Assembly (NCBI RefSeq): GCF_900168015.1
Contig: NZ_FUYR01000001.1
Span: 1,672,943 to 1,736,942 of the forward strand
Source of the DNA: Daejeonella lutea
GTDB lineage: Bacteria; Bacteroidota; Bacteroidia; Sphingobacteriales; Sphingobacteriaceae
DNA: 64,000 nucleotides
Direction: 5' to 3'
The notes beneath the pieces are model-generated. The model did no database searches. It worked only from the letters and a program-made list of their open reading frames with translations, and had not been told where the DNA came from. Below, piece by piece: positions 1 to 64,000 of the stretch; within the stretch, counting starts at the first letter, position 1, and each line of letters begins with the position of its first letter. The translations under genes were made by a program, and so were the position numbers.

Positions 1-1
1 T

Positions 2-706
2 TTATTCCTACTTCTTGCTCTGGGAACTATCCCTCAATCATTCAGCGCGGTCAACGTGAAAAAGCCAAACCGCATCCAGTTGGATAGCAGTCTTGTAGTA
101 GCAAAATCATTTAATCAGGCGGCATTGGACAAGCATCGCTCGGATTCCGACTTTCAGTATGGAGAGAAGTACCAAACTGCATTATCGTGGTGGGACCGTT
201 TTTGGAAATGGTTCTGGAACCAGTTCAGCAGCGCAGTCTCCGATTCGACATCGAGTAACCTCGCACGAAATGTTTCAGCAATTATCCTGGCGGGTTTGAT
301 CATATTTCTTGTAATAAAATTTTCCGGGGCGGGAGTCCTGCAGCTATTTACTGGAAAAGCCAGGGTCGTGCCTTTGGCGTACGCTGAATCTCTTGACAAT
401 ATTCATGAGATTGACTTTGATCCTGAAATCGAGAAAGCAACGCAAAATCGTGATTACCGGCTCGCTGTACGTATGCTATACCTTAAATGCCTTAAGAAAC
501 TTAGTGATGCCGGATTTATTTCATGGCAAATCGACAAGACAAACTCCGCTTATATTTCTGAGCTAGTAAATCACGACAGAAAACAACAGTTTGCATCACT
601 AACACGACAATTCGAATTTATCTGGTATGGAGAATTTAACATAGACCAGTCCGTGTTTACAGCTATCAAGCAAGATTTTAAGGATTTTAACCAGGGTTTA
701 TCATGA
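2..706 (+). CDS. DUF4129 domain membrane protein (5' end outside window)
   Basis: The frame is open back to the first bases. Translated from base 2, it shows a hydrophobic, signal-peptide-like stretch (LFLLLALGTIPQSFSA), so the true start lies upstream and the GTG at 56 is not the start. A soluble segment rich in Trp (about 20-60 residues after the GTG) is followed by one membrane helix (about residues 72-90 after the GTG). The last 85 residues resemble the DUF4129 domain (YRLAVRMLYLKCLKKL, then a WYGEF segment near the end). The stop overlaps the next start by 4 bases (ATGA), which implies translational coupling. In Bacteroidota, DUF4129 proteins accompany DUF4350, MoxR and DUF58 genes, as here. 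The exact biochemical role of this membrane system is unknown. Confidence 0.8.
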   Translation, partial: LFLLLALGTIPQSFSAVNVKKPNRIQLDSSLVVAKSFNQAALDKHRSDSDFQYGEKYQTALSWWDRFWKWFWNQFSSAVSDSTSSNLARNVSAIILAGLIIFLVIKFSGAGVLQLFTGKARVVPLAYAESLDNIHEIDFDPEIEKATQNRDYRLAVRMLYLKCLKKLSDAGFISWQIDKTNSAYISELVNHDRKQQFASLTRQFEFIWYGEFNIDQSVFTAIKQDFKDFNQGLS

Positions 707-1881
707 GAGACCTTAAGATCTATATTGCCTTAGGTTCACTTCTTTTAGTGATTTATCTGATTGCCCAACATAATAAACCGCTGCCAGTCGATTGGACACC
801 GACGTATTCAAAGGACGACAAAATTCCGTATGGCACCTACTTATTGCACCGTCAAATTAATGATATTCTACCGGGAAGCAAGGTATTAGTTCGGCGGAAG
901 CCTGTATTCAACGTTTTTCAGGAAGAGAATGTCCAAGCAGGCAACTATTTGATTATTGCAGGTTCGATTAACCTTGACATATATGATTTTAAAAAGCTAG
1001 TCAAGTATATGCAAGCGGGGAGCAATGTTTTTATCGCGACATATTACCTCGGTAACTTCTTGAATGACACTCTCAAGACAACAATAAGCAGCGAAATAAA
1101 GCTGAATGATAAGGGATATTCGCAGCACTTCACCAATCCATCCTTGAATCCGGCAAAAAAATACTTATTCGATAAGGATATAGGGAATCAGTATTTCAGC
1201 AAATTAGACACTACAAGAGCTATTGTTTTAGCCGTGAACAACAATGGACACAGCACATTTATTAAATATCCCTTCGGTAAAGGTGCTCTGTACTTAATGT
1301 CGAGCCCTCAATTCTTTACCAATTATAATCTTATTAAGTACGATGGAGCTGACTTTGCGGCCAAATCAATGTCATACCTTTCGCCGGGCGGAGATTTAAT
1401 TTGGGATGAATTTTCAGCAAAAGGACCCGGGCAAGTCAATGCCCCACTTAGTGTATTCTTAAATATTCCCGAATTAAAATGGGCTTATTACATAGCTTTA
1501 TTCAGCCTGATCGCGTTCGTGTTTTTCGAAATAAAGCGACGCCAGCGCATTATACCCATAATTCAGCCTTTGCAAAATAACACCATAGAATTTGTGAATG
1601 TAGTAGGTCAGGTTTACTATGAACGCAAGGACCATAAAAACCTGATTGACAAAAAAATTGCTTACTTGTTTGAAAACATCCGCTCGCGATACCGCCTCAA
1701 CACGAATAATATTGACGAGGAATTTATTACAACACTTAGCAATAAAACGGAGATATCAAGAGAAGCCATCCAAAATCTGATGGCCTTAGTTAAACACTAT
1801 TCAGAACTTACAAAGATTAGCGATCAGCAACTCATCGAATTCAACAGGGAAATAGAAAATTTTTATAATAAATCAGCATAA
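703..1881 (+). CDS. DUF4350 domain membrane protein
   Basis: A 392-residue protein with an N-terminal membrane anchor (about residues 5-22), an extracytoplasmic domain, a second membrane helix (about 260-278, starting at LKWAYYIAL), and a basic cytoplasmic tail. The N-terminal half has the DUF4350 pattern: a YGTYLLHRQI segment, a strand-rich fold like a glutamine-amidotransferase/GldG core, and GKGALYLMSSP. Its start overlaps the preceding DUF4129 stop by 4 bases, and it is followed 1 base later by the MoxR ATPase gene, so it sits inside one operon. No catalytic residues are recognisable. Function unassigned; probably a structural or regulatory partner of the MoxR/DUF58 pair. Confidence 0.8.
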   Translation: MRDLKIYIALGSLLLVIYLIAQHNKPLPVDWTPTYSKDDKIPYGTYLLHRQINDILPGSKVLVRRKPVFNVFQEENVQAGNYLIIAGSINLDIYDFKKLVKYMQAGSNVFIATYYLGNFLNDTLKTTISSEIKLNDKGYSQHFTNPSLNPAKKYLFDKDIGNQYFSKLDTTRAIVLAVNNNGHSTFIKYPFGKGALYLMSSPQFFTNYNLIKYDGADFAAKSMSYLSPGGDLIWDEFSAKGPGQVNAPLSVFLNIPELKWAYYIALFSLIAFVFFEIKRRQRIIPIIQPLQNNTIEFVNVVGQVYYERKDHKNLIDKKIAYLFENIRSRYRLNTNNIDEEFITTLSNKTEISREAIQNLMALVKHYSELTKISDQQLIEFNREIENFYNKSA

Positions 1882-1882
1882 T

Positions 1883-2860
1883 ATGGACCAGGAATTTACC
1901 GGACAAAGAACAGATTTAAGCCAGTTAAGCTCGGCAGTTGAGCAGATAAAAAAATCGCTGGGCAGTATCATAGTCGGTCAGACCGAAATGGTTGAACTGC
2001 TGATTGCCGGCATACTTGCGGATGGCCATATTTTGATTGAAGGTGTGCCGGGAATTGCAAAAACATTGACCGCCAAACTGCTTGCAAAAACGTTGAGTGC
2101 GAAGTTTTCAAGGATACAGTTTACACCAGATATTATGCCCTCTGACGTGCTGGGGACTTCCATTTTTAATCCGCGTGAAACGTCATTTGAATTTAAGTCA
2201 GGTCCCATATTTGGAAATATAATTCTTGTGGATGAGATTAACAGGGCACCTGCCAAAACCCAATCGGCATTATTTGAAGTTATGGAAGAACGTCAAGTCA
2301 CAATGGACAGCCGGACCTATAAAATGGACGAACCATTTATCGTTCTTGCTACACAAAATCCAATTGAACATGAAGGCACATACCGATTACCCGAAGCTCA
2401 ACTGGATCGATTTCTCGTAAAGATCGAAGTGAAATATCCCACCCTTGAGGAAGAGATCAATATTCTGACCATGCAACATTCTCAGACTACAAGAGAACAG
2501 CTTGATCGTGTGGTTCCAGTGATAACAGGCGATGAGATCACAAGTTACAGGAAGCAGATTCGTGCCTTTCATGTTGAACCAAAACTGATTGAGTTTGTAG
2601 CTAAGATCATCCATGAAAGCCGCACGAATAAATCATTATTTCTTGGTGCCTCTCCGCGCGCCTCGATCGCAATAATCAATGTAGCGAAAGCCATTGCCGC
2701 GATCAATGGACGCGATTTTATCACACCTGACGATATTGTAAAAATTGCACCGGCCGTTTTAAGACATCGAATTATGCTTACTGCTGAGAAGGAAATGGAA
2801 GGGATCAGTCCGGATGATGTGGTAGCCCAGATCATCCAGAAGATCGAAATACCCAGATAA
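1883..2860 (+). CDS. MoxR-type AAA+ ATPase
   Basis: 325 residues, the usual MoxR length. Walker A is GVPGIAKT (residues 54-61) and Walker B is LVDEIN (about 115-120), followed by RAPAKTQSALFEVMEE, typical of the family. Sensor 1 is ATQNP and the arginine-finger region is EAQLDRF; the C-terminal lid carries GASPRAS. MoxR ATPases act as chaperones with a VWA or DUF58 partner that is encoded next door, which fits the following gene. It lies in a tight cluster (1 base after the DUF4350 stop, about 20 bases before the DUF58 start). Family assignment is firm; the client is unknown. Confidence 0.93.
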   Translation: MDQEFTGQRTDLSQLSSAVEQIKKSLGSIIVGQTEMVELLIAGILADGHILIEGVPGIAKTLTAKLLAKTLSAKFSRIQFTPDIMPSDVLGTSIFNPRETSFEFKSGPIFGNIILVDEINRAPAKTQSALFEVMEERQVTMDSRTYKMDEPFIVLATQNPIEHEGTYRLPEAQLDRFLVKIEVKYPTLEEEINILTMQHSQTTREQLDRVVPVITGDEITSYRKQIRAFHVEPKLIEFVAKIIHESRTNKSLFLGASPRASIAIINVAKAIAAINGRDFITPDDIVKIAPAVLRHRIMLTAEKEMEGISPDDVVAQIIQKIEIPR

Positions 2861-2881
2861 ATTCGCATTAACGACACAACT

Positions 2882-4228
2882 TTGAGATCACTTTTTAACC
2901 AGTTTTATTTAAATCTATTCTTGCAGAACCGCTTGTTCGCGGGACTGGGTGGTGTCTCGTTGCTGTTTACATTCTCTTTCTTCTTTCCCTGGCTGGGAGT
3001 TATTCCACTCGTTTCATTTGTGACTTTACTGGGGCTCATTGCCATTGACCTACTATTATTGTACCGCATTCAAAATGGCATCTTCGCCAGGCGTCATTCG
3101 CCAGACCGTTTGAGTAATGGCGATGATAATGATTTCGGTATCCACACCGAAAACTTTTATCCATTCAGTATTCATGTGGGGATCATTGATGAGATACCAT
3201 TCCAGTTTCAACAAAGGAATATTTGGTTCGATGTAAAACTAAAGCCCAGAGAAATTAAGGTTATCTCCTACCAGTTAAGGCCTGTAAAGCGTGGAGAATA
3301 TGATTTCGGCAGGATTCTTCTCTATGTAAGATCTCCTATAGGTCTGATATCACGACGATATCAATTTGATGATTCAGAAATACTACCTGTTTACCCGTCG
3401 TTTTTACAAATGCGCAGGTATGAGCTGATGGCAATTTCAAACCGTCTAAGTGAAACTGGTATTAAAAAGCTCAGAAGACTGGGGCATAGCATGGAATTCG
3501 AGCACATCCGCACGTACGTAAGCGGTGATGACCAGCGAAGTGTGAACTGGAAAGCTACTGCCCGGAAAGGTGACCTGATGATTAATTCATACACTGATGA
3601 AAAGTCGCAACATGTATATTGCATAGTTGACAAATCCAGGTCCATGAAAATGCCTTTTGAAGGCTTAAGTCTGCTGGATTACGCTATCAATGCGAGCCTC
3701 GTACTTTCAAACATTGCGTTAATTAAAGAAGATAAAGCCGGACTTATCACCATCTCTGAAAAGATCGGCGCTATAGTTCCGGCAGACAGGCGCCCCGCCC
3801 AGCTCAACAAGATCCTGGAGGTGTTATATAGAGAAAAAACCCGCTATCTGGAGATAAACATGGAACTGCTGTACAGCACCGTTCGTACAACAGCAAAGCA
3901 ACGAAGTCTTCTACTTTTCTTCACGAACTTCGAAAGTTTGTCGGCTATGGAAAGGCAGCTGCCATTTTTAAAGCGCATAGCAAAGTTTCATCTGCTTTTT
4001 GTGATATTTTTTGAAAACACAGAGCTTCAGAAGTTAAAAGAAGAACCGGCGAGAAATATCGAAGAAATCTATATTCAAACTATCGCGGCTAAGTTCGCGC
4101 ATGAAAAGAAACAAATTGTCAAGGAACTCGCAAGACACGGCATTCAGACAATTCTGAGCACACCCCAGCAGCTAACGGTGAATACAATAAACAAATACCT
4201 CGAACTTAAAGCTCGCCAAAGCTTTTGA
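2882..4228 (+). CDS. DUF58 domain protein, MoxR partner
   Basis: 448 residues from a TTG start. Two hydrophobic helices lie at the N-terminus (about 20-65). The DUF58 core motif is YVSGDDQRSVNWKATARKGD (about residues 211-230), followed by a von Willebrand factor A-like segment with a MIDAS-like DKSRSMKM (about 248). No in-frame ATG precedes the hydrophobic segment, so the TTG start is preferred. It is the last gene of the DUF4129-DUF4350-MoxR-DUF58 operon. DUF58 proteins are thought to work with MoxR in assembling or activating other proteins at the membrane; the specific role here is inferred only from neighbours. Confidence 0.88.
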   Translation: MRSLFNQFYLNLFLQNRLFAGLGGVSLLFTFSFFFPWLGVIPLVSFVTLLGLIAIDLLLLYRIQNGIFARRHSPDRLSNGDDNDFGIHTENFYPFSIHVGIIDEIPFQFQQRNIWFDVKLKPREIKVISYQLRPVKRGEYDFGRILLYVRSPIGLISRRYQFDDSEILPVYPSFLQMRRYELMAISNRLSETGIKKLRRLGHSMEFEHIRTYVSGDDQRSVNWKATARKGDLMINSYTDEKSQHVYCIVDKSRSMKMPFEGLSLLDYAINASLVLSNIALIKEDKAGLITISEKIGAIVPADRRPAQLNKILEVLYREKTRYLEINMELLYSTVRTTAKQRSLLLFFTNFESLSAMERQLPFLKRIAKFHLLFVIFFENTELQKLKEEPARNIEEIYIQTIAAKFAHEKKQIVKELARHGIQTILSTPQQLTVNTINKYLELKARQSF

Positions 4229-4278
4229 ACCTAAAGAGGTAAAATCAAACCACCTGCACCTTAATTCGTTAAAGGTAA

Positions 4279-4959
4279 ATGAAGATCTTAGTTATTGAAG
4301 ACGAAGCAGCTATGTTAGACAATATTGTCGATGCGCTTAAAGGCGAACAATATCTGGTTGAAACGGCCGACAACTATGATAGCGCTATTCAAAAAGTTTC
4401 CGACTATCAATATGATTGTATCGTTTTGGATATTTCTTTACAAAATACCCGAGACGGGTTAGATATTCTACGCGAACTCAAAAAGCTAAATAAAGCTGAT
4501 GGAGTCATCATCGTTTCGGCAAAAAATTCCCTTGACGATAAAGTTGCGGGATTGGATTTGGGTGCCGATGATTACCTGGCTAAACCATTTCATCTATCGG
4601 AATTACTGGCTCGGGTCAAGGCAGTAATCAGGCGTCGCAGTTTCTCAGGCAATGACCACATCAATGCAGGTAATTTAAAGATAGACATCAGCCAGCAATC
4701 TGCTTATGTAGGCGAACAGCCGTTTATTACAAACAGAAAGGAGTTTGAAGTTTTACTCTACCTTGTAACGAATAAGAATCGTTTGGTTAACAGGGCCGCT
4801 CTTGCTGAGCATGTATGGGGTGATCATATTGACAGCGCGGATAATTTCGATTTCATCTATTCACAAATAAAAAACATTCGTAAAAAACTTAAAGACGCGA
4901 AAGCTCTGGTAGATATCCAGTCCATTTATGGAGTGGGTTATAAGCTTCAGGCAGAATGA
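4279..4959 (+). CDS. OmpR-family response regulator
   Basis: 226 residues. The receiver domain has the acidic pair (IEDEA), the phosphoacceptor Asp51 (CIVLDIS) and Lys102 (YLAKPF). The C-terminal winged helix (about 130-224) contains RKEFEVLLYL and the recognition-helix region SQIKNIRKKL. Its stop overlaps the start of the histidine kinase gene by 4 bases, so the two form a coupled two-component pair. The target genes are not evident; the downstream PepSY-like protein gene may belong to the regulon, since similar small periplasmic proteins often sit beside such pairs in Bacteroidota. Confidence 0.95.
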   Translation: MKILVIEDEAAMLDNIVDALKGEQYLVETADNYDSAIQKVSDYQYDCIVLDISLQNTRDGLDILRELKKLNKADGVIIVSAKNSLDDKVAGLDLGADDYLAKPFHLSELLARVKAVIRRRSFSGNDHINAGNLKIDISQQSAYVGEQPFITNRKEFEVLLYLVTNKNRLVNRAALAEHVWGDHIDSADNFDFIYSQIKNIRKKLKDAKALVDIQSIYGVGYKLQAE

Positions 4960-6221
4960 AACTTCTCAATTACACTTCAGGGTATTTTTTGATTGTTCTG
5001 ATGGTTATCATCCCTATTTGGGCTGGGTTGTTTTATTATGCGATGTTGGATGAAGTGTATGACAGTATGGATGACGGGTTGGACAATCAACGGCAACTTA
5101 TTATCTCAAAAGCAGCACTCGACACCGCAATTCTTACTCATAAAGATTTTGAAGAAGGTAATTATGCCGTTATGCCGGTTTCTCCTAATGCAGCCAGGAA
5201 ACATACAGATTTGTATATCGACACGATGATGTACATGCAAAACGAGAAAGATTTTGAACCAGTCAGAATGCTGCAGACAGTATTCCGTAAAGGTGAGGAT
5301 TATTATCAAATGCGGGTGATAACTTCGATGGTCGAAGAAGATGATCTAGTTTCTGAACTGGGCTATTCTCTGATGTGGCTATATTTTGGACTTGTAGCCA
5401 CGATTCTTGTGCTTAATAACTTTTTGCTGAAGAATATTTGGAAACCCTTTTACAGGCTAATCAGGCAATTGCAGACATTTAAGCTTACAAATATCCAGCA
5501 GATAAAAATGTCGCAAACCCGGGTTGACGAATTCAATCTGATGCAAAACACCGTACAACTCTTCCTTGACAATACGGTGTCTGTGTATAATCAGCAAAAG
5601 CAATTCATTGAAAATGCATCTCATGAACTCCAGACTCCGCTTGCAATTGCAATAAATAAGCTTGAGCTCTTGGCAGAACACAATTCACTGGGTGATGCAC
5701 AGGCGGAATTACTTGAAACTGCGCTGGACAATCTCGAGCGCCTAAAACGTCTTAACCAATCTTTGTTGCTTTTGTCAAAAATAGAAAATGATCAATTCGA
5801 AGATGTGAGGGAAGTTAATGTCAATTTGCTGATAAATAAGCTTAAAGATGACTTTAGCGATCAAATTGACTTTTACAAACTAGTTTTCACATTTAGCGAG
5901 CAATCACAATGTATTTGGAGAATGAATCCCGACCTGGCAGACATAATGTTTTCCAATCTTATAAAGAATGCAATTAAACACACACCACAGGGAGGCATTA
6001 TTAGTATCAAAATAAAAAGCTCGTCAATTAGCTTTGAAAATGAAGGTTCGGCAGCATTAGATGAGTCACTCCTATTCCAGCGTTTTCACAAGATTAGCAA
6101 GTCAGAAAGTTCTACTGGCCTCGGGCTTGCCATCGCAAAGGCAATTGCCAAAGTAAGCCTTCTGAGCCTTAATTACCGGTATGAGGGAAAACATATTTTT
6201 ACGGTAACACCCGCTGTGTAA
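4956..6221 (+). CDS. Sensor histidine kinase
   Basis: 421 residues with two membrane helices (about 10-30 and 138-158) flanking a periplasmic sensor of roughly 105 residues. A HAMP-like linker follows, then a HisKA domain with phosphoacceptor His223 (ENASHELQTPL) and an HATPase_c domain with N-box NLIKNAIKHT and G-box GLGLAIAKAI. The second glycine box is short, so the catalytic domain is slightly compact, but all key motifs are present. The gene is translationally coupled to the preceding response regulator. The signal sensed is not recognisable. Confidence 0.94.
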   Translation: MKLLNYTSGYFLIVLMVIIPIWAGLFYYAMLDEVYDSMDDGLDNQRQLIISKAALDTAILTHKDFEEGNYAVMPVSPNAARKHTDLYIDTMMYMQNEKDFEPVRMLQTVFRKGEDYYQMRVITSMVEEDDLVSELGYSLMWLYFGLVATILVLNNFLLKNIWKPFYRLIRQLQTFKLTNIQQIKMSQTRVDEFNLMQNTVQLFLDNTVSVYNQQKQFIENASHELQTPLAIAINKLELLAEHNSLGDAQAELLETALDNLERLKRLNQSLLLLSKIENDQFEDVREVNVNLLINKLKDDFSDQIDFYKLVFTFSEQSQCIWRMNPDLADIMFSNLIKNAIKHTPQGGIISIKIKSSSISFENEGSAALDESLLFQRFHKISKSESSTGLGLAIAKAIAKVSLLSLNYRYEGKHIFTVTPAV

Positions 6222-6277
6222 GCTCGTTCCCAAATCTTTCCAGATTTGTATAGCACCTTTGTGATACAATCTGTCTT

Positions 6278-6724
6278 ATGAAGAATTTAGCATTAATAAT
6301 CTGCTTGTTCGGAACAACATTGGGAGCATGTAGTAATGACATCCCCATTGCCGAAGTACCGTCTGTCGTTTTAAACACCTTTCAAACGGATTTTCCTGCA
6401 GCAAAAAAACTTGAATGGGAAAAAATCAAAGGCAATTATGAAGTTGAATTTGAACTTAACGGTATTGAACAGCATGCACAATTTGCCACCGATGGGAGAA
6501 AACTAATGCACAAGAAAGAAATTCCGGAAGGCTCACTACCTGCAGTCATCAGTTCCCTCTTGAAAGACCAGTTTAGCAGCTATCTTATTGATGATGTACA
6601 ACAGGTAATGAGAGCCGAGATAACCTACTATCAGGTTGAACTTGAAAGAAAAGGGAAACCAGATAGAAAAATAGTTTTTTCAGCAGATGGCAAAGAGAAT
6701 TCTGCACTACCTTATTGGGATTAA
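6278..6724 (+). CDS. PepSY-like (BLIP-like) periplasmic lipoprotein
   Basis: 148 residues with a lipoprotein-type signal (LFGTTLGAC, Cys at about residue 17). Two repeats resemble the 'putative beta-lactamase-inhibitor-like, PepSY-like' domain: VPSVVLNTFQTDFPAAKKLEWEK with YEVEFELNG, and a second copy with AVISSLLKDQF and YYQVELERKG. Such proteins occur widely in Bacteroidota next to two-component systems. Function is unknown; a periplasmic binding or inhibitory role is only inferred from the fold. It lies 56 bases after the kinase gene and may be controlled by it. Confidence 0.75.
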   Translation: MKNLALIICLFGTTLGACSNDIPIAEVPSVVLNTFQTDFPAAKKLEWEKIKGNYEVEFELNGIEQHAQFATDGRKLMHKKEIPEGSLPAVISSLLKDQFSSYLIDDVQQVMRAEITYYQVELERKGKPDRKIVFSADGKENSALPYWD

Positions 6725-6750
6725 CTAAACGTTCACTAAAACATCAGATC

Positions 6751-7665
6751 ATGCGCACCGCAATATTCATCATCGCTTTTATAGTACTCGCTATCGGAAT
6801 AGCCTTTACGATACGCTTCACAAATGTTGAGGATATCGTAGAAAATAAAAAAGGTAAAAAAGAAAAAAAGAAGGATAAAGACAAAGATGATAATATGACT
6901 GCAGGCAGTTCTGATGTCCAAATTATTACCAAACATGACCTTCCCGAAGTGCTTAAAGAGATTTCGGCAGTTGTTTATCTCGACAAAGATCGTTTCGCAT
7001 GTGTGCAGGACGAATTAGGTACGATCTTTATTTATAACACAAGCACCAAAAAAATAGAAAATGAAATAGAATTTGGTGCTGCTGGCGATTATGAGGGCCT
7101 TGCAGTCGTTGGAAAGAATGCCTATGTGCTTCGCGCTGATGGAGTTGTTTTTGAGGTCAAAGGTTATTCAGCATCTGGAAGCACAACGGTTCAGCATAAA
7201 ACTCATTTGACGGTAAAACAGGATACTGAAGGCTTGTGCTACGACAATAAGAACAATCGATTATTGATCGCCATCAAAGGTCCTGATCCGGCAGGCACGA
7301 ATTATAAAGGGATCTATAGTATGAGCCTTTCTGATTTCAAAATGGACAAAACTCCGGCATATAAGATAAACCTTGGAGACCCGGCACTGGCAAGCTTTAA
7401 AGCGAAGAAGCAGGGGAGCCAGATGCAACCATCCGGAATAGCAATCCACCCGTCAACAGGTGATCTTTATATTACTGAAGGCACCAAGCCTAAGTTGCTT
7501 ATCCTGGATAACAAAAGTGTAATAAAATCAGTTAGAGACCTCAACAGCAAGGACTTCAACCAGCCAGAGGGCATAAGCTTTAGTCCGGATGGTGAGCTTT
7601 ATATTTCGAACGAAGGAAACAAAGCTCCGGGTAATATTTTAAGGGTAGATATCTCTAAATTTTAA
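6751..7665 (+). CDS. SdiA-regulated-type beta-propeller protein, membrane anchored
   Basis: Starting from the ATG at 6751, the protein has 304 residues: one N-terminal membrane helix (about 3-23), a strikingly lysine-rich spacer (KKGKKEKKKDKDKDD), then a propeller-like domain of the SdiA-regulated family. Supporting segments are DTEGLCYDNKNNRLLIAIKG, QPSGIAIHPSTGDLYITEG and QPEGISFSPDGELYISNEG, which read as NHL/SMP-30-like blades. An upstream TTG at 6715 would add 12 residues before the membrane helix and overlap the preceding gene, so the ATG is preferred. Role unknown; probably a periplasmic, calcium-binding or scaffolding propeller. It is convergent with the pirin gene. Confidence 0.75.
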   Translation: MRTAIFIIAFIVLAIGIAFTIRFTNVEDIVENKKGKKEKKKDKDKDDNMTAGSSDVQIITKHDLPEVLKEISAVVYLDKDRFACVQDELGTIFIYNTSTKKIENEIEFGAAGDYEGLAVVGKNAYVLRADGVVFEVKGYSASGSTTVQHKTHLTVKQDTEGLCYDNKNNRLLIAIKGPDPAGTNYKGIYSMSLSDFKMDKTPAYKINLGDPALASFKAKKQGSQMQPSGIAIHPSTGDLYITEGTKPKLLILDNKSVIKSVRDLNSKDFNQPEGISFSPDGELYISNEGNKAPGNILRVDISKF

Positions 7666-7680
7666 AGCTATTTTGTGGCA

Positions 7681-8592
7681 TCACGACAGAGCCTCGGGTG
7701 GAGGGTTGCCCTGTGCCCTTTTATCCTGGGGCAATGGAACAAACTCCAGATTATCTGTCGGTGGCAGCAGAATCCTGCCCGCAGCCCAGTCTGCTTTAGC
7801 CTGTTCAATTCGTTCTTTTCTCGAGGAAACAAAGTTCCACCAAATATGGCGCGGACCCAATTGCTCTCCCCCGAGCATCATCAGCACTGAATCTTCTTTG
7901 GCGATAATCACCGGATCTACACCTCTCGTAAATACCAGCATTTGACCAGCAGGATAACTAACACCTGATAATTCGATGCGTCCTTTGACAATATAAAAAC
8001 CCCGCTCTTCATGTTCAGTGGGAAGGCCAAATCGTGCGTCTTTATTGAGCACAATATGCATGTAGAATAATGGCGAGTGAATTTTAACAGAATTCTTAAG
8101 ACCGTAAGCATTTCCAGCTATAAGCCTCATCCATACCCCGGCGTCTGTGAAGATCGGAAGCTCTTCGGGTTTGTAATTATCAAATGCAGGGTCCGCTTCC
8201 TCATCCTTTTCAGGCAGCGCTACCCAGGTCTGGATCATTTCAAGCTGACCGCTGGCCAAAACTGCAGGGTCTTCAAACCGTTCAGAATGTGATATTCCTC
8301 TGCCAGCAGTCATCCAGTTCACCTCGCCGGGAAGGATTATTTGCTCCACTCCCAGGCTATCGCGATGCATTACCTGCCCGCCAAATAAATAACTTACCGT
8401 AGAGAGGCCAATATGCGGATGCGGCAAAACATCTATATTTGAACTTATCTGAGGCTGTATATTAACCGGACCTGCATGATCCATAAATATAAAAGGACCA
8501 ACCATTCGATGTAACCTAAACGGGAGGATCCGCTTTACATCCATACCAGGAGCAAGAGCCGCTTTTCTGGCTTCAATAACGATATCTAGCAT
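7681..8592 (-). CDS. Pirin family protein
   Basis: 303 residues with both cupin halves of pirin. The N-terminal metal ligands are visible: His58 and His60 (LPHPHIGL), His102 and Glu104 (GISHSE). The signature HRDSLG followed by NWMTAGRGISHSE is intact, and a conserved C-terminal cupin (MLVFTRGVDPV, LGGEQLGPRHIWWNFVSS) follows. Pirins are iron-binding proteins, some with quercetin 2,3-dioxygenase activity and others acting as regulators; sequence alone does not decide between these. Single gene, convergent with the propeller gene and divergent from the SNF2 helicase gene, with about 145 bases between the starts. Confidence 0.93.
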   Translation of the reverse strand: MLDIVIEARKAALAPGMDVKRILPFRLHRMVGPFIFMDHAGPVNIQPQISSNIDVLPHPHIGLSTVSYLFGGQVMHRDSLGVEQIILPGEVNWMTAGRGISHSERFEDPAVLASGQLEMIQTWVALPEKDEEADPAFDNYKPEELPIFTDAGVWMRLIAGNAYGLKNSVKIHSPLFYMHIVLNKDARFGLPTEHEERGFYIVKGRIELSGVSYPAGQMLVFTRGVDPVIIAKEDSVLMMLGGEQLGPRHIWWNFVSSRKERIEQAKADWAAGRILLPPTDNLEFVPLPQDKRAQGNPPPEALS

Positions 8593-8736
8593 AATAAATA
8601 GATGACAGTTGACAATGGACTATTGAAAGTGCGCAGCGGCAGTTGAAAAATTATAAAATACTACAATTAATAAGCAGTCACCAACCTTAACTAAGCACCA
8701 CCAAAATTAACAAATTATAAAGCTAATTAATTTTCT

Positions 8737-11700
8737 TTGAGATATCTTGCCGCTGCATTTGAGCTGAATAAATTGTCACCTATCACCATTCAAAAAGACT
8801 TTTCCTCCCCCGACCACGCAATTGTTATTGAAGGTCACGGCATCAGTTCATTATCCGCAAAATTCATATTTGAGCATAGTCCGGCTGCCCTCCATTCGCA
8901 AGATTTTTACAAACACATCTTTCCTAAAAAGCTGGCTCTAAACGCAGGAACATTTACCAATCAGTCGGGCACACTAAGCTTCCCGGATGTTAACATATTA
9001 CAGACTGCCGAACAGCTCCAGATTTCCTGCGCCTGTTCTGAAGAAGAAAAACGGCTTTGCGAGCATCAGTCTCATGTACTCCTTGCTATCCTGAAAAACG
9101 ATGACCTGCGGATATTTTTTGATGAGAAACTTCGCTTCAAACGATTAAAAAGCTTCGCGGCAGAGTTCGGCCTGCAAACTGAAACAGACCTGGAAAGGTT
9201 TTTTGAAATCGGATATCAGCAAAGAAAGGTGCTGATCACCCCACGATCTCCCGGCTTACTCCCTGCGAATAAAGCCGGCTTAAACAATTTGCAAATACAG
9301 CTGGGTCTGGAAATTAATTTAAGTCCTCCTCCCTGGCCTGATGAGGAAAAAATTACAGGCTTGGTACTTAAACAGCATAAATACTACAAAAACCTGCTTG
9401 TCGAACTTTTTGACGCACAAATCACCAAAGAGAAAAAAATAAAAAATCCCTTAAGCTTCTTATCGCCGCGTGATTTGATCTGGCAGTCCGAGGACAAGAA
9501 GGAATTAAAATTTTATACCGGAATTACGGCTTTTCAGAATGCTTTGGATCCTGCAAGAAGCCAGCACGACATTAACGCCTTACTCGCAATAATAGAAAAT
9601 CCGCTATCTTATCACGTCTATTATCACGACAGTGCAGTATCCGAAAACTTAACGGCAGCCTCATTGGTTCCGGTTACATTGCGGAACCTGTCAAATAACA
9701 TAATAGTGCGGGTTAGCCGAAAGGATCAATTCTATGAGATCTCCTTAATTATTCGAATAGAAGAACGCGAATACGACCTCAGGGAGCTGGACTTGAAATT
9801 TACTTATTTTCTCCGCTTAGATAACGAGTTATTTCTTGTGGACAACCTGCATCTTCTTTCACTTATCGACCTGCTGAAGAAAAAGTCTGATAATTTACTC
9901 GTTCATGCTTCTCAATACAAAGAATTTAAAAGACAGCTTTTAGAAAGACTTGAATACAGCATTCCAATAGATTATCAATACATCAAACCAGCAACACATC
10001 TACAGCTTGAGCAATACGAAGCCGAGCACAGCCTGGAAAAGATTATCTACCTTTCGGATTTTGGCAGCCAGGTTATGATCATTCCCGTTATGAGATATGG
10101 TGAGGCAGAAATATCAATTCGCTCAGGGCGACAGGTTTACCAGCTCGATAGCAAGGGTAATGAATTTATGATTTACCGTGACACGCATGAAGAAATTGCC
10201 TTTACTTCCCTATTGATCAGGCAGCACCCCTTTTTCGAAGAGCAACTCACAAACGGTCTTCAATATTTCTATCTGCACAAGAAACGGTTTCTTGAAGAAG
10301 AATGGTTTTTAAATGCATTTGAAGAATGGGAAGGAAACGATATCACTATACATGGGTTCAGCGAGTTGACAGGTAATAAGCTTAATCCCAATAAGGCCAA
10401 GATTACTATTCAGGTGATCAGCGGCATCAATTGGTTTAATACAGTTATAAACGTGCGCTTTGGTAAAAAGAAGGCTTCGCTTAAGAATGTTTATCGTGCT
10501 ATTCGCAATAAAACGAAGTTTGTCCGCCTGGACGATGGCAGTCAGGGAATCCTGCCGGCAGAATGGCTGGAAAAGTTCACCAATTATTTCAATGCCGGCG
10601 AAATTGTCGACGAGGAAACCTTACAAACTCCGAAATCAAATTTCTCAGCGATAGAGAAATATTATGATGAAAAACTGTGGAGCGAGGAGGTAAAGAATGA
10701 AATCAACCTTTATCGGAAGAAAGTTGGCGATTTTGATCAGATCACATCCGTGCAAATTCCAAAAGACCTAAATGCCACGCTTCGTCCTTATCAAAAAAGA
10801 GGACTTGATTGGATGAATTTCCTGGATGAATTCAATTTTGGCGGATGTCTGGCAGATGATATGGGTCTGGGCAAATCACTGCAAATCATTGCATTTATTT
10901 TATCTCAGCGAGAAAAAGTTAAAAATAACGTCAATTTGCTAATCGTACCCACGTCACTCGTATTCAACTGGCAGGCCGAAGTTTCAAAATTTGCCCCGTC
11001 TCTCCGGATAAAAACATTTTACGGTGCTGATCGGAAAAAAAGATCAGACGATTGGGCTGCTTATGAGATAATCCTGACAACTTACGGCACCTTGCTTACA
11101 GATATCAGTCTTCTTAAAAACTACGAGTTTAATTATATCTTCCTTGATGAGTCTCAAAACATTAAAAACCCAGAGTCACAGCGGTATAAGGCTGCCCGAA
11201 CACTAACATCAAGAAACAAAATAACCATCACCGGGACCCCTATCGAAAATAACACTTTCGACTTGTACGGTCAGTTGTCGTTTGCCTGCCCAGGATTACT
11301 CGGCACAAAACAATACTTCCGGGATATATACTCGAGTCCCATCGACCGTTTCAATGATACAAGAAGGGCCAGGGAACTGCAGCACATTATCAAACCCTTC
11401 ATTATGCGCCGTACGAAGCAGGAGGTTGCCGAAGAACTTCCTGATAAAACAGAGATGGTGCTGTACTGCACGATGAAAGAGGAGCAGCAGAAAATATACG
11501 ACGCTTATGAAAAAGAGTTCCGTGAGTATATCTCTGCTTCAGATAATGAAGAGCTGAAGAAAAATCCAATGAATGTATTGAAGGGCCTAACGACTCTCCG
11601 TCAGATTTGTGATTCGCCCCTCCTCCTTTCCGACCGTAAACTAACCGCCTATTCTTCGGCCAAGATCGACACCCTTATAGAACAGATAGAAAACAAACGC

Positions 11701-12159
11701 GCTGACCATAAGATCTTAGTCTTCTCGCAGTTTGTCGGCATGCTGGATTTAATTAAAAAAGAACTGATTGATCGTGAGATTAAATTCAGTTATTTAACCG
11801 GCACTACTACTAAGCGCGAAGGAGTTATCAATGAGTTCCAGAATAATCCTGAAATCCGAGTTTTCCTGATTAGCCTGAAAGCCGGCGGAACGGGATTGAA
11901 TCTTACCGCTGCCGACTATGTATATTTGGTTGATCCCTGGTGGAACCCGGCAGTAGAAAACCAGGCGATAGATCGTTGCCACAGAATTGGGCAAGATAAA
12001 CATATAGTCGCAATCAGGTTGATATGTGAGGGAACGGTAGAAGAGAAAATTTTAAAACTGCAGGAATCTAAAAAAGGCCTTATGAATGAGCTGGTCAAGA
12101 CTGACGGGAGTTTTGTCAAATCATTTAGTAAGGATGAATTGCTAAGGGTTCTTGGATGA
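8737..12159 (+). CDS. SNF2-family DEAD-like helicase with SWIM zinc finger
   Basis: 1140 residues from a TTG start; no better start lies near. A SWIM-type zinc finger lies at about residues 98-110 (CAC, then C and H: CxCx7CxH). The SNF2 ATPase core begins at about 690 (LRPYQKRGLDWMNFL), with Walker A DDMGLGKS at about 706-713, Walker B FLDESQ at about 802, GTPIENN, and a helicase-C half with SLKAGGTGLNLTAADYVYLV and QAIDRCHRIGQ near the C-terminus. Such proteins are common in Bacteroidota chromosomes. They are presumed to be DNA translocases that remodel nucleoprotein. It stands alone, with no restriction or defence genes beside it, so I do not read it as part of a defence island. Confidence 0.92.
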   Translation: MRYLAAAFELNKLSPITIQKDFSSPDHAIVIEGHGISSLSAKFIFEHSPAALHSQDFYKHIFPKKLALNAGTFTNQSGTLSFPDVNILQTAEQLQISCACSEEEKRLCEHQSHVLLAILKNDDLRIFFDEKLRFKRLKSFAAEFGLQTETDLERFFEIGYQQRKVLITPRSPGLLPANKAGLNNLQIQLGLEINLSPPPWPDEEKITGLVLKQHKYYKNLLVELFDAQITKEKKIKNPLSFLSPRDLIWQSEDKKELKFYTGITAFQNALDPARSQHDINALLAIIENPLSYHVYYHDSAVSENLTAASLVPVTLRNLSNNIIVRVSRKDQFYEISLIIRIEEREYDLRELDLKFTYFLRLDNELFLVDNLHLLSLIDLLKKKSDNLLVHASQYKEFKRQLLERLEYSIPIDYQYIKPATHLQLEQYEAEHSLEKIIYLSDFGSQVMIIPVMRYGEAEISIRSGRQVYQLDSKGNEFMIYRDTHEEIAFTSLLIRQHPFFEEQLTNGLQYFYLHKKRFLEEEWFLNAFEEWEGNDITIHGFSELTGNKLNPNKAKITIQVISGINWFNTVINVRFGKKKASLKNVYRAIRNKTKFVRLDDGSQGILPAEWLEKFTNYFNAGEIVDEETLQTPKSNFSAIEKYYDEKLWSEEVKNEINLYRKKVGDFDQITSVQIPKDLNATLRPYQKRGLDWMNFLDEFNFGGCLADDMGLGKSLQIIAFILSQREKVKNNVNLLIVPTSLVFNWQAEVSKFAPSLRIKTFYGADRKKRSDDWAAYEIILTTYGTLLTDISLLKNYEFNYIFLDESQNIKNPESQRYKAARTLTSRNKITITGTPIENNTFDLYGQLSFACPGLLGTKQYFRDIYSSPIDRFNDTRRARELQHIIKPFIMRRTKQEVAEELPDKTEMVLYCTMKEEQQKIYDAYEKEFREYISASDNEELKKNPMNVLKGLTTLRQICDSPLLLSDRKLTAYSSAKIDTLIEQIENKRADHKILVFSQFVGMLDLIKKELIDREIKFSYLTGTTTKREGVINEFQNNPEIRVFLISLKAGGTGLNLTAADYVYLVDPWWNPAVENQAIDRCHRIGQDKHIVAIRLICEGTVEEKILKLQESKKGLMNELVKTDGSFVKSFSKDELLRVLG

Positions 12160-12272
12160 AAGTTAAAATCCTTTGGCTCTTGGAAAAACCCATTCAAACT
12201 TGCGTTTAACATTGATTAATAATAATATCTAGCTGAATAGCATTGGAATATAAGGAAGGCCAAAGCTTAACC

Positions 12273-13727
12273 CTATGGGCTGATCCTCCCTGCTGGGCGG
12301 TTATTTGCGCCCGATCGGCTTTGAAGATCATCACCAAGATCAGCACGAGCTGCTTCTGCAATTTTCTCGAGCGCACTCACAATTTCCGGAAATTCACTCC
12401 TGACATTATAACGCTCACCGGGATCTCGCTCCAGGTTATACAAACCCCCAGCGATGCTGTAATTTTCATTTAGTTGGCCAGGCTGTCCATTTTTTCCGGG
12501 TACAAAACCCTCATAAGTTCGGCCCGGATGAGGAAAAACTAATTTCCAGTTACCTTGCCTTACTGCTTCAAGATTATTTTTCCGATAGTAATATAGAAAC
12601 TGCTCGCGGGGAGATTGTGAATCATCGCCTTTCAGTATTTTAGAGAAATCAATTCCATCAATTTTAAGTGCCGGCAGCTTTGTTTCACAAACTGTTGCGA
12701 TCGTAGGTAGAATATCGAGAGCAGTTATCAGTTTTGAACTAATCCGTCCTGCAGGGACAACTCCCGGCCAGCGAACGATACATGGTACCCGCTGCCCACC
12801 TTCAAATGTGGTTCCCTTACCTTCCCGAAATCCTCCGGCCGATCCGGCATGATCACCATAGTTAAGCCATGGTCCATTGTCACTGGTGAATATTACAAGA
12901 GTATTTTTATCAATATTCTGTTTTTTTAATTCTGATAATATTTGTCCCACAGACCAGTCGATCTCCATCATCACATCGCCAAATATGCCCCTCCCACTTT
13001 TGTCTTTGAATTTTGCCGATGCCGCGAGAGGCACATGTGGAAGCGGGTGTGGTACGTATAAAAAAAATGGCTTGCTTTTGTTTTGTCGGATAAATGCTGT
13101 CGCCCGTGTCGTTATGGCCGTAGTGAGCTCAGCAGCATCATCAAGATTCTGAACAGATTTAACCACTTTCGCTCCCTCTATCAGATTTAATGGTGGATAA
13201 TTAGCCTTGGTCTGGTTTGGGTGAAGCGGCCACATATCGTGCGAATAAGGCACTCCAAAATACTCATCGAACCCCTGGGCCATGGGTAGCATTGTCGGGT
13301 GATCCCCAAGGTGCCATTTTCCAAAGATGGCGGTTGCATAACCCTTAGCCTTGAGCAGTTCTGCAATCGTCTCTTCTTTCGGATTTAAACCCACTTGAGA
13401 ATTCGGGCCAAACGCGCCGCTAATTCCCAACCTATTCGGATAACAGCCAGTCAACAAAGCCGCCCTTGACGCTGAGCAGACGGCCTGAGCAGTCAGAAAG
13501 TTCGTAAATCTGATTCCCTCTGCGGCCATACGATCGATATTAGGTGTTTGATAATTAAGAGCGCCCGTTATTGAAAGATCCCCATAACCCATATCATCCA
13601 GGAAGATAAGCACGATATTGGGGGTTTGCGATTTTCCTTTCGGGGTGGCACCAGTTGATAGCAGAAGGAACAGTGTACCCAAGGCTAGCAAGAACCGTTG
13701 AGATCTTAATGAGAATAAATAGTTCAT
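12273..13727 (-). CDS. Secreted sulfatase (formylglycine type)
   Basis: 484 residues with an N-terminal signal peptide (about 10-27). The type I sulfatase signature CSASRAALLTG begins at Cys84, the residue converted to formylglycine. Metal ligands LDDMGYGD (Asp44, Asp45) and TSDNGP are present, and the C-terminal subdomain ends with ERDPGERYN. It removes sulfate esters, probably from a polysaccharide, because it is divergent from a GH78 rhamnosidase gene only 118 bases away. Substrate (for example sulfated rhamnose-rich glycan) is inferred from context. No sulfatase-maturing enzyme is in the window, so maturation must be supplied from elsewhere. Confidence 0.92.
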   Translation of the reverse strand: MNYLFSLRSQRFLLALGTLFLLLSTGATPKGKSQTPNIVLIFLDDMGYGDLSITGALNYQTPNIDRMAAEGIRFTNFLTAQAVCSASRAALLTGCYPNRLGISGAFGPNSQVGLNPKEETIAELLKAKGYATAIFGKWHLGDHPTMLPMAQGFDEYFGVPYSHDMWPLHPNQTKANYPPLNLIEGAKVVKSVQNLDDAAELTTAITTRATAFIRQNKSKPFFLYVPHPLPHVPLAASAKFKDKSGRGIFGDVMMEIDWSVGQILSELKKQNIDKNTLVIFTSDNGPWLNYGDHAGSAGGFREGKGTTFEGGQRVPCIVRWPGVVPAGRISSKLITALDILPTIATVCETKLPALKIDGIDFSKILKGDDSQSPREQFLYYYRKNNLEAVRQGNWKLVFPHPGRTYEGFVPGKNGQPGQLNENYSIAGGLYNLERDPGERYNVRSEFPEIVSALEKIAEAARADLGDDLQSRSGANNRPAGRISP

Positions 13728-13845
13728 AGAGGTAAATTAATGAAATTGAAAGCTTATTGAAAATTTTGGGAAATATTCAACATCTAAGTCCTTTCTTTAT
13801 AAATTCGGTAATGCGCTTATTTTGGTAACCTCCAGCATCTTTCCT

Positions 13846-16512
13846 ATGAAACTATTGTCATCAATTTTGTTTCTTCTTCTGATAATTTCCACTTCAAAGT
13901 CTAATGGTAGGCCTGCTTCAACAGACCGAATGTTAAAGTGCGAACACATGTGGAATCCGATTGGCATTGATGTAACAGATCCCCGTTTGACGTGGATCAT
14001 GGACGACACTCGCCCCGGAGCACGCCAGACAGCCTATCGTGTATATGTTTCAAAAGATTCGGTATCGCTATTGCAAAAAAAGAATATGGTGTGGGATTCG
14101 GGAAAGAAGCCTTCCTCAATGAACTTAGTGATCTATCAAGGCACAACACTGGAGCCATTTACAAAATACTTCTGGACTGTTGACCAGTGGGCCAAAGACG
14201 GCACACTCCTGCCGAGAACACAAGTTGCCACTTTCGAAACCGGTATGATGAGAATGGAAAACTGGACTGGTACCTGGATAAGTGACAGGAATGACATCAA
14301 CATTCGCCCAGCTCCTTATTTCCGTAAAACATTTACCTCATCGCGCAAAATTCGTTCTGCTCGGGCATACATCTCAGCCGCAGGGTTATACGAATTATTT
14401 ATAAATGGAAAAAAAGTTGGAAATCACCGATTGGATCCTATGTACACGCGTTTTGACAGACGAAACCTGTATGTTACTTATGATGTTACGAACTATTTGC
14501 TTAGTGGAAAGAATGCAATAGGTGTTTTACTTGGAAACGGTTGGTACAACCACCAGTCGCTGGCGGTATGGGATTTCCATAATGCACCATGGCGTGCCAG
14601 GCCGACATTTTGCCTTGATGTCCGCATCACATATGATGATGGAACCGTGGAAGTTGTAAACACAGACAACCAGTGGAAAACTAAGCTTAGTCCTATTGTG
14701 TTCAACAGTATATATACTGCCGAACATTACGACGCCCGCCTGGAACAACCGGGCTGGAATACTGTAAACTTCGACGATAGCAAATGGAACGGCATTACCC
14801 TCCGTGCAGCGCCTTCACAAAATATTGTCGCACAGGTTTTGCATCCAATCCGAAACGTTGAAGAGATCCCTGCAAAATCGATCAACAAGATTAACGACAC
14901 CACCTACATTTTCGATTTGGGCCAAAACATTGCCGGAGTAAGTAAAATCAGACTTTCCGGCGAAACTGGTACGATTATACGTTTAAAGCACGGTGAACGG
15001 CTGTATTCAAACGGCCGGGTGGATTTGTCAAATATCGATGTTTATCACCGTCCGAAAGATGATAAAGATCCTTTTCAAACCGATATTGTAATTTTAAGTG
15101 GAAGAGAAAATGAGGATTTCATGCCAAAATTCAACTACAAGGGCTTTCAGTATGTTGAAGTCACAAGCAATAGACCAATAAAATTAAATAAGGAAAGTCT
15201 GACTGGATACTTTATGCACAGCGATGTACCAGCCTCTGGAACTATCAATACTTCTAATCCTTTGATTAATAAATTGTGGTGGGCAACGAATAACTCCTAT
15301 CTTTCTAATTTGTATGGTTACCCGACCGATTGCCCTCAGCGGGAAAAAAATGGCTGGACGGGTGATGGTCACTTCGCGATAGAAACGGGCCTTTACAATT
15401 TTGACGGAATTACGATTTATGAAAAATGGCTGGCTGACCATCGCGATGAGCAGCAACCTAATGGCGTGCTCCCTGATATTATCCCTACGGGAGGCTGGGG
15501 ATATGGAACAGCCAATGGCACCGACTGGACGAGTACGATCGCAATTATCCCATGGAACATTTATATGTTTTATGGCGACAGCAAATTACTTTCAGACAGT
15601 TATGGTGCCATTAAGAAATATGTGAATTATATCAACCAGATTAGCCCATCCGGCCTGACCACCTGGGGACGTGGTGACTGGGTACCGGTAAAATCAACAT
15701 CTTCACTTGAATATACATCGTCTGTTTATTTTTACGTCGACGCTACAATCCTTGCAAAGGCTGCGAAGCTGTTTGGCCATGAAGATGACAGAGTTTATTA
15801 TTCAAACCTTGCCAGAAAAATTAAAGATGCCGTAAATAGGAAATATTTTGATGCTAACAAAGCCAGCTATGCAAGCGGTACACAAACTGAATTAAGTGTA
15901 GCGCTGCAATGGGGATTGGTTCCGGAAACTTTAAAAGGCAAGGTGGCGTCAAATCTCGCAAAACGGGTGGAAGCAGACGGCATGCATCTCGACGTGGGTG
16001 TCCTGGGCGCAAAAGCTATTCTTAACGCCCTCAGCGATAATGGTCAGGCTGAAACCGCCTACAAACTCGCAGCACAAAATACCTACCCTTCATGGGGGTG
16101 GTGGATCGCAAATGGTGCGACAACGCTCTATGAAAATTGGGATATCAATGCCGAGCGGGACATCTCTTTAAACCACATGATGTTTGGTGAGATTGGGGCC
16201 TGGTTTTTCAAGGGCCTCGGCGGAATAAAGGTTGACGAGGAGAATCCGGGATTCAAAAACGTAAAGCTGGAACCAAATTTTGTGAGCGAATTGGATTACT
16301 TCGAGTCTGCGCATCAGGGTCCATTTGGGAAAATTGTTTCGTCCTGGAAGCGAAATGGCACTTCGGTCACATACTCAGTTTTTATTCCTGCAAATTCTAC
16401 AGCCAATGTACATTTTCCATTACTATCGGGTCAAAAAGCGTATAATAAGGGGAAGCAAATAGCTCAGGATATCAGGATTGAAGCAGGCATATATGAGTTT
16501 GAAATTAAGTGA
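13846..16512 (+). CDS. Alpha-L-rhamnosidase, GH78
   Basis: 888 residues from the ATG at 13846. The TTG 24 bases upstream is less likely, because the signal peptide (KLLSSILFLLLIIS) begins at this ATG. Domain order follows GH78: N-terminal beta domains (MWNPIGIDVTDPRLTWIM; AGLYELFINGKKVG), then the alpha/alpha-barrel with the hallmark DCPQREKNGWTGDGHF at about residue 495, containing the expected catalytic-site Glu and Asp, and a C-terminal beta-sandwich (GFKNVKLEPNF). It hydrolyses terminal alpha-L-rhamnose from glycans such as rhamnogalacturonan or ulvan-like polymers. Its pairing with a sulfatase and a DUF4838 protein suggests a rhamnose-containing, possibly sulfated, substrate. Confidence 0.94.
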   Translation: MKLLSSILFLLLIISTSKSNGRPASTDRMLKCEHMWNPIGIDVTDPRLTWIMDDTRPGARQTAYRVYVSKDSVSLLQKKNMVWDSGKKPSSMNLVIYQGTTLEPFTKYFWTVDQWAKDGTLLPRTQVATFETGMMRMENWTGTWISDRNDINIRPAPYFRKTFTSSRKIRSARAYISAAGLYELFINGKKVGNHRLDPMYTRFDRRNLYVTYDVTNYLLSGKNAIGVLLGNGWYNHQSLAVWDFHNAPWRARPTFCLDVRITYDDGTVEVVNTDNQWKTKLSPIVFNSIYTAEHYDARLEQPGWNTVNFDDSKWNGITLRAAPSQNIVAQVLHPIRNVEEIPAKSINKINDTTYIFDLGQNIAGVSKIRLSGETGTIIRLKHGERLYSNGRVDLSNIDVYHRPKDDKDPFQTDIVILSGRENEDFMPKFNYKGFQYVEVTSNRPIKLNKESLTGYFMHSDVPASGTINTSNPLINKLWWATNNSYLSNLYGYPTDCPQREKNGWTGDGHFAIETGLYNFDGITIYEKWLADHRDEQQPNGVLPDIIPTGGWGYGTANGTDWTSTIAIIPWNIYMFYGDSKLLSDSYGAIKKYVNYINQISPSGLTTWGRGDWVPVKSTSSLEYTSSVYFYVDATILAKAAKLFGHEDDRVYYSNLARKIKDAVNRKYFDANKASYASGTQTELSVALQWGLVPETLKGKVASNLAKRVEADGMHLDVGVLGAKAILNALSDNGQAETAYKLAAQNTYPSWGWWIANGATTLYENWDINAERDISLNHMMFGEIGAWFFKGLGGIKVDEENPGFKNVKLEPNFVSELDYFESAHQGPFGKIVSSWKRNGTSVTYSVFIPANSTANVHFPLLSGQKAYNKGKQIAQDIRIEAGIYEFEIK

Positions 16513-16514
16513 AA

Positions 16515-16727
16515 TTAGACAGTTTGATCATTTAACATTGCAAATACCACTATAGTCAAAGTAAATACAAGAAAAAGTCCAACAATGTAGTAAGACTGCG
16601 AGTGTGCAAAATTTAGCGTCCACCCCAAGCCAGTCTTTTTCCTTACCCAAATATCGGGATCATTAGGATTGTTGTAAATTATCCCTGCTTTCCAAAATTT
16701 AAGATTTTCTTCGTCAAGTTCGTTCAT
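16515..16727 (-). CDS. DUF5808 small membrane protein
   Basis: 70 residues. The N-terminal half has the DUF5808 pattern (FWKAGIIYNNPNDPDIWVRK, then GLGWTLNFAH), and the C-terminal half is a single membrane helix (about 46-65). Such short proteins occur in many Bacteroidota and Firmicutes; the function is unknown. It is convergent with the rhamnosidase gene (2 bases apart) and divergent from the next small membrane gene. Because of its family match I regard it as real despite its size. Confidence 0.75.
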   Translation of the reverse strand: MNELDEENLKFWKAGIIYNNPNDPDIWVRKKTGLGWTLNFAHSQSYYIVGLFLVFTLTIVVFAMLNDQTV

Positions 16728-16794
16728 GTTTTTATGTTGAGAAATTAATCTACAAAATACTCACAGCCCATTCCATAAATTTAAGAAGTTGAAT

Positions 16795-17043
16795 ATGAAT
16801 CAATATATCCTCCAGAATATCAGGGCGTTTGAGATGACCGGCGTTATGATGAGAATAATAAGCTTTACTCTTGTTAGCTGGCTTGGGCCGGAAAGTCCTT
16901 TTTTGTTTGTCTGGATCTTTAATACGGCCGATGCGATCCTGCTATCATGGTGTTCGGTCCTTAAAAAAGATAAAGCCTACACCCTGCTGAACGTTTTCTG
17001 GATTGCAGTCGGGGTTATTGGAATATGGAGAGCGTCCAGTTAA
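16795..17043 (+). CDS. Small integral membrane protein (CBU_0592-like)
   Basis: About 82 residues from the ATG at 16795; a TTG at 16789 would add two residues. Three hydrophobic helices: about 20-33, 38-55 and 63-80. The sequence resembles small CBU_0592-type membrane proteins (WIFNTADAILLSWCSVLKKD, then LLNVFWIAVGVIGIWRA). No enzymatic motif is present and the role is unknown. It is divergent from the DUF5808 gene and lies 54 bases before the DUF4838 gene, whose operon it may share. Confidence 0.6.
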   Translation: MNQYILQNIRAFEMTGVMMRIISFTLVSWLGPESPFLFVWIFNTADAILLSWCSVLKKDKAYTLLNVFWIAVGVIGIWRASS

Positions 17044-17097
17044 TCAAAATGAGAAACCGGCTATATTTAATATATTTAGTTAGCAAATTTCATCATC

Positions 17098-19410
17098 ATG
17101 GCAAAAGGTAATAACGGCGATCTGTCCAGACTTCAATTCTTAAAAACCTCGGGGCTTATAGCAACAGGGCTGACATTCCTTCCAGGCATGGTAAGATCAA
17201 TGACAACAACAACAGCTGCAAACTTCCGCATTATTATCCCATCAATGGGCAGCGCACCAGAGAAGTTTGCCGCCGAGCAACTCAAACAATACTTGTCGCA
17301 GCTCCCAGAAGCAACAATTTCTGTAGTGGAGGAAGATCAAAATATAATTGAAAATGCCTTTTATCTGGGTCAGACAGCATTTGCCAAAGCTCAAAGCATT
17401 GATTTCAATAAGCTCTCCGAAGATGCTTATATCTTAAAACCAGTCGGAAATAATTTAATCGTAGCTGGAGGATCGAAGAAAGGGCTTTTGTATGGCGTTT
17501 ATGATTTACTTGAGGAAATGGGGTTTCGGAAATATGCGCCCGACTCTACCCTTATCCCAAAAAGTAAGGCGCTTATGATTCCTAAGTCGGTAAGATCATT
17601 CGCGCCGAAAATAAATTACCGAACAACATCGTATGGTGCAATGGGTGGAGAAGACTACAGCAATTGGCACAAACTGTCATCCAGATCTGAATGGGGTCTT
17701 TTTGTTCATACTTTTCATACCCTCATCCCAGCAAAAGATTATGCGGACACAAACCCCGAATATTTTTCACTGATCAATGGAACGCGCCGACCAGGAACTC
17801 AGTTATGCCTGTCAAATCCCGAGGTAGTACAGGTTCTAATTGCGAATTTAAAGAAGAAAATTGCTGAAAAACCTGCTTCCAGGTACTGGTCGGTTAGTCA
17901 GGATGATAATGATCAATATTGTGGCTGCGATAACTGCAACGCACTAAATGAAAAATTTGGTGGCGTTCCAAGCGGTAGTATTATTCATTTTGTCAATAAG
18001 GTTGCACGGGCTATACCTGGCAAAATGATCTCGACTCTCGCCTACTGGTATTCGCGCAAGGCACCAAAAAATATAAAGGCAGAGCCCAATGTTAATATCA
18101 TGCTGTGCAATATTGAAAGTCTAAGACACGCCCCGGTATACGAAACCGACCCCGCCTTTTCTGCAGACCTTAAAGACTGGGGCACTATAGCGAGCGATAT
18201 AATTATATGGGATTACAATATTCAGTTTACGAATTTCATTGCACCCTTTCCTAATCTCTTCACATTAAAGTCCAATATTAAATTTTACACAGATAACAAC
18301 GTTAAGGCATTATTCATGCAGGCGAATAATGAGCCGGCAGCAGATATGGCACTTTTGCGGGCCTACCTAATTAATAAGTTAATGTGGCAGCCTGAAGCCA
18401 GCGAAAAAGATCTTATAGACGATTTCCTAAATGGATATTTCGGGTCGGCAGGCATGTATATTCGCCAGTATATTGACGATATGCAGGCTTCGCTGGTAAA
18501 GAGCGGTATGAAGCTGAATATTTTCGGGGATCCGATAGACGCGAAAGAGGCCTTCTTATCAGCGGATATGATGTCTAAATACAACAATCTATTTGACCAG
18601 GCTGAAAAAACCGTAGGGGCGAATAAAACATTGCTAAGAAGAGTACAAACAGCGCGTTTACCAATTATGTATGCGGCGATTCAAATTGGACGGACTGAAA
18701 TTAACACGGAACGAAGTATGTACAAACAGGGCACTGATGGGATAACATTAGCTAAGCCAGAAATGAAGGCACTTGTGCAGGATTTTGTCTCGAAATGCAA
18801 GGCAGAAAATGTAAATTTAATAAGGGAACGAGCGGGCACACCCGATCACTACCTTGCCTCCTACACCCGCATCTTCGAAAAAATGGATGCAACCAGCAAA
18901 ACAAAGTCTTTTGGTAAAAAGATAATCCCGCTTACCATGCCTAATCAAAAATCCAAAGGTCCAGAGGCGCTTACTGACGGCTTATTTGGATCATTTGAAT
19001 CCTGGCAATCCGCAGATAAAAACTTCGTTTATTACACAGGTGAGCACATGGATTTCGTACTTGACCTTGGGGCGTTAATTCCCATTAATTCGGTTCATAT
19101 GGATTTCTTAAATCCGCAGGCACAACCCGACTGGCACCTTTTTGCTTTGCCGAAATCAGTGAGTTACTCAATCTCTGCTGACGGAAAAAAATATACTGAA
19201 CCTGTCGTGATCATAAACCCGCATAACCCCGATCCGGCAACAAATCCTGCGATTATAAATACCTATGTTCAACCCTTTCACTCCGAATTTAACGGAGAAA
19301 TTGCCCGTTATGTAAAAGTTCATGCAGAAAGTTTGCTTACAACACCAAAATGGCATATTCGATCAGGACAACCAATATCAATTTACACGGATCAAATTGT
19401 TGTTATGTGA
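17098..19410 (+). CDS. DUF4838 protein, putative secreted glycoside hydrolase
   Basis: 770 residues. The N-terminus (LSRLQFLKTSGLIATGLTFL) resembles a Tat-type leader but lacks the second Arg, so export route is uncertain. Residues of roughly 45-150 form an alpha-glucuronidase/GH20-like N-terminal domain (AAEQLKQYLSQLPEA, GSKKGLLYGVYDLLEEMG). The middle is a DUF4838 TIM-barrel-like domain (YWSVSQDDNDQYCGCDNCNA, NVKALFMQANNEPAADM). The C-terminal part is a discoidin/F5-8-type-C-like sandwich (DGLFGSFESWQSADKN, DFVLDLGALIPINSVHMDF). DUF4838 proteins are found in polysaccharide loci and are suspected of acting on uronic acid or amino sugar glycans. It lies close to the sulfatase and rhamnosidase genes. 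Confidence 0.8.
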   Translation: MAKGNNGDLSRLQFLKTSGLIATGLTFLPGMVRSMTTTTAANFRIIIPSMGSAPEKFAAEQLKQYLSQLPEATISVVEEDQNIIENAFYLGQTAFAKAQSIDFNKLSEDAYILKPVGNNLIVAGGSKKGLLYGVYDLLEEMGFRKYAPDSTLIPKSKALMIPKSVRSFAPKINYRTTSYGAMGGEDYSNWHKLSSRSEWGLFVHTFHTLIPAKDYADTNPEYFSLINGTRRPGTQLCLSNPEVVQVLIANLKKKIAEKPASRYWSVSQDDNDQYCGCDNCNALNEKFGGVPSGSIIHFVNKVARAIPGKMISTLAYWYSRKAPKNIKAEPNVNIMLCNIESLRHAPVYETDPAFSADLKDWGTIASDIIIWDYNIQFTNFIAPFPNLFTLKSNIKFYTDNNVKALFMQANNEPAADMALLRAYLINKLMWQPEASEKDLIDDFLNGYFGSAGMYIRQYIDDMQASLVKSGMKLNIFGDPIDAKEAFLSADMMSKYNNLFDQAEKTVGANKTLLRRVQTARLPIMYAAIQIGRTEINTERSMYKQGTDGITLAKPEMKALVQDFVSKCKAENVNLIRERAGTPDHYLASYTRIFEKMDATSKTKSFGKKIIPLTMPNQKSKGPEALTDGLFGSFESWQSADKNFVYYTGEHMDFVLDLGALIPINSVHMDFLNPQAQPDWHLFALPKSVSYSISADGKKYTEPVVIINPHNPDPATNPAIINTYVQPFHSEFNGEIARYVKVHAESLLTTPKWHIRSGQPISIYTDQIVVM

Positions 19411-19459
19411 AGTAGTGTACTACCAGGAAACCATTCTAAGTCTTGTTCGTTAACAATAC

Positions 19460-20071
19460 ATGTTGCTTTTAATAGAAAATTCCAATTTGATTGAATGGGG
19501 CGGATTATTTATTATCCTAGCTTTCGTCTTTTTAGAAACCGGTTTACTGCTGGGAATTATTGTACCCGGTGGCGAAACTCTGCTTTTTACCTCCGGCTTG
19601 TTAGTAAGTACTGGAACACTCCAGACGGACATAGGCACTTTGCTGATCGGCGTCATCCTAGCGGGTATCTCAGGGGATATTTCTGGCTTTTATATTGGTA
19701 AGAAATTTAAAGATCGTCTTCACAAGAAAAAGGACACATGGTATTTCAAAAAACGATACCTGACCCTCGCTGAAGAGTATGTGCGCAGGCACAAAAAAGG
19801 GGCTATCGTTATTGGTAAATTTCTGCCCATCATCCGACCATTCACTCCAGTAATAACAGGTACCAGCGCTATGCCCTTTTCGAAATTCTTTGCGCTTTCG
19901 CTTGTCGCAATCGCTTCATATACCTGCGTCTTTACTGTTACAGGATTTTTGATCGGATCGCAGTTCCCAGAAATTAAAAACTATCTCGGGTATATACTCC
20001 CCGCCAGCATAATAGTTGCCCTGATTCCTGTAATCAGGGAAGTGAGAAAAAAGGCTGAACTGGAACGCTGA
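19460..20071 (+). CDS. DedA family membrane protein
   Basis: 203 residues with four to five hydrophobic helices. It carries DedA/SNARE-associated hallmarks: FVFLETGLLLGIIVPGGETLL near the N-terminus, GISGDISGFYIGKKFKDRL in the middle, and GKFLPIIRPFTPVITGTSAMPF, where the Arg in the amphipathic segment is conserved. DedA proteins are proposed lipid scramblases (for example for undecaprenyl phosphate) in the inner membrane. This gene stands alone between DUF4838 and the Crp-type regulator genes. The start at 19460 (ATG) leaves a short 5' leader of about 50 bases. Family assignment is secure; the lipid handled is not. Confidence 0.92.
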   Translation: MLLLIENSNLIEWGGLFIILAFVFLETGLLLGIIVPGGETLLFTSGLLVSTGTLQTDIGTLLIGVILAGISGDISGFYIGKKFKDRLHKKKDTWYFKKRYLTLAEEYVRRHKKGAIVIGKFLPIIRPFTPVITGTSAMPFSKFFALSLVAIASYTCVFTVTGFLIGSQFPEIKNYLGYILPASIIVALIPVIREVRKKAELER

Positions 20072-20106
20072 GGAAAGCACACTTGCTTCGTATATTAGCC
20101 CCTTCA

Positions 20107-20127
20107 CCGTCAACCGTCAACCGTCAA
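20107..20127 (+). repeat. Tandem repeat, three CCGTCAA units
   Basis: Three exact 7-base units (CCGTCAA at 20107, 20114 and 20121) stand directly before the GTG start of the Crp-type regulator gene, which begins 9 bases after the last unit. A related core (GTTGAC) appears singly at about 8604 and 48252. The block could be a slippage-prone microsatellite or part of an intergenic repeat family; it may change leader spacing for the regulator. Confidence 0.7.
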
Positions 20128-20135
20128 CTGTAAAA

Positions 20136-20717
20136 GTGTTTCAAGAAGTAGATAATCATATTACCCGCTGTGCAAGGATTGAATCTTCTGATCTGGAAAG
20201 ATTTCATCTGAAACTGAAACATAAAACATTTAAAAAGAAGACACGATTGCTTGAGCAGGGCGAAATATGCAAATTTGAAGCTTACATCGTAAAAGGCTGT
20301 GTCAAGAAATATTATATCGATCCGGAAGGGGAAGAAGTCATACTGCAGTTTGCTTTAGAAGACTGGTGGATCAGTGATATCGGCAGTTTTTCCGAACAAA
20401 AGCCATCAAATCTTTTTATAGAAACTATTGAGGACACAGAAGTTTTGATGATTGATTTTGAAAGTAAACAGTCTTTATTCAGTGAAATACCCTCTCTTGA
20501 GCGTGTATTTCGCATCATGATGCAAAGAGCCTACTCTGTGCTGGAAAGTCGCTTTTATGCCACCATTACCCATTCGGCGGAGGATCGTTACCTGGATTTC
20601 CTTAAAAAATATCCAAGCATCCCGCAAAGGGTTCCCCAGCTGCAAATTGCTTCCTATCTTGGGATTACCCCCGAATCACTTAGCCGCATCAAATCAAAAA
20701 TCTTAAAAAAAGATTGA
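20136..20717 (+). CDS. Crp/Fnr-type transcriptional regulator
   Basis: 193 residues from a GTG start. The cyclic-nucleotide-binding-like domain covers about 20-115 (LLEQGEICKFEAYIVKGCVK, EEVILQFALEDWWISD). A C-terminal helix-turn-helix follows (QLQIASYLGITPESLSRIKSK, about 168-190). There are no Cys clusters, so it is not an FNR iron-sulfur sensor, and the cNMP phosphate-binding motif is degenerate, which is usual for this Bacteroidota subgroup. It precedes the ring-cleaving dioxygenase/esterase/cupin cluster by 79 bases and may control it; this is inferred from position only. Confidence 0.9.
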   Translation: MFQEVDNHITRCARIESSDLERFHLKLKHKTFKKKTRLLEQGEICKFEAYIVKGCVKKYYIDPEGEEVILQFALEDWWISDIGSFSEQKPSNLFIETIEDTEVLMIDFESKQSLFSEIPSLERVFRIMMQRAYSVLESRFYATITHSAEDRYLDFLKKYPSIPQRVPQLQIASYLGITPESLSRIKSKILKKD

Positions 20718-20757
20718 GTTCTTATCCTACATCAAGAGTCTGGGTTTCTGTATACCG

Positions 20758-20765
20758 TAAATTTG
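20758..20765 (+). promoter_or_regulatory. Putative -7 box for dioxygenase operon
   Basis: TAAATTTG fits the Bacteroidota -7 consensus TAnnTTTG and lies about 30 bases before the ATG of the dioxygenase gene. No clear -33 TTTG was found at the usual spacing, so this rests on a single box. Confidence 0.35.
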
Positions 20766-20795
20766 TACTATCAATTACAGAAAACAACAAAAACG

Positions 20796-21731
20796 ATGGA
20801 AGATAGAATATTAGGAATTCATCATATCACAGCGATAGCCGGTGAAGCAAAACGCAATTACAATTTCTATACTAATATTTTGGGACTACGATTAGTTAAG
20901 AAAACAGTCAATTTCGATGATCCATACACATATCATTTTTACTATGGAGATAAAGTCGGTACCCCGGGATCTATACTGACATTCTTCCCATGGGAAGGTA
21001 TGCAGGCTGGCCGCCGTGGCAGCCGTCAGGTAACTGAGATCGGGTATTCGGTCCCTCAGAATAGCCTTGACTTCTGGCTTTCCCGTTTTGAAAAGCATAA
21101 CGTTATCTATAATAAAATATCGGAGAAATTCGGAGAACAATATCTTACATTCCTGGATCCGGATGGATTGAAGTTTGAATTGATCACTTCAAAACAATCC
21201 GACACCCGGCTGCCCTGGGAAACAGAACAAATTTCCGGAGAACACGCTTTAAAAGGGTTTCATAACATTTCAATTACCACTAATAAAATGGAAGCCACAG
21301 CAAATGTCCTAACAAATATTTTCGGCTATAAGCTTTTGGAGAGCCATGTAAACAGACACCGCTTTGTAACCGATGCAATTGACACAGCAAACATCGTAGA
21401 CCTGGTGGAAGCTCCCGGTGAATCTATCGGCCATGTGGCCGCAGGTTCGGTGCATCATGTTGCTTTCCGCGTAAAGGACGATACGGTATTGATGCATTAC
21501 AGAGATAAAGTTGTTGCCGCTGGATTAAACATCACCGAAAAGATTGACAGAAATTATTTCTATTCTTTGTATTTCCGTGAACCCGGCGGTGTTCTGTTTG
21601 AGATTGCTACAGATAATCCAGGTTTTGCGATTGATGAGTCGGTTGAAGAATTAGGATCTGGCTTGAAGCTTCCTGCCCAATATGAAAGCAGCAGAGATGA
21701 TATTACCAAGCGACTGGCAGTTTTAGTCTAA
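20796..21731 (+). CDS. Ring-cleaving dioxygenase, VOC superfamily (MhqO-like)
   Basis: From the ATG at 20796 (MEDRILGIHHITAIAG) the protein has 311 residues and two VOC modules. The first starts with HHITAIAG and contains DFWLSRF and FLDPDGLKFELI; the second starts with LKGFHNISITTNKMEA, with HHVAFRVKDD and FREPGGVLFEIATDNPGF. This matches the MhqO-type extradiol dioxygenase family, which in Bacillus subtilis belongs to the MhqR regulon for quinone and catechol stress. The earlier in-frame start (20763) lies in the promoter-like region, so the later ATG is chosen. It leads a three-gene operon with 5-6 base spacing. Confidence 0.88.
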   Translation: MEDRILGIHHITAIAGEAKRNYNFYTNILGLRLVKKTVNFDDPYTYHFYYGDKVGTPGSILTFFPWEGMQAGRRGSRQVTEIGYSVPQNSLDFWLSRFEKHNVIYNKISEKFGEQYLTFLDPDGLKFELITSKQSDTRLPWETEQISGEHALKGFHNISITTNKMEATANVLTNIFGYKLLESHVNRHRFVTDAIDTANIVDLVEAPGESIGHVAAGSVHHVAFRVKDDTVLMHYRDKVVAAGLNITEKIDRNYFYSLYFREPGGVLFEIATDNPGFAIDESVEELGSGLKLPAQYESSRDDITKRLAVLV

Positions 21732-21736
21732 AAGAT

Positions 21737-22360
21737 ATGTACCAACATAGTAAACAAATTCTGACAAGTGGCTTGCCCCTTGCAGAAGCTGAAAAAGCAA
21801 TCATTATGCTGCACGGCAGGGGTGCCACCGCGGAAAGTATAATGAGTTTGAAAGATGAATTACATTTAGCAGGAGCAGCGGTTATAGCACCTCAGGCAAC
21901 CAATCACAGCTGGTACCCTTATAGCTTTCTGGTGACGGTTGAACAAAATCAGCCGGCCCTGGATTCAGCACTCGGGCTTATTGATGATCTGGTGAAAGAT
22001 GCTTTGGCAGCAGGGATACCACTGAATAAAATTTATTTTCTGGGGTTTTCTCAGGGAGCTTGTCTCGCTCTCGAGTATATAGCACGTCATGCTGAAGGCT
22101 ATGGCGGAGTAATTGCCTATACAGGCGGATTGATCGGAGATCAGCTAAATTCAGAAAAGTACACAGGGGATTTAGCGGGCACACCCGTATTAATTACAAC
22201 TGGAAATCCGGACCCGCATGTTCCCCTAGTTCGTGTTGAACAAACAGTGAACATGTTAAAAAATTTGAATGCCAGTGTCACTTTAAAGGTTTACAATGGA
22301 AGATCTCATACTATTCAGAACGAAGAGCTTCAGCTTGCAAATGACCTTGTTTTGAAATAA
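21737..22360 (+). CDS. Phospholipase/carboxylesterase (MhqD-like)
   Basis: 207 residues of the alpha/beta-hydrolase fold. The oxyanion segment LHGRGA (25-30) precedes the nucleophile elbow GFSQG (Ser105); a late Asp (NPDPHVP) and His (GRSHTI) complete a plausible triad. Length and motifs match the small carboxylesterase family containing MhqD. It begins 5 bases after the dioxygenase stop, the same pairing as mhqO and mhqD in Bacillus, which supports a role in handling quinone-like or catechol-derived electrophiles. Cytoplasmic, no signal peptide. Confidence 0.9.
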   Translation: MYQHSKQILTSGLPLAEAEKAIIMLHGRGATAESIMSLKDELHLAGAAVIAPQATNHSWYPYSFLVTVEQNQPALDSALGLIDDLVKDALAAGIPLNKIYFLGFSQGACLALEYIARHAEGYGGVIAYTGGLIGDQLNSEKYTGDLAGTPVLITTGNPDPHVPLVRVEQTVNMLKNLNASVTLKVYNGRSHTIQNEELQLANDLVLK

Positions 22361-22366
22361 TATACA

Positions 22367-22726
22367 ATGGATGCACTAAAAATCACTCGTATTTACTCCG
22401 ATGTTAATGGGGATTCGCACTTTGAAAACATAAGTATCCCCTTGCATTCTGGTGGGACAATTGGTTATCTTTCAGAAAAATATAAAGTGGAAAACCTGAT
22501 TTTCCGGAAGGTCATTCCTTCTTACGATTACGATTTCCACAACCCTCCTTCCAAACAGTTCATCGTGCTTCTCAACGGAACGATTGAGATTGAAACCTCG
22601 CTGGGAGAAAAACGCAATTTTGGTGCTGGAGAAATTCTGCAGGTGGAAGATATTACCGGAAAAGGTCATCGCACCCGAAACCTTGAGGCAATAGAGCGCG
22701 AATCTTTATTTATCACATTTCAGTAG
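22367..22726 (+). CDS. Cupin-like protein, third gene of the dioxygenase operon
   Basis: 119 residues with a single beta-barrel pattern: YDYDFHNPPSKQFIVLLNGT, then IEIETSLGEKRNFGAGEILQ and GKGHRTRNLEA. These match the two cupin motifs with His residues that could hold a metal. It starts 6 bases after the esterase stop, so it is co-transcribed. Enzymatic role unknown; it may act on the ring-cleavage product or bind a small ligand. Its end overlaps the convergent VOC gene by 14 bases. Confidence 0.7.
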   Translation: MDALKITRIYSDVNGDSHFENISIPLHSGGTIGYLSEKYKVENLIFRKVIPSYDYDFHNPPSKQFIVLLNGTIEIETSLGEKRNFGAGEILQVEDITGKGHRTRNLEAIERESLFITFQ

Positions 22727-23105
22727 AGGTGGATTCCTTGCCTGTAACTTGAAGCAATTCCATCCGGTTCCCAAATGGATCAACAAATGCGAACCTTTCC
22801 CAGCCGGCGACTTTAGCCTGGGCGTGTATTTCAATGTCGTTGGCTTCCAGATGATTTCTGGCTGATTTGATATCTGAAACTTCCATAGCAGTATGTCTGT
22901 CGGTGGTATGGCGACGTGTCTCAACTCCAATGTGAAGTTGGGCATCGCCGATGTTGAACCAGTATCCCGGAGTTTCAAAGATATGATCAGGGCGCTCAAT
23001 TAATTGTAATCCAAGGATCTCACTGTAAAAAATCTTTGCTTCCTCCAAATTTTCTGGTTCGACACAAATATGAAAATGATTAATCCGGGTAAATGTTATG
23101 GACAT
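22713..23105 (-). CDS. VOC family protein (glyoxalase-like)
   Basis: 130 residues of the vicinal oxygen chelate fold: INHFHICVEPENLEEAKIFY opens the first motif and ERFAFVDPFGNRMELLQV closes the second. Likely metal ligands are the first His (NHFHI), a central His (AQLHIGV) and a terminal Glu (MELLQ), as in small glyoxalase/bleomycin-resistance-type proteins. Substrate unknown. It is tail-to-tail with the cupin gene, with a 14-base overlap, and is the last of a leftward block that includes the SIMPL and TonB-type genes, separated by about 37 bases. Confidence 0.88.
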   Translation of the reverse strand: MSITFTRINHFHICVEPENLEEAKIFYSEILGLQLIERPDHIFETPGYWFNIGDAQLHIGVETRRHTTDRHTAMEVSDIKSARNHLEANDIEIHAQAKVAGWERFAFVDPFGNRMELLQVTGKESTSTEM

Positions 23106-23142
23106 TACTGAAGCATTGGAGTTGTTAACATTTTCAAGGATT

Positions 23143-23841
23143 CTATTTCATTTCGAAAACAGCCCTTATTTGCGAACTTAATTTCACTGATTTGAAATTA
23201 ACAGCAGACGCAGCTGATTGTTCCACCGCTTCATATAAAGCACCATTACCTGCGTTCATCTGCCGGTTCATCTGTTGGGTTGGTTCAGCAAGTTCAGAGA
23301 TTTCGATGGCTTCACCCAATTCTTTATTAATCGATTCAGTTAAATAAAGTGCCTTAGCCTGAGCTGCTTTCAAGGCTTTGATTTTAAGATTCTTCTTTAT
23401 AGTGTCCAGATTGGAATAATCATACCCTTCAATCTGGGTATACTGAACCCCGCGCGGGTCAATTGCAGCAAGAATTGCATCAAGCTTCTTTACATCAGGC
23501 AATTTTAACCGGTATTGTTTTCCTGCCAGGAATTGTGGGTCGCGTTTTCTGTTATAATACTCCTGGTAACTTGCAACATTGTTAACCAAAAGGTTTTTCG
23601 AATCAATTCCTGCCGATTGTAAAGACGACAGTAGTTTTGTTTCCAGTATTTCAATGGAGACCCGCTGCTTAGTCCCGCTTACAAAGTATTCCCGCAAGGA
23701 AATGCCCACATAAACAATATCGGGAGTAACTTCGGTTTCAGCACTTCCCACTACTTCAATCTTTTCGCTGGCCGACTTTTCGGAGCATGACGATGTCCAA
23801 AGGACGGATCCTGCCACGAATAATAAAATTATCTTCTTCAT
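23143..23841 (-). CDS. SIMPL (DUF541) domain lipoprotein
   Basis: From the ATG at 23841 (MKKIILLFVAGSVLW) the protein has 232 residues with a lipoprotein signal ending at Cys (SVLWTSSC). The upstream ATG at 23883 would add 14 residues before the signal and is rejected. The mature part has SIMPL features: IEVVGSAETEVTPDIVYVGI at the start, AKALYLTESINKELGEAIEI in the second half and SSQIRAVFEM at the end. SIMPL proteins are periplasmic, often linked to envelope stress; no catalytic activity is established. It is transcribed leftward, 61 bases after the TonB-type receptor gene. Confidence 0.88.
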   Translation of the reverse strand: MKKIILLFVAGSVLWTSSCSEKSASEKIEVVGSAETEVTPDIVYVGISLREYFVSGTKQRVSIEILETKLLSSLQSAGIDSKNLLVNNVASYQEYYNRKRDPQFLAGKQYRLKLPDVKKLDAILAAIDPRGVQYTQIEGYDYSNLDTIKKNLKIKALKAAQAKALYLTESINKELGEAIEISELAEPTQQMNRQMNAGNGALYEAVEQSAASAVNFKSVKLSSQIRAVFEMK

Positions 23842-23902
23842 AATAGCTTTTATAATATGATGTGAAAAGAAGGATATTTCCATACAGAAAAATTGCTATG
23901 AG

Positions 23903-26677
23903 TTAATTCTCCGCTGTTTTGCCTTCTCCAAGCTTATTCACACGCATTGTGAGGGTCATCATGAAATACTGTGTTAAACGGTTAGTTCGGATATCTGCAA
24001 AGCCATTATCTGTTAAGTTCCGATAAATATTATTCGCCTGATTAAAAACGTCAAATGCGAGCAGCCGGATTGTTGCCGACCTGTCTTTGAGAAAAGCTTT
24101 TTCAATCGATGTATTTAAAACAAAGGGATTCATGTTCAGCGGTCCTGAAAAGCCAGAATTAAAATTCTTAATCCCTGTAAAACGCCATATTAGAGAGCGG
24201 TTTTTCAGGAAGAAGACATTCCCGTCGACATCGATAGCATAGGTTTGAATTTTAATATCCCTATTCGTTGGGAGGGTATATGCAATGTTAGCATAACGGT
24301 ATGAAAGAGCCGGACTCAATTCCAGCCAGCTGCCGGGATTGATCTGAAGCCCTAATCCTTGCCTTGCACTCCATTCTCCTGCAGAGTTCCTTAAATCATC
24401 CGCAAATGATACATTCCTTGCGAATCCTGCATTTCCATTTAACTTTACTGTATACTGGCGGTCAGCAAAAGACTTTTGCCAGCTATAATTCCCATTGTAT
24501 GAATAAGTGCCGCCGGCATTCAAATATCGAATCTCACGCTTAAAGCTGTTATAAACATCAGGCACGAGTATGGTATTGGTTACGATCCGGTCACTGGTTA
24601 ATGAACCTTGAATCCGGAGCAAGAAAGAAGTGTATTTATCTGGGTTAGATGTATTATAATTGGCAGTTAAATTGTGGTTAAATGAGCTATTAAGATTGGG
24701 ATTCCCAATCAGCTGTCGTTGCGGATCCGAAATATCCCGTACCGGTTGAAGCTGGCTGAACGTAGGCTCGCTCGCCCTGCTTGTATAATTAACCTGGAGA
24801 TTTTTAGTCCGGGAGAAGCGGTGGGTATAACGTAAAATCGGTGCTAAGTAAAAGTTATAACGGCTGACAGGCGCTGCAAGCGAAATCGAATTACCCGTAA
24901 GATTTGCAGGATTAGCTGTTACTCCTATCGCCAATTCATCATTTGTGTTTCGGTAGCTGTAGTTGACCCCAACCTGGTGAGATGTGAATGAATAGTCAAA
25001 AATATTGCTTAACGAATCTATTGCAGCTACAGTTCCCTGCGGATTTTCTCTGCTTGTGATCCTGCTATTTTCATAATGATTATAATTCAAATTATAGCTG
25101 AACTGCATGCTGCTGGTCTTGGTAAGTGGTTCGCTGTAAATGAAACGCACCGCTGTTAACAGGGTCTGGTTGTTTATGGAATTTATCCGGCGCTCGATAG
25201 AATCCTTTTCAAGAGAATTGGTCAAAAGATTATAGTATCGTATATTATTCAGATTGTCGTCATCCGAGTCAACTCCATTGGTACGTGCCCCAACGTTCAA
25301 GGAGTAATTACGTCCATTCTTTTTGAATTTATGGGTGTACAATGCATTCCCTCCAATACTTGGTGTGTAAATCTTACTATCAACAGTGGTTCGCTGATCC
25401 TGTCTTGCAATGCCACTCTGGAAATTTGACCTCAGCAAATCACTTCGTCCGGTTGTAAATCCTACAGATGGCGAAATCACCATCATATCGTTAGGACTGA
25501 TCGAATATTCTATGCGTGCATTCATGCTGTGAGCATGACTATTTACTCCGCGATCGGATGCCGTGTTGGCGAATATTATACCGAGAGCAGTCACATTTTC
25601 TCCAATGCTGGTACTGATCGTACTATTATCGGTGTTATAGAAATAATATCCAGCAGTAACCATAAGCTTTTTATTCCAGCGGTCGCTGTAAGTGAGCCCC
25701 GCAGATCCTAGAATTGTGATACCAGATGGGCCGCCTGTAATTGCTCCGCCACCTGCACCAAAACTTCCACTCCCCCCCGAGGTGTTTACCATGGTGACTG
25801 CACTTGGCCCTCCCCTGCCTCCAAAACCGAAGCCCCCCACCTGGGTGCCATTATTGTTAAGGTTTGCTGTCAAACCAATGTTTCGCTCTTTTTTCAATTG
25901 GTTTCCAAATGCGGAGAACTGGTATCGGCTGTCCGTTCCTGCTCCTGCAGTTGCATTAGCTATTACTCCTTTGGTGATACCTGGCTTGGTGACAATATTA
26001 ATGATCGTTTCAGGCTCACCGTCCCTGAGCCCGGTGAAATTTGCCTGGTCGCCATAATCATTCACCAGCTGTACCTTTGCAATCGCCTTAACCGGGATAT
26101 TCTTAGTTGCTGTTTTTACATCCCCTCCAAAATAATCTTTGCCATTAACACGCACCCGGGTTACAGCCTTGCCCTGCGAACTTACATTTCCTTCCCTGTC
26201 GACTTCGACGCCATCTAATCGCTTGATGAGATCCTCCGCGACAGCATTTTCTTTTAATTTGAACGTTGAGGCATCGTATTCTATAGTGTCTTGCTTAAGT
26301 ACTACCGGTGTGGCACCAATTACAGTAACCTGATTGAGGCTGATCGAGGTGCTCCGCATAACTATTGGTACATCAAGAATAATTGGTGTGCTACCTTCGG
26401 CATTCAAGGATCGGATACGAACAGGCTGGAATCCGAGGCTGGTGACTTGTATCGTAAACTGTGAGTATTTTACATTCTTAAAGCTGAATATTCCATCAAT
26501 GCCCGTACGTGTGCGCAAGGTGTCGTCGCTTGTTCCGGCAGGCACGATCTTCACCGTTGCGCCTATAATTCCTGCTCCTAAGGTATCCCGAACCGACCCG
26601 CTGACTTCCCGGCTGGTTTGGGCTGACACATGACTGCCAAAAATTATTGTAAACAAAAGTAAAACTGTTTTTTTCAT
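23903..26677 (-). CDS. TonB-dependent receptor-like outer-membrane beta-barrel protein
   Basis: 924 residues with a signal peptide (KKTVLLLFTIIFGSHVSA). A carboxypeptidase-regulatory-like Ig fold (about 22-110) is followed by a plug-like domain (LKENAVAEDLIKRLDGVEVD; VRVNGKDYFGGDV) and a beta-barrel of the Bacteroidota 'outer membrane protein beta-barrel' family, ending in a strand with TQYFMMTLTMRVNK. A glycine-rich insertion lies at about 275-325 (GGFGFGGRGG). No classical SusD partner is next to it, so it is not a SusC of a visible PUL. The ligand is unknown; siderophores, peptides or sugars are all possible. Confidence 0.85.
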   Translation of the reverse strand: MKKTVLLLFTIIFGSHVSAQTSREVSGSVRDTLGAGIIGATVKIVPAGTSDDTLRTRTGIDGIFSFKNVKYSQFTIQVTSLGFQPVRIRSLNAEGSTPIILDVPIVMRSTSISLNQVTVIGATPVVLKQDTIEYDASTFKLKENAVAEDLIKRLDGVEVDREGNVSSQGKAVTRVRVNGKDYFGGDVKTATKNIPVKAIAKVQLVNDYGDQANFTGLRDGEPETIINIVTKPGITKGVIANATAGAGTDSRYQFSAFGNQLKKERNIGLTANLNNNGTQVGGFGFGGRGGPSAVTMVNTSGGSGSFGAGGGAITGGPSGITILGSAGLTYSDRWNKKLMVTAGYYFYNTDNSTISTSIGENVTALGIIFANTASDRGVNSHAHSMNARIEYSISPNDMMVISPSVGFTTGRSDLLRSNFQSGIARQDQRTTVDSKIYTPSIGGNALYTHKFKKNGRNYSLNVGARTNGVDSDDDNLNNIRYYNLLTNSLEKDSIERRINSINNQTLLTAVRFIYSEPLTKTSSMQFSYNLNYNHYENSRITSRENPQGTVAAIDSLSNIFDYSFTSHQVGVNYSYRNTNDELAIGVTANPANLTGNSISLAAPVSRYNFYLAPILRYTHRFSRTKNLQVNYTSRASEPTFSQLQPVRDISDPQRQLIGNPNLNSSFNHNLTANYNTSNPDKYTSFLLRIQGSLTSDRIVTNTILVPDVYNSFKREIRYLNAGGTYSYNGNYSWQKSFADRQYTVKLNGNAGFARNVSFADDLRNSAGEWSARQGLGLQINPGSWLELSPALSYRYANIAYTLPTNRDIKIQTYAIDVDGNVFFLKNRSLIWRFTGIKNFNSGFSGPLNMNPFVLNTSIEKAFLKDRSATIRLLAFDVFNQANNIYRNLTDNGFADIRTNRLTQYFMMTLTMRVNKLGEGKTAEN

Positions 26678-26817
26678 TGAGCAGCCCCGCCAAATTTGCC
26701 AGGAAACATAGGATGATCTTAAAAGCGCATTTCGAATACCTTAAAGATATAATTATTGTTGCTGGTGATATATGCAGAGAGGTAAAAGGAGCGTTACAGA
26801 TTGATGAACCTGGATCA

Positions 26818-27921
26818 TCAGGCCATTGCATTTGCAGTTACCCTACCCTTTTGTGGGAAGAACTTTCGGTTGAAATATCTCAACAGTTTCTTTTCGACGT
26901 AAAGGTGAATAAGAACGCCGATAAACACAGCAAGAAGAAATATAAAGGTCACGACTACCGGCAAAAATTCTTTACCTGACGATTGTGGATTTATCAGTGC
27001 GTAGATTCTGGTCAAAGCAGATAATAACATGTTGTGCGAAAGGTAAATTGAATAGGATGCATCTCCGATTAGTATCAGGAATGCCGGAAACTTTACAGAA
27101 GTATTCGTTTGATCAAATCTCACAGCCAGGTAAGTGATTAGCGAAAAGAATAGGCCCATCAACGTGACTGTTACAATATCCCTGAAAAACACAAGTCCAT
27201 TTATATGCATCGTTTGCGTCAACAGGATCAGCAGGATAACAAGTAATGGCATAATATACTTAGCTGGCACCACGACCTTACTGCGGATAAAGTAGGCAAC
27301 CATACACCCCATTAAAAATTCCAGAATAAGAATGTTAAAAAAGAAATCCGGGTATATTCCACCAGGAGTTTTCGCCCAGGTATATAGAAGTATAAGACAA
27401 ACCCACAGTGCAGCTATAATCCTGGAGAACCCGAAACCGTAAGTAATACATATTCCGAAAACTATATAGAAAAGCATTTCATAAGATAGTGTCCACGCAA
27501 CTCCCACTAAACGTATGTCAGGATTGGGAAGCAACAGAAATGACTCAGTGAGCATCTTAACTACAGGAGGGGAAGTAAAATCCATCGTTAAACCCTCATC
27601 CACCATGAACTGCGGAGTATTTATGAAGTATACAGCAACAAAAAGAATGGCGATAATCCAATAAATGGGATAGATCCTGATGAAACGCTTCTTAAAGAAG
27701 TTCCAGGAATTTATTCCGTCGGACTTCAGATCGTCGAAATGGACGTAGGTGATGATGAACCCGCTTAAAACAAAAAAGAAATCCACTCCTACAAAGCCCC
27801 AGTTAAAGAAGTTGTTGTATGGAATGTAATTGAGGTGACTCTTGGAATTTGCTATTAGGTGATGCATTACAACCAGCATGGCTGCTATACCACGAAAAAC
27901 CTGAATTAATGTAAACTTCAT
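26818..27921 (-). CDS. Membrane O-acyltransferase (acyltransferase 3 family)
   Basis: 367 residues from the ATG at 27921 (MKFTLIQVFRGIAAMLVV). An upstream ATG at 28017 would add 32 residues and is disfavoured, since family proteins begin right at this segment. About ten membrane helices. Family motifs FRGIAAMLVVMHH with the conserved His, then GVDFFFVLSGFIITY, KRFIRIYPIYW and WTLSYEMLFYI are all visible. These enzymes transfer acyl groups to sugars of surface polysaccharides or lipids; the acceptor here is not known. Stands alone, leftward, next to the TonB-type receptor gene. Confidence 0.88.
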   Translation of the reverse strand: MKFTLIQVFRGIAAMLVVMHHLIANSKSHLNYIPYNNFFNWGFVGVDFFFVLSGFIITYVHFDDLKSDGINSWNFFKKRFIRIYPIYWIIAILFVAVYFINTPQFMVDEGLTMDFTSPPVVKMLTESFLLLPNPDIRLVGVAWTLSYEMLFYIVFGICITYGFGFSRIIAALWVCLILLYTWAKTPGGIYPDFFFNILILEFLMGCMVAYFIRSKVVVPAKYIMPLLVILLILLTQTMHINGLVFFRDIVTVTLMGLFFSLITYLAVRFDQTNTSVKFPAFLILIGDASYSIYLSHNMLLSALTRIYALINPQSSGKEFLPVVVTFIFLLAVFIGVLIHLYVEKKLLRYFNRKFFPQKGRVTANAMA

Positions 27922-28145
27922 CTGAGCGTTGATACAAATTGGAAATAATGACAACCAATGTAAGAGATATTCTGCGAATAAAAAACACCACAATAAACAG
28001 TTCGAAAGTTTAATCAATGTGTTCTGGCGGTCACGCGGATCATGTGAATTAAGTAAAAATTGATACTTTTAAAAAGCAAGGAATTTATGAGTGAAATCTT
28101 AGCATCTGATTTTAACCCGCTCAACCCATTCTTGTACTGATCGAC

Positions 28146-29657
28146 ATGATAAAATCCTCACATTTCACTAAAGTTATCCTGGCTATTACAGTAGCTTTTA
28201 TCTTCCCTTTTTCACTCTCTGCGCAGAAAAATGATGCAGCAATTATCCCCGGAGATTTTGCTGACCCTTCTGTTATAAAAGTTGGGAAGACATACTTCGC
28301 TGTCGGAACTTCATCAGAATGGGCTCCCCACTTTCCCATTTTTAAATCCAGGGATCTCAAAAACTGGAAACAGTCAGGCTATGTTTTTGACAAGACGCCC
28401 GAATGGTCATCGTCTTCTTTCTGGGCACCGGAATATTATAAAATAAAAGACACCTATTATATATACTATACCGCAAGGCGAAAATCCGATAACACCTCCT
28501 ACATCGGAGTTGCGACATCTAAATACCCAGATAAAGGCTTTATCGACCACGGTTTGCTTGTCACCTATGGAAAAGAAGCAATTGATGCATTCATCTATAA
28601 AGATGAGGGTCAGCTATACATCACCTTTAAAGCGTATGGGCTGGACAAACGCCCGATTGAAATTCTCGCCAGCAAACTCTCGTCTGATGGGTTAAGGCTA
28701 GAGGGCGAGCCCTTCACGCTGTTAAAGGATGAAAAAGGTTTGGGAATGGAGGGCCAAAGCATTCTAAAACACGGAGACTATTACTACATCTTCTATTCAG
28801 GGGGTAATTGTTGCGGTGTAAAATGCAGCTACAATGCAACTGTTGTCCGCTCGAAAGCATTTACTGGTCCTTATGAAGCGCACCCAAATAATCCTATACT
28901 TTCTGAAAATGACAACTGGAAATGTATGGGTCATGGAACCTTTGTCAAGAGCCCGGATAATAATGATGTTTATCTACACCATGCCTATAACAAACAAAGC
29001 ACCGTTTTTACCGGTCGCCAGGGCTTGCTATCCGAACTGAACTGGGGCAAGGATTGGCCGACCTTTAACGCGCAGCAAAGTGCTGGCAACCCGATAACCG
29101 AGGTAAATAGTTCTTTCGATTCAAAGAAGCCCGATACTTACTGGCAATGGGATTTCCGTAATTCCAGCCCTGTAGTTAAACAGCAAAATGGGCGACTCTA
29201 TTTGTCGGGAAGCTTAAAACAAGGAAATGAGTCTGGAATTGTCCTTACAATCCGACCTGTGTCAGATAATTTCACAATGACAACCACGATTAGTAACAAC
29301 AATACAGCACTTAAAGGATTGTCCTACTACGGCGATGCCAATGCTTCGCTTGGGATAGGTGTCGAAAATAACCGGGTGATAGTCTGGTTGGTTAAAGGGA
29401 ATAAGTTTGCGGAATTGGTTTCCCAAACTATTGTTGCTGAATCACCAGTCCAGCTCCGGCTTCAGCTCGGTCCCGATAGGATCTGTAAGTTTTTCTACAA
29501 ACAGATAAACAGCGACTGGAAAGAGCTTCGAGCTCATAACCCTGTAACTGCCGCCGCTTTACCACAATGGGACAGGAGTCCGAGAGCAGGCTTGCATTTC
29601 AAAGGCCTTCCCGACCAGGATGGGCAATTCGATAATTTCAATATTACGTATCAATAA
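28146..29657 (+). CDS. Secreted glycoside hydrolase, GH43
   Basis: 503 residues with a signal peptide (SHFTKVILAITVAFIFPFSL). The GH43 five-bladed propeller starts at GDFADPSVIKVGKTYFAVGT, with Asp40 as the likely base; a transition-state-stabilising Asp is in the EAIDAFIYKDEG segment (about 146) and the acid Glu is in GMEGQS (about 202). The C-terminal third (about 330-503) is a beta-sandwich of the GH43-associated kind (RAGLHFKGLPDQDGQFDNFN). Family members act on arabinan or xylan; the exact specificity cannot be decided. A single gene, 128 bases from the acyltransferase stretch. Confidence 0.9.
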   Translation: MIKSSHFTKVILAITVAFIFPFSLSAQKNDAAIIPGDFADPSVIKVGKTYFAVGTSSEWAPHFPIFKSRDLKNWKQSGYVFDKTPEWSSSSFWAPEYYKIKDTYYIYYTARRKSDNTSYIGVATSKYPDKGFIDHGLLVTYGKEAIDAFIYKDEGQLYITFKAYGLDKRPIEILASKLSSDGLRLEGEPFTLLKDEKGLGMEGQSILKHGDYYYIFYSGGNCCGVKCSYNATVVRSKAFTGPYEAHPNNPILSENDNWKCMGHGTFVKSPDNNDVYLHHAYNKQSTVFTGRQGLLSELNWGKDWPTFNAQQSAGNPITEVNSSFDSKKPDTYWQWDFRNSSPVVKQQNGRLYLSGSLKQGNESGIVLTIRPVSDNFTMTTTISNNNTALKGLSYYGDANASLGIGVENNRVIVWLVKGNKFAELVSQTIVAESPVQLRLQLGPDRICKFFYKQINSDWKELRAHNPVTAAALPQWDRSPRAGLHFKGLPDQDGQFDNFNITYQ

Positions 29658-29759
29658 GTATTAAATATAATTATCAGACCAGGATGACGCCGCTCTATCT
29701 GCTTATTACTTCATTTCCAATTTACTGTTCAATATATTCCGTTCCACAAACTTGATCCC

Positions 29760-31043
29760 ATGACAAAGCAGCCCGCTCCAGCTAATCCAGTACGCCGCAT
29801 TCTGGCCGCCAGCCTTATCGGCACAACAATAGAATTCTTCGATTTTTATATTTATGCCACCGCTGCTGTGCTGGTATTTCCTAAGCTGTTTTTTTCCGCC
29901 TCAGACCCGGCACTTGCTACTCTCGAGTCTCTCGCGACTTTTGCACTTGCCTTTTTTGCCCGTCCTTTAGGTGCTGCACTTTTTGGCCACTTCGGCGATA
30001 GAATGGGACGGAAAGCAACGTTAGTTGCTGCACTCATGACAATGGGACCATCCACAGTAGCTATCGGTCTCTTACCCGGCTACGATTCTATCGGAATTGC
30101 TGCTCCAATTTTACTAGCGATCTTTCGCTTTGGCCAAGGATTAGGCCTGGGAGGAGAATGGGGCGGTGCTGTACTACTGGCTACTGAAAATGCCCCACCG
30201 AATAAAAAAGCCTGGTATGGGATGTTTCCTCAGTTAGGAGCGCCAATCGGTTTCCTCCTTTCTACCGGCACATTTTACATTCTAACTCAAACAATGAATG
30301 ATGCCGACTTTATCAGCTATGGCTGGCGCATACCCTTTATCGCCAGTGCGCTGCTTGTATTTGTCGGAATGTATGTTAGGCTCAAAATATCGGAAACTCC
30401 AGATTTCGTAAAGGTCCTCGACAACAATCAGCGCTCAAAGATGCCAGTTGCTGACGTATTTATTAAACATACCAAGGCAATTACCCTCGGGACGCTTGCT
30501 ACAATCACAACTTTCCTGCTTTTTTATCTGATGACCGTGTTCACCCTTAGTTGGGGAACATCGGCATTACATTACCCGAAGAGTGATTTTCTCATCCTGC
30601 AAATGATATCCATGTTGTTCTTCGCACTTGGCATTCCATTGTCCGCCGTACTGGCTGATAAATATGGCCGTAACCGGATGTTAGTAACCGCCACAATTGG
30701 TATCATGGTATTCGGACTGGTATTTGCCGCTCTATTTAAGGCTGAGAATCTGCCAATGACTGGCATATTCCTCTCGCTCGGCATGTTTCTTATGGGTTTG
30801 ACATATGGGCCTATCGGTACCGCATTGGCAGGAATATTCCCGGCACGCGTACGCTATACAGGCGCTTCATTGGCCTTTACACTTGCAGGAATCTTAGGGG
30901 CATCACTCACACCCTACTTAGCTACAACACTCGCGCAGAATTACGGATTGACATATGTGGGCTACTATCTGACCGTCGCCGCCGGGCTCACCCTGCTCGC
31001 GTTGCTGGGTTCTCGCGGCATGATGAAAGACCCGGCAGAATAA
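29760..31043 (+). CDS. MFS transporter, MHS (metabolite:H+ symporter) family
   Basis: 427 residues with twelve predicted helices. Supporting motifs: IGTTIEFFDFYIYATAAVL at the start, FGHFGDRMGRKATLVAAL (loop 2-3 motif), GLGLGGEWGGAVLLATENAP and ALADKYGRNRMLV-like repeat (LADKYGRNRML). These are typical of the MHS group that imports carboxylates, shikimate or betaine-like solutes. Sugar-acid import would fit the uronate locus downstream, but that is an inference. It lies about 100 bases after the GH43 gene and 1.7 kb before the PL lyase pair. Confidence 0.9.
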   Translation: MTKQPAPANPVRRILAASLIGTTIEFFDFYIYATAAVLVFPKLFFSASDPALATLESLATFALAFFARPLGAALFGHFGDRMGRKATLVAALMTMGPSTVAIGLLPGYDSIGIAAPILLAIFRFGQGLGLGGEWGGAVLLATENAPPNKKAWYGMFPQLGAPIGFLLSTGTFYILTQTMNDADFISYGWRIPFIASALLVFVGMYVRLKISETPDFVKVLDNNQRSKMPVADVFIKHTKAITLGTLATITTFLLFYLMTVFTLSWGTSALHYPKSDFLILQMISMLFFALGIPLSAVLADKYGRNRMLVTATIGIMVFGLVFAALFKAENLPMTGIFLSLGMFLMGLTYGPIGTALAGIFPARVRYTGASLAFTLAGILGASLTPYLATTLAQNYGLTYVGYYLTVAAGLTLLALLGSRGMMKDPAE

Positions 31044-31084
31044 TTATTCTGATTTTAAGGTTCGAAAGATCCGTGATTAATAGT

Positions 31085-31321
31085 TCAGGAAAAAGAGATC
31101 TGGGGATTGATCTGATCGATCTTTTCACCAATCGCTTTAATTAGCCAATGGTCCAGATTGTCTTCATTACGTTGCATCCATTCGCTACCACATTTGAAAA
31201 GTACTGCTTCAGCTCCGTCCTGAAACCGTACATTCCAAACCCTTAAGCTTTTTAACGTAGATGCTATCAACTGCAAAACATATTTGGTTCCGTGTCCGGA
31301 TAAAACGATTTGATGTGTCAT
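31085..31321 (-). CDS. Small hypothetical protein
   Basis: 78 residues from an ATG at 31321 (MTHQIVLSGHGTKYVLQLIA). An upstream extension to 31444 exists (41 more residues) but is hydrophobic and unlike the rest. The protein is mixed alpha/beta, with VWNVRFQDGAEAVLFKCGSEW in the centre, and resembles no family I can name. It is in the opposite strand to its neighbours, between the MFS gene and the eroded sensor/SusD region. I am moderately sure that it is a real gene. Confidence 0.45.
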   Translation of the reverse strand: MTHQIVLSGHGTKYVLQLIASTLKSLRVWNVRFQDGAEAVLFKCGSEWMQRNEDNLDHWLIKAIGEKIDQINPQISFS

Positions 31322-31526
31322 ATTAACCATTATGAGGTGGAAAAGATGCCTTAGGTAAAAAAATTTAAACGCAGATTCATAAGGAACATTGTTCAATAGC
31401 AACTTTATGACAATTTGAATTAAGGATTTTAACCTGGAAAGCATAAAAATAATAACTCCTTCCCCTCAGGATTGATTCTGATCTATTTATATATTTATAG
31501 GTTGTAAAAAATCCGAAACAAGCTTA

Positions 31527-31731
31527 ATGGGCATTCGAAGTAATCTGATCCTTGTTGTCACAATTATACTAGTGTGGCTAGCTCCCCCTGTGTTTGCGCA
31601 AATCCCTTTTCCTCTCGACAGCTTAAGGAAAGAACATATTTTCCATAACGCAGAAATTGAATTTCTGGAAGACACATCTTCATCACTTTCATTTGCTGAG
31701 ATATTGAAACGCAACGGCGACTTTATCCTAA
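31527..31731 (+). pseudogene. Truncated N-terminus of a 7TM-DISM-type sensor gene
   Basis: The frame starting at ATG 31527 encodes a signal-peptide-like segment (VVTIILVWLAPPVFAQ) followed by NAEIEFLEDTSSSLSFAEIL, which resembles the beginning of the extracytoplasmic 7TMR-DISMED2 domain in Bacteroidota sensor proteins. After roughly 68 codons this homology ends and the sequence passes into a SusD-like tail in a different frame; the frame itself ends by 31757. The rest of the sensor gene is absent. I read this as the left stump of a deletion. The family match is short, so the origin is moderately certain. Confidence 0.5.
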
Positions 31732-32036
31732 ATCAACGCATTTGTAAGCGCCAATAACCTAAACATGCGGGAAGAGATTCGCAGGGAGCGCACCGTAGAA
31801 CTTGCGCTTGAAGGCTTCAGGTACGACGATCTGATCAGATGGAAAACTGCCGAAACAGTGCAGCCAAAAGCCTTGCTTGGTGCAAAGTTTATAGCCGCCG
31901 ACTGGCCAAACACGCCTGCAAACAGCTTACTTCTCAATGCTGATGGTGTTCTGGTTGTTGAAGAAGCTTCTAAACGGGCATTCCGCACAAACCGCTGAGT
32001 CATGGCAATGTTGTACAAAATCCTAACTGGCAATAA
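31732..32036 (+). pseudogene. SusD/RagB C-terminal remnant with frameshift
   Basis: In one frame, 31732-31997 encodes INAFVSANNLNMREEIRRER, followed by VELALEGFRYDDLIRWKTAE and KRAF, the conserved C-terminal SusD helix region. After a frame change at about 31982-32003 the typical SusD terminus GNVVQNPNWQ and a TAA stop (32034-32036) follow in another frame, so bases are missing between KRAF and GNVV. The N-terminal ~80% of SusD and the whole SusC partner are absent. SusD proteins are outer-membrane glycan-binding lipoproteins paired with SusC transporters. The remnant is followed 12 bases later by an intact lipoprotein gene, consistent with a former PUL operon. Confidence 0.85.
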
Positions 32037-32047
32037 TTACAGGTAAT

Positions 32048-32557
32048 ATGAAATCATTAACATACATAACACTCGCTTCTATCATGCTTATGCACTTCAC
32101 ATCGTGCGAAGACAATGATTATGAAGCAGGAACACCGGAGTTCGACAATCACTACTATGCCGCCTATCTTCCGAATAATAATACCAAGGTTACAGTGACA
32201 AAGAATCAGACCGCGCTTGTTAAATTCCCGGTTCAGTTCTATTCGGCCTTTGTCAGGTCCTATGATGCTGTAGCCGTTTACGAAGTTTCCACAACGGGAA
32301 TAACTGCCCCGGCGGTGTTAGGTAAGGACTTTAATATCGTCGACAAGAACGGTGCGGTAATCGCCTCTACTGACGGGAAATACAAACTGGTATTCCCTAA
32401 AGCGGCGAAAGCTACCGATACGATTTATGTGAAATTACTGAACAACCCGGCAACGGGAACCCGTTCGGTTGACATAAATATCATCTATAATATTCTTCCG
32501 GATTACCGTGTAGATATGTTTTCTACTGCTAATAAACGTCCGCTGGAGATCAGGTAA
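32048..32557 (+). CDS. PUL-associated lipoprotein (SusE/F position)
   Basis: 169 residues with a lipoprotein signal: hydrophobic stretch then LMHFTSC (Cys20). The mature part is beta-rich (YYAAYLPNNNTKVTVTKNQT, KYKLVFPKAAKATDTIYVKL) and looks like the Ig- or Calx-beta-like N-domains of PUL surface lipoproteins such as DUF1735/BT_3987 types, although I cannot name the family with certainty. It starts 12 bases after the SusD remnant, the position of SusE/F-like surface glycan-binding proteins. It is intact and is followed by a hairpin terminator-like structure, so it may still be expressed from a downstream or read-through promoter. Confidence 0.6.
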   Translation: MKSLTYITLASIMLMHFTSCEDNDYEAGTPEFDNHYYAAYLPNNNTKVTVTKNQTALVKFPVQFYSAFVRSYDAVAVYEVSTTGITAPAVLGKDFNIVDKNGAVIASTDGKYKLVFPKAAKATDTIYVKLLNNPATGTRSVDINIIYNILPDYRVDMFSTANKRPLEIR

Positions 32558-32560
32558 ACC

Positions 32561-32587
32561 GATGGCCCTGCACAATGTGGGGCCATC
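32561..32587 (+). terminator. Terminator-like hairpin after the PUL lipoprotein
   Basis: A perfect 8-bp stem (GATGGCCC / GGGCCATC) encloses a TG bulge and a short CAC-AAT-GTG inner hairpin, followed by CTTTC. It begins 3 bases after the lipoprotein stop and may end or attenuate transcription before the lyase genes. The T-run is short, so it is only a probable intrinsic terminator. Confidence 0.55.
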
Positions 32588-32706
32588 CTTTCAATGCCCG
32601 CTTTGCTAAAAGATCTGATACTCCCGAAAGGTGTAATTAAAGGTAAGCGCTTTATACACAGCAGCTCCGGCATTTTGCTATTTTAGCGTAAACAACCAAT
32701 TATCAA

Positions 32707-33897
32707 ATGAAGCGATTTATCACCTGCCTCTCATTCACCCTGCTGTATTCAGTCTCCTTAAGTGCTCAGGAAGTCTTCCTGATCGACCCCCAGGTTTTGC
32801 AGAAGAACAAAAAGGCCTACGAGAAAAAGGATCCTGCAATCGTGAAGAAAGTGGATCAGATCATTCGCCGTGCTGATGAAATGCTGAATGTTAAACCGCT
32901 TTCGGTAATGGATAAGAATTTTACTCCGTCGAGCGGAACGAAGCACGATTACATGAGCATGGGACCTTACTGGTGGCCGGATCCGGCAAAGCCTGACGGA
33001 CTGCCATACATCCGCAAGGACGGGCAAAGAAATCCTGAAATCAATAGAATAACCGACCGGGATTATTTGGGTCAGCTGGAAACACGCTGTAAGTATCTAT
33101 CCCTGGCTTATTACTTTACAGGACGACCCCAATACGCAGAGAAAGCCAATGAACTAATACGGGTATGGTTTCTGAACCCCGAAACCAAGATGAACCCCAA
33201 CCTTAATTTCGGCCAGGCTATACCCGGACTGAATGAAGGCAGAGGGATTGGTATTATCGAATCGAGGCTCTTAGCGTACCTGGTGGATTGGATAGACCTT
33301 CTTTCAGCAGATGTGTCCTTTGCCAAAAACAAACCAGGTTTGCAAGACTGGTTTGCTCAATACCTGAGCTGGTTGCTTGAAAGCAAGAATGGTGTGGATG
33401 AATCAAAGGCTGAAAATAATCATGGTACCTTCTACGAGTTACAGGTAGCCTCTTTTGCTGCGTTTACAAATAACAAAACCCAGATCGGCAAGACTTTTGA
33501 CAAGCTTAAAGACAGGATCAAACTGCAGATCCACGAAGACGGCAAGCAGCCTCTTGAACTAGAACGTACCAATGCCTATTCGTACAGCGCTATGAATCTC
33601 AGTGGCTGGTATAGCCTCGCGTTACTTGGCGAGAAGTTCAACTATGATCTGTGGAAACTTGGCGGTACACCACCAGCACTTCATAGAGCAATTGAATGGC
33701 TCATTCCATTTACAGTAGGCATTGAAAAACGAACCTACGAACAGATCAATCCTTTTAATAAGGAAGATGTTTACTCCTTGCTCAAAATAGCCCACCATAA
33801 ATACAAAGAAGAGAGTTTTAACAACCTTGCCAATTCCTATAAACCTTCTACTGCTACAGCAATCGACGATCTGCTTTACTCCTTGCCCGGAAAATGA
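32707..33897 (+). CDS. Alginate-lyase-superfamily polysaccharide lyase (PL38-like), copy 1
   Basis: 396 residues with a signal peptide (RFITCLSFTLLYSVSLSAQ). The alginate_lyase (PF05426-like) domain is marked by HDYMSMGPYWWPDPAKPDGL, FGQAIPGLNEGRGIGIIESR, the catalytic-region NNHGTFYELQVASF (about 237-250) and LERTNAYSYSAMNL. The (alpha/alpha) toroid enzymes of this group cleave glucuronan or alginate by beta-elimination; PL38 is my best guess. The exported protein is adjacent to a second copy (8 bases apart) and to GH88, which would hydrolyse the unsaturated uronic acid products. Confidence 0.85.
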   Translation: MKRFITCLSFTLLYSVSLSAQEVFLIDPQVLQKNKKAYEKKDPAIVKKVDQIIRRADEMLNVKPLSVMDKNFTPSSGTKHDYMSMGPYWWPDPAKPDGLPYIRKDGQRNPEINRITDRDYLGQLETRCKYLSLAYYFTGRPQYAEKANELIRVWFLNPETKMNPNLNFGQAIPGLNEGRGIGIIESRLLAYLVDWIDLLSADVSFAKNKPGLQDWFAQYLSWLLESKNGVDESKAENNHGTFYELQVASFAAFTNNKTQIGKTFDKLKDRIKLQIHEDGKQPLELERTNAYSYSAMNLSGWYSLALLGEKFNYDLWKLGGTPPALHRAIEWLIPFTVGIEKRTYEQINPFNKEDVYSLLKIAHHKYKEESFNNLANSYKPSTATAIDDLLYSLPGK

Positions 33898-33905
33898 ACC
33901 TCTGA

Positions 33906-35087
33906 ATGAAAATGAACAGAACTGTTTCTTTTACTTCGCTCATCGTATTGCTGCTGATTTCGGCTGGGTGTACTGTGGGTAAAAGAGATCGTTCGAGTTG
34001 GGTGCAGAATGCTGAAACTGTACTAAAAGACCAGGTGCTCAAGCAGGCCCAATGGGCGCTCGGGCAAAAGCCCCTTACGGTTACTGCTGCATTTTCCGCA
34101 CGCAGTGCCGGCGGGAAGCATGATTTCTATTCCGAAGGCGATTACTGGTGGCCAAATCCGGCTAATCCTTCGGGACCCTACATTCAGCGCGACGGCTTAA
34201 GCAACCCGGATAACTTTTCTGATCACCGACTGGCTATGATCCGTTTCGGGACCATCATCGGAAGCCTGGCCTCAGCCTACAAGATCACCGGTGATGAAAA
34301 GTATGCTCGTCACGCCGTGGTTCATCTGAAAGCCTGGTTCCTCGACACAGATACGCGAATGAATCCAAACCTGAATTACGCGCAGGCCATTAAAGGCGTA
34401 ACAACAGGCAGAGGGGTGGGTATTATCGATACCGTCCATTTGATGGAGGTGGCACAGGGTGCTCTCGTACTAAGATCTGCAATCGACAAAACTGTTTATT
34501 CCGCAATACAGCATTGGTTTTCCGAGTACATTGTTTGGCTTACCACCAGCAAGAATGGCCTGGATGAGAAGCAGGCAAAGAATAATCATGCCACCTGCTG
34601 GGTAATGCAGGTAGCCTCATTCGCTAAGTTCACAGCCAACGAGCAGGTTATGGCAGATTGCCGCGAACGGTATAAAACAGTGCTCCTGCCAAACCAGATG
34701 GCCGCCGATGGTAGTTTCCCGCTTGAACTCGCCAGGACAAAACCATACGGTTATTCAATATTCAATCTCGATGCGATGGCTGCTATCTGTCAGATACTAT
34801 CCGTAGATTCTGATAAGCTATGGACGTATGAGACGACGGACGGACGCTCCATTAAAAAAGGCATTGAATACCTGTACCCCTACCTGAAAAATAAGGCGGC
34901 CTGGCCCTTCAAACAGGATGTCATGTACTGGAATTCCTGGCCGGTCGCCCAGCCGGCCTTACTATTTGGTGCCAGGGCCTTTGCAAATGCAGACTGGTTT
35001 AATACCTGGAAAAATCTCGACCATAATCCCACAGAAGCTGAAGTGGTGCGCAATATGCCTATTAGAAATCCCCTGATCTGGTTTTAA
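33906..35087 (+). CDS. Alginate-lyase-superfamily polysaccharide lyase (PL38-like), copy 2
   Basis: 393 residues, probably a lipoprotein (SLIVLLLISAGC, Cys at about 22). It repeats the order seen in copy 1: HDFYSEGDYWWPNPANPSGP, YAQAIKGVTTGRGVGIIDTV, NNHATCWVMQVASF and LARTKPYGYSIFNL. The two copies are clearly paralogous but diverged. In the NNH segment, copy 1 has G-T-F-Y and copy 2 has A-T-C-W, so substrate-subsite or catalytic fine structure may differ, although the ELxRTxxYxYS motif with its Tyr is conserved in both. The gene starts 8 bases after copy 1. Confidence 0.85.
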   Translation: MKMNRTVSFTSLIVLLLISAGCTVGKRDRSSWVQNAETVLKDQVLKQAQWALGQKPLTVTAAFSARSAGGKHDFYSEGDYWWPNPANPSGPYIQRDGLSNPDNFSDHRLAMIRFGTIIGSLASAYKITGDEKYARHAVVHLKAWFLDTDTRMNPNLNYAQAIKGVTTGRGVGIIDTVHLMEVAQGALVLRSAIDKTVYSAIQHWFSEYIVWLTTSKNGLDEKQAKNNHATCWVMQVASFAKFTANEQVMADCRERYKTVLLPNQMAADGSFPLELARTKPYGYSIFNLDAMAAICQILSVDSDKLWTYETTDGRSIKKGIEYLYPYLKNKAAWPFKQDVMYWNSWPVAQPALLFGARAFANADWFNTWKNLDHNPTEAEVVRNMPIRNPLIWF

Positions 35088-35095
35088 AAATTACT

Positions 35096-36292
35096 ATGAG
35101 AAGATATCCTAAAGTTCTGATCCTTTTATTTGCCGCGGCATTCCTTTCGTCTGCCTGCTCTAAAAAACTAATCGTTTCTAAAGTTCTTGCCCATGCCGAA
35201 TCGCAAACGAAGATTTTGCTTGAGGAGACAAAGCGCACCCAGGCAGCCCAGAAGAACACTGCCCTTTTTTCGCCAAGGACGGTTGAAAACAATGAGTTGA
35301 AATTGGTTGCCTCTACCGACTGGACCAGCGGCTTTTTTGCCGGAAACTTATGGTACCTGTATGAGCTTACCGGAAAACCCGAGTGGCGTGATCATGCCAT
35401 TGAATATACCAAGCCCGTTGAGCGGGAAAAAATGAATGGCGTTACACACGACATGGGATTTAAGATCTATAACAGCTTTGGCCACCAATACCGTCTAACC
35501 AAAGATGAACATGCGAAAGAAGTGATCATACAAGGTGCAAAAACACTGTCTACCCGGTTTAATCCAAAAGTAGGTGCTATACGCTCATGGGATCACCACG
35601 ACTACCTGTGGAAATACCCGGTAATAATCGATAACATGCTTAACCTAGAATTATTATTTGAAGCCACCAGGCTCACAGGAGACTCGAGTTTTTACAAGAT
35701 TGCTGTATCTCACGCAAATACCACCATGAAGAACCATTACCGGGATAACAACAGTACCTGGCATGTGGTAGACTACAACACTGAAACCGGGGAAGTGGTA
35801 AAGAAGCAAACTCACCAGGGGTATAGTCACACGTCTTCCTGGGCGCGCGGCCAGGCATGGGGCCTTTACGGCTACACGATGTGCTATCGCGAAACAAAGA
35901 ATCCCATTTACCTCCGTCAGGCGGAAAAGATAGCAAGTTTTATATTCTCCCACCCATCCATGCCTGAAGACCTGGTGCCCATCTGGGATTATGATGCTGC
36001 GGTATTGCCAGGCGAGCCCCGAGACGTTTCGGCAGCAACGGTAACAGCTGCCGCACTATACGAGCTGAGTACCTACAGTGACGATAACCGAGGCGATTAT
36101 CTGGCGAAAGCTGATAAGATCATGAACAGTGTAACAACTAAATACTCTTCAAAGCCTGGAACAAATTATGGATTTATCCTCAATCATAGTACGGGTAATA
36201 AACCCGCTAAAAGCGAAATAGATGTACCAATTAACTATGCAGACTACTACTACCTGGAGGCACTGATCCGAAAACAGAAGGTCAAGTATTAG
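35096..36292 (+). CDS. Unsaturated glucuronyl hydrolase, GH88
   Basis: 398 residues with a lipoprotein-type signal (LFAAAFLSSAC). GH88 hallmarks: DWTSGFFAGNLWYLYELTG, the first Asp in THDMGFKIYNSFG (about residue 118), the second catalytic Asp in IDNMLNLELLFEA (about 178), and GYSHTSSWARGQAWGLYGY. It hydrolyses the 4,5-unsaturated uronic acid end left by lyases, through hydration of the double bond. The 8-base gap after the second lyase gene points to a single operon and to periplasmic processing of uronate oligosaccharides. Confidence 0.92.
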   Translation: MRRYPKVLILLFAAAFLSSACSKKLIVSKVLAHAESQTKILLEETKRTQAAQKNTALFSPRTVENNELKLVASTDWTSGFFAGNLWYLYELTGKPEWRDHAIEYTKPVEREKMNGVTHDMGFKIYNSFGHQYRLTKDEHAKEVIIQGAKTLSTRFNPKVGAIRSWDHHDYLWKYPVIIDNMLNLELLFEATRLTGDSSFYKIAVSHANTTMKNHYRDNNSTWHVVDYNTETGEVVKKQTHQGYSHTSSWARGQAWGLYGYTMCYRETKNPIYLRQAEKIASFIFSHPSMPEDLVPIWDYDAAVLPGEPRDVSAATVTAAALYELSTYSDDNRGDYLAKADKIMNSVTTKYSSKPGTNYGFILNHSTGNKPAKSEIDVPINYADYYYLEALIRKQKVKY

Positions 36293-36299
36293 CGTTGTT

Positions 36300-36797
36300 C
36301 TATTGCCCGACCTTCTCTCCAGTACCAATTGGTTCGGTACTTTCACATTCCCCAGCCTCAAAAACAAACCGCGCAGCTCCGTAATCGATCGGGACTTTGT
36401 CATCGAAATGCGCTGTCCCCATAACCATCATGAATTGCCCCACTCCCATTGTCAGCTTGTTATCTCGTTTAAGAAATGCGAGGGGATTACGAAACGGCTC
36501 TTTTCCTTTATTAATTTTGAAATCAAAATAACCTTTCAATGTATCACCATACATTTTTCCATTGAATTTGCCGTGAAAGATTTCCATTTTAGTCGCATAG
36601 TTCACTTTAAGCGTACCTGTAATTTCCGTTCTGGCAGTATCAATTGAAAGCCAGGCGGTATCGTTACCAGATATGGATTTGTAACATGCCATCTTTTTTT
36701 CGACTACTGGTTTTTTGGAAGTCTGGTCACGGTTACACCCAAATATTGCAAGGCTTAAGGGAATCAGAAAACCGATCAGGATTTTTTTCTTGGTCAT
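36300..36797 (-). CDS. Hypothetical lipoprotein
   Basis: 165 residues. The N-terminal signal ends at a Cys (IPLSLAIFGC, Cys21), so it is likely a lipoprotein. The mature protein is small and beta-rich (GTLKVNYATKMEIFHGKF, MYGDTLKGYFDFKINKG) with no named family that I recognise. Similar small lipoproteins occur throughout Sphingobacteriaceae. It converges with the GH88 gene, 7 bases apart, and does not seem part of the uronate operon. Confidence 0.7.
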   Translation of the reverse strand: MTKKKILIGFLIPLSLAIFGCNRDQTSKKPVVEKKMACYKSISGNDTAWLSIDTARTEITGTLKVNYATKMEIFHGKFNGKMYGDTLKGYFDFKINKGKEPFRNPLAFLKRDNKLTMGVGQFMMVMGTAHFDDKVPIDYGAARFVFEAGECESTEPIGTGEKVGQ

Positions 36798-36859
36798 ATG
36801 TCATGGTTTAGATTATAAACAAGATGTTCGTGCAGACTGTTTTCCATAAAGGTGAACAA

Positions 36860-36894
36860 TAAAAAGGCCGCTTAATTCAATATAAGCAGCCCTT
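36860..36894 (-). terminator. Rho-independent terminator of the SIS-MFS-ROK-GH9 operon
   Basis: Read on the minus strand, a GC-containing hairpin (AAGGGCTGCTTA pairing with TTAAGCGGCCTT around a short A/T loop, one bulge) is followed by TTTTTATT. It lies about 40 bases beyond the SIS gene stop, the expected place for the end of that operon. Confidence 0.65.
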
Positions 36895-36932
36895 CGAGCA
36901 AAACATGAGTTCAAGAATATCTGAAAGATACC

Positions 36933-37694
36933 CTACACGCCTGCAATCCTCCTTTTGTACTCTGCGAGGCAATCCTCCAACCTTTCCTTCGCAGTGTCAT
37001 CTCCGGGAACATTGTGTGAGGGATGGATGAAGAGCTTAACTCCCCGGTCAGCAAGTATTTCTGCAACGGTTGTTACAGTCATCCAAACACAGGTTATAAA
37101 TGCCATAGTCGAAACAGGTCCAACTTTGTCCTGATGATTTTTCAGATCAACAGATGCATCCGCGATAGGAGCACATGAATCAACAACGTGGTCAGCAATA
37201 TCAAAAATTGTTTTCCCACTTGAATGGCGTGTTTTCTTACCAACTGCTTCGGCGGCTGATCCGAACACAATAACCTTCATGCCTTTTTTCTTTGCTTCCA
37301 GCGCGACGTCGATATTTACATTATTTATTCCAGTGTGTGAAAAAAGCCACATGGTATCACGTGTGTCAAAGGTATATCCTTTCATGATCTCGACACCGTA
37401 TCCTTCAACCCGCTCAAGAAATACGAATTGATGCACGCCCATCTCACCTGTAATTCTGGTAAAAAAAGTTAATGGGAGCTCAACCATTGGGTGAAAACCT
37501 ACGAAGCCCCCTATTCTTGGATACATTTCCTCAATCGGGATAGTAGCGTGGCCGCATCCGAAGGTATGAACCCACCTTCCTGCCTCAATTGAATCCGCCA
37601 TTATTTCGGCCGCAATCCGAATATTGTCCATCTGCGTTTCTTCGATCCGGGTCATTACGTCCCTTGCATTTTTTAGCCATTGTTGTGCTAGCAT
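36933..37694 (-). CDS. SIS domain phosphosugar-binding protein (UPF0309-like)
   Basis: 253 residues of a sugar-isomerase (SIS) fold: WVHTFGCGHATIPIEEMYPR near residue 41-60, then TMWLFSHTGINNVNIDVALE and GMKVIVFGSAAE. The shape and length match UPF0309-type proteins, which are predicted to bind or isomerise phosphorylated sugars. It is the last gene of the leftward operon with an MFS carrier, ROK kinase and the GH9-deacetylase unit, so an amino-sugar phosphate or anhydro-sugar phosphate substrate is plausible. Catalytic activity cannot be assigned from sequence. Confidence 0.85.
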   Translation of the reverse strand: MLAQQWLKNARDVMTRIEETQMDNIRIAAEIMADSIEAGRWVHTFGCGHATIPIEEMYPRIGGFVGFHPMVELPLTFFTRITGEMGVHQFVFLERVEGYGVEIMKGYTFDTRDTMWLFSHTGINNVNIDVALEAKKKGMKVIVFGSAAEAVGKKTRHSSGKTIFDIADHVVDSCAPIADASVDLKNHQDKVGPVSTMAFITCVWMTVTTVAEILADRGVKLFIHPSHNVPGDDTAKERLEDCLAEYKRRIAGV

Positions 37695-37715
37695 AACTGT
37701 ATATATTATTTATGA

Positions 37716-38876
37716 TTATTTATTTGTCGTGATCTTTGTTTCCCTAAGTATGAATATTGTTAATAATAACATGGCTGCATTAAGCACATAAGTCACAAGT
37801 GTCAAATTCGATATGCCGTAAAATTGAGCGATAAGACCCATTGAATAAGTAATCAGAATATTTCCTGTAAGGGCAATCACGAGTACAAAACTGAAGGCGG
37901 TTGCTGAAAGATCCGTATATCTTTCGCCTACAAAGCCTAGCATTACTGGAAATCCTGAAGCAAGACCGGCACCTGTGAGGATCAAGCCCGTGACCGAAAC
38001 CGGAAATGAATAATTCAATCGCAGAAGTGTAGCTCCAACTAAAAGCAATGCTAATGATGCATACATCACCACCTCGGGTTTTACGCTTCGAAAAACACTT
38101 CCGACCACAAGCCGAGTAAGCGCCATACCCACTACATATAACGATAATGAATATAGAGCGGCACTCCTCGAAACATCAAGCTGCTCGATAAGGAAAGTTG
38201 TAGTCCAATTATTAATGATCGCCTCGTAACTACTTTGGCAAAACAGGAAAAATGCGATCAAAAGAATAAAATTGTCTCTAAAAAGTTTAACTCCCTGCAA
38301 CACTGGAATTCCTTGCTTTTGTTTAGGAGGGGGAAATTTGATTATTATAAAAAATACCGCAGCGAAGAGCGCTAGAAAACCTACAGAGGAAAGAATTACG
38401 CTAAATGAGTATCGCTCATTGAATGCGCCAAGAATAAATGGCATACCAAGAGCGCCTATTGCAAAAGAAACACCAAGCAGACTTAAATTGGCTGCCTTAT
38501 TCTTCATGCTTATATCAGCGACTACCCCATTAGTTGCGCCATTAATAGCTCCGCCGGCTATTCCGAACAGAAAAATAGATATTTTCAATAGGTCAATGTT
38601 GCTTGCATAAGCAATTCCCTGAAACCCACCAAACATGCAAAGACAGGAGATTACCAGGAACAACTTATAACCATATTTGTCGCACAACGGCCCGAAGATT
38701 AAGGACCCGGTAAGAATACCAAAGGGCATGATTGAGAACAACGTTCCAGCTGTCAGTTCATCTAGGCTAAATTTATCATGGAGCCCGGTCGCTACTGAAC
38801 CAAGTGTAATCAGACCAATCCCGAAAAGAAGAAGTCCAAGGCAGGCAGCAAAAAAAACTAGTCTGGCTTTATACAT
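37716..38876 (-). CDS. MFS transporter (sugar importer candidate)
   Basis: 386 residues with twelve hydrophobic helices. Typical MFS segments: GSLIFGPLCDKYGYKLFLVI in loop 2-3, FGIAGGAINGATNGVVADIS in helix 4-5 and GAGLASGFPVMLGFVGERY in the second half. Specificity is not evident, but its place between a ROK sugar kinase (5 bases upstream) and a SIS protein (21 bases downstream) supports uptake of the monosaccharide or disaccharide released by the GH9-deacetylase unit. This function is inferred from context. Confidence 0.85.
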   Translation of the reverse strand: MYKARLVFFAACLGLLLFGIGLITLGSVATGLHDKFSLDELTAGTLFSIMPFGILTGSLIFGPLCDKYGYKLFLVISCLCMFGGFQGIAYASNIDLLKISIFLFGIAGGAINGATNGVVADISMKNKAANLSLLGVSFAIGALGMPFILGAFNERYSFSVILSSVGFLALFAAVFFIIIKFPPPKQKQGIPVLQGVKLFRDNFILLIAFFLFCQSSYEAIINNWTTTFLIEQLDVSRSAALYSLSLYVVGMALTRLVVGSVFRSVKPEVVMYASLALLLVGATLLRLNYSFPVSVTGLILTGAGLASGFPVMLGFVGERYTDLSATAFSFVLVIALTGNILITYSMGLIAQFYGISNLTLVTYVLNAAMLLLTIFILRETKITTNK

Positions 38877-38881
38877 GATAT

Positions 38882-39832
38882 CTATAGCTTGTTTAGATGT
38901 TGCAAAGCCAAAAATCCAGCACCGTAAACCCCTGCATCACCTCCTAGACCTGACTTCTCAATGCTAACCTGAGTTACGGATATAGGCTGACCCCATTTAT
39001 CAGCTTCAGATTTTATTTCTGAAATCAATTGTAGTCCAGGACCAAATACTCCCCCGCCCAAAATGATCTTTTCCGGATTAAATAAACTTATCAGATTAGC
39101 AACTGCCATTCCCCAAAATTCAATACATTGCCTTATCACTTCTCTTCCAATACCATCACCGTTTTCATATGCAGAAAACACATCTGCAGCACATAACTTA
39201 TCCAGGTCTATATTGCTGAAAAATCCTGTATACTCAGTTGTCTCTTTAATCAAATTCCTGCATACTTTTGCAATTCCTTCACCGGACGCATGATATTCAA
39301 AACATCCGCATGATGTATATACTTCCTTGAAAGGACGGTCAAGTGCCATCCATCCGATTGCCCCAGCGACATCATGCGCACCTCGCAGTATTGCTCCATT
39401 TATGAGAATACCGGCGCCTATCCCTGTACCAACTGAAAGGTAAATTGCATCGCTGCAACCCTGCGCATTTCCTTTCCAATGTTCTCCCAGGATATAACAA
39501 GCACGATCACTGTCGATACTGACTGGCAAACCCCGACAAACAGTTTTTAAATCATCGAGCAGCGGATAATCATCCCACCCAATGATGTTAGGTGCCCACA
39601 CTGTTCCCGTTTTGCTCCGGCTGATCCCTGGGACACATGCTCCAACAGAACGAATTTCATTCCCTCCAGAAGCACTTAAAAACTCAGCAACAAAATCCAT
39701 GATCAGTTGTCCCACCTCCACCCCACCCTTGTTTCCAATAGTTACAGATTTCCTGCTAATCATCGCCCCCTCTTCAGTAAAAAGTGCAGCAGCTACTTTA
39801 GTTCCGCCTATATCTATTCCGAGTACTGACAT
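38882..39832 (-). CDS. ROK family sugar kinase
   Basis: 316 residues. The ATP-binding phosphate-1 motif GIDIGGTKVAAALF lies at the N-terminus; GTGIGAGILINGAILRGAHD and AGAIGWM follow, and a short Cys-rich element (TSCGCFEYHASGEG) corresponds to the zinc motif of ROK proteins with one Cys apparently missing. No N-terminal DNA-binding domain, so it is a kinase, not a repressor. It likely phosphorylates a hexose or amino sugar. It lies between the deacetylase-frame end (35 bases) and the MFS gene (5 bases) in the leftward operon. Confidence 0.9.
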   Translation of the reverse strand: MSVLGIDIGGTKVAAALFTEEGAMISRKSVTIGNKGGVEVGQLIMDFVAEFLSASGGNEIRSVGACVPGISRSKTGTVWAPNIIGWDDYPLLDDLKTVCRGLPVSIDSDRACYILGEHWKGNAQGCSDAIYLSVGTGIGAGILINGAILRGAHDVAGAIGWMALDRPFKEVYTSCGCFEYHASGEGIAKVCRNLIKETTEYTGFFSNIDLDKLCAADVFSAYENGDGIGREVIRQCIEFWGMAVANLISLFNPEKIILGGGVFGPGLQLISEIKSEADKWGQPISVTQVSIEKSGLGGDAGVYGAGFLALQHLNKL

Positions 39833-39867
39833 GCTTAGTATTTAATAATTCGATTATTAACTGTGTC

Positions 39868-40587
39868 TTATTTTTTCTCCAGAAAAAGGGTTTTTAAGGG
39901 TACGAACCTATATCCCTTGAGTTTCAATTCCTTAATTAGTCCGTCGAGCAAGTTGTAAAATTTATCAGTTCTACGTGGATCTGTTCCGATGTGCACGAGG
40001 AGGATAAATCCATTTAAACCATTTGGATCAGCCTTTTCCTTGTCAAGCACCGACTGGTAAATTTCATCACTCGGCCGATAAGAAGCCCCCATTTCCGGAT
40101 ATGTATAATCAGCAATAGATCGGGTTCCGGGTGAAAAATTGATGAGTTTAAATCCCAGATTATCAGTCCACACTTTTATTGTCTTATTGTACCATTCATA
40201 GGGCGGCAAGAAATAGGGTGCATCCGATTTGCTTATACCAAACCTTGCCATTCTTTCATAGTTTTTACGAAGATCGTTTTCAAACTCGTCTCTGCTAATT
40301 AGAAGACTATCCCTTTTTACCCAATCAGCATACAATAGATGTTTATCGGAATGTGCGCCTAAATAATGGCCTTCTTTTTTTAGACTTTTAATGAGTTTAC
40401 TAAAGTTACTGTTCGCATAAAAGTTGCCAGTAAGGAAAAACGAAGCGGGAGTATGATTTTCTTTTAACGCTTTACGAATAACCTCACCACCGTCTGCAAA
40501 CTCATCGCCAGTGAAAACGATTGATATATTCTTTCTTGAAACATCGCCTCGTATTAATGCTCCATGCGAGTCGGCTATTGCTTTTTT
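39868..40587 (-). CDS. Polysaccharide deacetylase (NodB-like) domain in the -1 frame of GH9
   Basis: About 240 codons without a stop, beginning inside the end of the GH9 gene. Conserved NodB features in order: a metal/catalytic Asp region VFTGDEFADGGEV, ASFFLTGNFYAN, the metal motif HSDKH (HYLGAHSDKHLLYADW), LPPYEWYN, NFSPGTRSIADYTYPEM and GFILLVHIGTDPRRTDKF. No ATG, GTG or TTG precedes the HSDKH motif; the first is a TTG at 40335, after that motif, which would remove the active site. Therefore the domain is expressed only as an extension of GH9, or is broken. A one-base slip on A6 at 40582-40587 joins the frames. Confidence 0.8.
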   Translation of the reverse strand, partial: KKAIADSHGALIRGDVSRKNISIVFTGDEFADGGEVIRKALKENHTPASFFLTGNFYANSNFSKLIKSLKKEGHYLGAHSDKHLLYADWVKRDSLLISRDEFENDLRKNYERMARFGISKSDAPYFLPPYEWYNKTIKVWTDNLGFKLINFSPGTRSIADYTYPEMGASYRPSDEIYQSVLDKEKADPNGLNGFILLVHIGTDPRRTDKFYNLLDGLIKELKLKGYRFVPLKTLFLEKK

Positions 40588-42389
40588 CCATTGGCTCCCT
40601 CCCTGGAGTCATTCTCTTTAGCAGCAAGTAAATAAATTAAAGACGCTGTACCGTCCATAGTAGGCTCGTTTGTACTGTAATCACCAGTATCATCATGATA
40701 TACCGCAAGTCTGGACTGGAATTCAGCATATTCATCAGGATCTTTCAACTGAATGCCAATAAGGCTGCTATAAATACTGCCATAAACCGGTCCGTCAACT
40801 AAACCGCCGTCCAATGGATAATTTTTCAGGACCGTGAAAGATGAATGTGGATCCACTGGTGTATCGCCATGGGATGGCAGGCCGTACACCATACTTGTTC
40901 CCCAGGGGTTGAGTCCGAAAAGCCAATCAAAACTAGCCTGTTCCAGTTGAAGATAGGTATTGTCTCCGCTCAATTTTCTGTATAAATAACATTGAATGGC
41001 AAATGACGTTGTTAAATTATTTGAGCACCATATAAATGGTACCCCTCTATAGAATGCGTTACCTTTTGATTTCTGCCAAACCTTTTCGATTCCTTCTCTA
41101 TAATATCCAATAAGCTTAGCCCGGGTGGCTTCATCACTTTTCTTAGCCAGTTCAAAATGCCCAAAATTATGAAAGGGATAATATTGATAATGATTGGCTG
41201 TGTCAGCTCCTATCCAGGGTGTTATTTTTTCTTCGTCGCTATATTTTGACGCCTGATTCATATAAATTTCTTCCCCGGTCATCTGATAAATAGCTGCAGC
41301 GCCGAGCTCCATGTCATCTACCCAGTTTCCTTCCGCATAAATATAGGGTGATAATACTGAGGCGGTTTGTGCATTACCAGGCTTAGCAAGACCAAAATTA
41401 TAAGCGGAAATTGACCGCTTTCGGTACATATCAGCCATGAATTTATCTTTTGAATTATACAGTTGGGATGCCAGAGCAAATGCACTCGCGAATTTGCCTG
41501 CCGTTGAAGCGGTCCCCGTGGCATTATTCTTAAATTTCCCCAAACCCTGCTTTTCTCCGGTAATAAAATATACCGGACGCCCTGTTCCGCGGCCGTAACT
41601 ATAATTTACCGAATCCAGGTGGGGTAATCTATAGCCAGCATGGTCCCGATCATCTGCTATTTGATTGAACATCCAGTCTTCACGTGGATGCATTTTAAGG
41701 AGCCAGTCTAATCCCCACTTTGCTTCATCTAGAACATCTGCCGATCCATTGGCCCCGTCAAGACCATTTGAAAGGTGCTTGTCCGAAAAAACAGCAGGAA
41801 AATCTCGATAAGCTGCAAGGAGATGATAGGTTGCATTTGCAGACGTTGTTGAATATTGAAGATAGTCTGACGCGTCGTGCCAGCCTCCGGTCACATCGAT
41901 AAAAGTCTTATCAGGCATTGGCCCATAAACTGAATATCCGTCAACAGGATGGCAACTGGCTTTTAAAAAAGGGTTATAGCCACATCTTTGCTGTCGCATA
42001 TATTTCAGTGCAAAATCTGCCGATCCTGTATATACTTCCGATCCAATTGAAAACTTTGGTGAGCGTGTATCACCTACCTTTAAATAGTATGATCCAGGCG
42101 ACTTAAATTCCGAAAAATCAAGACGATAAGTTGAAGTGAACGGGCCGTATTCCCCGAAGTTTTTTCCGATCGACCTTTTTAGAACCACCCTGGAGGTGAT
42201 CGCATCAATAAGTTCAAAATTCTTTAATTTGTCGTGACTCTTGGATCCCAACACAGCAACTTTAACTGCATTTTCAGCATATCCCATTTGATTGATCCTG
42301 ATCCAACTCTTTGCGGATTGCTGTGCTACAGCACCTATGGAAAAAGCCCCTATCCACATCACCAATAATGTACTTTTAATTATATCCAT
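40575..42389 (-). CDS. Glycoside hydrolase family 9 (secreted)
   Basis: 604 residues with a signal peptide (TLLVMWIGAFSIGAVAQ). An N-terminal Ig-like domain of the CelD type (about 25-115) precedes the (alpha/alpha)6 barrel. GH9 features: GGWHDASDYLQYSTTSA (nucleophile-base Asp region, near residue 169), LDEAKWGLDWLLKMHP, and the C-terminal acid region DTGDYSTNEPTMDG with Glu in NEP. GH9 enzymes include endoglucanases and exo-glucosaminidases; pairing with a deacetylase, a ROK kinase and SIS protein makes an amino-sugar oligosaccharide substrate plausible. The stop (TAG, 40575-40577) follows one codon after the A-AAA-AAG heptamer. The gene lies opposite the DeoR regulator. Confidence 0.92.
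   Translation of the reverse strand: MDIIKSTLLVMWIGAFSIGAVAQQSAKSWIRINQMGYAENAVKVAVLGSKSHDKLKNFELIDAITSRVVLKRSIGKNFGEYGPFTSTYRLDFSEFKSPGSYYLKVGDTRSPKFSIGSEVYTGSADFALKYMRQQRCGYNPFLKASCHPVDGYSVYGPMPDKTFIDVTGGWHDASDYLQYSTTSANATYHLLAAYRDFPAVFSDKHLSNGLDGANGSADVLDEAKWGLDWLLKMHPREDWMFNQIADDRDHAGYRLPHLDSVNYSYGRGTGRPVYFITGEKQGLGKFKNNATGTASTAGKFASAFALASQLYNSKDKFMADMYRKRSISAYNFGLAKPGNAQTASVLSPYIYAEGNWVDDMELGAAAIYQMTGEEIYMNQASKYSDEEKITPWIGADTANHYQYYPFHNFGHFELAKKSDEATRAKLIGYYREGIEKVWQKSKGNAFYRGVPFIWCSNNLTTSFAIQCYLYRKLSGDNTYLQLEQASFDWLFGLNPWGTSMVYGLPSHGDTPVDPHSSFTVLKNYPLDGGLVDGPVYGSIYSSLIGIQLKDPDEYAEFQSRLAVYHDDTGDYSTNEPTMDGTASLIYLLAAKENDSREGANGKKQ
40581..40604 (-). promoter_or_regulatory. Candidate -1 frameshift site (A-AAA-AAG with AGGGAG stimulator)
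   Basis: On the minus strand, in the GH9 frame, the codons are GGA AAA AAG CAA TAG, giving the heptamer A-AAA-AAG at 40587-40581. Two overlapping AGGGAG tracts (40604-40599 and 40600-40595) lie 11 and 7 bases upstream, comparable with the element used in E. coli dnaX. A slip to -1 gives GCA ATA GCC, which enters the deacetylase frame. A weak hairpin (CTCG/CGAG) lies just downstream. Bacteroidota ribosomes often respond poorly to Shine-Dalgarno-like pairing, so the stimulator may not act as in E. coli. Confidence 0.5.
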
Positions 42390-42408
42390 GGCATCTCAGG
42401 TTGTGCAA

Positions 42409-42451
42409 TTATTTGCGATATTCAATTTCAAATATATAAATATTGCAATAA
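42409..42451. promoter_or_regulatory. Promoter/operator candidate upstream of GH9
   Basis: On the minus strand, TATATTTG (42436-42429) fits the -7 box TAnnTTTG, 40 bases before the GH9 start at 42389. It lies between imperfect inverted repeats (TTATTTGCGATATT at 42409-42422 and AATATTGCAATAA at 42439-42451), a plausible site for the DeoR repressor encoded opposite. No -33 motif at the standard spacing was found. Confidence 0.4.
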
Positions 42452-42503
42452 AACGCATACATCAAATTTAAGTTGTTGCCGATTTTCAGAAACTTCCTGT
42501 TAA

Positions 42504-42546
42504 TTAGATTCGATTATATTTGACTATAATTTCAGAATTAATCTAA
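42504..42546 (+). promoter_or_regulatory. Promoter/operator candidate upstream of DeoR
   Basis: TATATTTG (42515-42522) matches the -7 consensus, 37 bases before the ATG. It is embedded in a perfect inverted repeat ATTATA-N6-TATAAT (42513-42530) and flanked by TTAGATT (42504-42510) and AATCTAA (42540-42546). These could be autoregulatory operator halves. Confidence 0.45.
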
Positions 42547-42558
42547 GAAATAACAACA

Positions 42559-43302
42559 ATGCTTCAGGAAGAAAGACATAAAATAATTTTACAGCAAATC
42601 ACCCTGCACCATAAAGTATTGTCGAATGATCTTTGTTTGCTGTTGAATGTGTCATTAGATACGGTGAGACGTGATTTAGCTGAATTAGAGAAAGATGGGA
42701 AAATTATAAAAGTGCATGGCGGAGCGCTGGCCAAAACATTTCATCAGCCATTTCAACAGCCCGCAATTTATGCCCAGGCGGAGAAGAAAAAGATCGCTGA
42801 GAAAGCGTTAAAACTGATTCATGATGGAATGAGTATTTTGACGGGGGGAGGCACAATAATGTTGGAGCTGGCAAAAATAATTCCGCCTGATCTCATTGGC
42901 ACATTCTTTACCGTTAGTCCTCTTGTTGCATTAGAAGTTGCTCAGCGTTCAAGCGTCAATGTTATCCTTTTGGCCGGACAATTATCACCAAATTCATACA
43001 TATGCACTGGTGCATCGGTTGTTAGCCAACTTTCCGAAATTCATGCAGACCTGTGCTTTTTAGGGACAAATGCCTTGTCGCTGGGCGACGGTCTTACAGA
43101 ATACGACTGGGAGACTGTTCAGGTAAAAAAGAGCCTGATAAAATCTGCAAAAAAGGTTGCGGTGATGAGTATAAGCGAAAAACTTGAAACCAATCATAAA
43201 TTGCAGGTGTGCAAAATAAATGCGTTAGACTACCTGATCACTGATTTAGACCCGGGCGATAAGAAACTTTTGACGTACTCGCAAACTTGTAAAATCATTT
43301 AA
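42559..43302 (+). CDS. DeoR-family transcriptional regulator
   Basis: 247 residues. N-terminal helix-turn-helix SNDLCLLLNVSLDTVRRDLA (about 20-40) followed by ELEKDGKIIKVHGGA, the DeoR signature. The C-terminal part is a DeoRC sugar-phosphate-sensor domain (MSILTGGGTIMLELAKIIPP; FLGTNALSLGDGLTEYD), which senses phosphorylated sugars. It is divergent from the GH9 operon, with 169 bases between the starts, so it is the likely local repressor, induced by a phosphosugar made by the ROK kinase. The effector is unknown. Confidence 0.93.
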   Translation: MLQEERHKIILQQITLHHKVLSNDLCLLLNVSLDTVRRDLAELEKDGKIIKVHGGALAKTFHQPFQQPAIYAQAEKKKIAEKALKLIHDGMSILTGGGTIMLELAKIIPPDLIGTFFTVSPLVALEVAQRSSVNVILLAGQLSPNSYICTGASVVSQLSEIHADLCFLGTNALSLGDGLTEYDWETVQVKKSLIKSAKKVAVMSISEKLETNHKLQVCKINALDYLITDLDPGDKKLLTYSQTCKII

Positions 43303-43334
43303 GCGGAGGATTCAATTTCGCTACGTTTTTAACT

Positions 43335-44408
43335 ATGATCGGCAGAATTAACACGTACCGGCTAATCAACCAACAGATTGCCCGATCAAAATTCACAAAC
43401 CCGGCGCAAGTTGTAAGTTGGATGGTGGCCATGCAGGCCCAGGAATATGCAATGGCCAAATGGGCTATAGGCCTACGCTGCGTCGGATCGAACGACCAGG
43501 ATATTGAAGAAGCTTTCAACAATTGGTCAATACTACGGACTCATATTATGCGGCCGACATGGCATTTTGTGAGCAAAGAAGACATCCGATGGATGACTAA
43601 ACTAACCGCACCCAGAGTTCATCAGTTTAATTCATTTACCTATAGGCAGATGGAGTTGAGCACCGATATTTTAGTTAAGTGTGCGAAGATCATAGAAAAA
43701 AAGCTCACGGGTGGAAAACATCTTAACCGGCAAGTTCTCAACTTGGAACTTAAAAGACATAATATTATCGCCGAAGGAATTCGGCTCAGTGCAATTATGA
43801 TGTATGCCGAATTGGAAGGTGTAATCTGCAGCGGACCCCGTGATGGAAAACAATTCACCTATGCTCTTTTGGAAGAACGTGTTCCAGCAGTTAAGGACAT
43901 GTTGAAGGCAGAAGCCCTTGCTAAACTCTGCGATCAGTATTTCAGAAGCCGTGGCCCAGCCACAATTCGGGATTTTACCACTTGGTCAGGATTAACGGTT
44001 AAAGAAGCACGGGAAGGTATTTCGGGGATGACTCAAGGTTTTATAACTGAAAATATTGATGGGTCTGAATATATTTTCGAGGACAGGGAATACAAGCTAG
44101 ACATTAATGATCAAATATCTTTCCTCATGCCCGACTACGATGAATATGGCATGTCATACAAGGATCGTTCTTCACTTTTCAACCCAAGGAATAAGGGTAA
44201 AACCGTAAGCCGCGGCAATCCAATATTTAATAGGATGATAATATTAAGTGGCAAAATTGAAGGCACATGGACCCGTACAGTCAAAGGAAAAACAGTACAT
44301 GTTGAAGCCTTCCCATTCCTGGATCTTAGCCGTAGCGAAATAAAAGCAATGGAAAAAGCTGTCGAAAACTACGTTCAATTCTCTGAAAACTTGAACAGGA
44401 AAAAATGA
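43335..44408 (+). CDS. AlkZ-like winged-helix DNA glycosylase family protein (HTH_42)
   Basis: 357 residues with the 'winged helix DNA-binding domain' (PF06224-like) pattern. Hallmarks: VVSWMVAMQAQEYAMAKWAI with the QxQ motif (Gln34, Gln36) used by AlkZ-type glycosylases, and LRTHIMRPTWHFVSKEDIRW. AlkZ (Streptomyces) unhooks DNA interstrand crosslinks; more divergent members act as alkylated-base glycosylases. This protein probably removes damaged bases, but the specific lesion is unknown. The gene is 32 bases after the DeoR stop, and functional linkage to that sugar operon is unlikely. Confidence 0.85.
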   Translation: MIGRINTYRLINQQIARSKFTNPAQVVSWMVAMQAQEYAMAKWAIGLRCVGSNDQDIEEAFNNWSILRTHIMRPTWHFVSKEDIRWMTKLTAPRVHQFNSFTYRQMELSTDILVKCAKIIEKKLTGGKHLNRQVLNLELKRHNIIAEGIRLSAIMMYAELEGVICSGPRDGKQFTYALLEERVPAVKDMLKAEALAKLCDQYFRSRGPATIRDFTTWSGLTVKEAREGISGMTQGFITENIDGSEYIFEDREYKLDINDQISFLMPDYDEYGMSYKDRSSLFNPRNKGKTVSRGNPIFNRMIILSGKIEGTWTRTVKGKTVHVEAFPFLDLSRSEIKAMEKAVENYVQFSENLNRKK

Positions 44409-44599
44409 AGAAGATATTCTTTAAAAGTCGAAACGCTAAAGCTTGTTTTTTTTTCAGAAGCAAGCACCTTACACTTAGAGAATATGTTAAATCTGATCAT
44501 GACAACCAAACATGAATCCATTAAAGCATACAGGCTTGACGGCTGATAAAGCTAGCGAGAAAGGAGTTAAACTATAAATATAAAGGTTAGATTAGATTC

Positions 44600-45382
44600 A
44601 TGGAATCAGACTATAACAGAATGGAAATAACAAAAGATCTCAGGCTCGCTGTCCTTATCGACGCTGATAACGTTCCTTATTCCAACGTAAAACCCATGTT
44701 TCAGGAAATTGCCAAATACGGAACACCAACTTTCAAGCGTATTTATGCAGACTGGACAAAACCGACTGTATCGGGGTGGAAAAAAGTACTGCTTGAGAAT
44801 GCAATAACGCCAATTCAGCAATACAGTTATTCGACTGGAAAAAATGCAAGCGACAGTGCAATGATCATTGACGCCATGGATATCCTCTATTCCGGTAAAG
44901 TTGACGGATTTTGCATAGTATCAAGTGACAGTGACTTTACACGGTTAGCAACGCGCCTGAGAGAAGCTGGAATGAAAGTAATTGGAATCGGAGAAAAGAA
45001 AACGTTGATTCCATTTATTACCGCCTGCGATAAATTTATTTACCTTGAAATATTAAAGGACAACGAATCATCAGCAGACGATCAACAACCGGTAAAAAAA
45101 TCAAAAAATACTAATCGAAAGAGCGCTGCTCCTTTGAATAACATCGATAAAGAACTGATCAGGCTTATAAAAGACAGCGTTTCGGATCTTGAAGATGAGA
45201 ATGGTTGGGCATACCTGGGAAACCTTGGAAATCTTATCCTGAAAAAGAAACCTGACTTTGATTCGAGAAATTACAACTACCCTAAACTATTACCGCTAAT
45301 AAAGAGTTTGAATATGTTTGATTTCGACGAGCGCGTAACTGGCAAAGCGAACATAAAACATGTTTATATTAAAATTAAGTAA
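44600..45382 (+). CDS. NYN domain protein with C-terminal OST-HTH/LOTUS domain
   Basis: 260 residues. The NYN (PIN-like nuclease) domain covers about 14-160: LAVLIDADNVPYSNVKPMFQ with Asp21 and Asp23, ASDSAMIIDAMDILYSG and CIVSSDSDFTRLATRLREAG, so four acidic metal ligands are present. A charged linker (about 160-185) leads to a LOTUS-type winged helix (LIRLIKDSVSDLEDENGWAY, then LPLIKSLNMFDFDE). Predicted RNA-binding nuclease or RNA-processing factor. The LOTUS fold is known to bind RNA or G-quadruplexes in eukaryotes. Solitary gene. A later ATG at 44621 is an alternative start. Confidence 0.9.
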   Translation: MESDYNRMEITKDLRLAVLIDADNVPYSNVKPMFQEIAKYGTPTFKRIYADWTKPTVSGWKKVLLENAITPIQQYSYSTGKNASDSAMIIDAMDILYSGKVDGFCIVSSDSDFTRLATRLREAGMKVIGIGEKKTLIPFITACDKFIYLEILKDNESSADDQQPVKKSKNTNRKSAAPLNNIDKELIRLIKDSVSDLEDENGWAYLGNLGNLILKKKPDFDSRNYNYPKLLPLIKSLNMFDFDERVTGKANIKHVYIKIK

Positions 45383-45567
45383 TTGAATTTTCGTCACTTT
45401 GGAGCACCGATGCGTACTCTTTTTCAGCGCAAGCCCTACAACACGCGTCATGCAGTTATTTTTTTACCGACAAATTCCCGACATTCACCGACAACTAGGG
45501 TAACCTTGCCTAATATGCATTTGCTCATGCCCTTTTTTACACTAGTTTAGATAGAAATTAATACGAT

Positions 45568-46371
45568 ATGCAAAATCTAAAAAGCTCCAATCAAAAATCA
45601 GGTAAAGCCTTAGTTGGGATGATATTACTTGGTGTGGGATGTATATTATTACTCAGAACACTCGACATATTTTTTATACCGGGATGGCTGTTAAGCTGGC
45701 CTGTTTTTATGATAATCATAGGTTGCTTTATTGGAAGCCGTCAGGGCTTTGACCGGCCGTCGGCTTTCGTGCCACTGATCATTGGTGTTATCTTTTTAAG
45801 CAATCGCGTTTTACCAGATATGGACCTCAGCAGGTTTTTCTGGCCCTTCCTTGTTATTGCTTTCGGTGTCTGGATGATCATGGGTAGAAAAACACCAAAA
45901 ATGGACGGATTCTCCAATTGGGGGAAGAAATCAGATTACGATCCCAATGCCTGGTCTGCGACCGAGGTTGATCCGGCTTCTACAGGTCCTGCAGATCCGT
46001 TAAACCCTGACCAAGCAGGTGGAACACCTTTCCCTGAGGATCGCGTAGAATCAGTTTCGATCTTTGGAGGGATTAAAAAGAACATCGTTTCTAAAAATTT
46101 CAAAGGTGGTGAAATAGTAAATTTTTTTGGCGGATCCGAAATCAATCTGATGCAGGCGGATGTAACTGGTCGGGTACATCTGGAAGTTGTTCAGGTATTT
46201 GGCGGAACTAAGATTATAGTGCCGGCTAACTGGACAGTTCATTCTGAGATGGTAGCCATCTTCGGTGGAATTGAAGATAAACGTCCACCGCAGTTGAATG
46301 CAGCAGCTGAAAAGGTACTTGTAATTCAGGGGACATCGATTTTTGGTGGCATAGACATCAAAAGTTTCTAA
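45568..46371 (+). CDS. LiaF-like transmembrane protein (LiaF-TM / DUF5668)
   Basis: 267 residues. Four short membrane segments occupy about 15-110 (GMILLGVGCILLLRTLDIFF; LLSWPVFMIIIGCFIG), as in the LiaF transmembrane domain. The C-terminal 100 residues form a repeated beta-domain of the 'cell wall-active antibiotics response' type (VSIFGGIKKNIVSKNFKGGE; VFGGTKIIVPANWTVHSEMV; SIFGGIDIKSF). LiaF proteins modulate envelope-stress signalling. The LytS-type kinase gene follows after 54 bases and may be the partner, which suggests envelope stress or cell-wall turnover. Confidence 0.8.
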   Translation: MQNLKSSNQKSGKALVGMILLGVGCILLLRTLDIFFIPGWLLSWPVFMIIIGCFIGSRQGFDRPSAFVPLIIGVIFLSNRVLPDMDLSRFFWPFLVIAFGVWMIMGRKTPKMDGFSNWGKKSDYDPNAWSATEVDPASTGPADPLNPDQAGGTPFPEDRVESVSIFGGIKKNIVSKNFKGGEIVNFFGGSEINLMQADVTGRVHLEVVQVFGGTKIIVPANWTVHSEMVAIFGGIEDKRPPQLNAAAEKVLVIQGTSIFGGIDIKSF

Positions 46372-46425
46372 TCAGTCAATACATTAAAACAATATAATCT
46401 ACCAGTAAAATCATATCCAACGTCG

Positions 46426-47493
46426 GTGTCTCAGCATCAAATAAGATCATCTGCAATATCAGGCGCAGTTTTGTCGAGGAATAAGATCATCCTGATTGTA
46501 ATCCAGTGTATTGTAGTTTGTGTTATGGCACAATCGGCGATATTATTCTGGTACGGATTTACTCCGGCAACATCAGTAATCGACGGATCCGTCAGTACCA
46601 TATTACTTGCAATTGCCTGTTACTTAATCGGCAATAACTTAAGATATTACAGGCCAGAGAAGAACCGTTACCTTCTAATGTTAATGTACTGTGCTATACT
46701 GGCTTCAATCTGGCTGTTAATTAATCACTGGATTCTCGACTCGCTGGTATTAACTGATCCGCATTATGGTGAATTTCTTTATAACTCCTTACCTGTAAGA
46801 TTTTTTCTGGGTTTGTTGATGATCAGCCTGATGGCAATGATAAGTGTTGTATATTATACTCAGCAAGATCAAAAAGAAACTGAAAAACGTAAAATCGAAG
46901 CTGAGAGGCTTGCCCGCGACGCCGAGCTTTACAATTTAAGACAACAGCTTCAACCGCACTTTCTATTCAATAGCTTGAATTCGATAACTGCTCTGATCGG
47001 CGGGAGGCCGGAGGAAGCCAGAAAAATGATTCACCAGCTTTCAGATTTCCTACGGGGAACCCTCAAAAAAGAAGATCAGGCACCTGTAACCCTGGAAGCC
47101 GAACTCGAACATCTGCAACTTTATCTTGATATTGAAAAAGTAAGATTTGGGCATCGCTTATCAACAGAAATATCTTATCACGAATCATGCAGATCATTGC
47201 TGTTACCTCCAATGCTGTTGCAGCCTATTGTGGAGAATGCTATTAAGTTTGGCCTCTATGATACCACAGGAGTGGTAACAATCAGCATTTTTGCAGAATG
47301 TGTTGAAAATGAGCTCCATGTAACGGTACAAAATCCTTATGATCCGGATACTACCCGACCTAAGCATGGCACCGGGTTCGGACTCAGCGGAGTGAAACGT
47401 CGATTACATTTATTATTCGGCCGCACAGACCTATTGGAAACTACATCTTATACCCATATATTTACAACAACTGTAAAAATTCCTCAGGTATAA
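46426..47493 (+). CDS. LytS/YehU-type sensor histidine kinase
   Basis: 355 residues from a GTG start. Four hydrophobic helices occupy about 20-150. The His_kinase (PF06580) domain follows: LRQQLQPHFLFNSLNSITAL contains the phosphoacceptor His, and the ATPase half ends with GTGFGLSGVKRRLHLLFG. The response regulator gene with a LytTR domain begins 3 bases after its stop, so the two make one two-component system. LytS-like kinases of this family often sense envelope stress or small metabolites. Here the link with the LiaF-like protein favours the former, by inference. Confidence 0.92.
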   Translation: MSQHQIRSSAISGAVLSRNKIILIVIQCIVVCVMAQSAILFWYGFTPATSVIDGSVSTILLAIACYLIGNNLRYYRPEKNRYLLMLMYCAILASIWLLINHWILDSLVLTDPHYGEFLYNSLPVRFFLGLLMISLMAMISVVYYTQQDQKETEKRKIEAERLARDAELYNLRQQLQPHFLFNSLNSITALIGGRPEEARKMIHQLSDFLRGTLKKEDQAPVTLEAELEHLQLYLDIEKVRFGHRLSTEISYHESCRSLLLPPMLLQPIVENAIKFGLYDTTGVVTISIFAECVENELHVTVQNPYDPDTTRPKHGTGFGLSGVKRRLHLLFGRTDLLETTSYTHIFTTTVKIPQV

Positions 47494-47495
47494 AA

Positions 47496-48236
47496 ATGCG
47501 TGTTATTTTAATTGATGACGAACCTCTGGCTCGTTCGGTAGTAATAGAATATTTGCAGTCGTGGCCGCAGATAGAGATCGTGCAGGAGTGCAGCGACGGC
47601 TTTGAAGGCGTTAAAGCAATCGCCCAGCATGAACCTGACCTGATCTTTTTAGACATCCAAATGCCTAAAATCAACGGATTTGAGATGCTCGAACTAATTG
47701 ACCAACCGCCTTCAGTCATCTTTACAACAGCATTTGATGAATACGCAATTAAGGCATTCGAGGAGCACGCTATCGATTACCTGCTGAAACCATTCACGAA
47801 AGAACGTTTTGACAAGGCCGTCCAAAAATGGCTCGATACTAAGCCAACTGTAGAAGCTAAAAAAGATACAACGGAAATCCTTGATAATATCCAAACTTCC
47901 TCGCCCAAAAATGAGCGTGTAGTTGTAAAAACTGGAAATAAGATCAAGATCATTCCTGTAAATGATATTATCTTCCTTGCCGCTGACGATGATTATGTAA
48001 AGATACACACTGCCGAAGGGTCGTTTCTTAAAAACAAAACCATGGCTTACTTCGAAAAGCTATTAGGCGACGATGATTTTGTGCGTGTTCATCGCTCATA
48101 CATTGTAAAAATTGATGAGATTACAAGGATTGACCCATATGAAAAGGAATCTCATCTGGCCATTCTTAAATCAGGGGAGAAAATTCCAGTAAGTAAAACC
48201 GGTTATCCGAAACTGAGACAGGTTCTGGGCCTTTGA
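47496..48236 (+). CDS. LytTR-family response regulator
   Basis: 246 residues. A CheY-like receiver (Asp55 in LIFLDIQMP, Lys in LLKPFTKERF) and a C-terminal LytTR DNA-binding domain (VVKTGNKIKIIPVNDIIFLA; HRSYIVKIDEITRIDPYEKE). LytTR proteins bind direct repeats of the T/A-rich LytTR consensus upstream of targets. Its place next to the LytS-type kinase gene shows a cognate pair. Nothing suggests truncation. Confidence 0.94.
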   Translation: MRVILIDDEPLARSVVIEYLQSWPQIEIVQECSDGFEGVKAIAQHEPDLIFLDIQMPKINGFEMLELIDQPPSVIFTTAFDEYAIKAFEEHAIDYLLKPFTKERFDKAVQKWLDTKPTVEAKKDTTEILDNIQTSSPKNERVVVKTGNKIKIIPVNDIIFLAADDDYVKIHTAEGSFLKNKTMAYFEKLLGDDDFVRVHRSYIVKIDEITRIDPYEKESHLAILKSGEKIPVSKTGYPKLRQVLGL

Positions 48237-48286
48237 TTAGTTGTTTAGAGAGAGTTGACAGTAAATACTGCTGGATTACCGACAAT

Positions 48287-49174
48287 CTAAGACAGAAGGG
48301 CTTTCCAAGCTTCAATTACCTTTCCCTCATCCAATAGCTTACGGGCATACTGATGAAGCTCACGTTCGCGATTTGTAATATCGCCGATTGTGGCATCCAG
48401 TATTTGTTTAAGTTCAGGATCCGTTTGAAACTGCGCAATTTCGTCATCACTTGGGAGCTGCTCAACATTTCCTAATTGACCCAGATTATTTCCTGTGAGG
48501 ACATTAGAGTTCCTGATTGTCTTTGGAATGGTATCCACCCCTATTCCCAAAGTGCGGACCGGTTTTTCAACCTGGAAAAGATTATCTTCAGTGACACGGC
48601 AGTACCAATCCCCTCCTAGTCTTGCCACCAGATCGATTTTTACCTGATCGATCTTGCCTGAACTATCCAGAATTTCTTCACTGATATGAATACGTTGTAT
48701 TTCAGCTATGACCAAATTACCAGCACCAGCATTGTCGCCCAGTTGTATAACCTGCTTTACCTTACATTCCATTTGAACAGGCGATTCACCAACCCTTGGC
48801 GGCCTAACCAGATCCGATGCCAAAGCTGTCAACCCTGACTTGATAAATTCATTAACTCCTTTAGGATATTCAACACTTGCAAGCGATGTTTGCATCACCA
48901 TATTGTAATTAACAATATTGATCACGCACTCAGGAACCTCAATAACATTCTCAAGGCTATGTTTTGTTGTATTGTCCCTAACTCTACGCGCCGGCGAAAA
49001 AATGCAAACCGGCGGATTCGTGCTGAACATATTAAAGAAGCTGAACGGACTAAGATTTACGTTCCCCTCTTTATCGATTGTGGACACGAAACAGATCGGT
49101 CGAGGCGCAATTGCATATTGCAGATAGTTTTGCAATTCGACAGTAGTGAGATCTGAGGGGTTGAGGGTTAACAT
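48287..49174 (-). CDS. Flavin reductase family protein
   Basis: 295 residues of a flavin-reductase/FMN-binding split barrel: AIAPRPICFVSTIDKEGNVN and SPFSFFNMFSTNPPVCIFSP are conserved, with the FMN-binding sequence region intact; the C-terminal 60 residues are helical. In Bacteroidota this protein is found beside homogentisate genes. It may reduce flavin for, or act on, an aromatic acid pathway step. It is transcribed leftward after the fumarylacetoacetate-hydrolase-family gene, about 90 bases away. Confidence 0.85.
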   Translation of the reverse strand: MLTLNPSDLTTVELQNYLQYAIAPRPICFVSTIDKEGNVNLSPFSFFNMFSTNPPVCIFSPARRVRDNTTKHSLENVIEVPECVINIVNYNMVMQTSLASVEYPKGVNEFIKSGLTALASDLVRPPRVGESPVQMECKVKQVIQLGDNAGAGNLVIAEIQRIHISEEILDSSGKIDQVKIDLVARLGGDWYCRVTEDNLFQVEKPVRTLGIGVDTIPKTIRNSNVLTGNNLGQLGNVEQLPSDDEIAQFQTDPELKQILDATIGDITNRERELHQYARKLLDEGKVIEAWKALLS

Positions 49175-49265
49175 CTTCTTTGTTGAGCCAGGGATCAGGG
49201 ACCATGAATCAAGATTCCAAAGGCAACATTTACCGTTATGGCTTGATTTCTTTTCCCTGTGTTTT

Positions 49266-50267
49266 TTATTTGTTCTTTTTCAATTTAAGTATCGACCAAT
49301 CCGTATCCGCCTTACGAATAGTATTAGTCAGGCGTCCGAGCCCGGTTATTTCCATTTCAACAATATCACCTGACTTCAGCCATTGTGGTTTATAATTTGG
49401 ATCCTTTAATAGCCCTGTTCCATTCAGTTCAAGAAAACATCCTGTTCCAACAGTTCCTGATCCGATAACATCACCCGGTAAAATATCTACACCATAAGAG
49501 CATCGTTCTATGATCTCAGCAAAGGTCCAGTCCATATCTGCCATTGACCCTGAAGAAACCTCGATTCCATTTACCCAGCACTTCATAGAAAGGTCGTAAG
49601 CATTTCCTGTGTGACCTTCTTTTGGCGAGGTTCTAAACTCCTCAAGTTCGTCGGGTGTTACTAACCACGGTCCGATTACGGTGGAAAAGTCTTTCCCCTT
49701 TGCTGGACCGAGATTAAGCAGCATTTCTTCCATTTGCAGCGTTCGTGCACTAAGATCATTCATAATCATGTATCCGGCTATATATGAATCTGCTTCAGCG
49801 GCTGGGATATTTTTTCCCTTTTTTCCAATCACTATCGCTGCCTCCAGTTCAAAATCAAGCTTTTCAAAATGATCTGGCATACATTCGATATCACCAACTC
49901 CCTGGATCGCATTATGATTGGTGAAATAAAAAATTGGATATTGATCAAACTCCGGTATCATCTCAACGCGCCGGTTCTTTCGAGCCGATGCTACATGCTG
50001 CCGAAAGGCGTAACCATCCCGGCAGGATGAAGGATGGGGTACAGGGGCGAGCACCTCATAGAAAACTTCCTCTTTTGCTTCCTGTTTCCCTGATTTGATC
50101 TGTTCATTAACCTTTTTAGCCCGCTCCATCAGTTCTTCTCCTCCACTCAAAAACTCATTCATATTATCGGGAATAAGCTTATCACAAGAATTGAGATTAT
50201 ATATATGTCCTTTTATAAAAACACCGAGGTGTTCACGGTCTTCAGTTTTATAGGAAACTAATTTCAT
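49266..50267 (-). CDS. Fumarylacetoacetate hydrolase family protein
   Basis: 333 residues of the FAH fold. Conserved FAH segments: YAFRQHVASARKNRR, PIFYFTNHNAIQGVGDIECM, FELEAAIVIGKKGKNIPAAE with metal-binding Glu residues, GYMIMNDLSARTLQMEEM and GDVIGSGTVGTGCFLELNGTGL. In this cluster it most likely hydrolyses fumarylacetoacetate or the maleyl isomer, the last step of tyrosine and homogentisate breakdown. It is divergent from the homogentisate dioxygenase gene. Confidence 0.9.
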   Translation of the reverse strand: MKLVSYKTEDREHLGVFIKGHIYNLNSCDKLIPDNMNEFLSGGEELMERAKKVNEQIKSGKQEAKEEVFYEVLAPVPHPSSCRDGYAFRQHVASARKNRRVEMIPEFDQYPIFYFTNHNAIQGVGDIECMPDHFEKLDFELEAAIVIGKKGKNIPAAEADSYIAGYMIMNDLSARTLQMEEMLLNLGPAKGKDFSTVIGPWLVTPDELEEFRTSPKEGHTGNAYDLSMKCWVNGIEVSSGSMADMDWTFAEIIERCSYGVDILPGDVIGSGTVGTGCFLELNGTGLLKDPNYKPQWLKSGDIVEMEITGLGRLTNTIRKADTDWSILKLKKNK

Positions 50268-50586
50268 AGCGTTTCGTTTTGGTTAGCGGAGTATTCAAAA
50301 CTACTGAATTGGATTAAGGTTTTTTGAAAAATGAGAATTTGCGTATTGAATGTTGGATTGCTTGTTAGTTGTGAGTTACCAGATTCAAAACGACAAAGCC
50401 AAACGATTCAATCTTATAACCGTCATATTCTAGTACCTTTCCGCTAGGGCTTGTCCTGTATTTTTTCTTCCCATTTTGTCCAAGCGACATTCGGATGAGT
50501 CTTTGATACTTGATTCTATTGAAACTTTCATTACTGGAAATCGTTACCTTTGCATTACCAATTATACAACCAATAAATTCTAATCT
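50268..50586. other. Divergent intergenic region between FAH-type gene and hmgA
   Basis: 319 bases without a convincing gene. It contains A/T-rich leader sequence for the FAH-type gene (minus) and the promoter-like TACCTTTG for hmgA (plus). A 78-codon open frame on the minus strand (50365-50601) overlaps the hmgA start and shows no recognisable protein family. Confidence 0.5.
50545..50552 (+). promoter_or_regulatory. Putative -7 box of hmgA
   Basis: TACCTTTG matches TAnnTTTG, 35 bases before the hmgA ATG. A TTG at 50519-50521 lies about 23 bases upstream of it and might serve as the -33 element, although the spacing is longer than usual. Confidence 0.45.
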
Positions 50587-51753
50587 ATGCCAGTTTATCA
50601 TACATTAGGATCTATTCCTCATAAGCGACATACCGTTTTCCGTAAACCGGATGGAACGCTCTATGCTGAGGAATTGGTCTCTACTGAAGGATTTTCCAGC
50701 CTATATTCACTGGTTTATCATACGCATCCACCTACGATTGTAAAGTCGTTAGGTGAGCCCTATTCGGTTGAACCCACTATTGTCCGGGAAAAGCACCTGA
50801 AACATACCAGTCTTATTGGTTTTAATATCAAACCCGAAGATGATTTTTTGGAAAGCCGAAAACCAGTGCTTGTAAACAGCGATCTTCATATTTCTTTGGC
50901 TGCTCCGCGAAAATCAATGACTGACTATTTCTATAAGAACAGCCAGGCTGACGAGGTAATATTTATTCATGAGGGAAGCGGAATTCTAAAAACTGGATTT
51001 GGTAAAATAAAGTTTGCATATGGTGATTATCTGGTTATCCCTCGCGGAACCATATATCAGATGGAATTCGATAGCGAAAGCAACAGGCTTTTCATAATTG
51101 AAAGTTTTAGTCCGATAAGAACCCCTAAACGTTATAGAAACGCCTGGGGTCAGCTAATGGAGCATTCGCCATTTTGCGAACGGGATATCAAAAGACCGCA
51201 AGATCTGGAAACCAATGATGAAATCGGGGACTTCAAAGTCTTAATTAAAAAGCAAGGCTTAATGTATCCTTATATATATGGAACCCACCCCTTCGATTTC
51301 ATAGGCTGGGATGGTTTTCATTACCCATGGGCATTTTCCATTCATGATTTTGAGCCCATCACCGGGAGAGTACATCAACCGCCGCCAGTACACCAAACAT
51401 TCGAAGGACATAATTTTGTGATATGCTCGTTTGTACCACGTAAGTATGATTATCATCCTGAATCGATCCCGGCACCTTACAATCATAGCAATGTAGATAG
51501 CGACGAGGTACTTTATTATGTTGACGGCGACTTTATGAGCCGAAAAAGTGTAGTCAAAGGCCAAATTACTCTACATCCCGGGGGAATTCCTCACGGACCT
51601 CATCCGGGAACTGTTGAGAAATCGATTGGCAAGGAAAAAACAGAAGAACTTGCCGTGATGATCGATCCATTTAAACCTTTGATGCTTACAGATTATGCCA
51701 TTAGCATTGAAGATGAATCTTACCATAAAAGCTGGCAGGAAAACGTCGAATAG
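50587..51753 (+). CDS. hmgA: Homogentisate 1,2-dioxygenase
   Basis: 388 residues, a little shorter than the ~430-residue human/Pseudomonas enzyme but typical for the bacterial short form. Conserved: HTLGSIPHKRHTVFRKPDGT, LYAEELVSTEGFSSLYSLVY, HTHPPTIVK, YGDYLVIPRGTIYQMEF, HGPHPGTVEKSIG and HQTFEGHNFVICSFVPRKYD, with the His/Glu residues for the active-site Fe(II). It opens the aromatic ring of homogentisate to maleylacetoacetate. The hppD gene starts 19 bases after its stop. Confidence 0.95.
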   Translation: MPVYHTLGSIPHKRHTVFRKPDGTLYAEELVSTEGFSSLYSLVYHTHPPTIVKSLGEPYSVEPTIVREKHLKHTSLIGFNIKPEDDFLESRKPVLVNSDLHISLAAPRKSMTDYFYKNSQADEVIFIHEGSGILKTGFGKIKFAYGDYLVIPRGTIYQMEFDSESNRLFIIESFSPIRTPKRYRNAWGQLMEHSPFCERDIKRPQDLETNDEIGDFKVLIKKQGLMYPYIYGTHPFDFIGWDGFHYPWAFSIHDFEPITGRVHQPPPVHQTFEGHNFVICSFVPRKYDYHPESIPAPYNHSNVDSDEVLYYVDGDFMSRKSVVKGQITLHPGGIPHGPHPGTVEKSIGKEKTEELAVMIDPFKPLMLTDYAISIEDESYHKSWQENVE

Positions 51754-51772
51754 CAGCTTCAAAAATTGAATT

Positions 51773-52897
51773 ATGAAAACAGAAACCACCGAAAATAAAA
51801 CTCAAAATACCGATTTCCTCCCCTTAAACGGCACGGATTATATAGAAATGTACGTGGGGAACGCAAAGCAAGCTGCGCATTTCTATAAAACCGCCTTTGG
51901 ATTTCAAAATCTGGCCTATGCGGGCCCGGAAACTGGTGTAAAAGATCGAGCTTCCTACGTCCTTATCCAAAACAAGATCAGACTGGTACTCACCACTCCA
52001 TTATACCCCGAACACCCAATTTCGGAACAGCTGACCAAACATGGTGATGGAGTTAAAATCATTGCTCTGTGGGTAGACGATGCCTATAAATCTTACCATG
52101 AAACCGTGTCGCGTGGTGCGGAAAGTTACATGGAACCCCAAACACTCGAAGATGAAAACGGCGTTCTAAAAATGAGCGGGATTTATACATATGGTGAAAC
52201 AGTGCATTTATTTGTGGAACGAAAAAACTATCATGGCCTTTTCATGCCCGGTTTTGCAAAATGGGAGAGCCATTACAATCCGGAAGAGACCGGATTATTG
52301 TATGTCGACCATTGCGTGGGAAATGTAGGCTGGAACCAAATGGATAAGTGGGTGAAATTCTATGAAGACATTATGGGCTTTAAAAACATCCTGACATTTG
52401 ATGATAAGCAAATTTCCACTGAGTATTCTGCGTTGATGAGCAAAGTTATGAGTAACGGCAATGGGTATGTTAAATTTCCAATTAATGAACCGGCAGAAGG
52501 GAAAAAGAAATCCCAGGTAGAAGAATATTTAGATTTCTATGGAGATGAAGGTGTTCAGCATATTGCTATTGCGACAAACAATATCGTTGACACAGTAACT
52601 AAACTTCAGGACCGAGGTGTAGAATTCCTAAAAGTACCAACGGTATATTATGATGACCTCGAGGCGAGAGTCGGAAAAATAGAAGAAGATATTGAGCCCT
52701 TAAAGGAATTAGGCATACTTGTCGACAGGGATGAAGAAGGTTACCTCCTTCAAATATTCACAAAGCCTGTTGAAGACAGACCGACGCTTTTTTTCGAAAT
52801 AATCCAGCGTAAAGGTGCAAAGTCCTTCGGAGCGGGCAATTTCAAAGCCCTGTTTGAGGCGCTGGAAAGAGAGCAGGAGTTGAGAGGTAATTTATAA
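51773..52897 (+). CDS. hppD: 4-hydroxyphenylpyruvate dioxygenase
   Basis: 374 residues of two VOC modules. First module starts at TDYIEMYVGNAKQAAHFYKT; the second has VDHCVGNVGWNQMDKWVKFY, DEGVQHIAIATNNIVDTV and the C-terminal FFEIIQRKGAKSFGAGNFKA, which includes a metal Glu. The enzyme converts 4-hydroxyphenylpyruvate to homogentisate with Fe(II) and O2, directly supplying the HmgA substrate. Gene order hmgA-hppD is translation-order reversed relative to the pathway but typical for Bacteroidota. Confidence 0.95.
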   Translation: MKTETTENKTQNTDFLPLNGTDYIEMYVGNAKQAAHFYKTAFGFQNLAYAGPETGVKDRASYVLIQNKIRLVLTTPLYPEHPISEQLTKHGDGVKIIALWVDDAYKSYHETVSRGAESYMEPQTLEDENGVLKMSGIYTYGETVHLFVERKNYHGLFMPGFAKWESHYNPEETGLLYVDHCVGNVGWNQMDKWVKFYEDIMGFKNILTFDDKQISTEYSALMSKVMSNGNGYVKFPINEPAEGKKKSQVEEYLDFYGDEGVQHIAIATNNIVDTVTKLQDRGVEFLKVPTVYYDDLEARVGKIEEDIEPLKELGILVDRDEEGYLLQIFTKPVEDRPTLFFEIIQRKGAKSFGAGNFKALFEALEREQELRGNL

Positions 52898-52928
52898 GAA
52901 CATTTCTTAACAAGCGATTATACTACCT

Positions 52929-52987
52929 CAGGGCTCGACATTTAAAGCTTTTTCTCAAAAGTAAAAACGTTTAAGTGCCGAGCCCTG
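52929..52987 (+). terminator. Large hairpin after hppD
   Basis: An 18-base inverted repeat (CAGGGCTCGACATTTAAA at 52929-52946 and TTTAAGTGCCGAGCCCTG at 52970-52987) pairs with one mismatch and one G-U type wobble; its loop contains T- and A-runs. It lies 32 bases after the hppD stop and could end transcription of the hmgA-hppD operon or act bidirectionally. Confidence 0.55.
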
Positions 52988-53138
52988 GCTTCACACAAGG
53001 GTTTAGCGCTGGAAACCATCATTCCGATTTTGATGATCCTTATAAACTAACACCAGCAATCCAGTAAGCAAAATCCCCAAAGGCTCTGTGTTTATATTAC
53101 GAATTCTTTAAATCATTTCGGTAAAAGCCTCAAAATAA

Positions 53139-53146
53139 TATCTTTG
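53139..53146 (+). promoter_or_regulatory. Putative -7 box of purN
   Basis: TATCTTTG fits TAnnTTTG, 17 bases before the TTG start of purN. The leader would be very short or almost leaderless, so the box may also sit slightly upstream of a longer transcript. No clear -33 element. Confidence 0.35.
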
Positions 53147-53162
53147 TTAAAAAACATATAGT

Positions 53163-53741
53163 TTGAAGAAACGAATAGCCATTTTTGCCTCAGGTTCCGG
53201 ATCTAATGCCCAAAAGATCATGGAGTATTTCAAAAAACATGATGACGCGGAAGTTGCTATTGTACTTACAAACAACCCAGAAGCATACGTATTGCAGCGT
53301 GCAGACAATTTTGAAATACCCTCACACATTTTCGATAAACATGAATTTACGAAAACTAATGACATTGTTCAGCTTCTAAAAAACCTTCAAATTGACCTCA
53401 TCGTGCTGGCTGGTTTTTTATGGTTGATTCCTCAAAATCTCTTGAAAGCCTTTCCGAACAAGATCATTAACATTCACCCGGCTCTTCTGCCAAAATTTGG
53501 AGGCAAAGGTATGTATGGTGATAAAGTCCATCAATCAGTACTGGATGCAAAAGAAGAAGAATCAGGTATAACTGTGCATTTTGTGAATGAAAATTTTGAC
53601 GACGGCGAGGTAATCCATCAATCCCGGTTCCGGATTGAGCAGGGGGATGATCTGGAAATGATCAAATTCAAGGGTCAGCAATTGGAGCATTTGCATTATC
53701 CTAAGGTTGTGGAAGGATTGCTCAAGAAAATGAAGAGTTAA
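53163..53741 (+). CDS. purN: Phosphoribosylglycinamide formyltransferase
   Basis: 192 residues from a TTG start; no ATG lies nearby upstream. GART features: IAIFASGSGSNAQKIMEYF, IVLAGFLWLIPQNLLKAFPN, INIHPALLPKFGGKGMYG with the catalytic-region Asn/His, and ITVHFVNENFDDGEVIHQ. It transfers the formyl group from 10-formyl-THF to GAR in purine synthesis. Followed by purH after about 107 bases. Confidence 0.93.
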   Translation: MKKRIAIFASGSGSNAQKIMEYFKKHDDAEVAIVLTNNPEAYVLQRADNFEIPSHIFDKHEFTKTNDIVQLLKNLQIDLIVLAGFLWLIPQNLLKAFPNKIINIHPALLPKFGGKGMYGDKVHQSVLDAKEEESGITVHFVNENFDDGEVIHQSRFRIEQGDDLEMIKFKGQQLEHLHYPKVVEGLLKKMKS

Positions 53742-53818
53742 TTATTTGGTCCAGGGGCAGACTTCTTTTTATCTCCCTTTTTTATCGATTCTATTTTCTC
53801 GTTCCCCTTCAAAAAAAC

Positions 53819-53826
53819 TATCTTTG
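53819..53826 (+). promoter_or_regulatory. Putative -7 box of purH
   Basis: TATCTTTG, 22 bases before the purH ATG at 53849, matches the Bacteroidota -7 box. It suggests purH may have its own promoter in addition to read-through from purN. No purine-riboswitch-like structure was evident in the 107-base gap. Confidence 0.4.
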
Positions 53827-53848
53827 CGGCTTCAAGTAATATTTTTCA

Positions 53849-55375
53849 ATGAGCCATCCTGTCAAGATTAAAAACGCCTTAATTTCAGTCTATTACAAAG
53901 ATAATTTAGAACCGCTTATCCGGCAATTGCATGCTGATGGGGTTACTTTTTATTCCACTGGTGGAACCGAGAAATTTATTCGTGACCTTGGCATTGATGT
54001 TATTCCCGTTGAAGATCTGACAGGATACCCTTCCATCCTGGGAGGGCGGGTGAAAACCCTTCATCCTAAAGTTTTTGGTGGTATCCTAAACCGTCGTGAA
54101 AACAAAGAAGATCAAAGCCAGATCGGAGAATATGAGATTCCGGAAATTGACCTGGTAATCGTTGATCTATATCCTTTTGAAGAAACAGTCAAATCTGGTG
54201 CAAAGGAAGAAGATATAATTGAAAAGATCGACATAGGCGGCATTTCACTCATCCGTGCTGCCGCAAAAAACTATAACGATGTAGTTATCATCGCATCAAA
54301 AGACGATTACAAAACCTTAGGTGATATATTAACAGAAAATGGTGGGTATACCATGCTATCTCATCGTAAATCATTTGCCCGCCAGGCTTTCAATACGTCA
54401 TCGCATTACGATACAGCAATTTTCAATTATTTCAATCAGGAAGATCCGATAGGAGTGTTCAAATACAGTGAGCAAAAAATAAGCACTCTGCGGTACGGCG
54501 AAAACCCGCATCAGAAAGGTTTCTTTTATGGTGATTTAAACGAAATGTTTGAAAAGCTTAATGGCAAAGAGCTCTCATATAATAATCTTGTGGACGTTGA
54601 CGCTGCAGTTTCATTAATTGATGAGTTCGAGGAGCCGACATTTGCTATATTAAAGCATACGAATGCATGTGGTATAGCTTCTAAGGACTCAATTCTGGAA
54701 GCCTGGAAAGCGGCCCTTGCCTGCGATCCCGTTTCCGCCTTCGGAGGGGTTTTAATATGCAACCGAGAAATCGATGCAGATACCGCCTCAGAAATAAACA
54801 ACCTTTTCTTTGAGGTGCTAATAGCACCTTCATACCAAAATGAAGCACTTTCTATCCTAACCGGCAAAAAGAACAGGATCATTCTTAAGAGAAAAGAAGT
54901 TCAGCTTCCGACAAAGCAATTTAAAACACTTCTAAATGGTGTGATCGAGCAGGACAAAGATTTGCAGATCGAGGGCGCAGAAAAAATGGTGTCGGTTACA
55001 GACAGGAAACCAGATGAGGAGCAACTGAAAGATCTAGCTTTTGCTAATAAAATTGTTAAACATACTAAATCAAACACAATTGTATTGGTAAAGGATAGCC
55101 GTTTAATTGCCAGCGGAGTAGGTCAAACATCGCGCGTAGACGCCCTTCAGCAAGCGATTGTGAAAGCCCGGGCATTTCACTTCGATCTTTCAGGAAGTGT
55201 CATGGCTTCTGACGCATTTTTTCCATTCCCAGATTGCGTGTCAATAGCTGCTGATGCTGGTGTGGTCATGGTATTACAACCGGGCGGTTCTATCAAGGAC
55301 CAGGATTCCATAGACATGGCAAACAATAAAGGCATAGGCATGGTTACCACTGGAATCAGACATTTTAAGCATTAA
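53849..55375 (+). CDS. purH: Bifunctional AICAR formyltransferase/IMP cyclohydrolase
   Basis: 508 residues, full length for the family. MGS-like domain: TFYSTGGTEKFIRDLGIDVI, VEDLTGYPSILGGRVKTLHP, then the AICAR-Tfase half with LRYGENPHQKGFFYGDLNEM, AILKHTNACGIA, VSAFGGVLICNREIDADTA and the C-terminal GGSIKDQDSIDMANNKGIGM. It performs the last two steps of IMP synthesis. Adjacent to purN, in the same direction. Confidence 0.96.
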   Translation: MSHPVKIKNALISVYYKDNLEPLIRQLHADGVTFYSTGGTEKFIRDLGIDVIPVEDLTGYPSILGGRVKTLHPKVFGGILNRRENKEDQSQIGEYEIPEIDLVIVDLYPFEETVKSGAKEEDIIEKIDIGGISLIRAAAKNYNDVVIIASKDDYKTLGDILTENGGYTMLSHRKSFARQAFNTSSHYDTAIFNYFNQEDPIGVFKYSEQKISTLRYGENPHQKGFFYGDLNEMFEKLNGKELSYNNLVDVDAAVSLIDEFEEPTFAILKHTNACGIASKDSILEAWKAALACDPVSAFGGVLICNREIDADTASEINNLFFEVLIAPSYQNEALSILTGKKNRIILKRKEVQLPTKQFKTLLNGVIEQDKDLQIEGAEKMVSVTDRKPDEEQLKDLAFANKIVKHTKSNTIVLVKDSRLIASGVGQTSRVDALQQAIVKARAFHFDLSGSVMASDAFFPFPDCVSIAADAGVVMVLQPGGSIKDQDSIDMANNKGIGMVTTGIRHFKH

Positions 55376-55510
55376 GAAGATAAGTGTCATGAATTCTGCC
55401 TGAGGCGGCTTATATGAAACGACAATCGAATAAGTACTGACGCTCCACAATAACGATTACCAAAAAAGAGTTTATCTTAGCAAACATTATCAACATCTAA
55501 CATTACACGA

Positions 55511-56533
55511 ATGGGTTTATTTAATTGGTTTACACAAGAGATCGCGATTGACCTGGGCACCGCAAATACTCTTATTATACATAACGATAAGGTTGTTGTG
55601 GACGAGCCCTCGATTGTGGCGTTTGACCGTACAACAAACAAGGTTATCGCTATCGGTCGGCAGGCAATGCAGATGGAAGGTAAAACGCACGATAATATCC
55701 GGACGGTGAGACCTTTGAAAGATGGTGTAATCGCTGATTTCAATGCTGCAGAGTACATGATTCGTGGTATGATCAAGATGATCAACAACGGTAAGGGTTG
55801 GTTTTTTCCATCTTTGCGTATGGTGATCTGTATTCCTTCAGGGATTACAGAAGTCGAAAAACGCGCGGTACGTGACTCTGCTGAGATAGCTGGTGCGAAG
55901 GAGGTTTATTTAATTCATGAGCCAATGGCAGCCGCGGTAGGGATCGGTATCGACGTGGAAGAGCCAATGGGAAATATGATCATTGATATCGGTGGTGGAA
56001 CTACTGAGATTGCGGTTATTGCTCTTTCAGGAATTGTCTGTGATCAGTCTATCCGTGTCGCAGGTGATAACTTCGACAGTGATATCGTTCAATATATCCG
56101 TCGTCAGCACAATATTATGATTGGCGACCGCACAGCCGAAAAAATTAAGATTGAAGTTGGTGCAGCATTACCTGAATTGTCGGACCCTCCTACCGATTAT
56201 GCTGTTCAGGGGAGAGATCTGATGACAGGGGTTCCAAAACAGATTACTGTCTCATACACTGAAATTGCACATTGTCTTGATAAGTCGATTTCAAAAATTG
56301 AAGAGGCGATCCTCAAAGCATTGGAGATCACTCCGCCGGAGCTTTCTGCAGATATTTACCAGACTGGCATTTACCTAACAGGTGGCGGAGCACTACTTCG
56401 TGGGCTGGATAAGCGTATCGCTGCAAAAACTAAACTCCCTGTGCATGTTGCAGAAGATCCCCTGCGTGCAGTTGTAAGAGGAACAGGTATCGCACTGAAA
56501 AATATCGGTAATTTCAAATTCTTAATGCAGTAG
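55511..56533 (+). CDS. mreB: Rod shape-determining protein MreB
   Basis: 340 residues of the actin fold: IAIDLGTANTLI (phosphate 1), MIIDIGGGTTEIAVIAL (phosphate 2) and LTGGGALLRGLDKRIAAKTK (adenosine motif). It polymerises under the inner membrane and guides lateral wall synthesis. First gene of the mreB-mreC-mreD set. Confidence 0.97.
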   Translation: MGLFNWFTQEIAIDLGTANTLIIHNDKVVVDEPSIVAFDRTTNKVIAIGRQAMQMEGKTHDNIRTVRPLKDGVIADFNAAEYMIRGMIKMINNGKGWFFPSLRMVICIPSGITEVEKRAVRDSAEIAGAKEVYLIHEPMAAAVGIGIDVEEPMGNMIIDIGGGTTEIAVIALSGIVCDQSIRVAGDNFDSDIVQYIRRQHNIMIGDRTAEKIKIEVGAALPELSDPPTDYAVQGRDLMTGVPKQITVSYTEIAHCLDKSISKIEEAILKALEITPPELSADIYQTGIYLTGGGALLRGLDKRIAAKTKLPVHVAEDPLRAVVRGTGIALKNIGNFKFLMQ

Positions 56534-56623
56534 AGAGTTGGACGTTATACGTGATAAGTTTTACGTCTTAAACAGAAGGATACTAACTCCTAATTCGCAA
56601 TTCTTAATTCGTAATTAATACCC

Positions 56624-57451
56624 ATGCGTAACCTCTGGCTTTTCATAAGTAAGTACAACGCATTTTTTTTGCTGGTCATTTTCTTCACCACTTCATTAAT
56701 ATTAATGGTGAATAATAACTCATATCAGCGCGCCAGTGTTTGGAATTCTTCCAATCAGCTTGTTGGCAGCACCTATGAAAAGGTGAATCAGTTCAGCAGC
56801 TATCTTGTTCTTGGAAAGACTAATGACAGTCTCGCTGCGGAGAATGCACGACTTCGGAACCTTTTAAAATCATCCCTGTTCAGCGACAGCGTTAAACAAG
56901 TACAAGTTAACGATACTCTCCTGAAACAGCAATACACCTATACAGTCGCCAAGGTTATAAATAATTCAGTTCATCAAAAAAATAACTATATAACTATCAA
57001 TCGCGGTAAAAAACATGGCATTGCAAAAGGCATGGGAGTAACGTCGGCAACTGGAGTGGTTGGTATTGTTCTGAACGTATCGGATAATTTCTCAACGATC
57101 AGGTCGCTACTACATACAGAAACTAAGGTAAGTGCAAGCGTTGATGGCAATATTGGATCGCTGGTATGGGGTGAAGGCAACTTTGACGCACGTTATGCAA
57201 TACTGAAAGATATTCAAGCCCATCTGGTTGTTAAAAAGGGTTCAAGGGTGGTCACCTCTGAATTTTCTCTTTTCCCGCAAGGAACAAATATTGGCAAAGT
57301 GTTTAAAACCGGAGTCAAAGGAGACGACAGTGCATTAAACATCCAGGTTAAGCTTGATACGGACTTTTCAGCGCTTCAGTACGTTTACGTGATAACCAAC
57401 ATGCTTTCCAATGAACAATTGTCTCTTGAAGCTTTAAACAAAGTTGAGTAA
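56624..57451 (+). CDS. mreC: Rod shape-determining protein MreC
   Basis: 275 residues: an N-terminal membrane helix (about 10-28), a coiled-coil-like segment (about 60-85, LAAENARLRNLLKSS) and a beta-rich periplasmic core (GKKHGIAKGMGVTSATGVVG; TKVSASVDGNIGSLVWGEGN). It links MreB to the penicillin-binding proteins in the periplasm. Its TAA stop overlaps the ATG of mreD by one base. Confidence 0.93.
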   Translation: MRNLWLFISKYNAFFLLVIFFTTSLILMVNNNSYQRASVWNSSNQLVGSTYEKVNQFSSYLVLGKTNDSLAAENARLRNLLKSSLFSDSVKQVQVNDTLLKQQYTYTVAKVINNSVHQKNNYITINRGKKHGIAKGMGVTSATGVVGIVLNVSDNFSTIRSLLHTETKVSASVDGNIGSLVWGEGNFDARYAILKDIQAHLVVKKGSRVVTSEFSLFPQGTNIGKVFKTGVKGDDSALNIQVKLDTDFSALQYVYVITNMLSNEQLSLEALNKVE

Positions 57452-57966
57452 TGGGAAGAGCGATAATTGTTAATACAATAAGGTTTATCCTGCTAATAGC
57501 AACACAAGTTTTTCTCCTGAAAAATACAGGCTATTATAATCTGAGCGTCCCTTATCTTTATATATTGTTTATTCTTTTACTGCCCTTCAATATTCCAAAT
57601 GGGCTCCTCTTTTTGCTAGCATTTATTACAGGAATTTCAATCGATGTTTTTTATGATACCTTAGGCTTGCATGCCCTTGCATGCAGTGTTATGGCTTTTG
57701 TGAGGATAATATTTATAAGTGTGACTGTCCAAAGGGATGGATTTGATAATGAACCAGAACCACGTCTTGGCATTATGGGATTTAGATGGTTCATATTTTA
57801 TGCTCTTATTCTAGCATTTTTCCATCACTTATTTTTGTTTTCATTCGAAGCCTTCAGAATCTCGGAATTTGGATATACAATAATCCGAGTTTTGTTGAGC
57901 GCATTACTCAGCACTTGCCTGATCCTGATTACCGAATTTGTCTTTTACCGTAAAAAAGTTCGCTAG
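57451..57966 (+). CDS. mreD: Rod shape-determining protein MreD
   Basis: 171 residues, mainly hydrophobic with five or six helices. Characteristic MreD spacing: LSVPYLYILFILLLPFNIPN, GISIDVFYDTLGLHALACS and EPEPRLGIMGFRWFIFYALI. It is an inner-membrane member of the elongasome. It overlaps mreC by one base and converges with the DUF983 gene. Confidence 0.9.
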   Translation: MGRAIIVNTIRFILLIATQVFLLKNTGYYNLSVPYLYILFILLLPFNIPNGLLFLLAFITGISIDVFYDTLGLHALACSVMAFVRIIFISVTVQRDGFDNEPEPRLGIMGFRWFIFYALILAFFHHLFLFSFEAFRISEFGYTIIRVLLSALLSTCLILITEFVFYRKKVR

Positions 57967-57975
57967 TCAGCCTAC

Positions 57976-58413
57976 CTATCTGCGCTTTTCAATTAACTTT
58001 CGATCTCCGCTCATTTCAGGAACATAATTCAGTCCCGGGGTTAGGTAATACAAAAGTATAAGCCGGGAGTACCGGTAATTAAATGGCGAAAGAATCACCA
58101 CTGCCGGGAAAATAACTGCCATATACAGCCAAGGATTTGTAGTATTCCCGGTAATAAGATACGTGACTAATCCTGCCAGGATCATTTGCAATACATTGAA
58201 TCCATAACTTACGAACATCGCCACATAAAAGTAACCCGGTTCACGTTCAAATTTGAGGTTACAATGCGGGCAATTGTCGTTCATCTTCTGCGATTTAAAC
58301 CCATACATAGAATTTTGAAAAACATCACCCCTTCTGCAGCGGGGACATTTCGAATGTACAAGGGCGTAGAATTGCGAGGTCTTACGATTATTATTCTCGG
58401 TTGATGCTTTCAT
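57976..58413 (-). CDS. DUF983 family membrane protein
   Basis: 145 residues with two zinc-ribbon-like CxxC pairs (SKCPRCRRGDVF and NCPHCNLKFERE) followed by two membrane helices (FVSYGFNVLQMILAGLVTYL; LYMAVIFPAVVIL). This is the DUF983 pattern; function unknown. It overlaps the AraC regulator gene by 23 bases, so both are likely co-transcribed, and it converges with mreD. Confidence 0.85.
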   Translation of the reverse strand: MKASTENNNRKTSQFYALVHSKCPRCRRGDVFQNSMYGFKSQKMNDNCPHCNLKFEREPGYFYVAMFVSYGFNVLQMILAGLVTYLITGNTTNPWLYMAVIFPAVVILSPFNYRYSRLILLYYLTPGLNYVPEMSGDRKLIEKRR

Positions 58414-59287
58414 CTTTAATTGTTTTTTTAAATTCTTCAGGAGTTAACCCAAGATGTTTCTTAAATGCTTTAGTGAAATAGGAGTTATCTTTAAAATTCA
58501 GAATGCCTGCAATTTCTGAAATGCTCAGTTCAGGGTTTATTAGCAAGCGTTTTGCCTCGAGGAAAACCCGGTTTCGGATCACTTCACCAGCTGATTGTCC
58601 AAGTAGATCGTTACACAATGCATTTAAATGATTTGGTGTTATGTAAAGAAGTTGGGCGTAGTCTTTTGGTAATTTCAAAATCTTATAGTTACCAGAAATA
58701 AGCTTTTGGAAATTCTTGAGCAAGGTATAATTATATGACGACTTAATTTCGGGTTCTGCTGAGGGACCAAAACGAGAAACCAGCAGAAAAATGTTAATCA
58801 TCAAAATTTTAATCATAAAAAATTCCGAGCCTTTATTCTCAACGCTTTCCACCAGGATCTCATCAAACAGGTTTTTTATTTTCGGACGGCTTTCTCCAGG
58901 GATATTGATAACAGAATCGGAAGCATTACCGCGGAAAAAGTTAAATGATTCTATGAAATCAGGATTCAACAGAAAGGAATTGAACACTTCGGGGGAGAAA
59001 TTAATTACATACCCGTCTACAAAGCCCTCAAAATCCCAACTGTGAACTTGTCCCGGAATCATGAAATAAATTTGAAAGGGCTGTATAGTAAATGTTTCAA
59101 AATCTATAGAATGTGTGCCTTTCCCCTCTGTGAATAAAACGAGGTGATAAAAGCTATGACGGTGAGCCTGACGCAGATTTGTGTGGGTTTCGTAATATGG
59201 CGCAAAACGGCTGATCAGGAGATCTTCCTTGCGAAACTCGGAAACGGAACTGATATCGTAGACAGGAACCTGTTTTGACATATACAA
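58391..59287 (-). CDS. AraC-family transcriptional regulator
   Basis: 298 residues: an N-terminal cupin-like sensing domain (FRKEDLLISRFAPYYETHTN; HSFYHLVLFTEGKGTHSIDF) and a C-terminal double helix-turn-helix (YAQLLYITPNHLNALCNDLL; EIAGILNFKDNSYFTKAFKK) with the AraC signature HLGLTPEEFKK. Probably activates genes in response to a small molecule; targets are not evident. Its 3' end overlaps the DUF983 gene by 23 bases. Confidence 0.93.
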   Translation of the reverse strand: MYMSKQVPVYDISSVSEFRKEDLLISRFAPYYETHTNLRQAHRHSFYHLVLFTEGKGTHSIDFETFTIQPFQIYFMIPGQVHSWDFEGFVDGYVINFSPEVFNSFLLNPDFIESFNFFRGNASDSVINIPGESRPKIKNLFDEILVESVENKGSEFFMIKILMINIFLLVSRFGPSAEPEIKSSYNYTLLKNFQKLISGNYKILKLPKDYAQLLYITPNHLNALCNDLLGQSAGEVIRNRVFLEAKRLLINPELSISEIAGILNFKDNSYFTKAFKKHLGLTPEEFKKTIKDESINRE

Positions 59288-59567
59288 ATTTACCCATATC
59301 TGAACTCATATTATGGGACAATTCGTGGAATAAATGGTACTATTTACTTATTGACATAAAATTCTAACCCAAATAATGAAATCTGGAAATGCCCGTTTGA
59401 AATATAATGGACGAGCAATTATTTTAGAAATTTATTACGGAAGAAACTCCTCATCAGCAGCCTTAAATAGAAATTTGAATTAATTGTTTCTTACTTTTAC
59501 AGTCTGATTCCAGCTCACATACAAGCACGCTTAAAGCTGCGTTAACCGAAATATTATATAAAAATTA

Positions 59568-61490
59568 ATGAATAGTTTTTTTGCCAGAAAGTTTGTTGTG
59601 CAGGGGATCTTTATTGCCATAGCAATTATTCTGCTGATGCGATTATTTTACATCCAGGTCGTCAGCGATGAATATATGCTTTCTGCGGAGAATAATGTTA
59701 TTAGGAGACTTCCGGTTTATCCTGCAAGAGGCGTAATTCTTGACAGAAAGGAGCGGATTCTTGTGCAAAATGAACCTGTTTATGACCTGATGGTCATACC
59801 AAGAGAAGTTAAACCTTTTGACACACTTGAATTTTGTAAACTTATTGGCATTGACAAAGTAAGATTCGATCGACAGTTTAAAAAGGCCCGAAATTACTCA
59901 CCATATAAAGCGTCTATTTTCGAAAAACAGCTTTCCGTCCAAATTTATGCATCATTCCAGGAGAGATTATCTGACTTTCCCGGATTTTTCGTACAAAATA
60001 GAACAGTCCGCCGCTATCCGGATAGTATTGGGGCCCATTTTGTTGGCTATATCGGCGAGGTGAATCAAAAAGCAATTGAGAAGTCCGGCGGCTTTTATAA
60101 TCTTGGAGATTACATTGGCATCACTGGTGTAGAAAAATCATACGAAGATTTGCTACGCGGGCAGCGTGGCGTACAAAATCTTATGGTTGATGCGCTAAAC
60201 CGGCCGAAAGGACACTATGCAGACGGCAAATATGACACCGTTGCAGTTTCAGGAGAGCATATGGTTTCATCTCTTGACAAAGAACTTCAGAAACTTGGCG
60301 AAAAGCTAATGAAGAATAAGATCGGCAGCATAGTGGCTATCGAACCTTCCAGCGGTGAAATTTTATCCTTTGTCAGCAGCCCGGGATACGACCCAAACCT
60401 CATGGTCGGTCGCCAGCGCGGCAATAATTACATGGCACTTCTTAACGACACCTATAAACCGATGTTTGTGCGCCCAATCCAGGCTGAGTATCCTCCAGGT
60501 TCAATTTTTAAAGTTGTTAATGCCCTTGTCGCTCAACAATATGGGATGATAAATGAAAAAACCATGTTCTTCTGTCCTGGTGGGTACAGATATGGCCGCA
60601 GGGGTTGGATGGGCTGCACGCATGTTCATGGATCTATTGATCTTCGTGGATCCATAAGGGAATCGTGCAATACATATTATGGATACACCTACGCAAGAAT
60701 GATCGACCAGGCAGGTATGAGGCCGGTCAATGCATATAAAAGGTGGAGGAATTCCGTTTCAGCATTCGGCATTGGAAGCCCGCTTGGAATTGATCTGCCA
60801 GGAGAACGTAAGGGACTGTTACCAACTGACGAACTTTATACCAAACGTTTCAGGAATGATAAGTGGGGTTCATCGTACACGATTTCCTTATCTATTGGAC
60901 AAGGAGAACTTGGAATTACTCCTTTACAAATGGCTAATGTAATGGCAATTGTTGCCAACCGGGGCTTCTTCTATAAACCCCATTTGATTAAAGCCATCGG
61001 AGATGAAAAAGTTGTTAAAGAGGAATATACCGTTAAAAATAGCGCAGGAATCAATTCTAAATATTTCGATGTGGTCATTCAGGGAATGAGCGAGGTGGTG
61101 AATCAAGGATGGGGAACAGCTTATTATTCCAAGATCGATAATATTGAAATGTGTGGTAAAACCGGAACGGTTCAGAATCCGCATGGTAAAGATCACTCTG
61201 TGTTCGTGGCATTCGCACCCAGAAACAATCCGAAAATCGCAATTGCAGTTGTCGTTGAGAATGCAGGATTTGGTGCTACATGGTCTGCCCCTATAGCCAG
61301 TTTGATGGTTGAAAAATACCTAACCGATTCGATCTCCCGGCCTAAAGCTTATATGGATAGACTCCTCGAAGCAAATCTTTTGCCCGGAATACCTAAGCCA
61401 AAGGTCCCTAAAAAAGGAGCCACACCCGACAGCGCGAAGGGAAAAAATCAAGTTCAAAAACCTGCAACCCCAACAACTACAACAAGATGA
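59568..61490 (+). CDS. mrdA: Penicillin-binding protein 2 (transpeptidase of the elongasome)
   Basis: 640 residues: N-terminal membrane anchor (about 8-28), a PBP dimer domain, then the transpeptidase. Active-site motifs are in order: STFK-type SIFK (Ser312, Lys315), SCN (366-368) and KTG (531-533). The tail (about 600-640) is Pro/Lys/Thr-rich and unstructured. It cross-links lateral peptidoglycan with RodA. The gene overlaps rodA by 4 bases; the intergenic gap before it is 280 bases. Confidence 0.96.
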   Translation: MNSFFARKFVVQGIFIAIAIILLMRLFYIQVVSDEYMLSAENNVIRRLPVYPARGVILDRKERILVQNEPVYDLMVIPREVKPFDTLEFCKLIGIDKVRFDRQFKKARNYSPYKASIFEKQLSVQIYASFQERLSDFPGFFVQNRTVRRYPDSIGAHFVGYIGEVNQKAIEKSGGFYNLGDYIGITGVEKSYEDLLRGQRGVQNLMVDALNRPKGHYADGKYDTVAVSGEHMVSSLDKELQKLGEKLMKNKIGSIVAIEPSSGEILSFVSSPGYDPNLMVGRQRGNNYMALLNDTYKPMFVRPIQAEYPPGSIFKVVNALVAQQYGMINEKTMFFCPGGYRYGRRGWMGCTHVHGSIDLRGSIRESCNTYYGYTYARMIDQAGMRPVNAYKRWRNSVSAFGIGSPLGIDLPGERKGLLPTDELYTKRFRNDKWGSSYTISLSIGQGELGITPLQMANVMAIVANRGFFYKPHLIKAIGDEKVVKEEYTVKNSAGINSKYFDVVIQGMSEVVNQGWGTAYYSKIDNIEMCGKTGTVQNPHGKDHSVFVAFAPRNNPKIAIAVVVENAGFGATWSAPIASLMVEKYLTDSISRPKAYMDRLLEANLLPGIPKPKVPKKGATPDSAKGKNQVQKPATPTTTTR

Positions 61491-62746
61491 ATAACCAGCG
61501 GAGCCTCTTCTTTAATGTTGACTGGTTTATCATATTAACCTATCTAACTCTGTGTATTATTGGGTGGTTCAATATCCATGCGGCAGTATATGATCCTGAA
61601 AACCCAAGTATTATTGATCTCGATACAAATTATGGTAAGCAACTGATCTTCATTATATCAGCTGTAATAATAGGGTTCGTAATACTCCTGCTAGAAGGAA
61701 AATTTTTTAATGCCTTTTCCCCTATTTTCTATGGTATAACTTTATTGTTGCTGGTCTTAGTGCTAGTAATCGGAAGAAATGTTGGGGGCAATCAGGCCTG
61801 GATTCCTATCGGAAGTTTCAGATTACAACCTTCTGAATTCGCAAAATTTGCGACATGCCTGCTGTTAGCACGTTATTTAAGCTCAGGCACAGTTAAAGTT
61901 CAGGATATCAGGACTCAGGTTATAGCTGCTTTTATAATTTTGATTCCAACTGCCCTGATCCTTTTGCAGCCCGATGCAGGGTCCGCCCTTACATTTAGTT
62001 CCCTGATTTTGGTCCTCTACAGGGAAGGCCTTTCAGGATATTTCCTGGTAATTGAAGGTCTGTCAATCTTATTATTTGTTCTTACGGTCCTCTATAATAA
62101 ATATCTTGTCATTGTCGGCGTGATGTTGCTCGCGGGGCTTTTAATATATCTTTATCGGAAGAACCGAAATATGATAACCGTCATTGGTGTCGGGCTTGTT
62201 TTCTCGGTTGTTTTTGTATTCTCTGTGGACTTCGCTTATAACAGCATATTAAAGCCGCATCAAAAAAATCGTATTGATGTGATTCTAGGAAAAGTTAACG
62301 ATCCACGGGGCATAGGTTATAACCTGAACCAGTCCAAGATCGCTATTGGATCAGGCGGATTGTGGGGAAAAGGATATCTACAGGGAACGCAAACGAAATA
62401 CAATTTCGTGCCGGAACAAAGTACCGATTTTATTTTTTGCACAGTTGGCGAAGAGTGGGGATTTGCAGGATGCTTTGTAGTAATTGGCCTTTATCTCTTC
62501 CTGCTGCTGAGGATTGTTATAATCGCGGAAAGGCAGCGTTCTTCATTCTCCAGGATCTATGGATACGGGGTAGCATCTATCCTTTTCTTCCACTTCTTTA
62601 TCAATATAGGTATGACCATTGGTCTGATCCCCGTAATTGGTATTCCCCTGCCATTTCTAAGCTACGGGGGTTCATCGCTATGGAGCTTTACGATATTGCT
62701 ATTTATTCTGCTTAAGCTGGATTCAAACAGAATGGGAATTATTTAG
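61487..62746 (+). CDS. rodA: Rod shape-determining protein RodA (SEDS glycosyltransferase)
   Basis: 419 residues of a ten-helix SEDS protein. FTSW/RODA/SPOVE signatures: NVGGNQAWIPIGSFRLQPSE, KIAIGSGGLWGKGYLQGTQT, FVPEQSTDFIFCTVGEEWGF and GIPLPFLSYGGSSLWSFTIL. It polymerises glycan strands with PBP2 as partner. Start overlaps the mrdA stop by 4 bases, so they are translationally coupled. Its 3' end overlaps the convergent hypothetical gene by 8 bases. Confidence 0.96.
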   Translation: MNNQRSLFFNVDWFIILTYLTLCIIGWFNIHAAVYDPENPSIIDLDTNYGKQLIFIISAVIIGFVILLLEGKFFNAFSPIFYGITLLLLVLVLVIGRNVGGNQAWIPIGSFRLQPSEFAKFATCLLLARYLSSGTVKVQDIRTQVIAAFIILIPTALILLQPDAGSALTFSSLILVLYREGLSGYFLVIEGLSILLFVLTVLYNKYLVIVGVMLLAGLLIYLYRKNRNMITVIGVGLVFSVVFVFSVDFAYNSILKPHQKNRIDVILGKVNDPRGIGYNLNQSKIAIGSGGLWGKGYLQGTQTKYNFVPEQSTDFIFCTVGEEWGFAGCFVVIGLYLFLLLRIVIIAERQRSSFSRIYGYGVASILFFHFFINIGMTIGLIPVIGIPLPFLSYGGSSLWSFTILLFILLKLDSNRMGII

Positions 62747-63674
62747 AGAAACGGCGGTTAAGTATCTCGTAAAACTTATCAGCAACATCCTGCTTCGCTC
62801 CCCAATTGTTCTTAGAGGCATAATTCTGTTTTAGAAAATTATCAGCAGCTTCAAAGCTGTCGAATCTGTTTAAGAGTTCAATTGCCTCGCTATAAGCCAG
62901 GCTATATCCGTTAAAAAGATCCCTAACAAATGACAGCTTATCGTTAAGGCTTATCAGGCTCTTTAGATCCTTAGTCTGACGTAAGTTAAATTGACTCGCA
63001 ATAGTTGCTTGCGAAATATTCCTGGAAAGAAGATCATTGACCGTAGGGACTGCAGGTTCCTCTTTTGGTAGTTCAACCGGAACTGCTATCGTACGCTCAG
63101 ATATAACTACTTCCTTGACATGAATATTTTCTTCAGTTTCCTCATCTTCATCAGCCACCACTTCCTCTATATCATCTTCTGTCTCTTCCTCAAAATCAAT
63201 ATAGTCTTTGTCGTCCTCAACCACAGGTTTTAGCCTTGTCTTTTCGTCAATTACTCTTTTTTCCTCTTCAGTTAGGGGACGGTCAAAAAGAGCATCAGGC
63301 TTTTTCTCCTCAAACTCAAAGGTCATGGGGGGCTCCTTCTCTAACTCAAACTTCCAGTCTGCGACAGGTTCTTCTGCTTCTAGTTTGTATATATCCGGCT
63401 CCTCTACAGGAATTGGTTCGGATTCTGGCTCTTCAGGTTCCTCCACGTTGTTGTTCTCAGCTACGGGAGGATCTGCCGCTTGCTGAATCGGTGTTTTACT
63501 AAGATTTAATTTGACTAATATTGACAAGTGATCAGAAAGGAAATTAGCATTAGCAGAAAACAGCTCCAGTTCTAACTCATTATGATTATCCGGACTTTGG
63601 GAAAGATACTCATACTGTTCATTCAATTCAGCAAGTATGCCACCGACCTTTTTTAAAATTTCCTTTTTATTCAT
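62739..63674 (-). CDS. Hypothetical acidic protein, rodA-adjacent
   Basis: 311 residues from the ATG at 63674; an upstream ATG at 63680 adds two residues. An N-terminal helical segment (MNKKEILKKVGGILAELNEQ) is followed by a long Glu/Asp/Pro-rich unstructured part (about 70-200, EEPEEPESEPIPVEEPD) and a C-terminal helical domain (VNDLLSRNISQATIASQFNL; RDLFNGYSLAYSEAIELLNR). I do not recognise a family. Such proteins appear to be confined to Sphingobacteriaceae-like genomes. It converges with rodA and lies opposite the thymidine kinase start. Confidence 0.75.
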   Translation of the reverse strand: MNKKEILKKVGGILAELNEQYEYLSQSPDNHNELELELFSANANFLSDHLSILVKLNLSKTPIQQAADPPVAENNNVEEPEEPESEPIPVEEPDIYKLEAEEPVADWKFELEKEPPMTFEFEEKKPDALFDRPLTEEEKRVIDEKTRLKPVVEDDKDYIDFEEETEDDIEEVVADEDEETEENIHVKEVVISERTIAVPVELPKEEPAVPTVNDLLSRNISQATIASQFNLRQTKDLKSLISLNDKLSFVRDLFNGYSLAYSEAIELLNRFDSFEAADNFLKQNYASKNNWGAKQDVADKFYEILNRRFSK

Positions 63675-63814
63675 CCTCATTAAAATATGCTGACCAGATC
63701 ATTTATTTGGTTCTCAGGCATTAAATCGATATTTCAAAGATAATTACAATAACGCATTTTTTCCCATTGAAATTCAGATATTAGAAGTCTTAAACAAACG
63801 GGTGAAAGGATAAG

Positions 63815-64000
63815 ATGTTATTTAGTGAGCACAATTTTAAACGGCGAAAAGAACTTGGAGGAAGTATTGAAATTATTTGCGGATCCATGTTTTCGGGCAA
63901 AACAGAAGAACTAATTAGACGGTTGAGGAGAGCTCAGATTGCCAAACTAAATGTCGAAATTTTTAAGCCCAAGACTGATACACGTTATGATGAAACATCT
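63815..64000 (+). CDS. tdk: Thymidine kinase (3' end outside window)
   Basis: The first 62 residues of a type II thymidine kinase, cut by the right edge. The P-loop [19 protein letters not shown] is intact and is followed by [12 protein letters not shown], as in bacterial Tdk. The start ATG at 63815 is supported by the usual [21 protein letters not shown]-terminus. It phosphorylates thymidine in the salvage pathway. Confidence 0.9.

Follow-up and report, generated by a model that had tools for sequence, protein, structure and literature searches.

The locus described here lies in a 64-kb window of Daejeonella lutea, the window being the whole stretch of 64,000 nucleotides that was analyzed. 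Its features are:

40575–42389, minus strand: GH9 gene, frame 0, 604 aa, with PF00759 and CelD_N profile matches
40595–40604, minus strand: SD-like tract AGGGAGGGAG, with the conserved core GGAGG at 40598–40602
40581–40587, minus strand: slippery heptamer A_AAA_AAG in the GH9 frame, shared in position and phase by 77 distinct loci
40575–40577, minus strand: frame-0 stop codon TAG, one codon (CAA) 3' of the heptamer
39868–40581, minus strand: CE4-type polysaccharide deacetylase domain in the -1 frame, PF01522 (Polysacc_deac_1)
38882–39832, minus strand: ROK-family sugar kinase gene, after a 35-base gap downstream of the deacetylase
37716–38876, minus strand: MFS transporter gene (profile match, context)
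36933–37694, minus strand: SIS-domain sugar isomerase-like gene (profile match, context)
42559–43302, plus strand: divergent DeoR-family regulator gene (profile match, context)

The GH9 protein carries an N-terminal signal peptide (MDIIKSTLLVMWIGAFSIGAVAQ, judged by eye), followed by a CelD_N match at residues 26–109, and its residues 120–588 cover the PF00759 profile from position 1 to 444 of 444. The motifs DASDY and STNEPTMDGTA are presumably the conserved DAxD and C-terminal Glu region. The frame-0 product made without a slip is, as predicted from these matches, a complete GH9 enzyme. At its 3' end the minus strand reads GAC TCC AGG GAG GGA GCC AAT GGA AAA AAG CAA TAG. The heptamer announced in a preliminary description is thus present in the GH9 frame (40587–40581, with the TAG at 40577–40575), as are the two AGGGAG tracts 7 and 11 bases upstream (40600–40595 and 40604–40599), and the GGAGG core sits 10 bases 5' of the heptamer. 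The -1 frame opens 31 bases 5' of the GH9 stop codon and runs to 39868; after a slip it comprises 237 codons plus a stop, with the Polysacc_deac_1 match expected of the NodB-type deacetylase described earlier, and the slip product would count 603 + 237 = 840 residues, in line with the length of about 840 given there. The absence of a usable start holds as well, since ATG, GTG and TTG are all lacking 5' of the catalytic motif in the deacetylase frame of the window, where the first start-like codon is a TTG at 40335, just past HSDKH. Rfam gave no match at gathering scores within 40300–42700, and in NCBIfam neither GH9 nor the deacetylase had a family above cut-off.

Homologues were collected with the deacetylase as query. 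Among 60 relatives 12 matched, some of them weakly; the family set gave 145 matching genomes out of 399 (E up to 1e-20), and the class set 19 out of 395, of which 12 lie outside the family. From the named genomes the best 80 of 495 were used. Open frames in the family search mostly measured about 230–275 or 820–930 residues, i.e., offset or fused, with exceptions. Junctions were read at the loci of all 145 family genomes and then at the class and named loci; the 255 deacetylase-match loci were reduced to 206 distinct ones by merging identical junction plus deacetylase sequences. Thirteen of these were set aside because GH9 was missing in line or the relation was +1: a weak unrelated match (L011) that was rejected as a family member, L249, which is fused in frame to a GH9 that is itself broken and was left out of the tally, and 11 separately encoded deacetylases. 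L177 and L232 stand at +1 to an unbroken GH9; their deacetylases are separately encoded, each with its own start. The broken copies L149, L150 and L158 were excluded. The first tally of 190 rows held 97 in-frame and 93 offset loci; one presumed fusion (L169) turned out to be encoded on its own, upstream of a GH9, leaving 189 distinct readable GH9-deacetylase junctions, 96 in-frame fusions and 93 offset. None of the 96 has a stop between the GH9 match and the deacetylase. Two in-frame loci (L044, L062) have a GH9 match with a late start, at a distance from the edge of the locus.

The offset is -1 in all 93 readable offset loci, 77 of which carry the in-frame A_AAA_AAG. The A run at these 77 is A6 in 69, A7 in two and A8–A10 in six, and the 16 offset loci without a G-ended heptamer have A10 (13), A9 (two) or A7 (one). 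The stop codon follows the heptamer directly in 73 of the 77, one codon later in three and further on in one. The codon that gives the first A of the heptamer covers eight amino acids, and its third base is A throughout; this A-ended codon and the in-frame heptamer define the class, while the share of 77 among 93 does not follow from the definition.

Upstream of the heptamer, positions -15 to -11 read GGAGG, with G in 73, G in 76, A in 61, G in 69 and G in 68 of the 77 loci. Where positions -14 to -12 form a Glu codon, it is GAG in 61 of 61 cases, while the upstream Glu codons of the same genes comprise 760 GAG and 978 GAA (760/1738 GAG). Under the rule of PMC4066793, with the stimulator 6–17 nt before the motif, an SD-like element is present in 75 of 77 heptamer loci vs. 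370 of 2156 control anchors; the two exceptions have A9 and A10 runs. An anti-SD duplex energy of -5 kcal/mol or lower is reached by 99% of the heptamer loci, compared with 27% of the A9/A10 loci (4/15) and 23% of 95 in-frame loci, the latter scored at a matched pseudo-anchor 22 codons past the DGTA motif. The mean energy is -9.8 for the real sequences and -6.1 after synonymous resampling. While 75 of 77 loci pair better than the mean of their own synonymous controls, only 9 of 77 taken singly surpass all 30 draws, so the peptide encoded there could account for some of the signal. All of these are raw counts that ignore kinship among the loci. The organism's own 16S rRNA ends in ...TACCTCCTTTC, with CCTCC kept near the 3' end.

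The motif taken alone proves nothing: the heptamer is common in the window (45 copies, 32.9 expected), and GGAG-N(9-11)-AAAAAAG occurs 24 times in the genome against 18 for a reversed control pattern. Motif rarity was dropped as evidence on the basis of this last comparison, and conservation across relatives is what counts. Among 71 named rows, which are biased to near relatives and were assigned to orders by their NCBI names, the heptamer loci are distributed over three orders of Bacteroidota, namely Sphingobacteriales, Cytophagales and Chitinophagales. In these rows the heptamer is found in Pontibacter (17/17), Chryseolinea (2/2), Rufibacter (1/1), Arcticibacter (2/2), Pararcticibacter (1/1), Pedobacter (5/25) and Chitinophaga (1/4), and both Dyadobacter rows are in frame. 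Daejeonella has two heptamer rows, L244 and L188 (same as L151). Support from Chitinophagales is thin, consisting of a MAG (L208), L222 with an A9 run and no SD-like element, and L197, named Flavihumibacter soli. The last of these falls in the same genus grouping as the window copy.

The deacetylase half is under purifying selection, with dN/dS of 0.05–0.31 in 11 of 13 pairs where it was computable; for GH9 the values are 0.02–0.08 in 10 of 13 computable pairs. From dN/dS well below 1 we infer that the deacetylase is translated, which contradicts the pseudogene alternative raised in the preliminary description. The homopolymer or assembly error also raised there is at odds with the recurrence of the same A6 heptamer in 69 distinct sequences. 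An assembly error or a decaying gene could draw on the A6 homopolymer at the junction and on the broken family copies (L149, L150, L158, L249), yet the same state is present in 77 distinct sequences, all 93 offsets are -1 and the deacetylase is constrained, so that we give this explanation practically no credence. Homologues encoding an in-frame fusion with A7, which had been named beforehand as a mark of assembly error, do exist in P. mendelii and P. rhodius (L207, L210), but the error itself is not supported. These two adjoin Pedobacter sp. Leaf194 (L217), which has A6 and the heptamer and thus differs by one base; A7 in-frame relatives beside an A6 sister, together with 69 distinct A6 heptamers, point to evolutionary switching.

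Separately encoded relatives indicate what the offset copies lack. Twelve of these (L156, L168, L169, L173, L177, L183, L203, L215, L226, L232, L240, L247) start with a leader-like or lipoprotein-like sequence as judged by eye, the weakest being L169. In a hydrophobicity measure covering 40 residues only, the threshold was passed by 6 of 11 separate copies measured, by 0 of 77 heptamer copies and by 0 of 13 A10 copies. Since separate copies mostly have a leader and offset copies have none, export of the deacetylase appears to need the fusion to GH9. Lacking its own start and signal peptide, the deacetylase would be made from one mRNA that gives GH9 and GH9-CE4 in a set ratio.

In this study, we propose that a -1 programmed ribosomal frameshift yields a secreted GH9 enzyme plus a secreted GH9-CE4 enzyme, and we regard this reading as very probable. 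The anatomy, conservation, offset and selection are established here; the occurrence and the rate of slippage are inferred. Once the ribosome has finished the GH9 catalytic domain, the internal SD-like GGAGG would pair with the 16S anti-SD, and the ribosome would pause with lysyl-tRNAs on AAA and AAG. Some ribosomes would then slip back by one base and read on into the CE4 deacetylase, while those that do not slip would terminate almost at once and release GH9 alone. The candidate frameshift of the preliminary description gains support from the nucleotide comparison, in which 77 distinct loci share the -1 offset, the in-frame heptamer, a stop at or close behind it and, at one spacing, the SD-like tract. 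According to PMC4066793, A_AA.A_AA.G ranks within the top three heptamers for efficiency in E. coli when stimulators are present. Anti-SD occlusion on Bacteroidia 30S subunits is reported in PMC8710568, and an occluded anti-SD could weaken an SD-like stimulator.

Slippage may also occur during transcription: RNA polymerase slips on the A run, some transcripts gain a base, and the fusion is then translated normally. A second class in the family fits this explanation, with long runs (13 of them exactly A10) that mostly lack the SD-like element; such long runs are listed for transcriptional slippage in PMC3711429. In addition, an A11 relative that is in frame (L100) adjoins its A10 sister (L102), a one-base difference. 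For the A9/A10 loci, mostly devoid of SD, transcriptional slippage is the likelier mode. In the window and 68 other loci, however, the run is only A6 with G as the next base, its codon phase does not vary, and the SD-like element keeps a constant spacing. Neither codon phase nor an SD would matter to a polymerase; moreover, the SD is mostly missing just where the A run is long. The fixed phase and the SD element favor ribosomal over transcriptional slippage as the predicted mode for the A6 form, and as an account of the window locus polymerase slippage seems to us improbable.

Alternatively, ribosomes could re-initiate at a non-AUG codon past the GH9 stop and translate the deacetylase separately, GGAGG serving as the ribosome-binding site. 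An SD-like element does lie near the GH9 stop, and 47 of 77 deacetylase frames have an ATG, GTG or TTG before the motif (ATG in seven). AUU-mediated initiation stands beside frameshifting in the title of an IS911 paper referenced in PMC4066793. Against this, the SD core ends at least 16 bases before the first deacetylase-frame codon past the heptamer. A spacing of 16 or more bases between SD and start is too far for initiation. The window copy has no such start codon, and even the commonest places for one are each shared by 16 of 77 frames and none by more. The product would also lack the leader present in the separate relatives, and the heptamer would be left unexplained, which makes re-initiation very unlikely.

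Returning to the proposed ribosomal frameshift, we looked for a downstream stimulator by folding the 50 bases 3' of the site in the 77 loci and at three control places. Immediately 3' of the site the mean folding energy falls below that of the controls, but the z-scores hardly differ: the mean z is -0.72 vs. -0.48, -0.28 and +0.07, and z is below -2 in 13 of 77 loci vs. 10, 5 and 2. No conserved stimulatory hairpin was thus found over the 77 loci, beyond a slight excess. At bacterial -1 frameshift sites a downstream stem-loop or pseudoknot is frequent, though not obligatory. Good hairpins occur in single lineages (e.g., L192, L070, L258), and lineage-specific hairpins are possible.

The same fusion is encoded in frame by 96 relatives, and a tree of the 190 rows requires at least 22 changes among three labels (in-frame, A6/A7 heptamer, long run), 13 for the heptamer label, in a tree that still includes L169, has long branches and gives no direction of change. 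We are inclined, with some reservation, to see here a lineage-wide recoding switch, in which several orders of Bacteroidota retain one secreted GH9-CE4 pair but express it in different ways, with small indels turning one state into another: SD-stimulated -1 frameshifting, A9/A10 transcriptional slippage, in-frame fusion, and separate genes with leaders. If this is true, the dose of deacetylase per GH9 would be an evolved trait, and the SD-stimulated form would represent elongating ribosomes with an occluded anti-SD using mRNA-rRNA pairing for -1 frameshifting.

Recoding of this kind is already known from dnaX, IS elements, archaeal fucA and, as a +1 shift, Bacteroidia prfB. In IS911 and other IS3-family elements, slippage at an A-rich heptamer with an SD-like stimulator gives the longer OrfAB fusion. 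This likeness is partly supported by PMC4066793. However, IS911 encodes a mobile-element transposase, whereas here a chromosomal carbohydrate enzyme gene is concerned, and none of the six proteins scanned at 36.9–43.3 kb is a transposase. E. coli dnaX shares A_AAA_AAG and an upstream SD-like stimulator, yet its frameshift gives a shorter product and uses a downstream hairpin (PMC3711429). Here the slip would lengthen the product, which is a secreted enzyme, and no conserved hairpin was found. Similarly, fucA of Saccharolobus solfataricus encodes a glycosidase, an alpha-L-fucosidase, through -1 frameshifting at A-AAA-AAT, but it is archaeal and needs the slip for its one functional enzyme (PMC8037382); in our case frame 0 already encodes a whole GH9 and the slip would add a second catalytic domain. 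Bacteroidia prfB depends on SD for recoding by occluded-anti-SD ribosomes, and its recoding is reported for all Sphingobacteriales analyzed in PMC8710568. It differs in being +1, autoregulatory and located at a CUU UGA site, in contrast to the -1, two-product arrangement proposed here. Magnesium chelatase and cyclic-nucleotide phosphodiesterase families likewise have both frameshifted and fused members (PMC3711429), while GH9-CE4 has a third state, the A9/A10 runs.

Among the matches listed for the open-access literature, no report of frameshifting in a GH9-deacetylase pair was found. PMC3575233 deals with a chitinase gene of Pyrococcus that a frameshift divides. Neither deacetylase nor glycoside hydrolase is mentioned in the main text of PMC3711429 or in the available portion of PMC5009743. 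The present candidate joins two secreted carbohydrate enzymes, spans three orders and comes with natural controls in its in-frame, long-run and separate-gene relatives. To our knowledge, -1 frameshifting has been established by experiment for few ordinary bacterial genes on the chromosome. The system opens to experiment how an internal SD is used by ribosomes whose anti-SD is reportedly occluded, and why a cell would attach the deacetylase to part of its GH9 and not to all of it. In many genomes the deacetylase half may have been wrongly annotated as a partial gene or a pseudogene.

With respect to function, the CE4 metal motif HSxxH is retained (H80, S81 and H84 invariant in 29 rows). The canonical CE4 motif 1 is TFDD; the corresponding position here mostly reads FT[GA][DH][ED]. 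A model of the in-frame homologue L212 (mean pLDDT 71, pTM 0.63, 216 residues under 50) matches GH9 structures (best 3x17) and CE4 structures. An identity as GH9 exo-beta-D-glucosaminidase was not established, as 5dgq and 6gdt are distant matches (14–15% identity) and endoglucanases rank higher. Such an enzyme was considered since fragments of deacetylated chitin or glycan would be fitting substrates for a CE4 and a GH9 acting together, and since HGSNAT-like and nagA genes adjoin the Arcticibacter locus L186.

The gene order of the window recurs in Daejeonella sp. JGW-45 and in Chryseolinea, judged by ORF starts, with ROK and SIS confirmed by Pfam in the latter; other homologue loci have different neighbors. 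In Arcticibacter pallidicorallinus (L186) the next genes are HGSNAT-like and nagA, nagA being above cut-off. Such sugar-gene neighbors, including HGSNAT-like and nagA, make an amino-sugar glycan plausible, and the substrate is probably an N-acetylated amino-sugar oligosaccharide that would be deacetylated and cut by one protein.

At the junction between the GH9 and deacetylase frames, thirteen loci of one genus (g17) combine the -1 offset with exactly ten consecutive A (L089, L094, L095, L098, L099, L101, L102, L106, L113, L120, L125, L126 and L157), and the SD-like element is missing from most of them. These loci have probably switched from ribosomal to transcriptional slippage. In L160 and L100, which stand beside relatives with the offset, the run reaches eleven A and the two domains are fused in frame; a switch by one base may account for this, or else their assemblies may contain a misread homopolymer. 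As to the ribosome, the 3' end of the window genome's own 16S rRNA (L269) is GGAATACCTCC, with the CCTCC anti-SD core intact, and differs from the GGATCACCTCC of E. coli.

Four further copies (L158 in genome G026, L149 in G383, L150 in G356, and L249) are disrupted inside the deacetylase or inside GH9, elsewhere than at the conserved junction, and are possibly pseudogenes or sequencing errors. The fused reading frames of L031 and L255 continue for about 230 residues past the deacetylase end, which suggests an additional C-terminal domain. The gene order is reversed in L169, with a stand-alone deacetylase gene immediately 5' of the GH9 gene.

In Arcticibacter pallidicorallinus (L186:3716-6008), the genes next downstream of the GH9-deacetylase are one of the HGSNAT/DUF5009 type and nagA, neighbours pointing to amino-sugar use. 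The window itself holds, on the plus strand at 28146-36292, a run of putative carbohydrate-enzyme genes that, by eye, resemble GH43, alginate lyase-like and GH88-like members.
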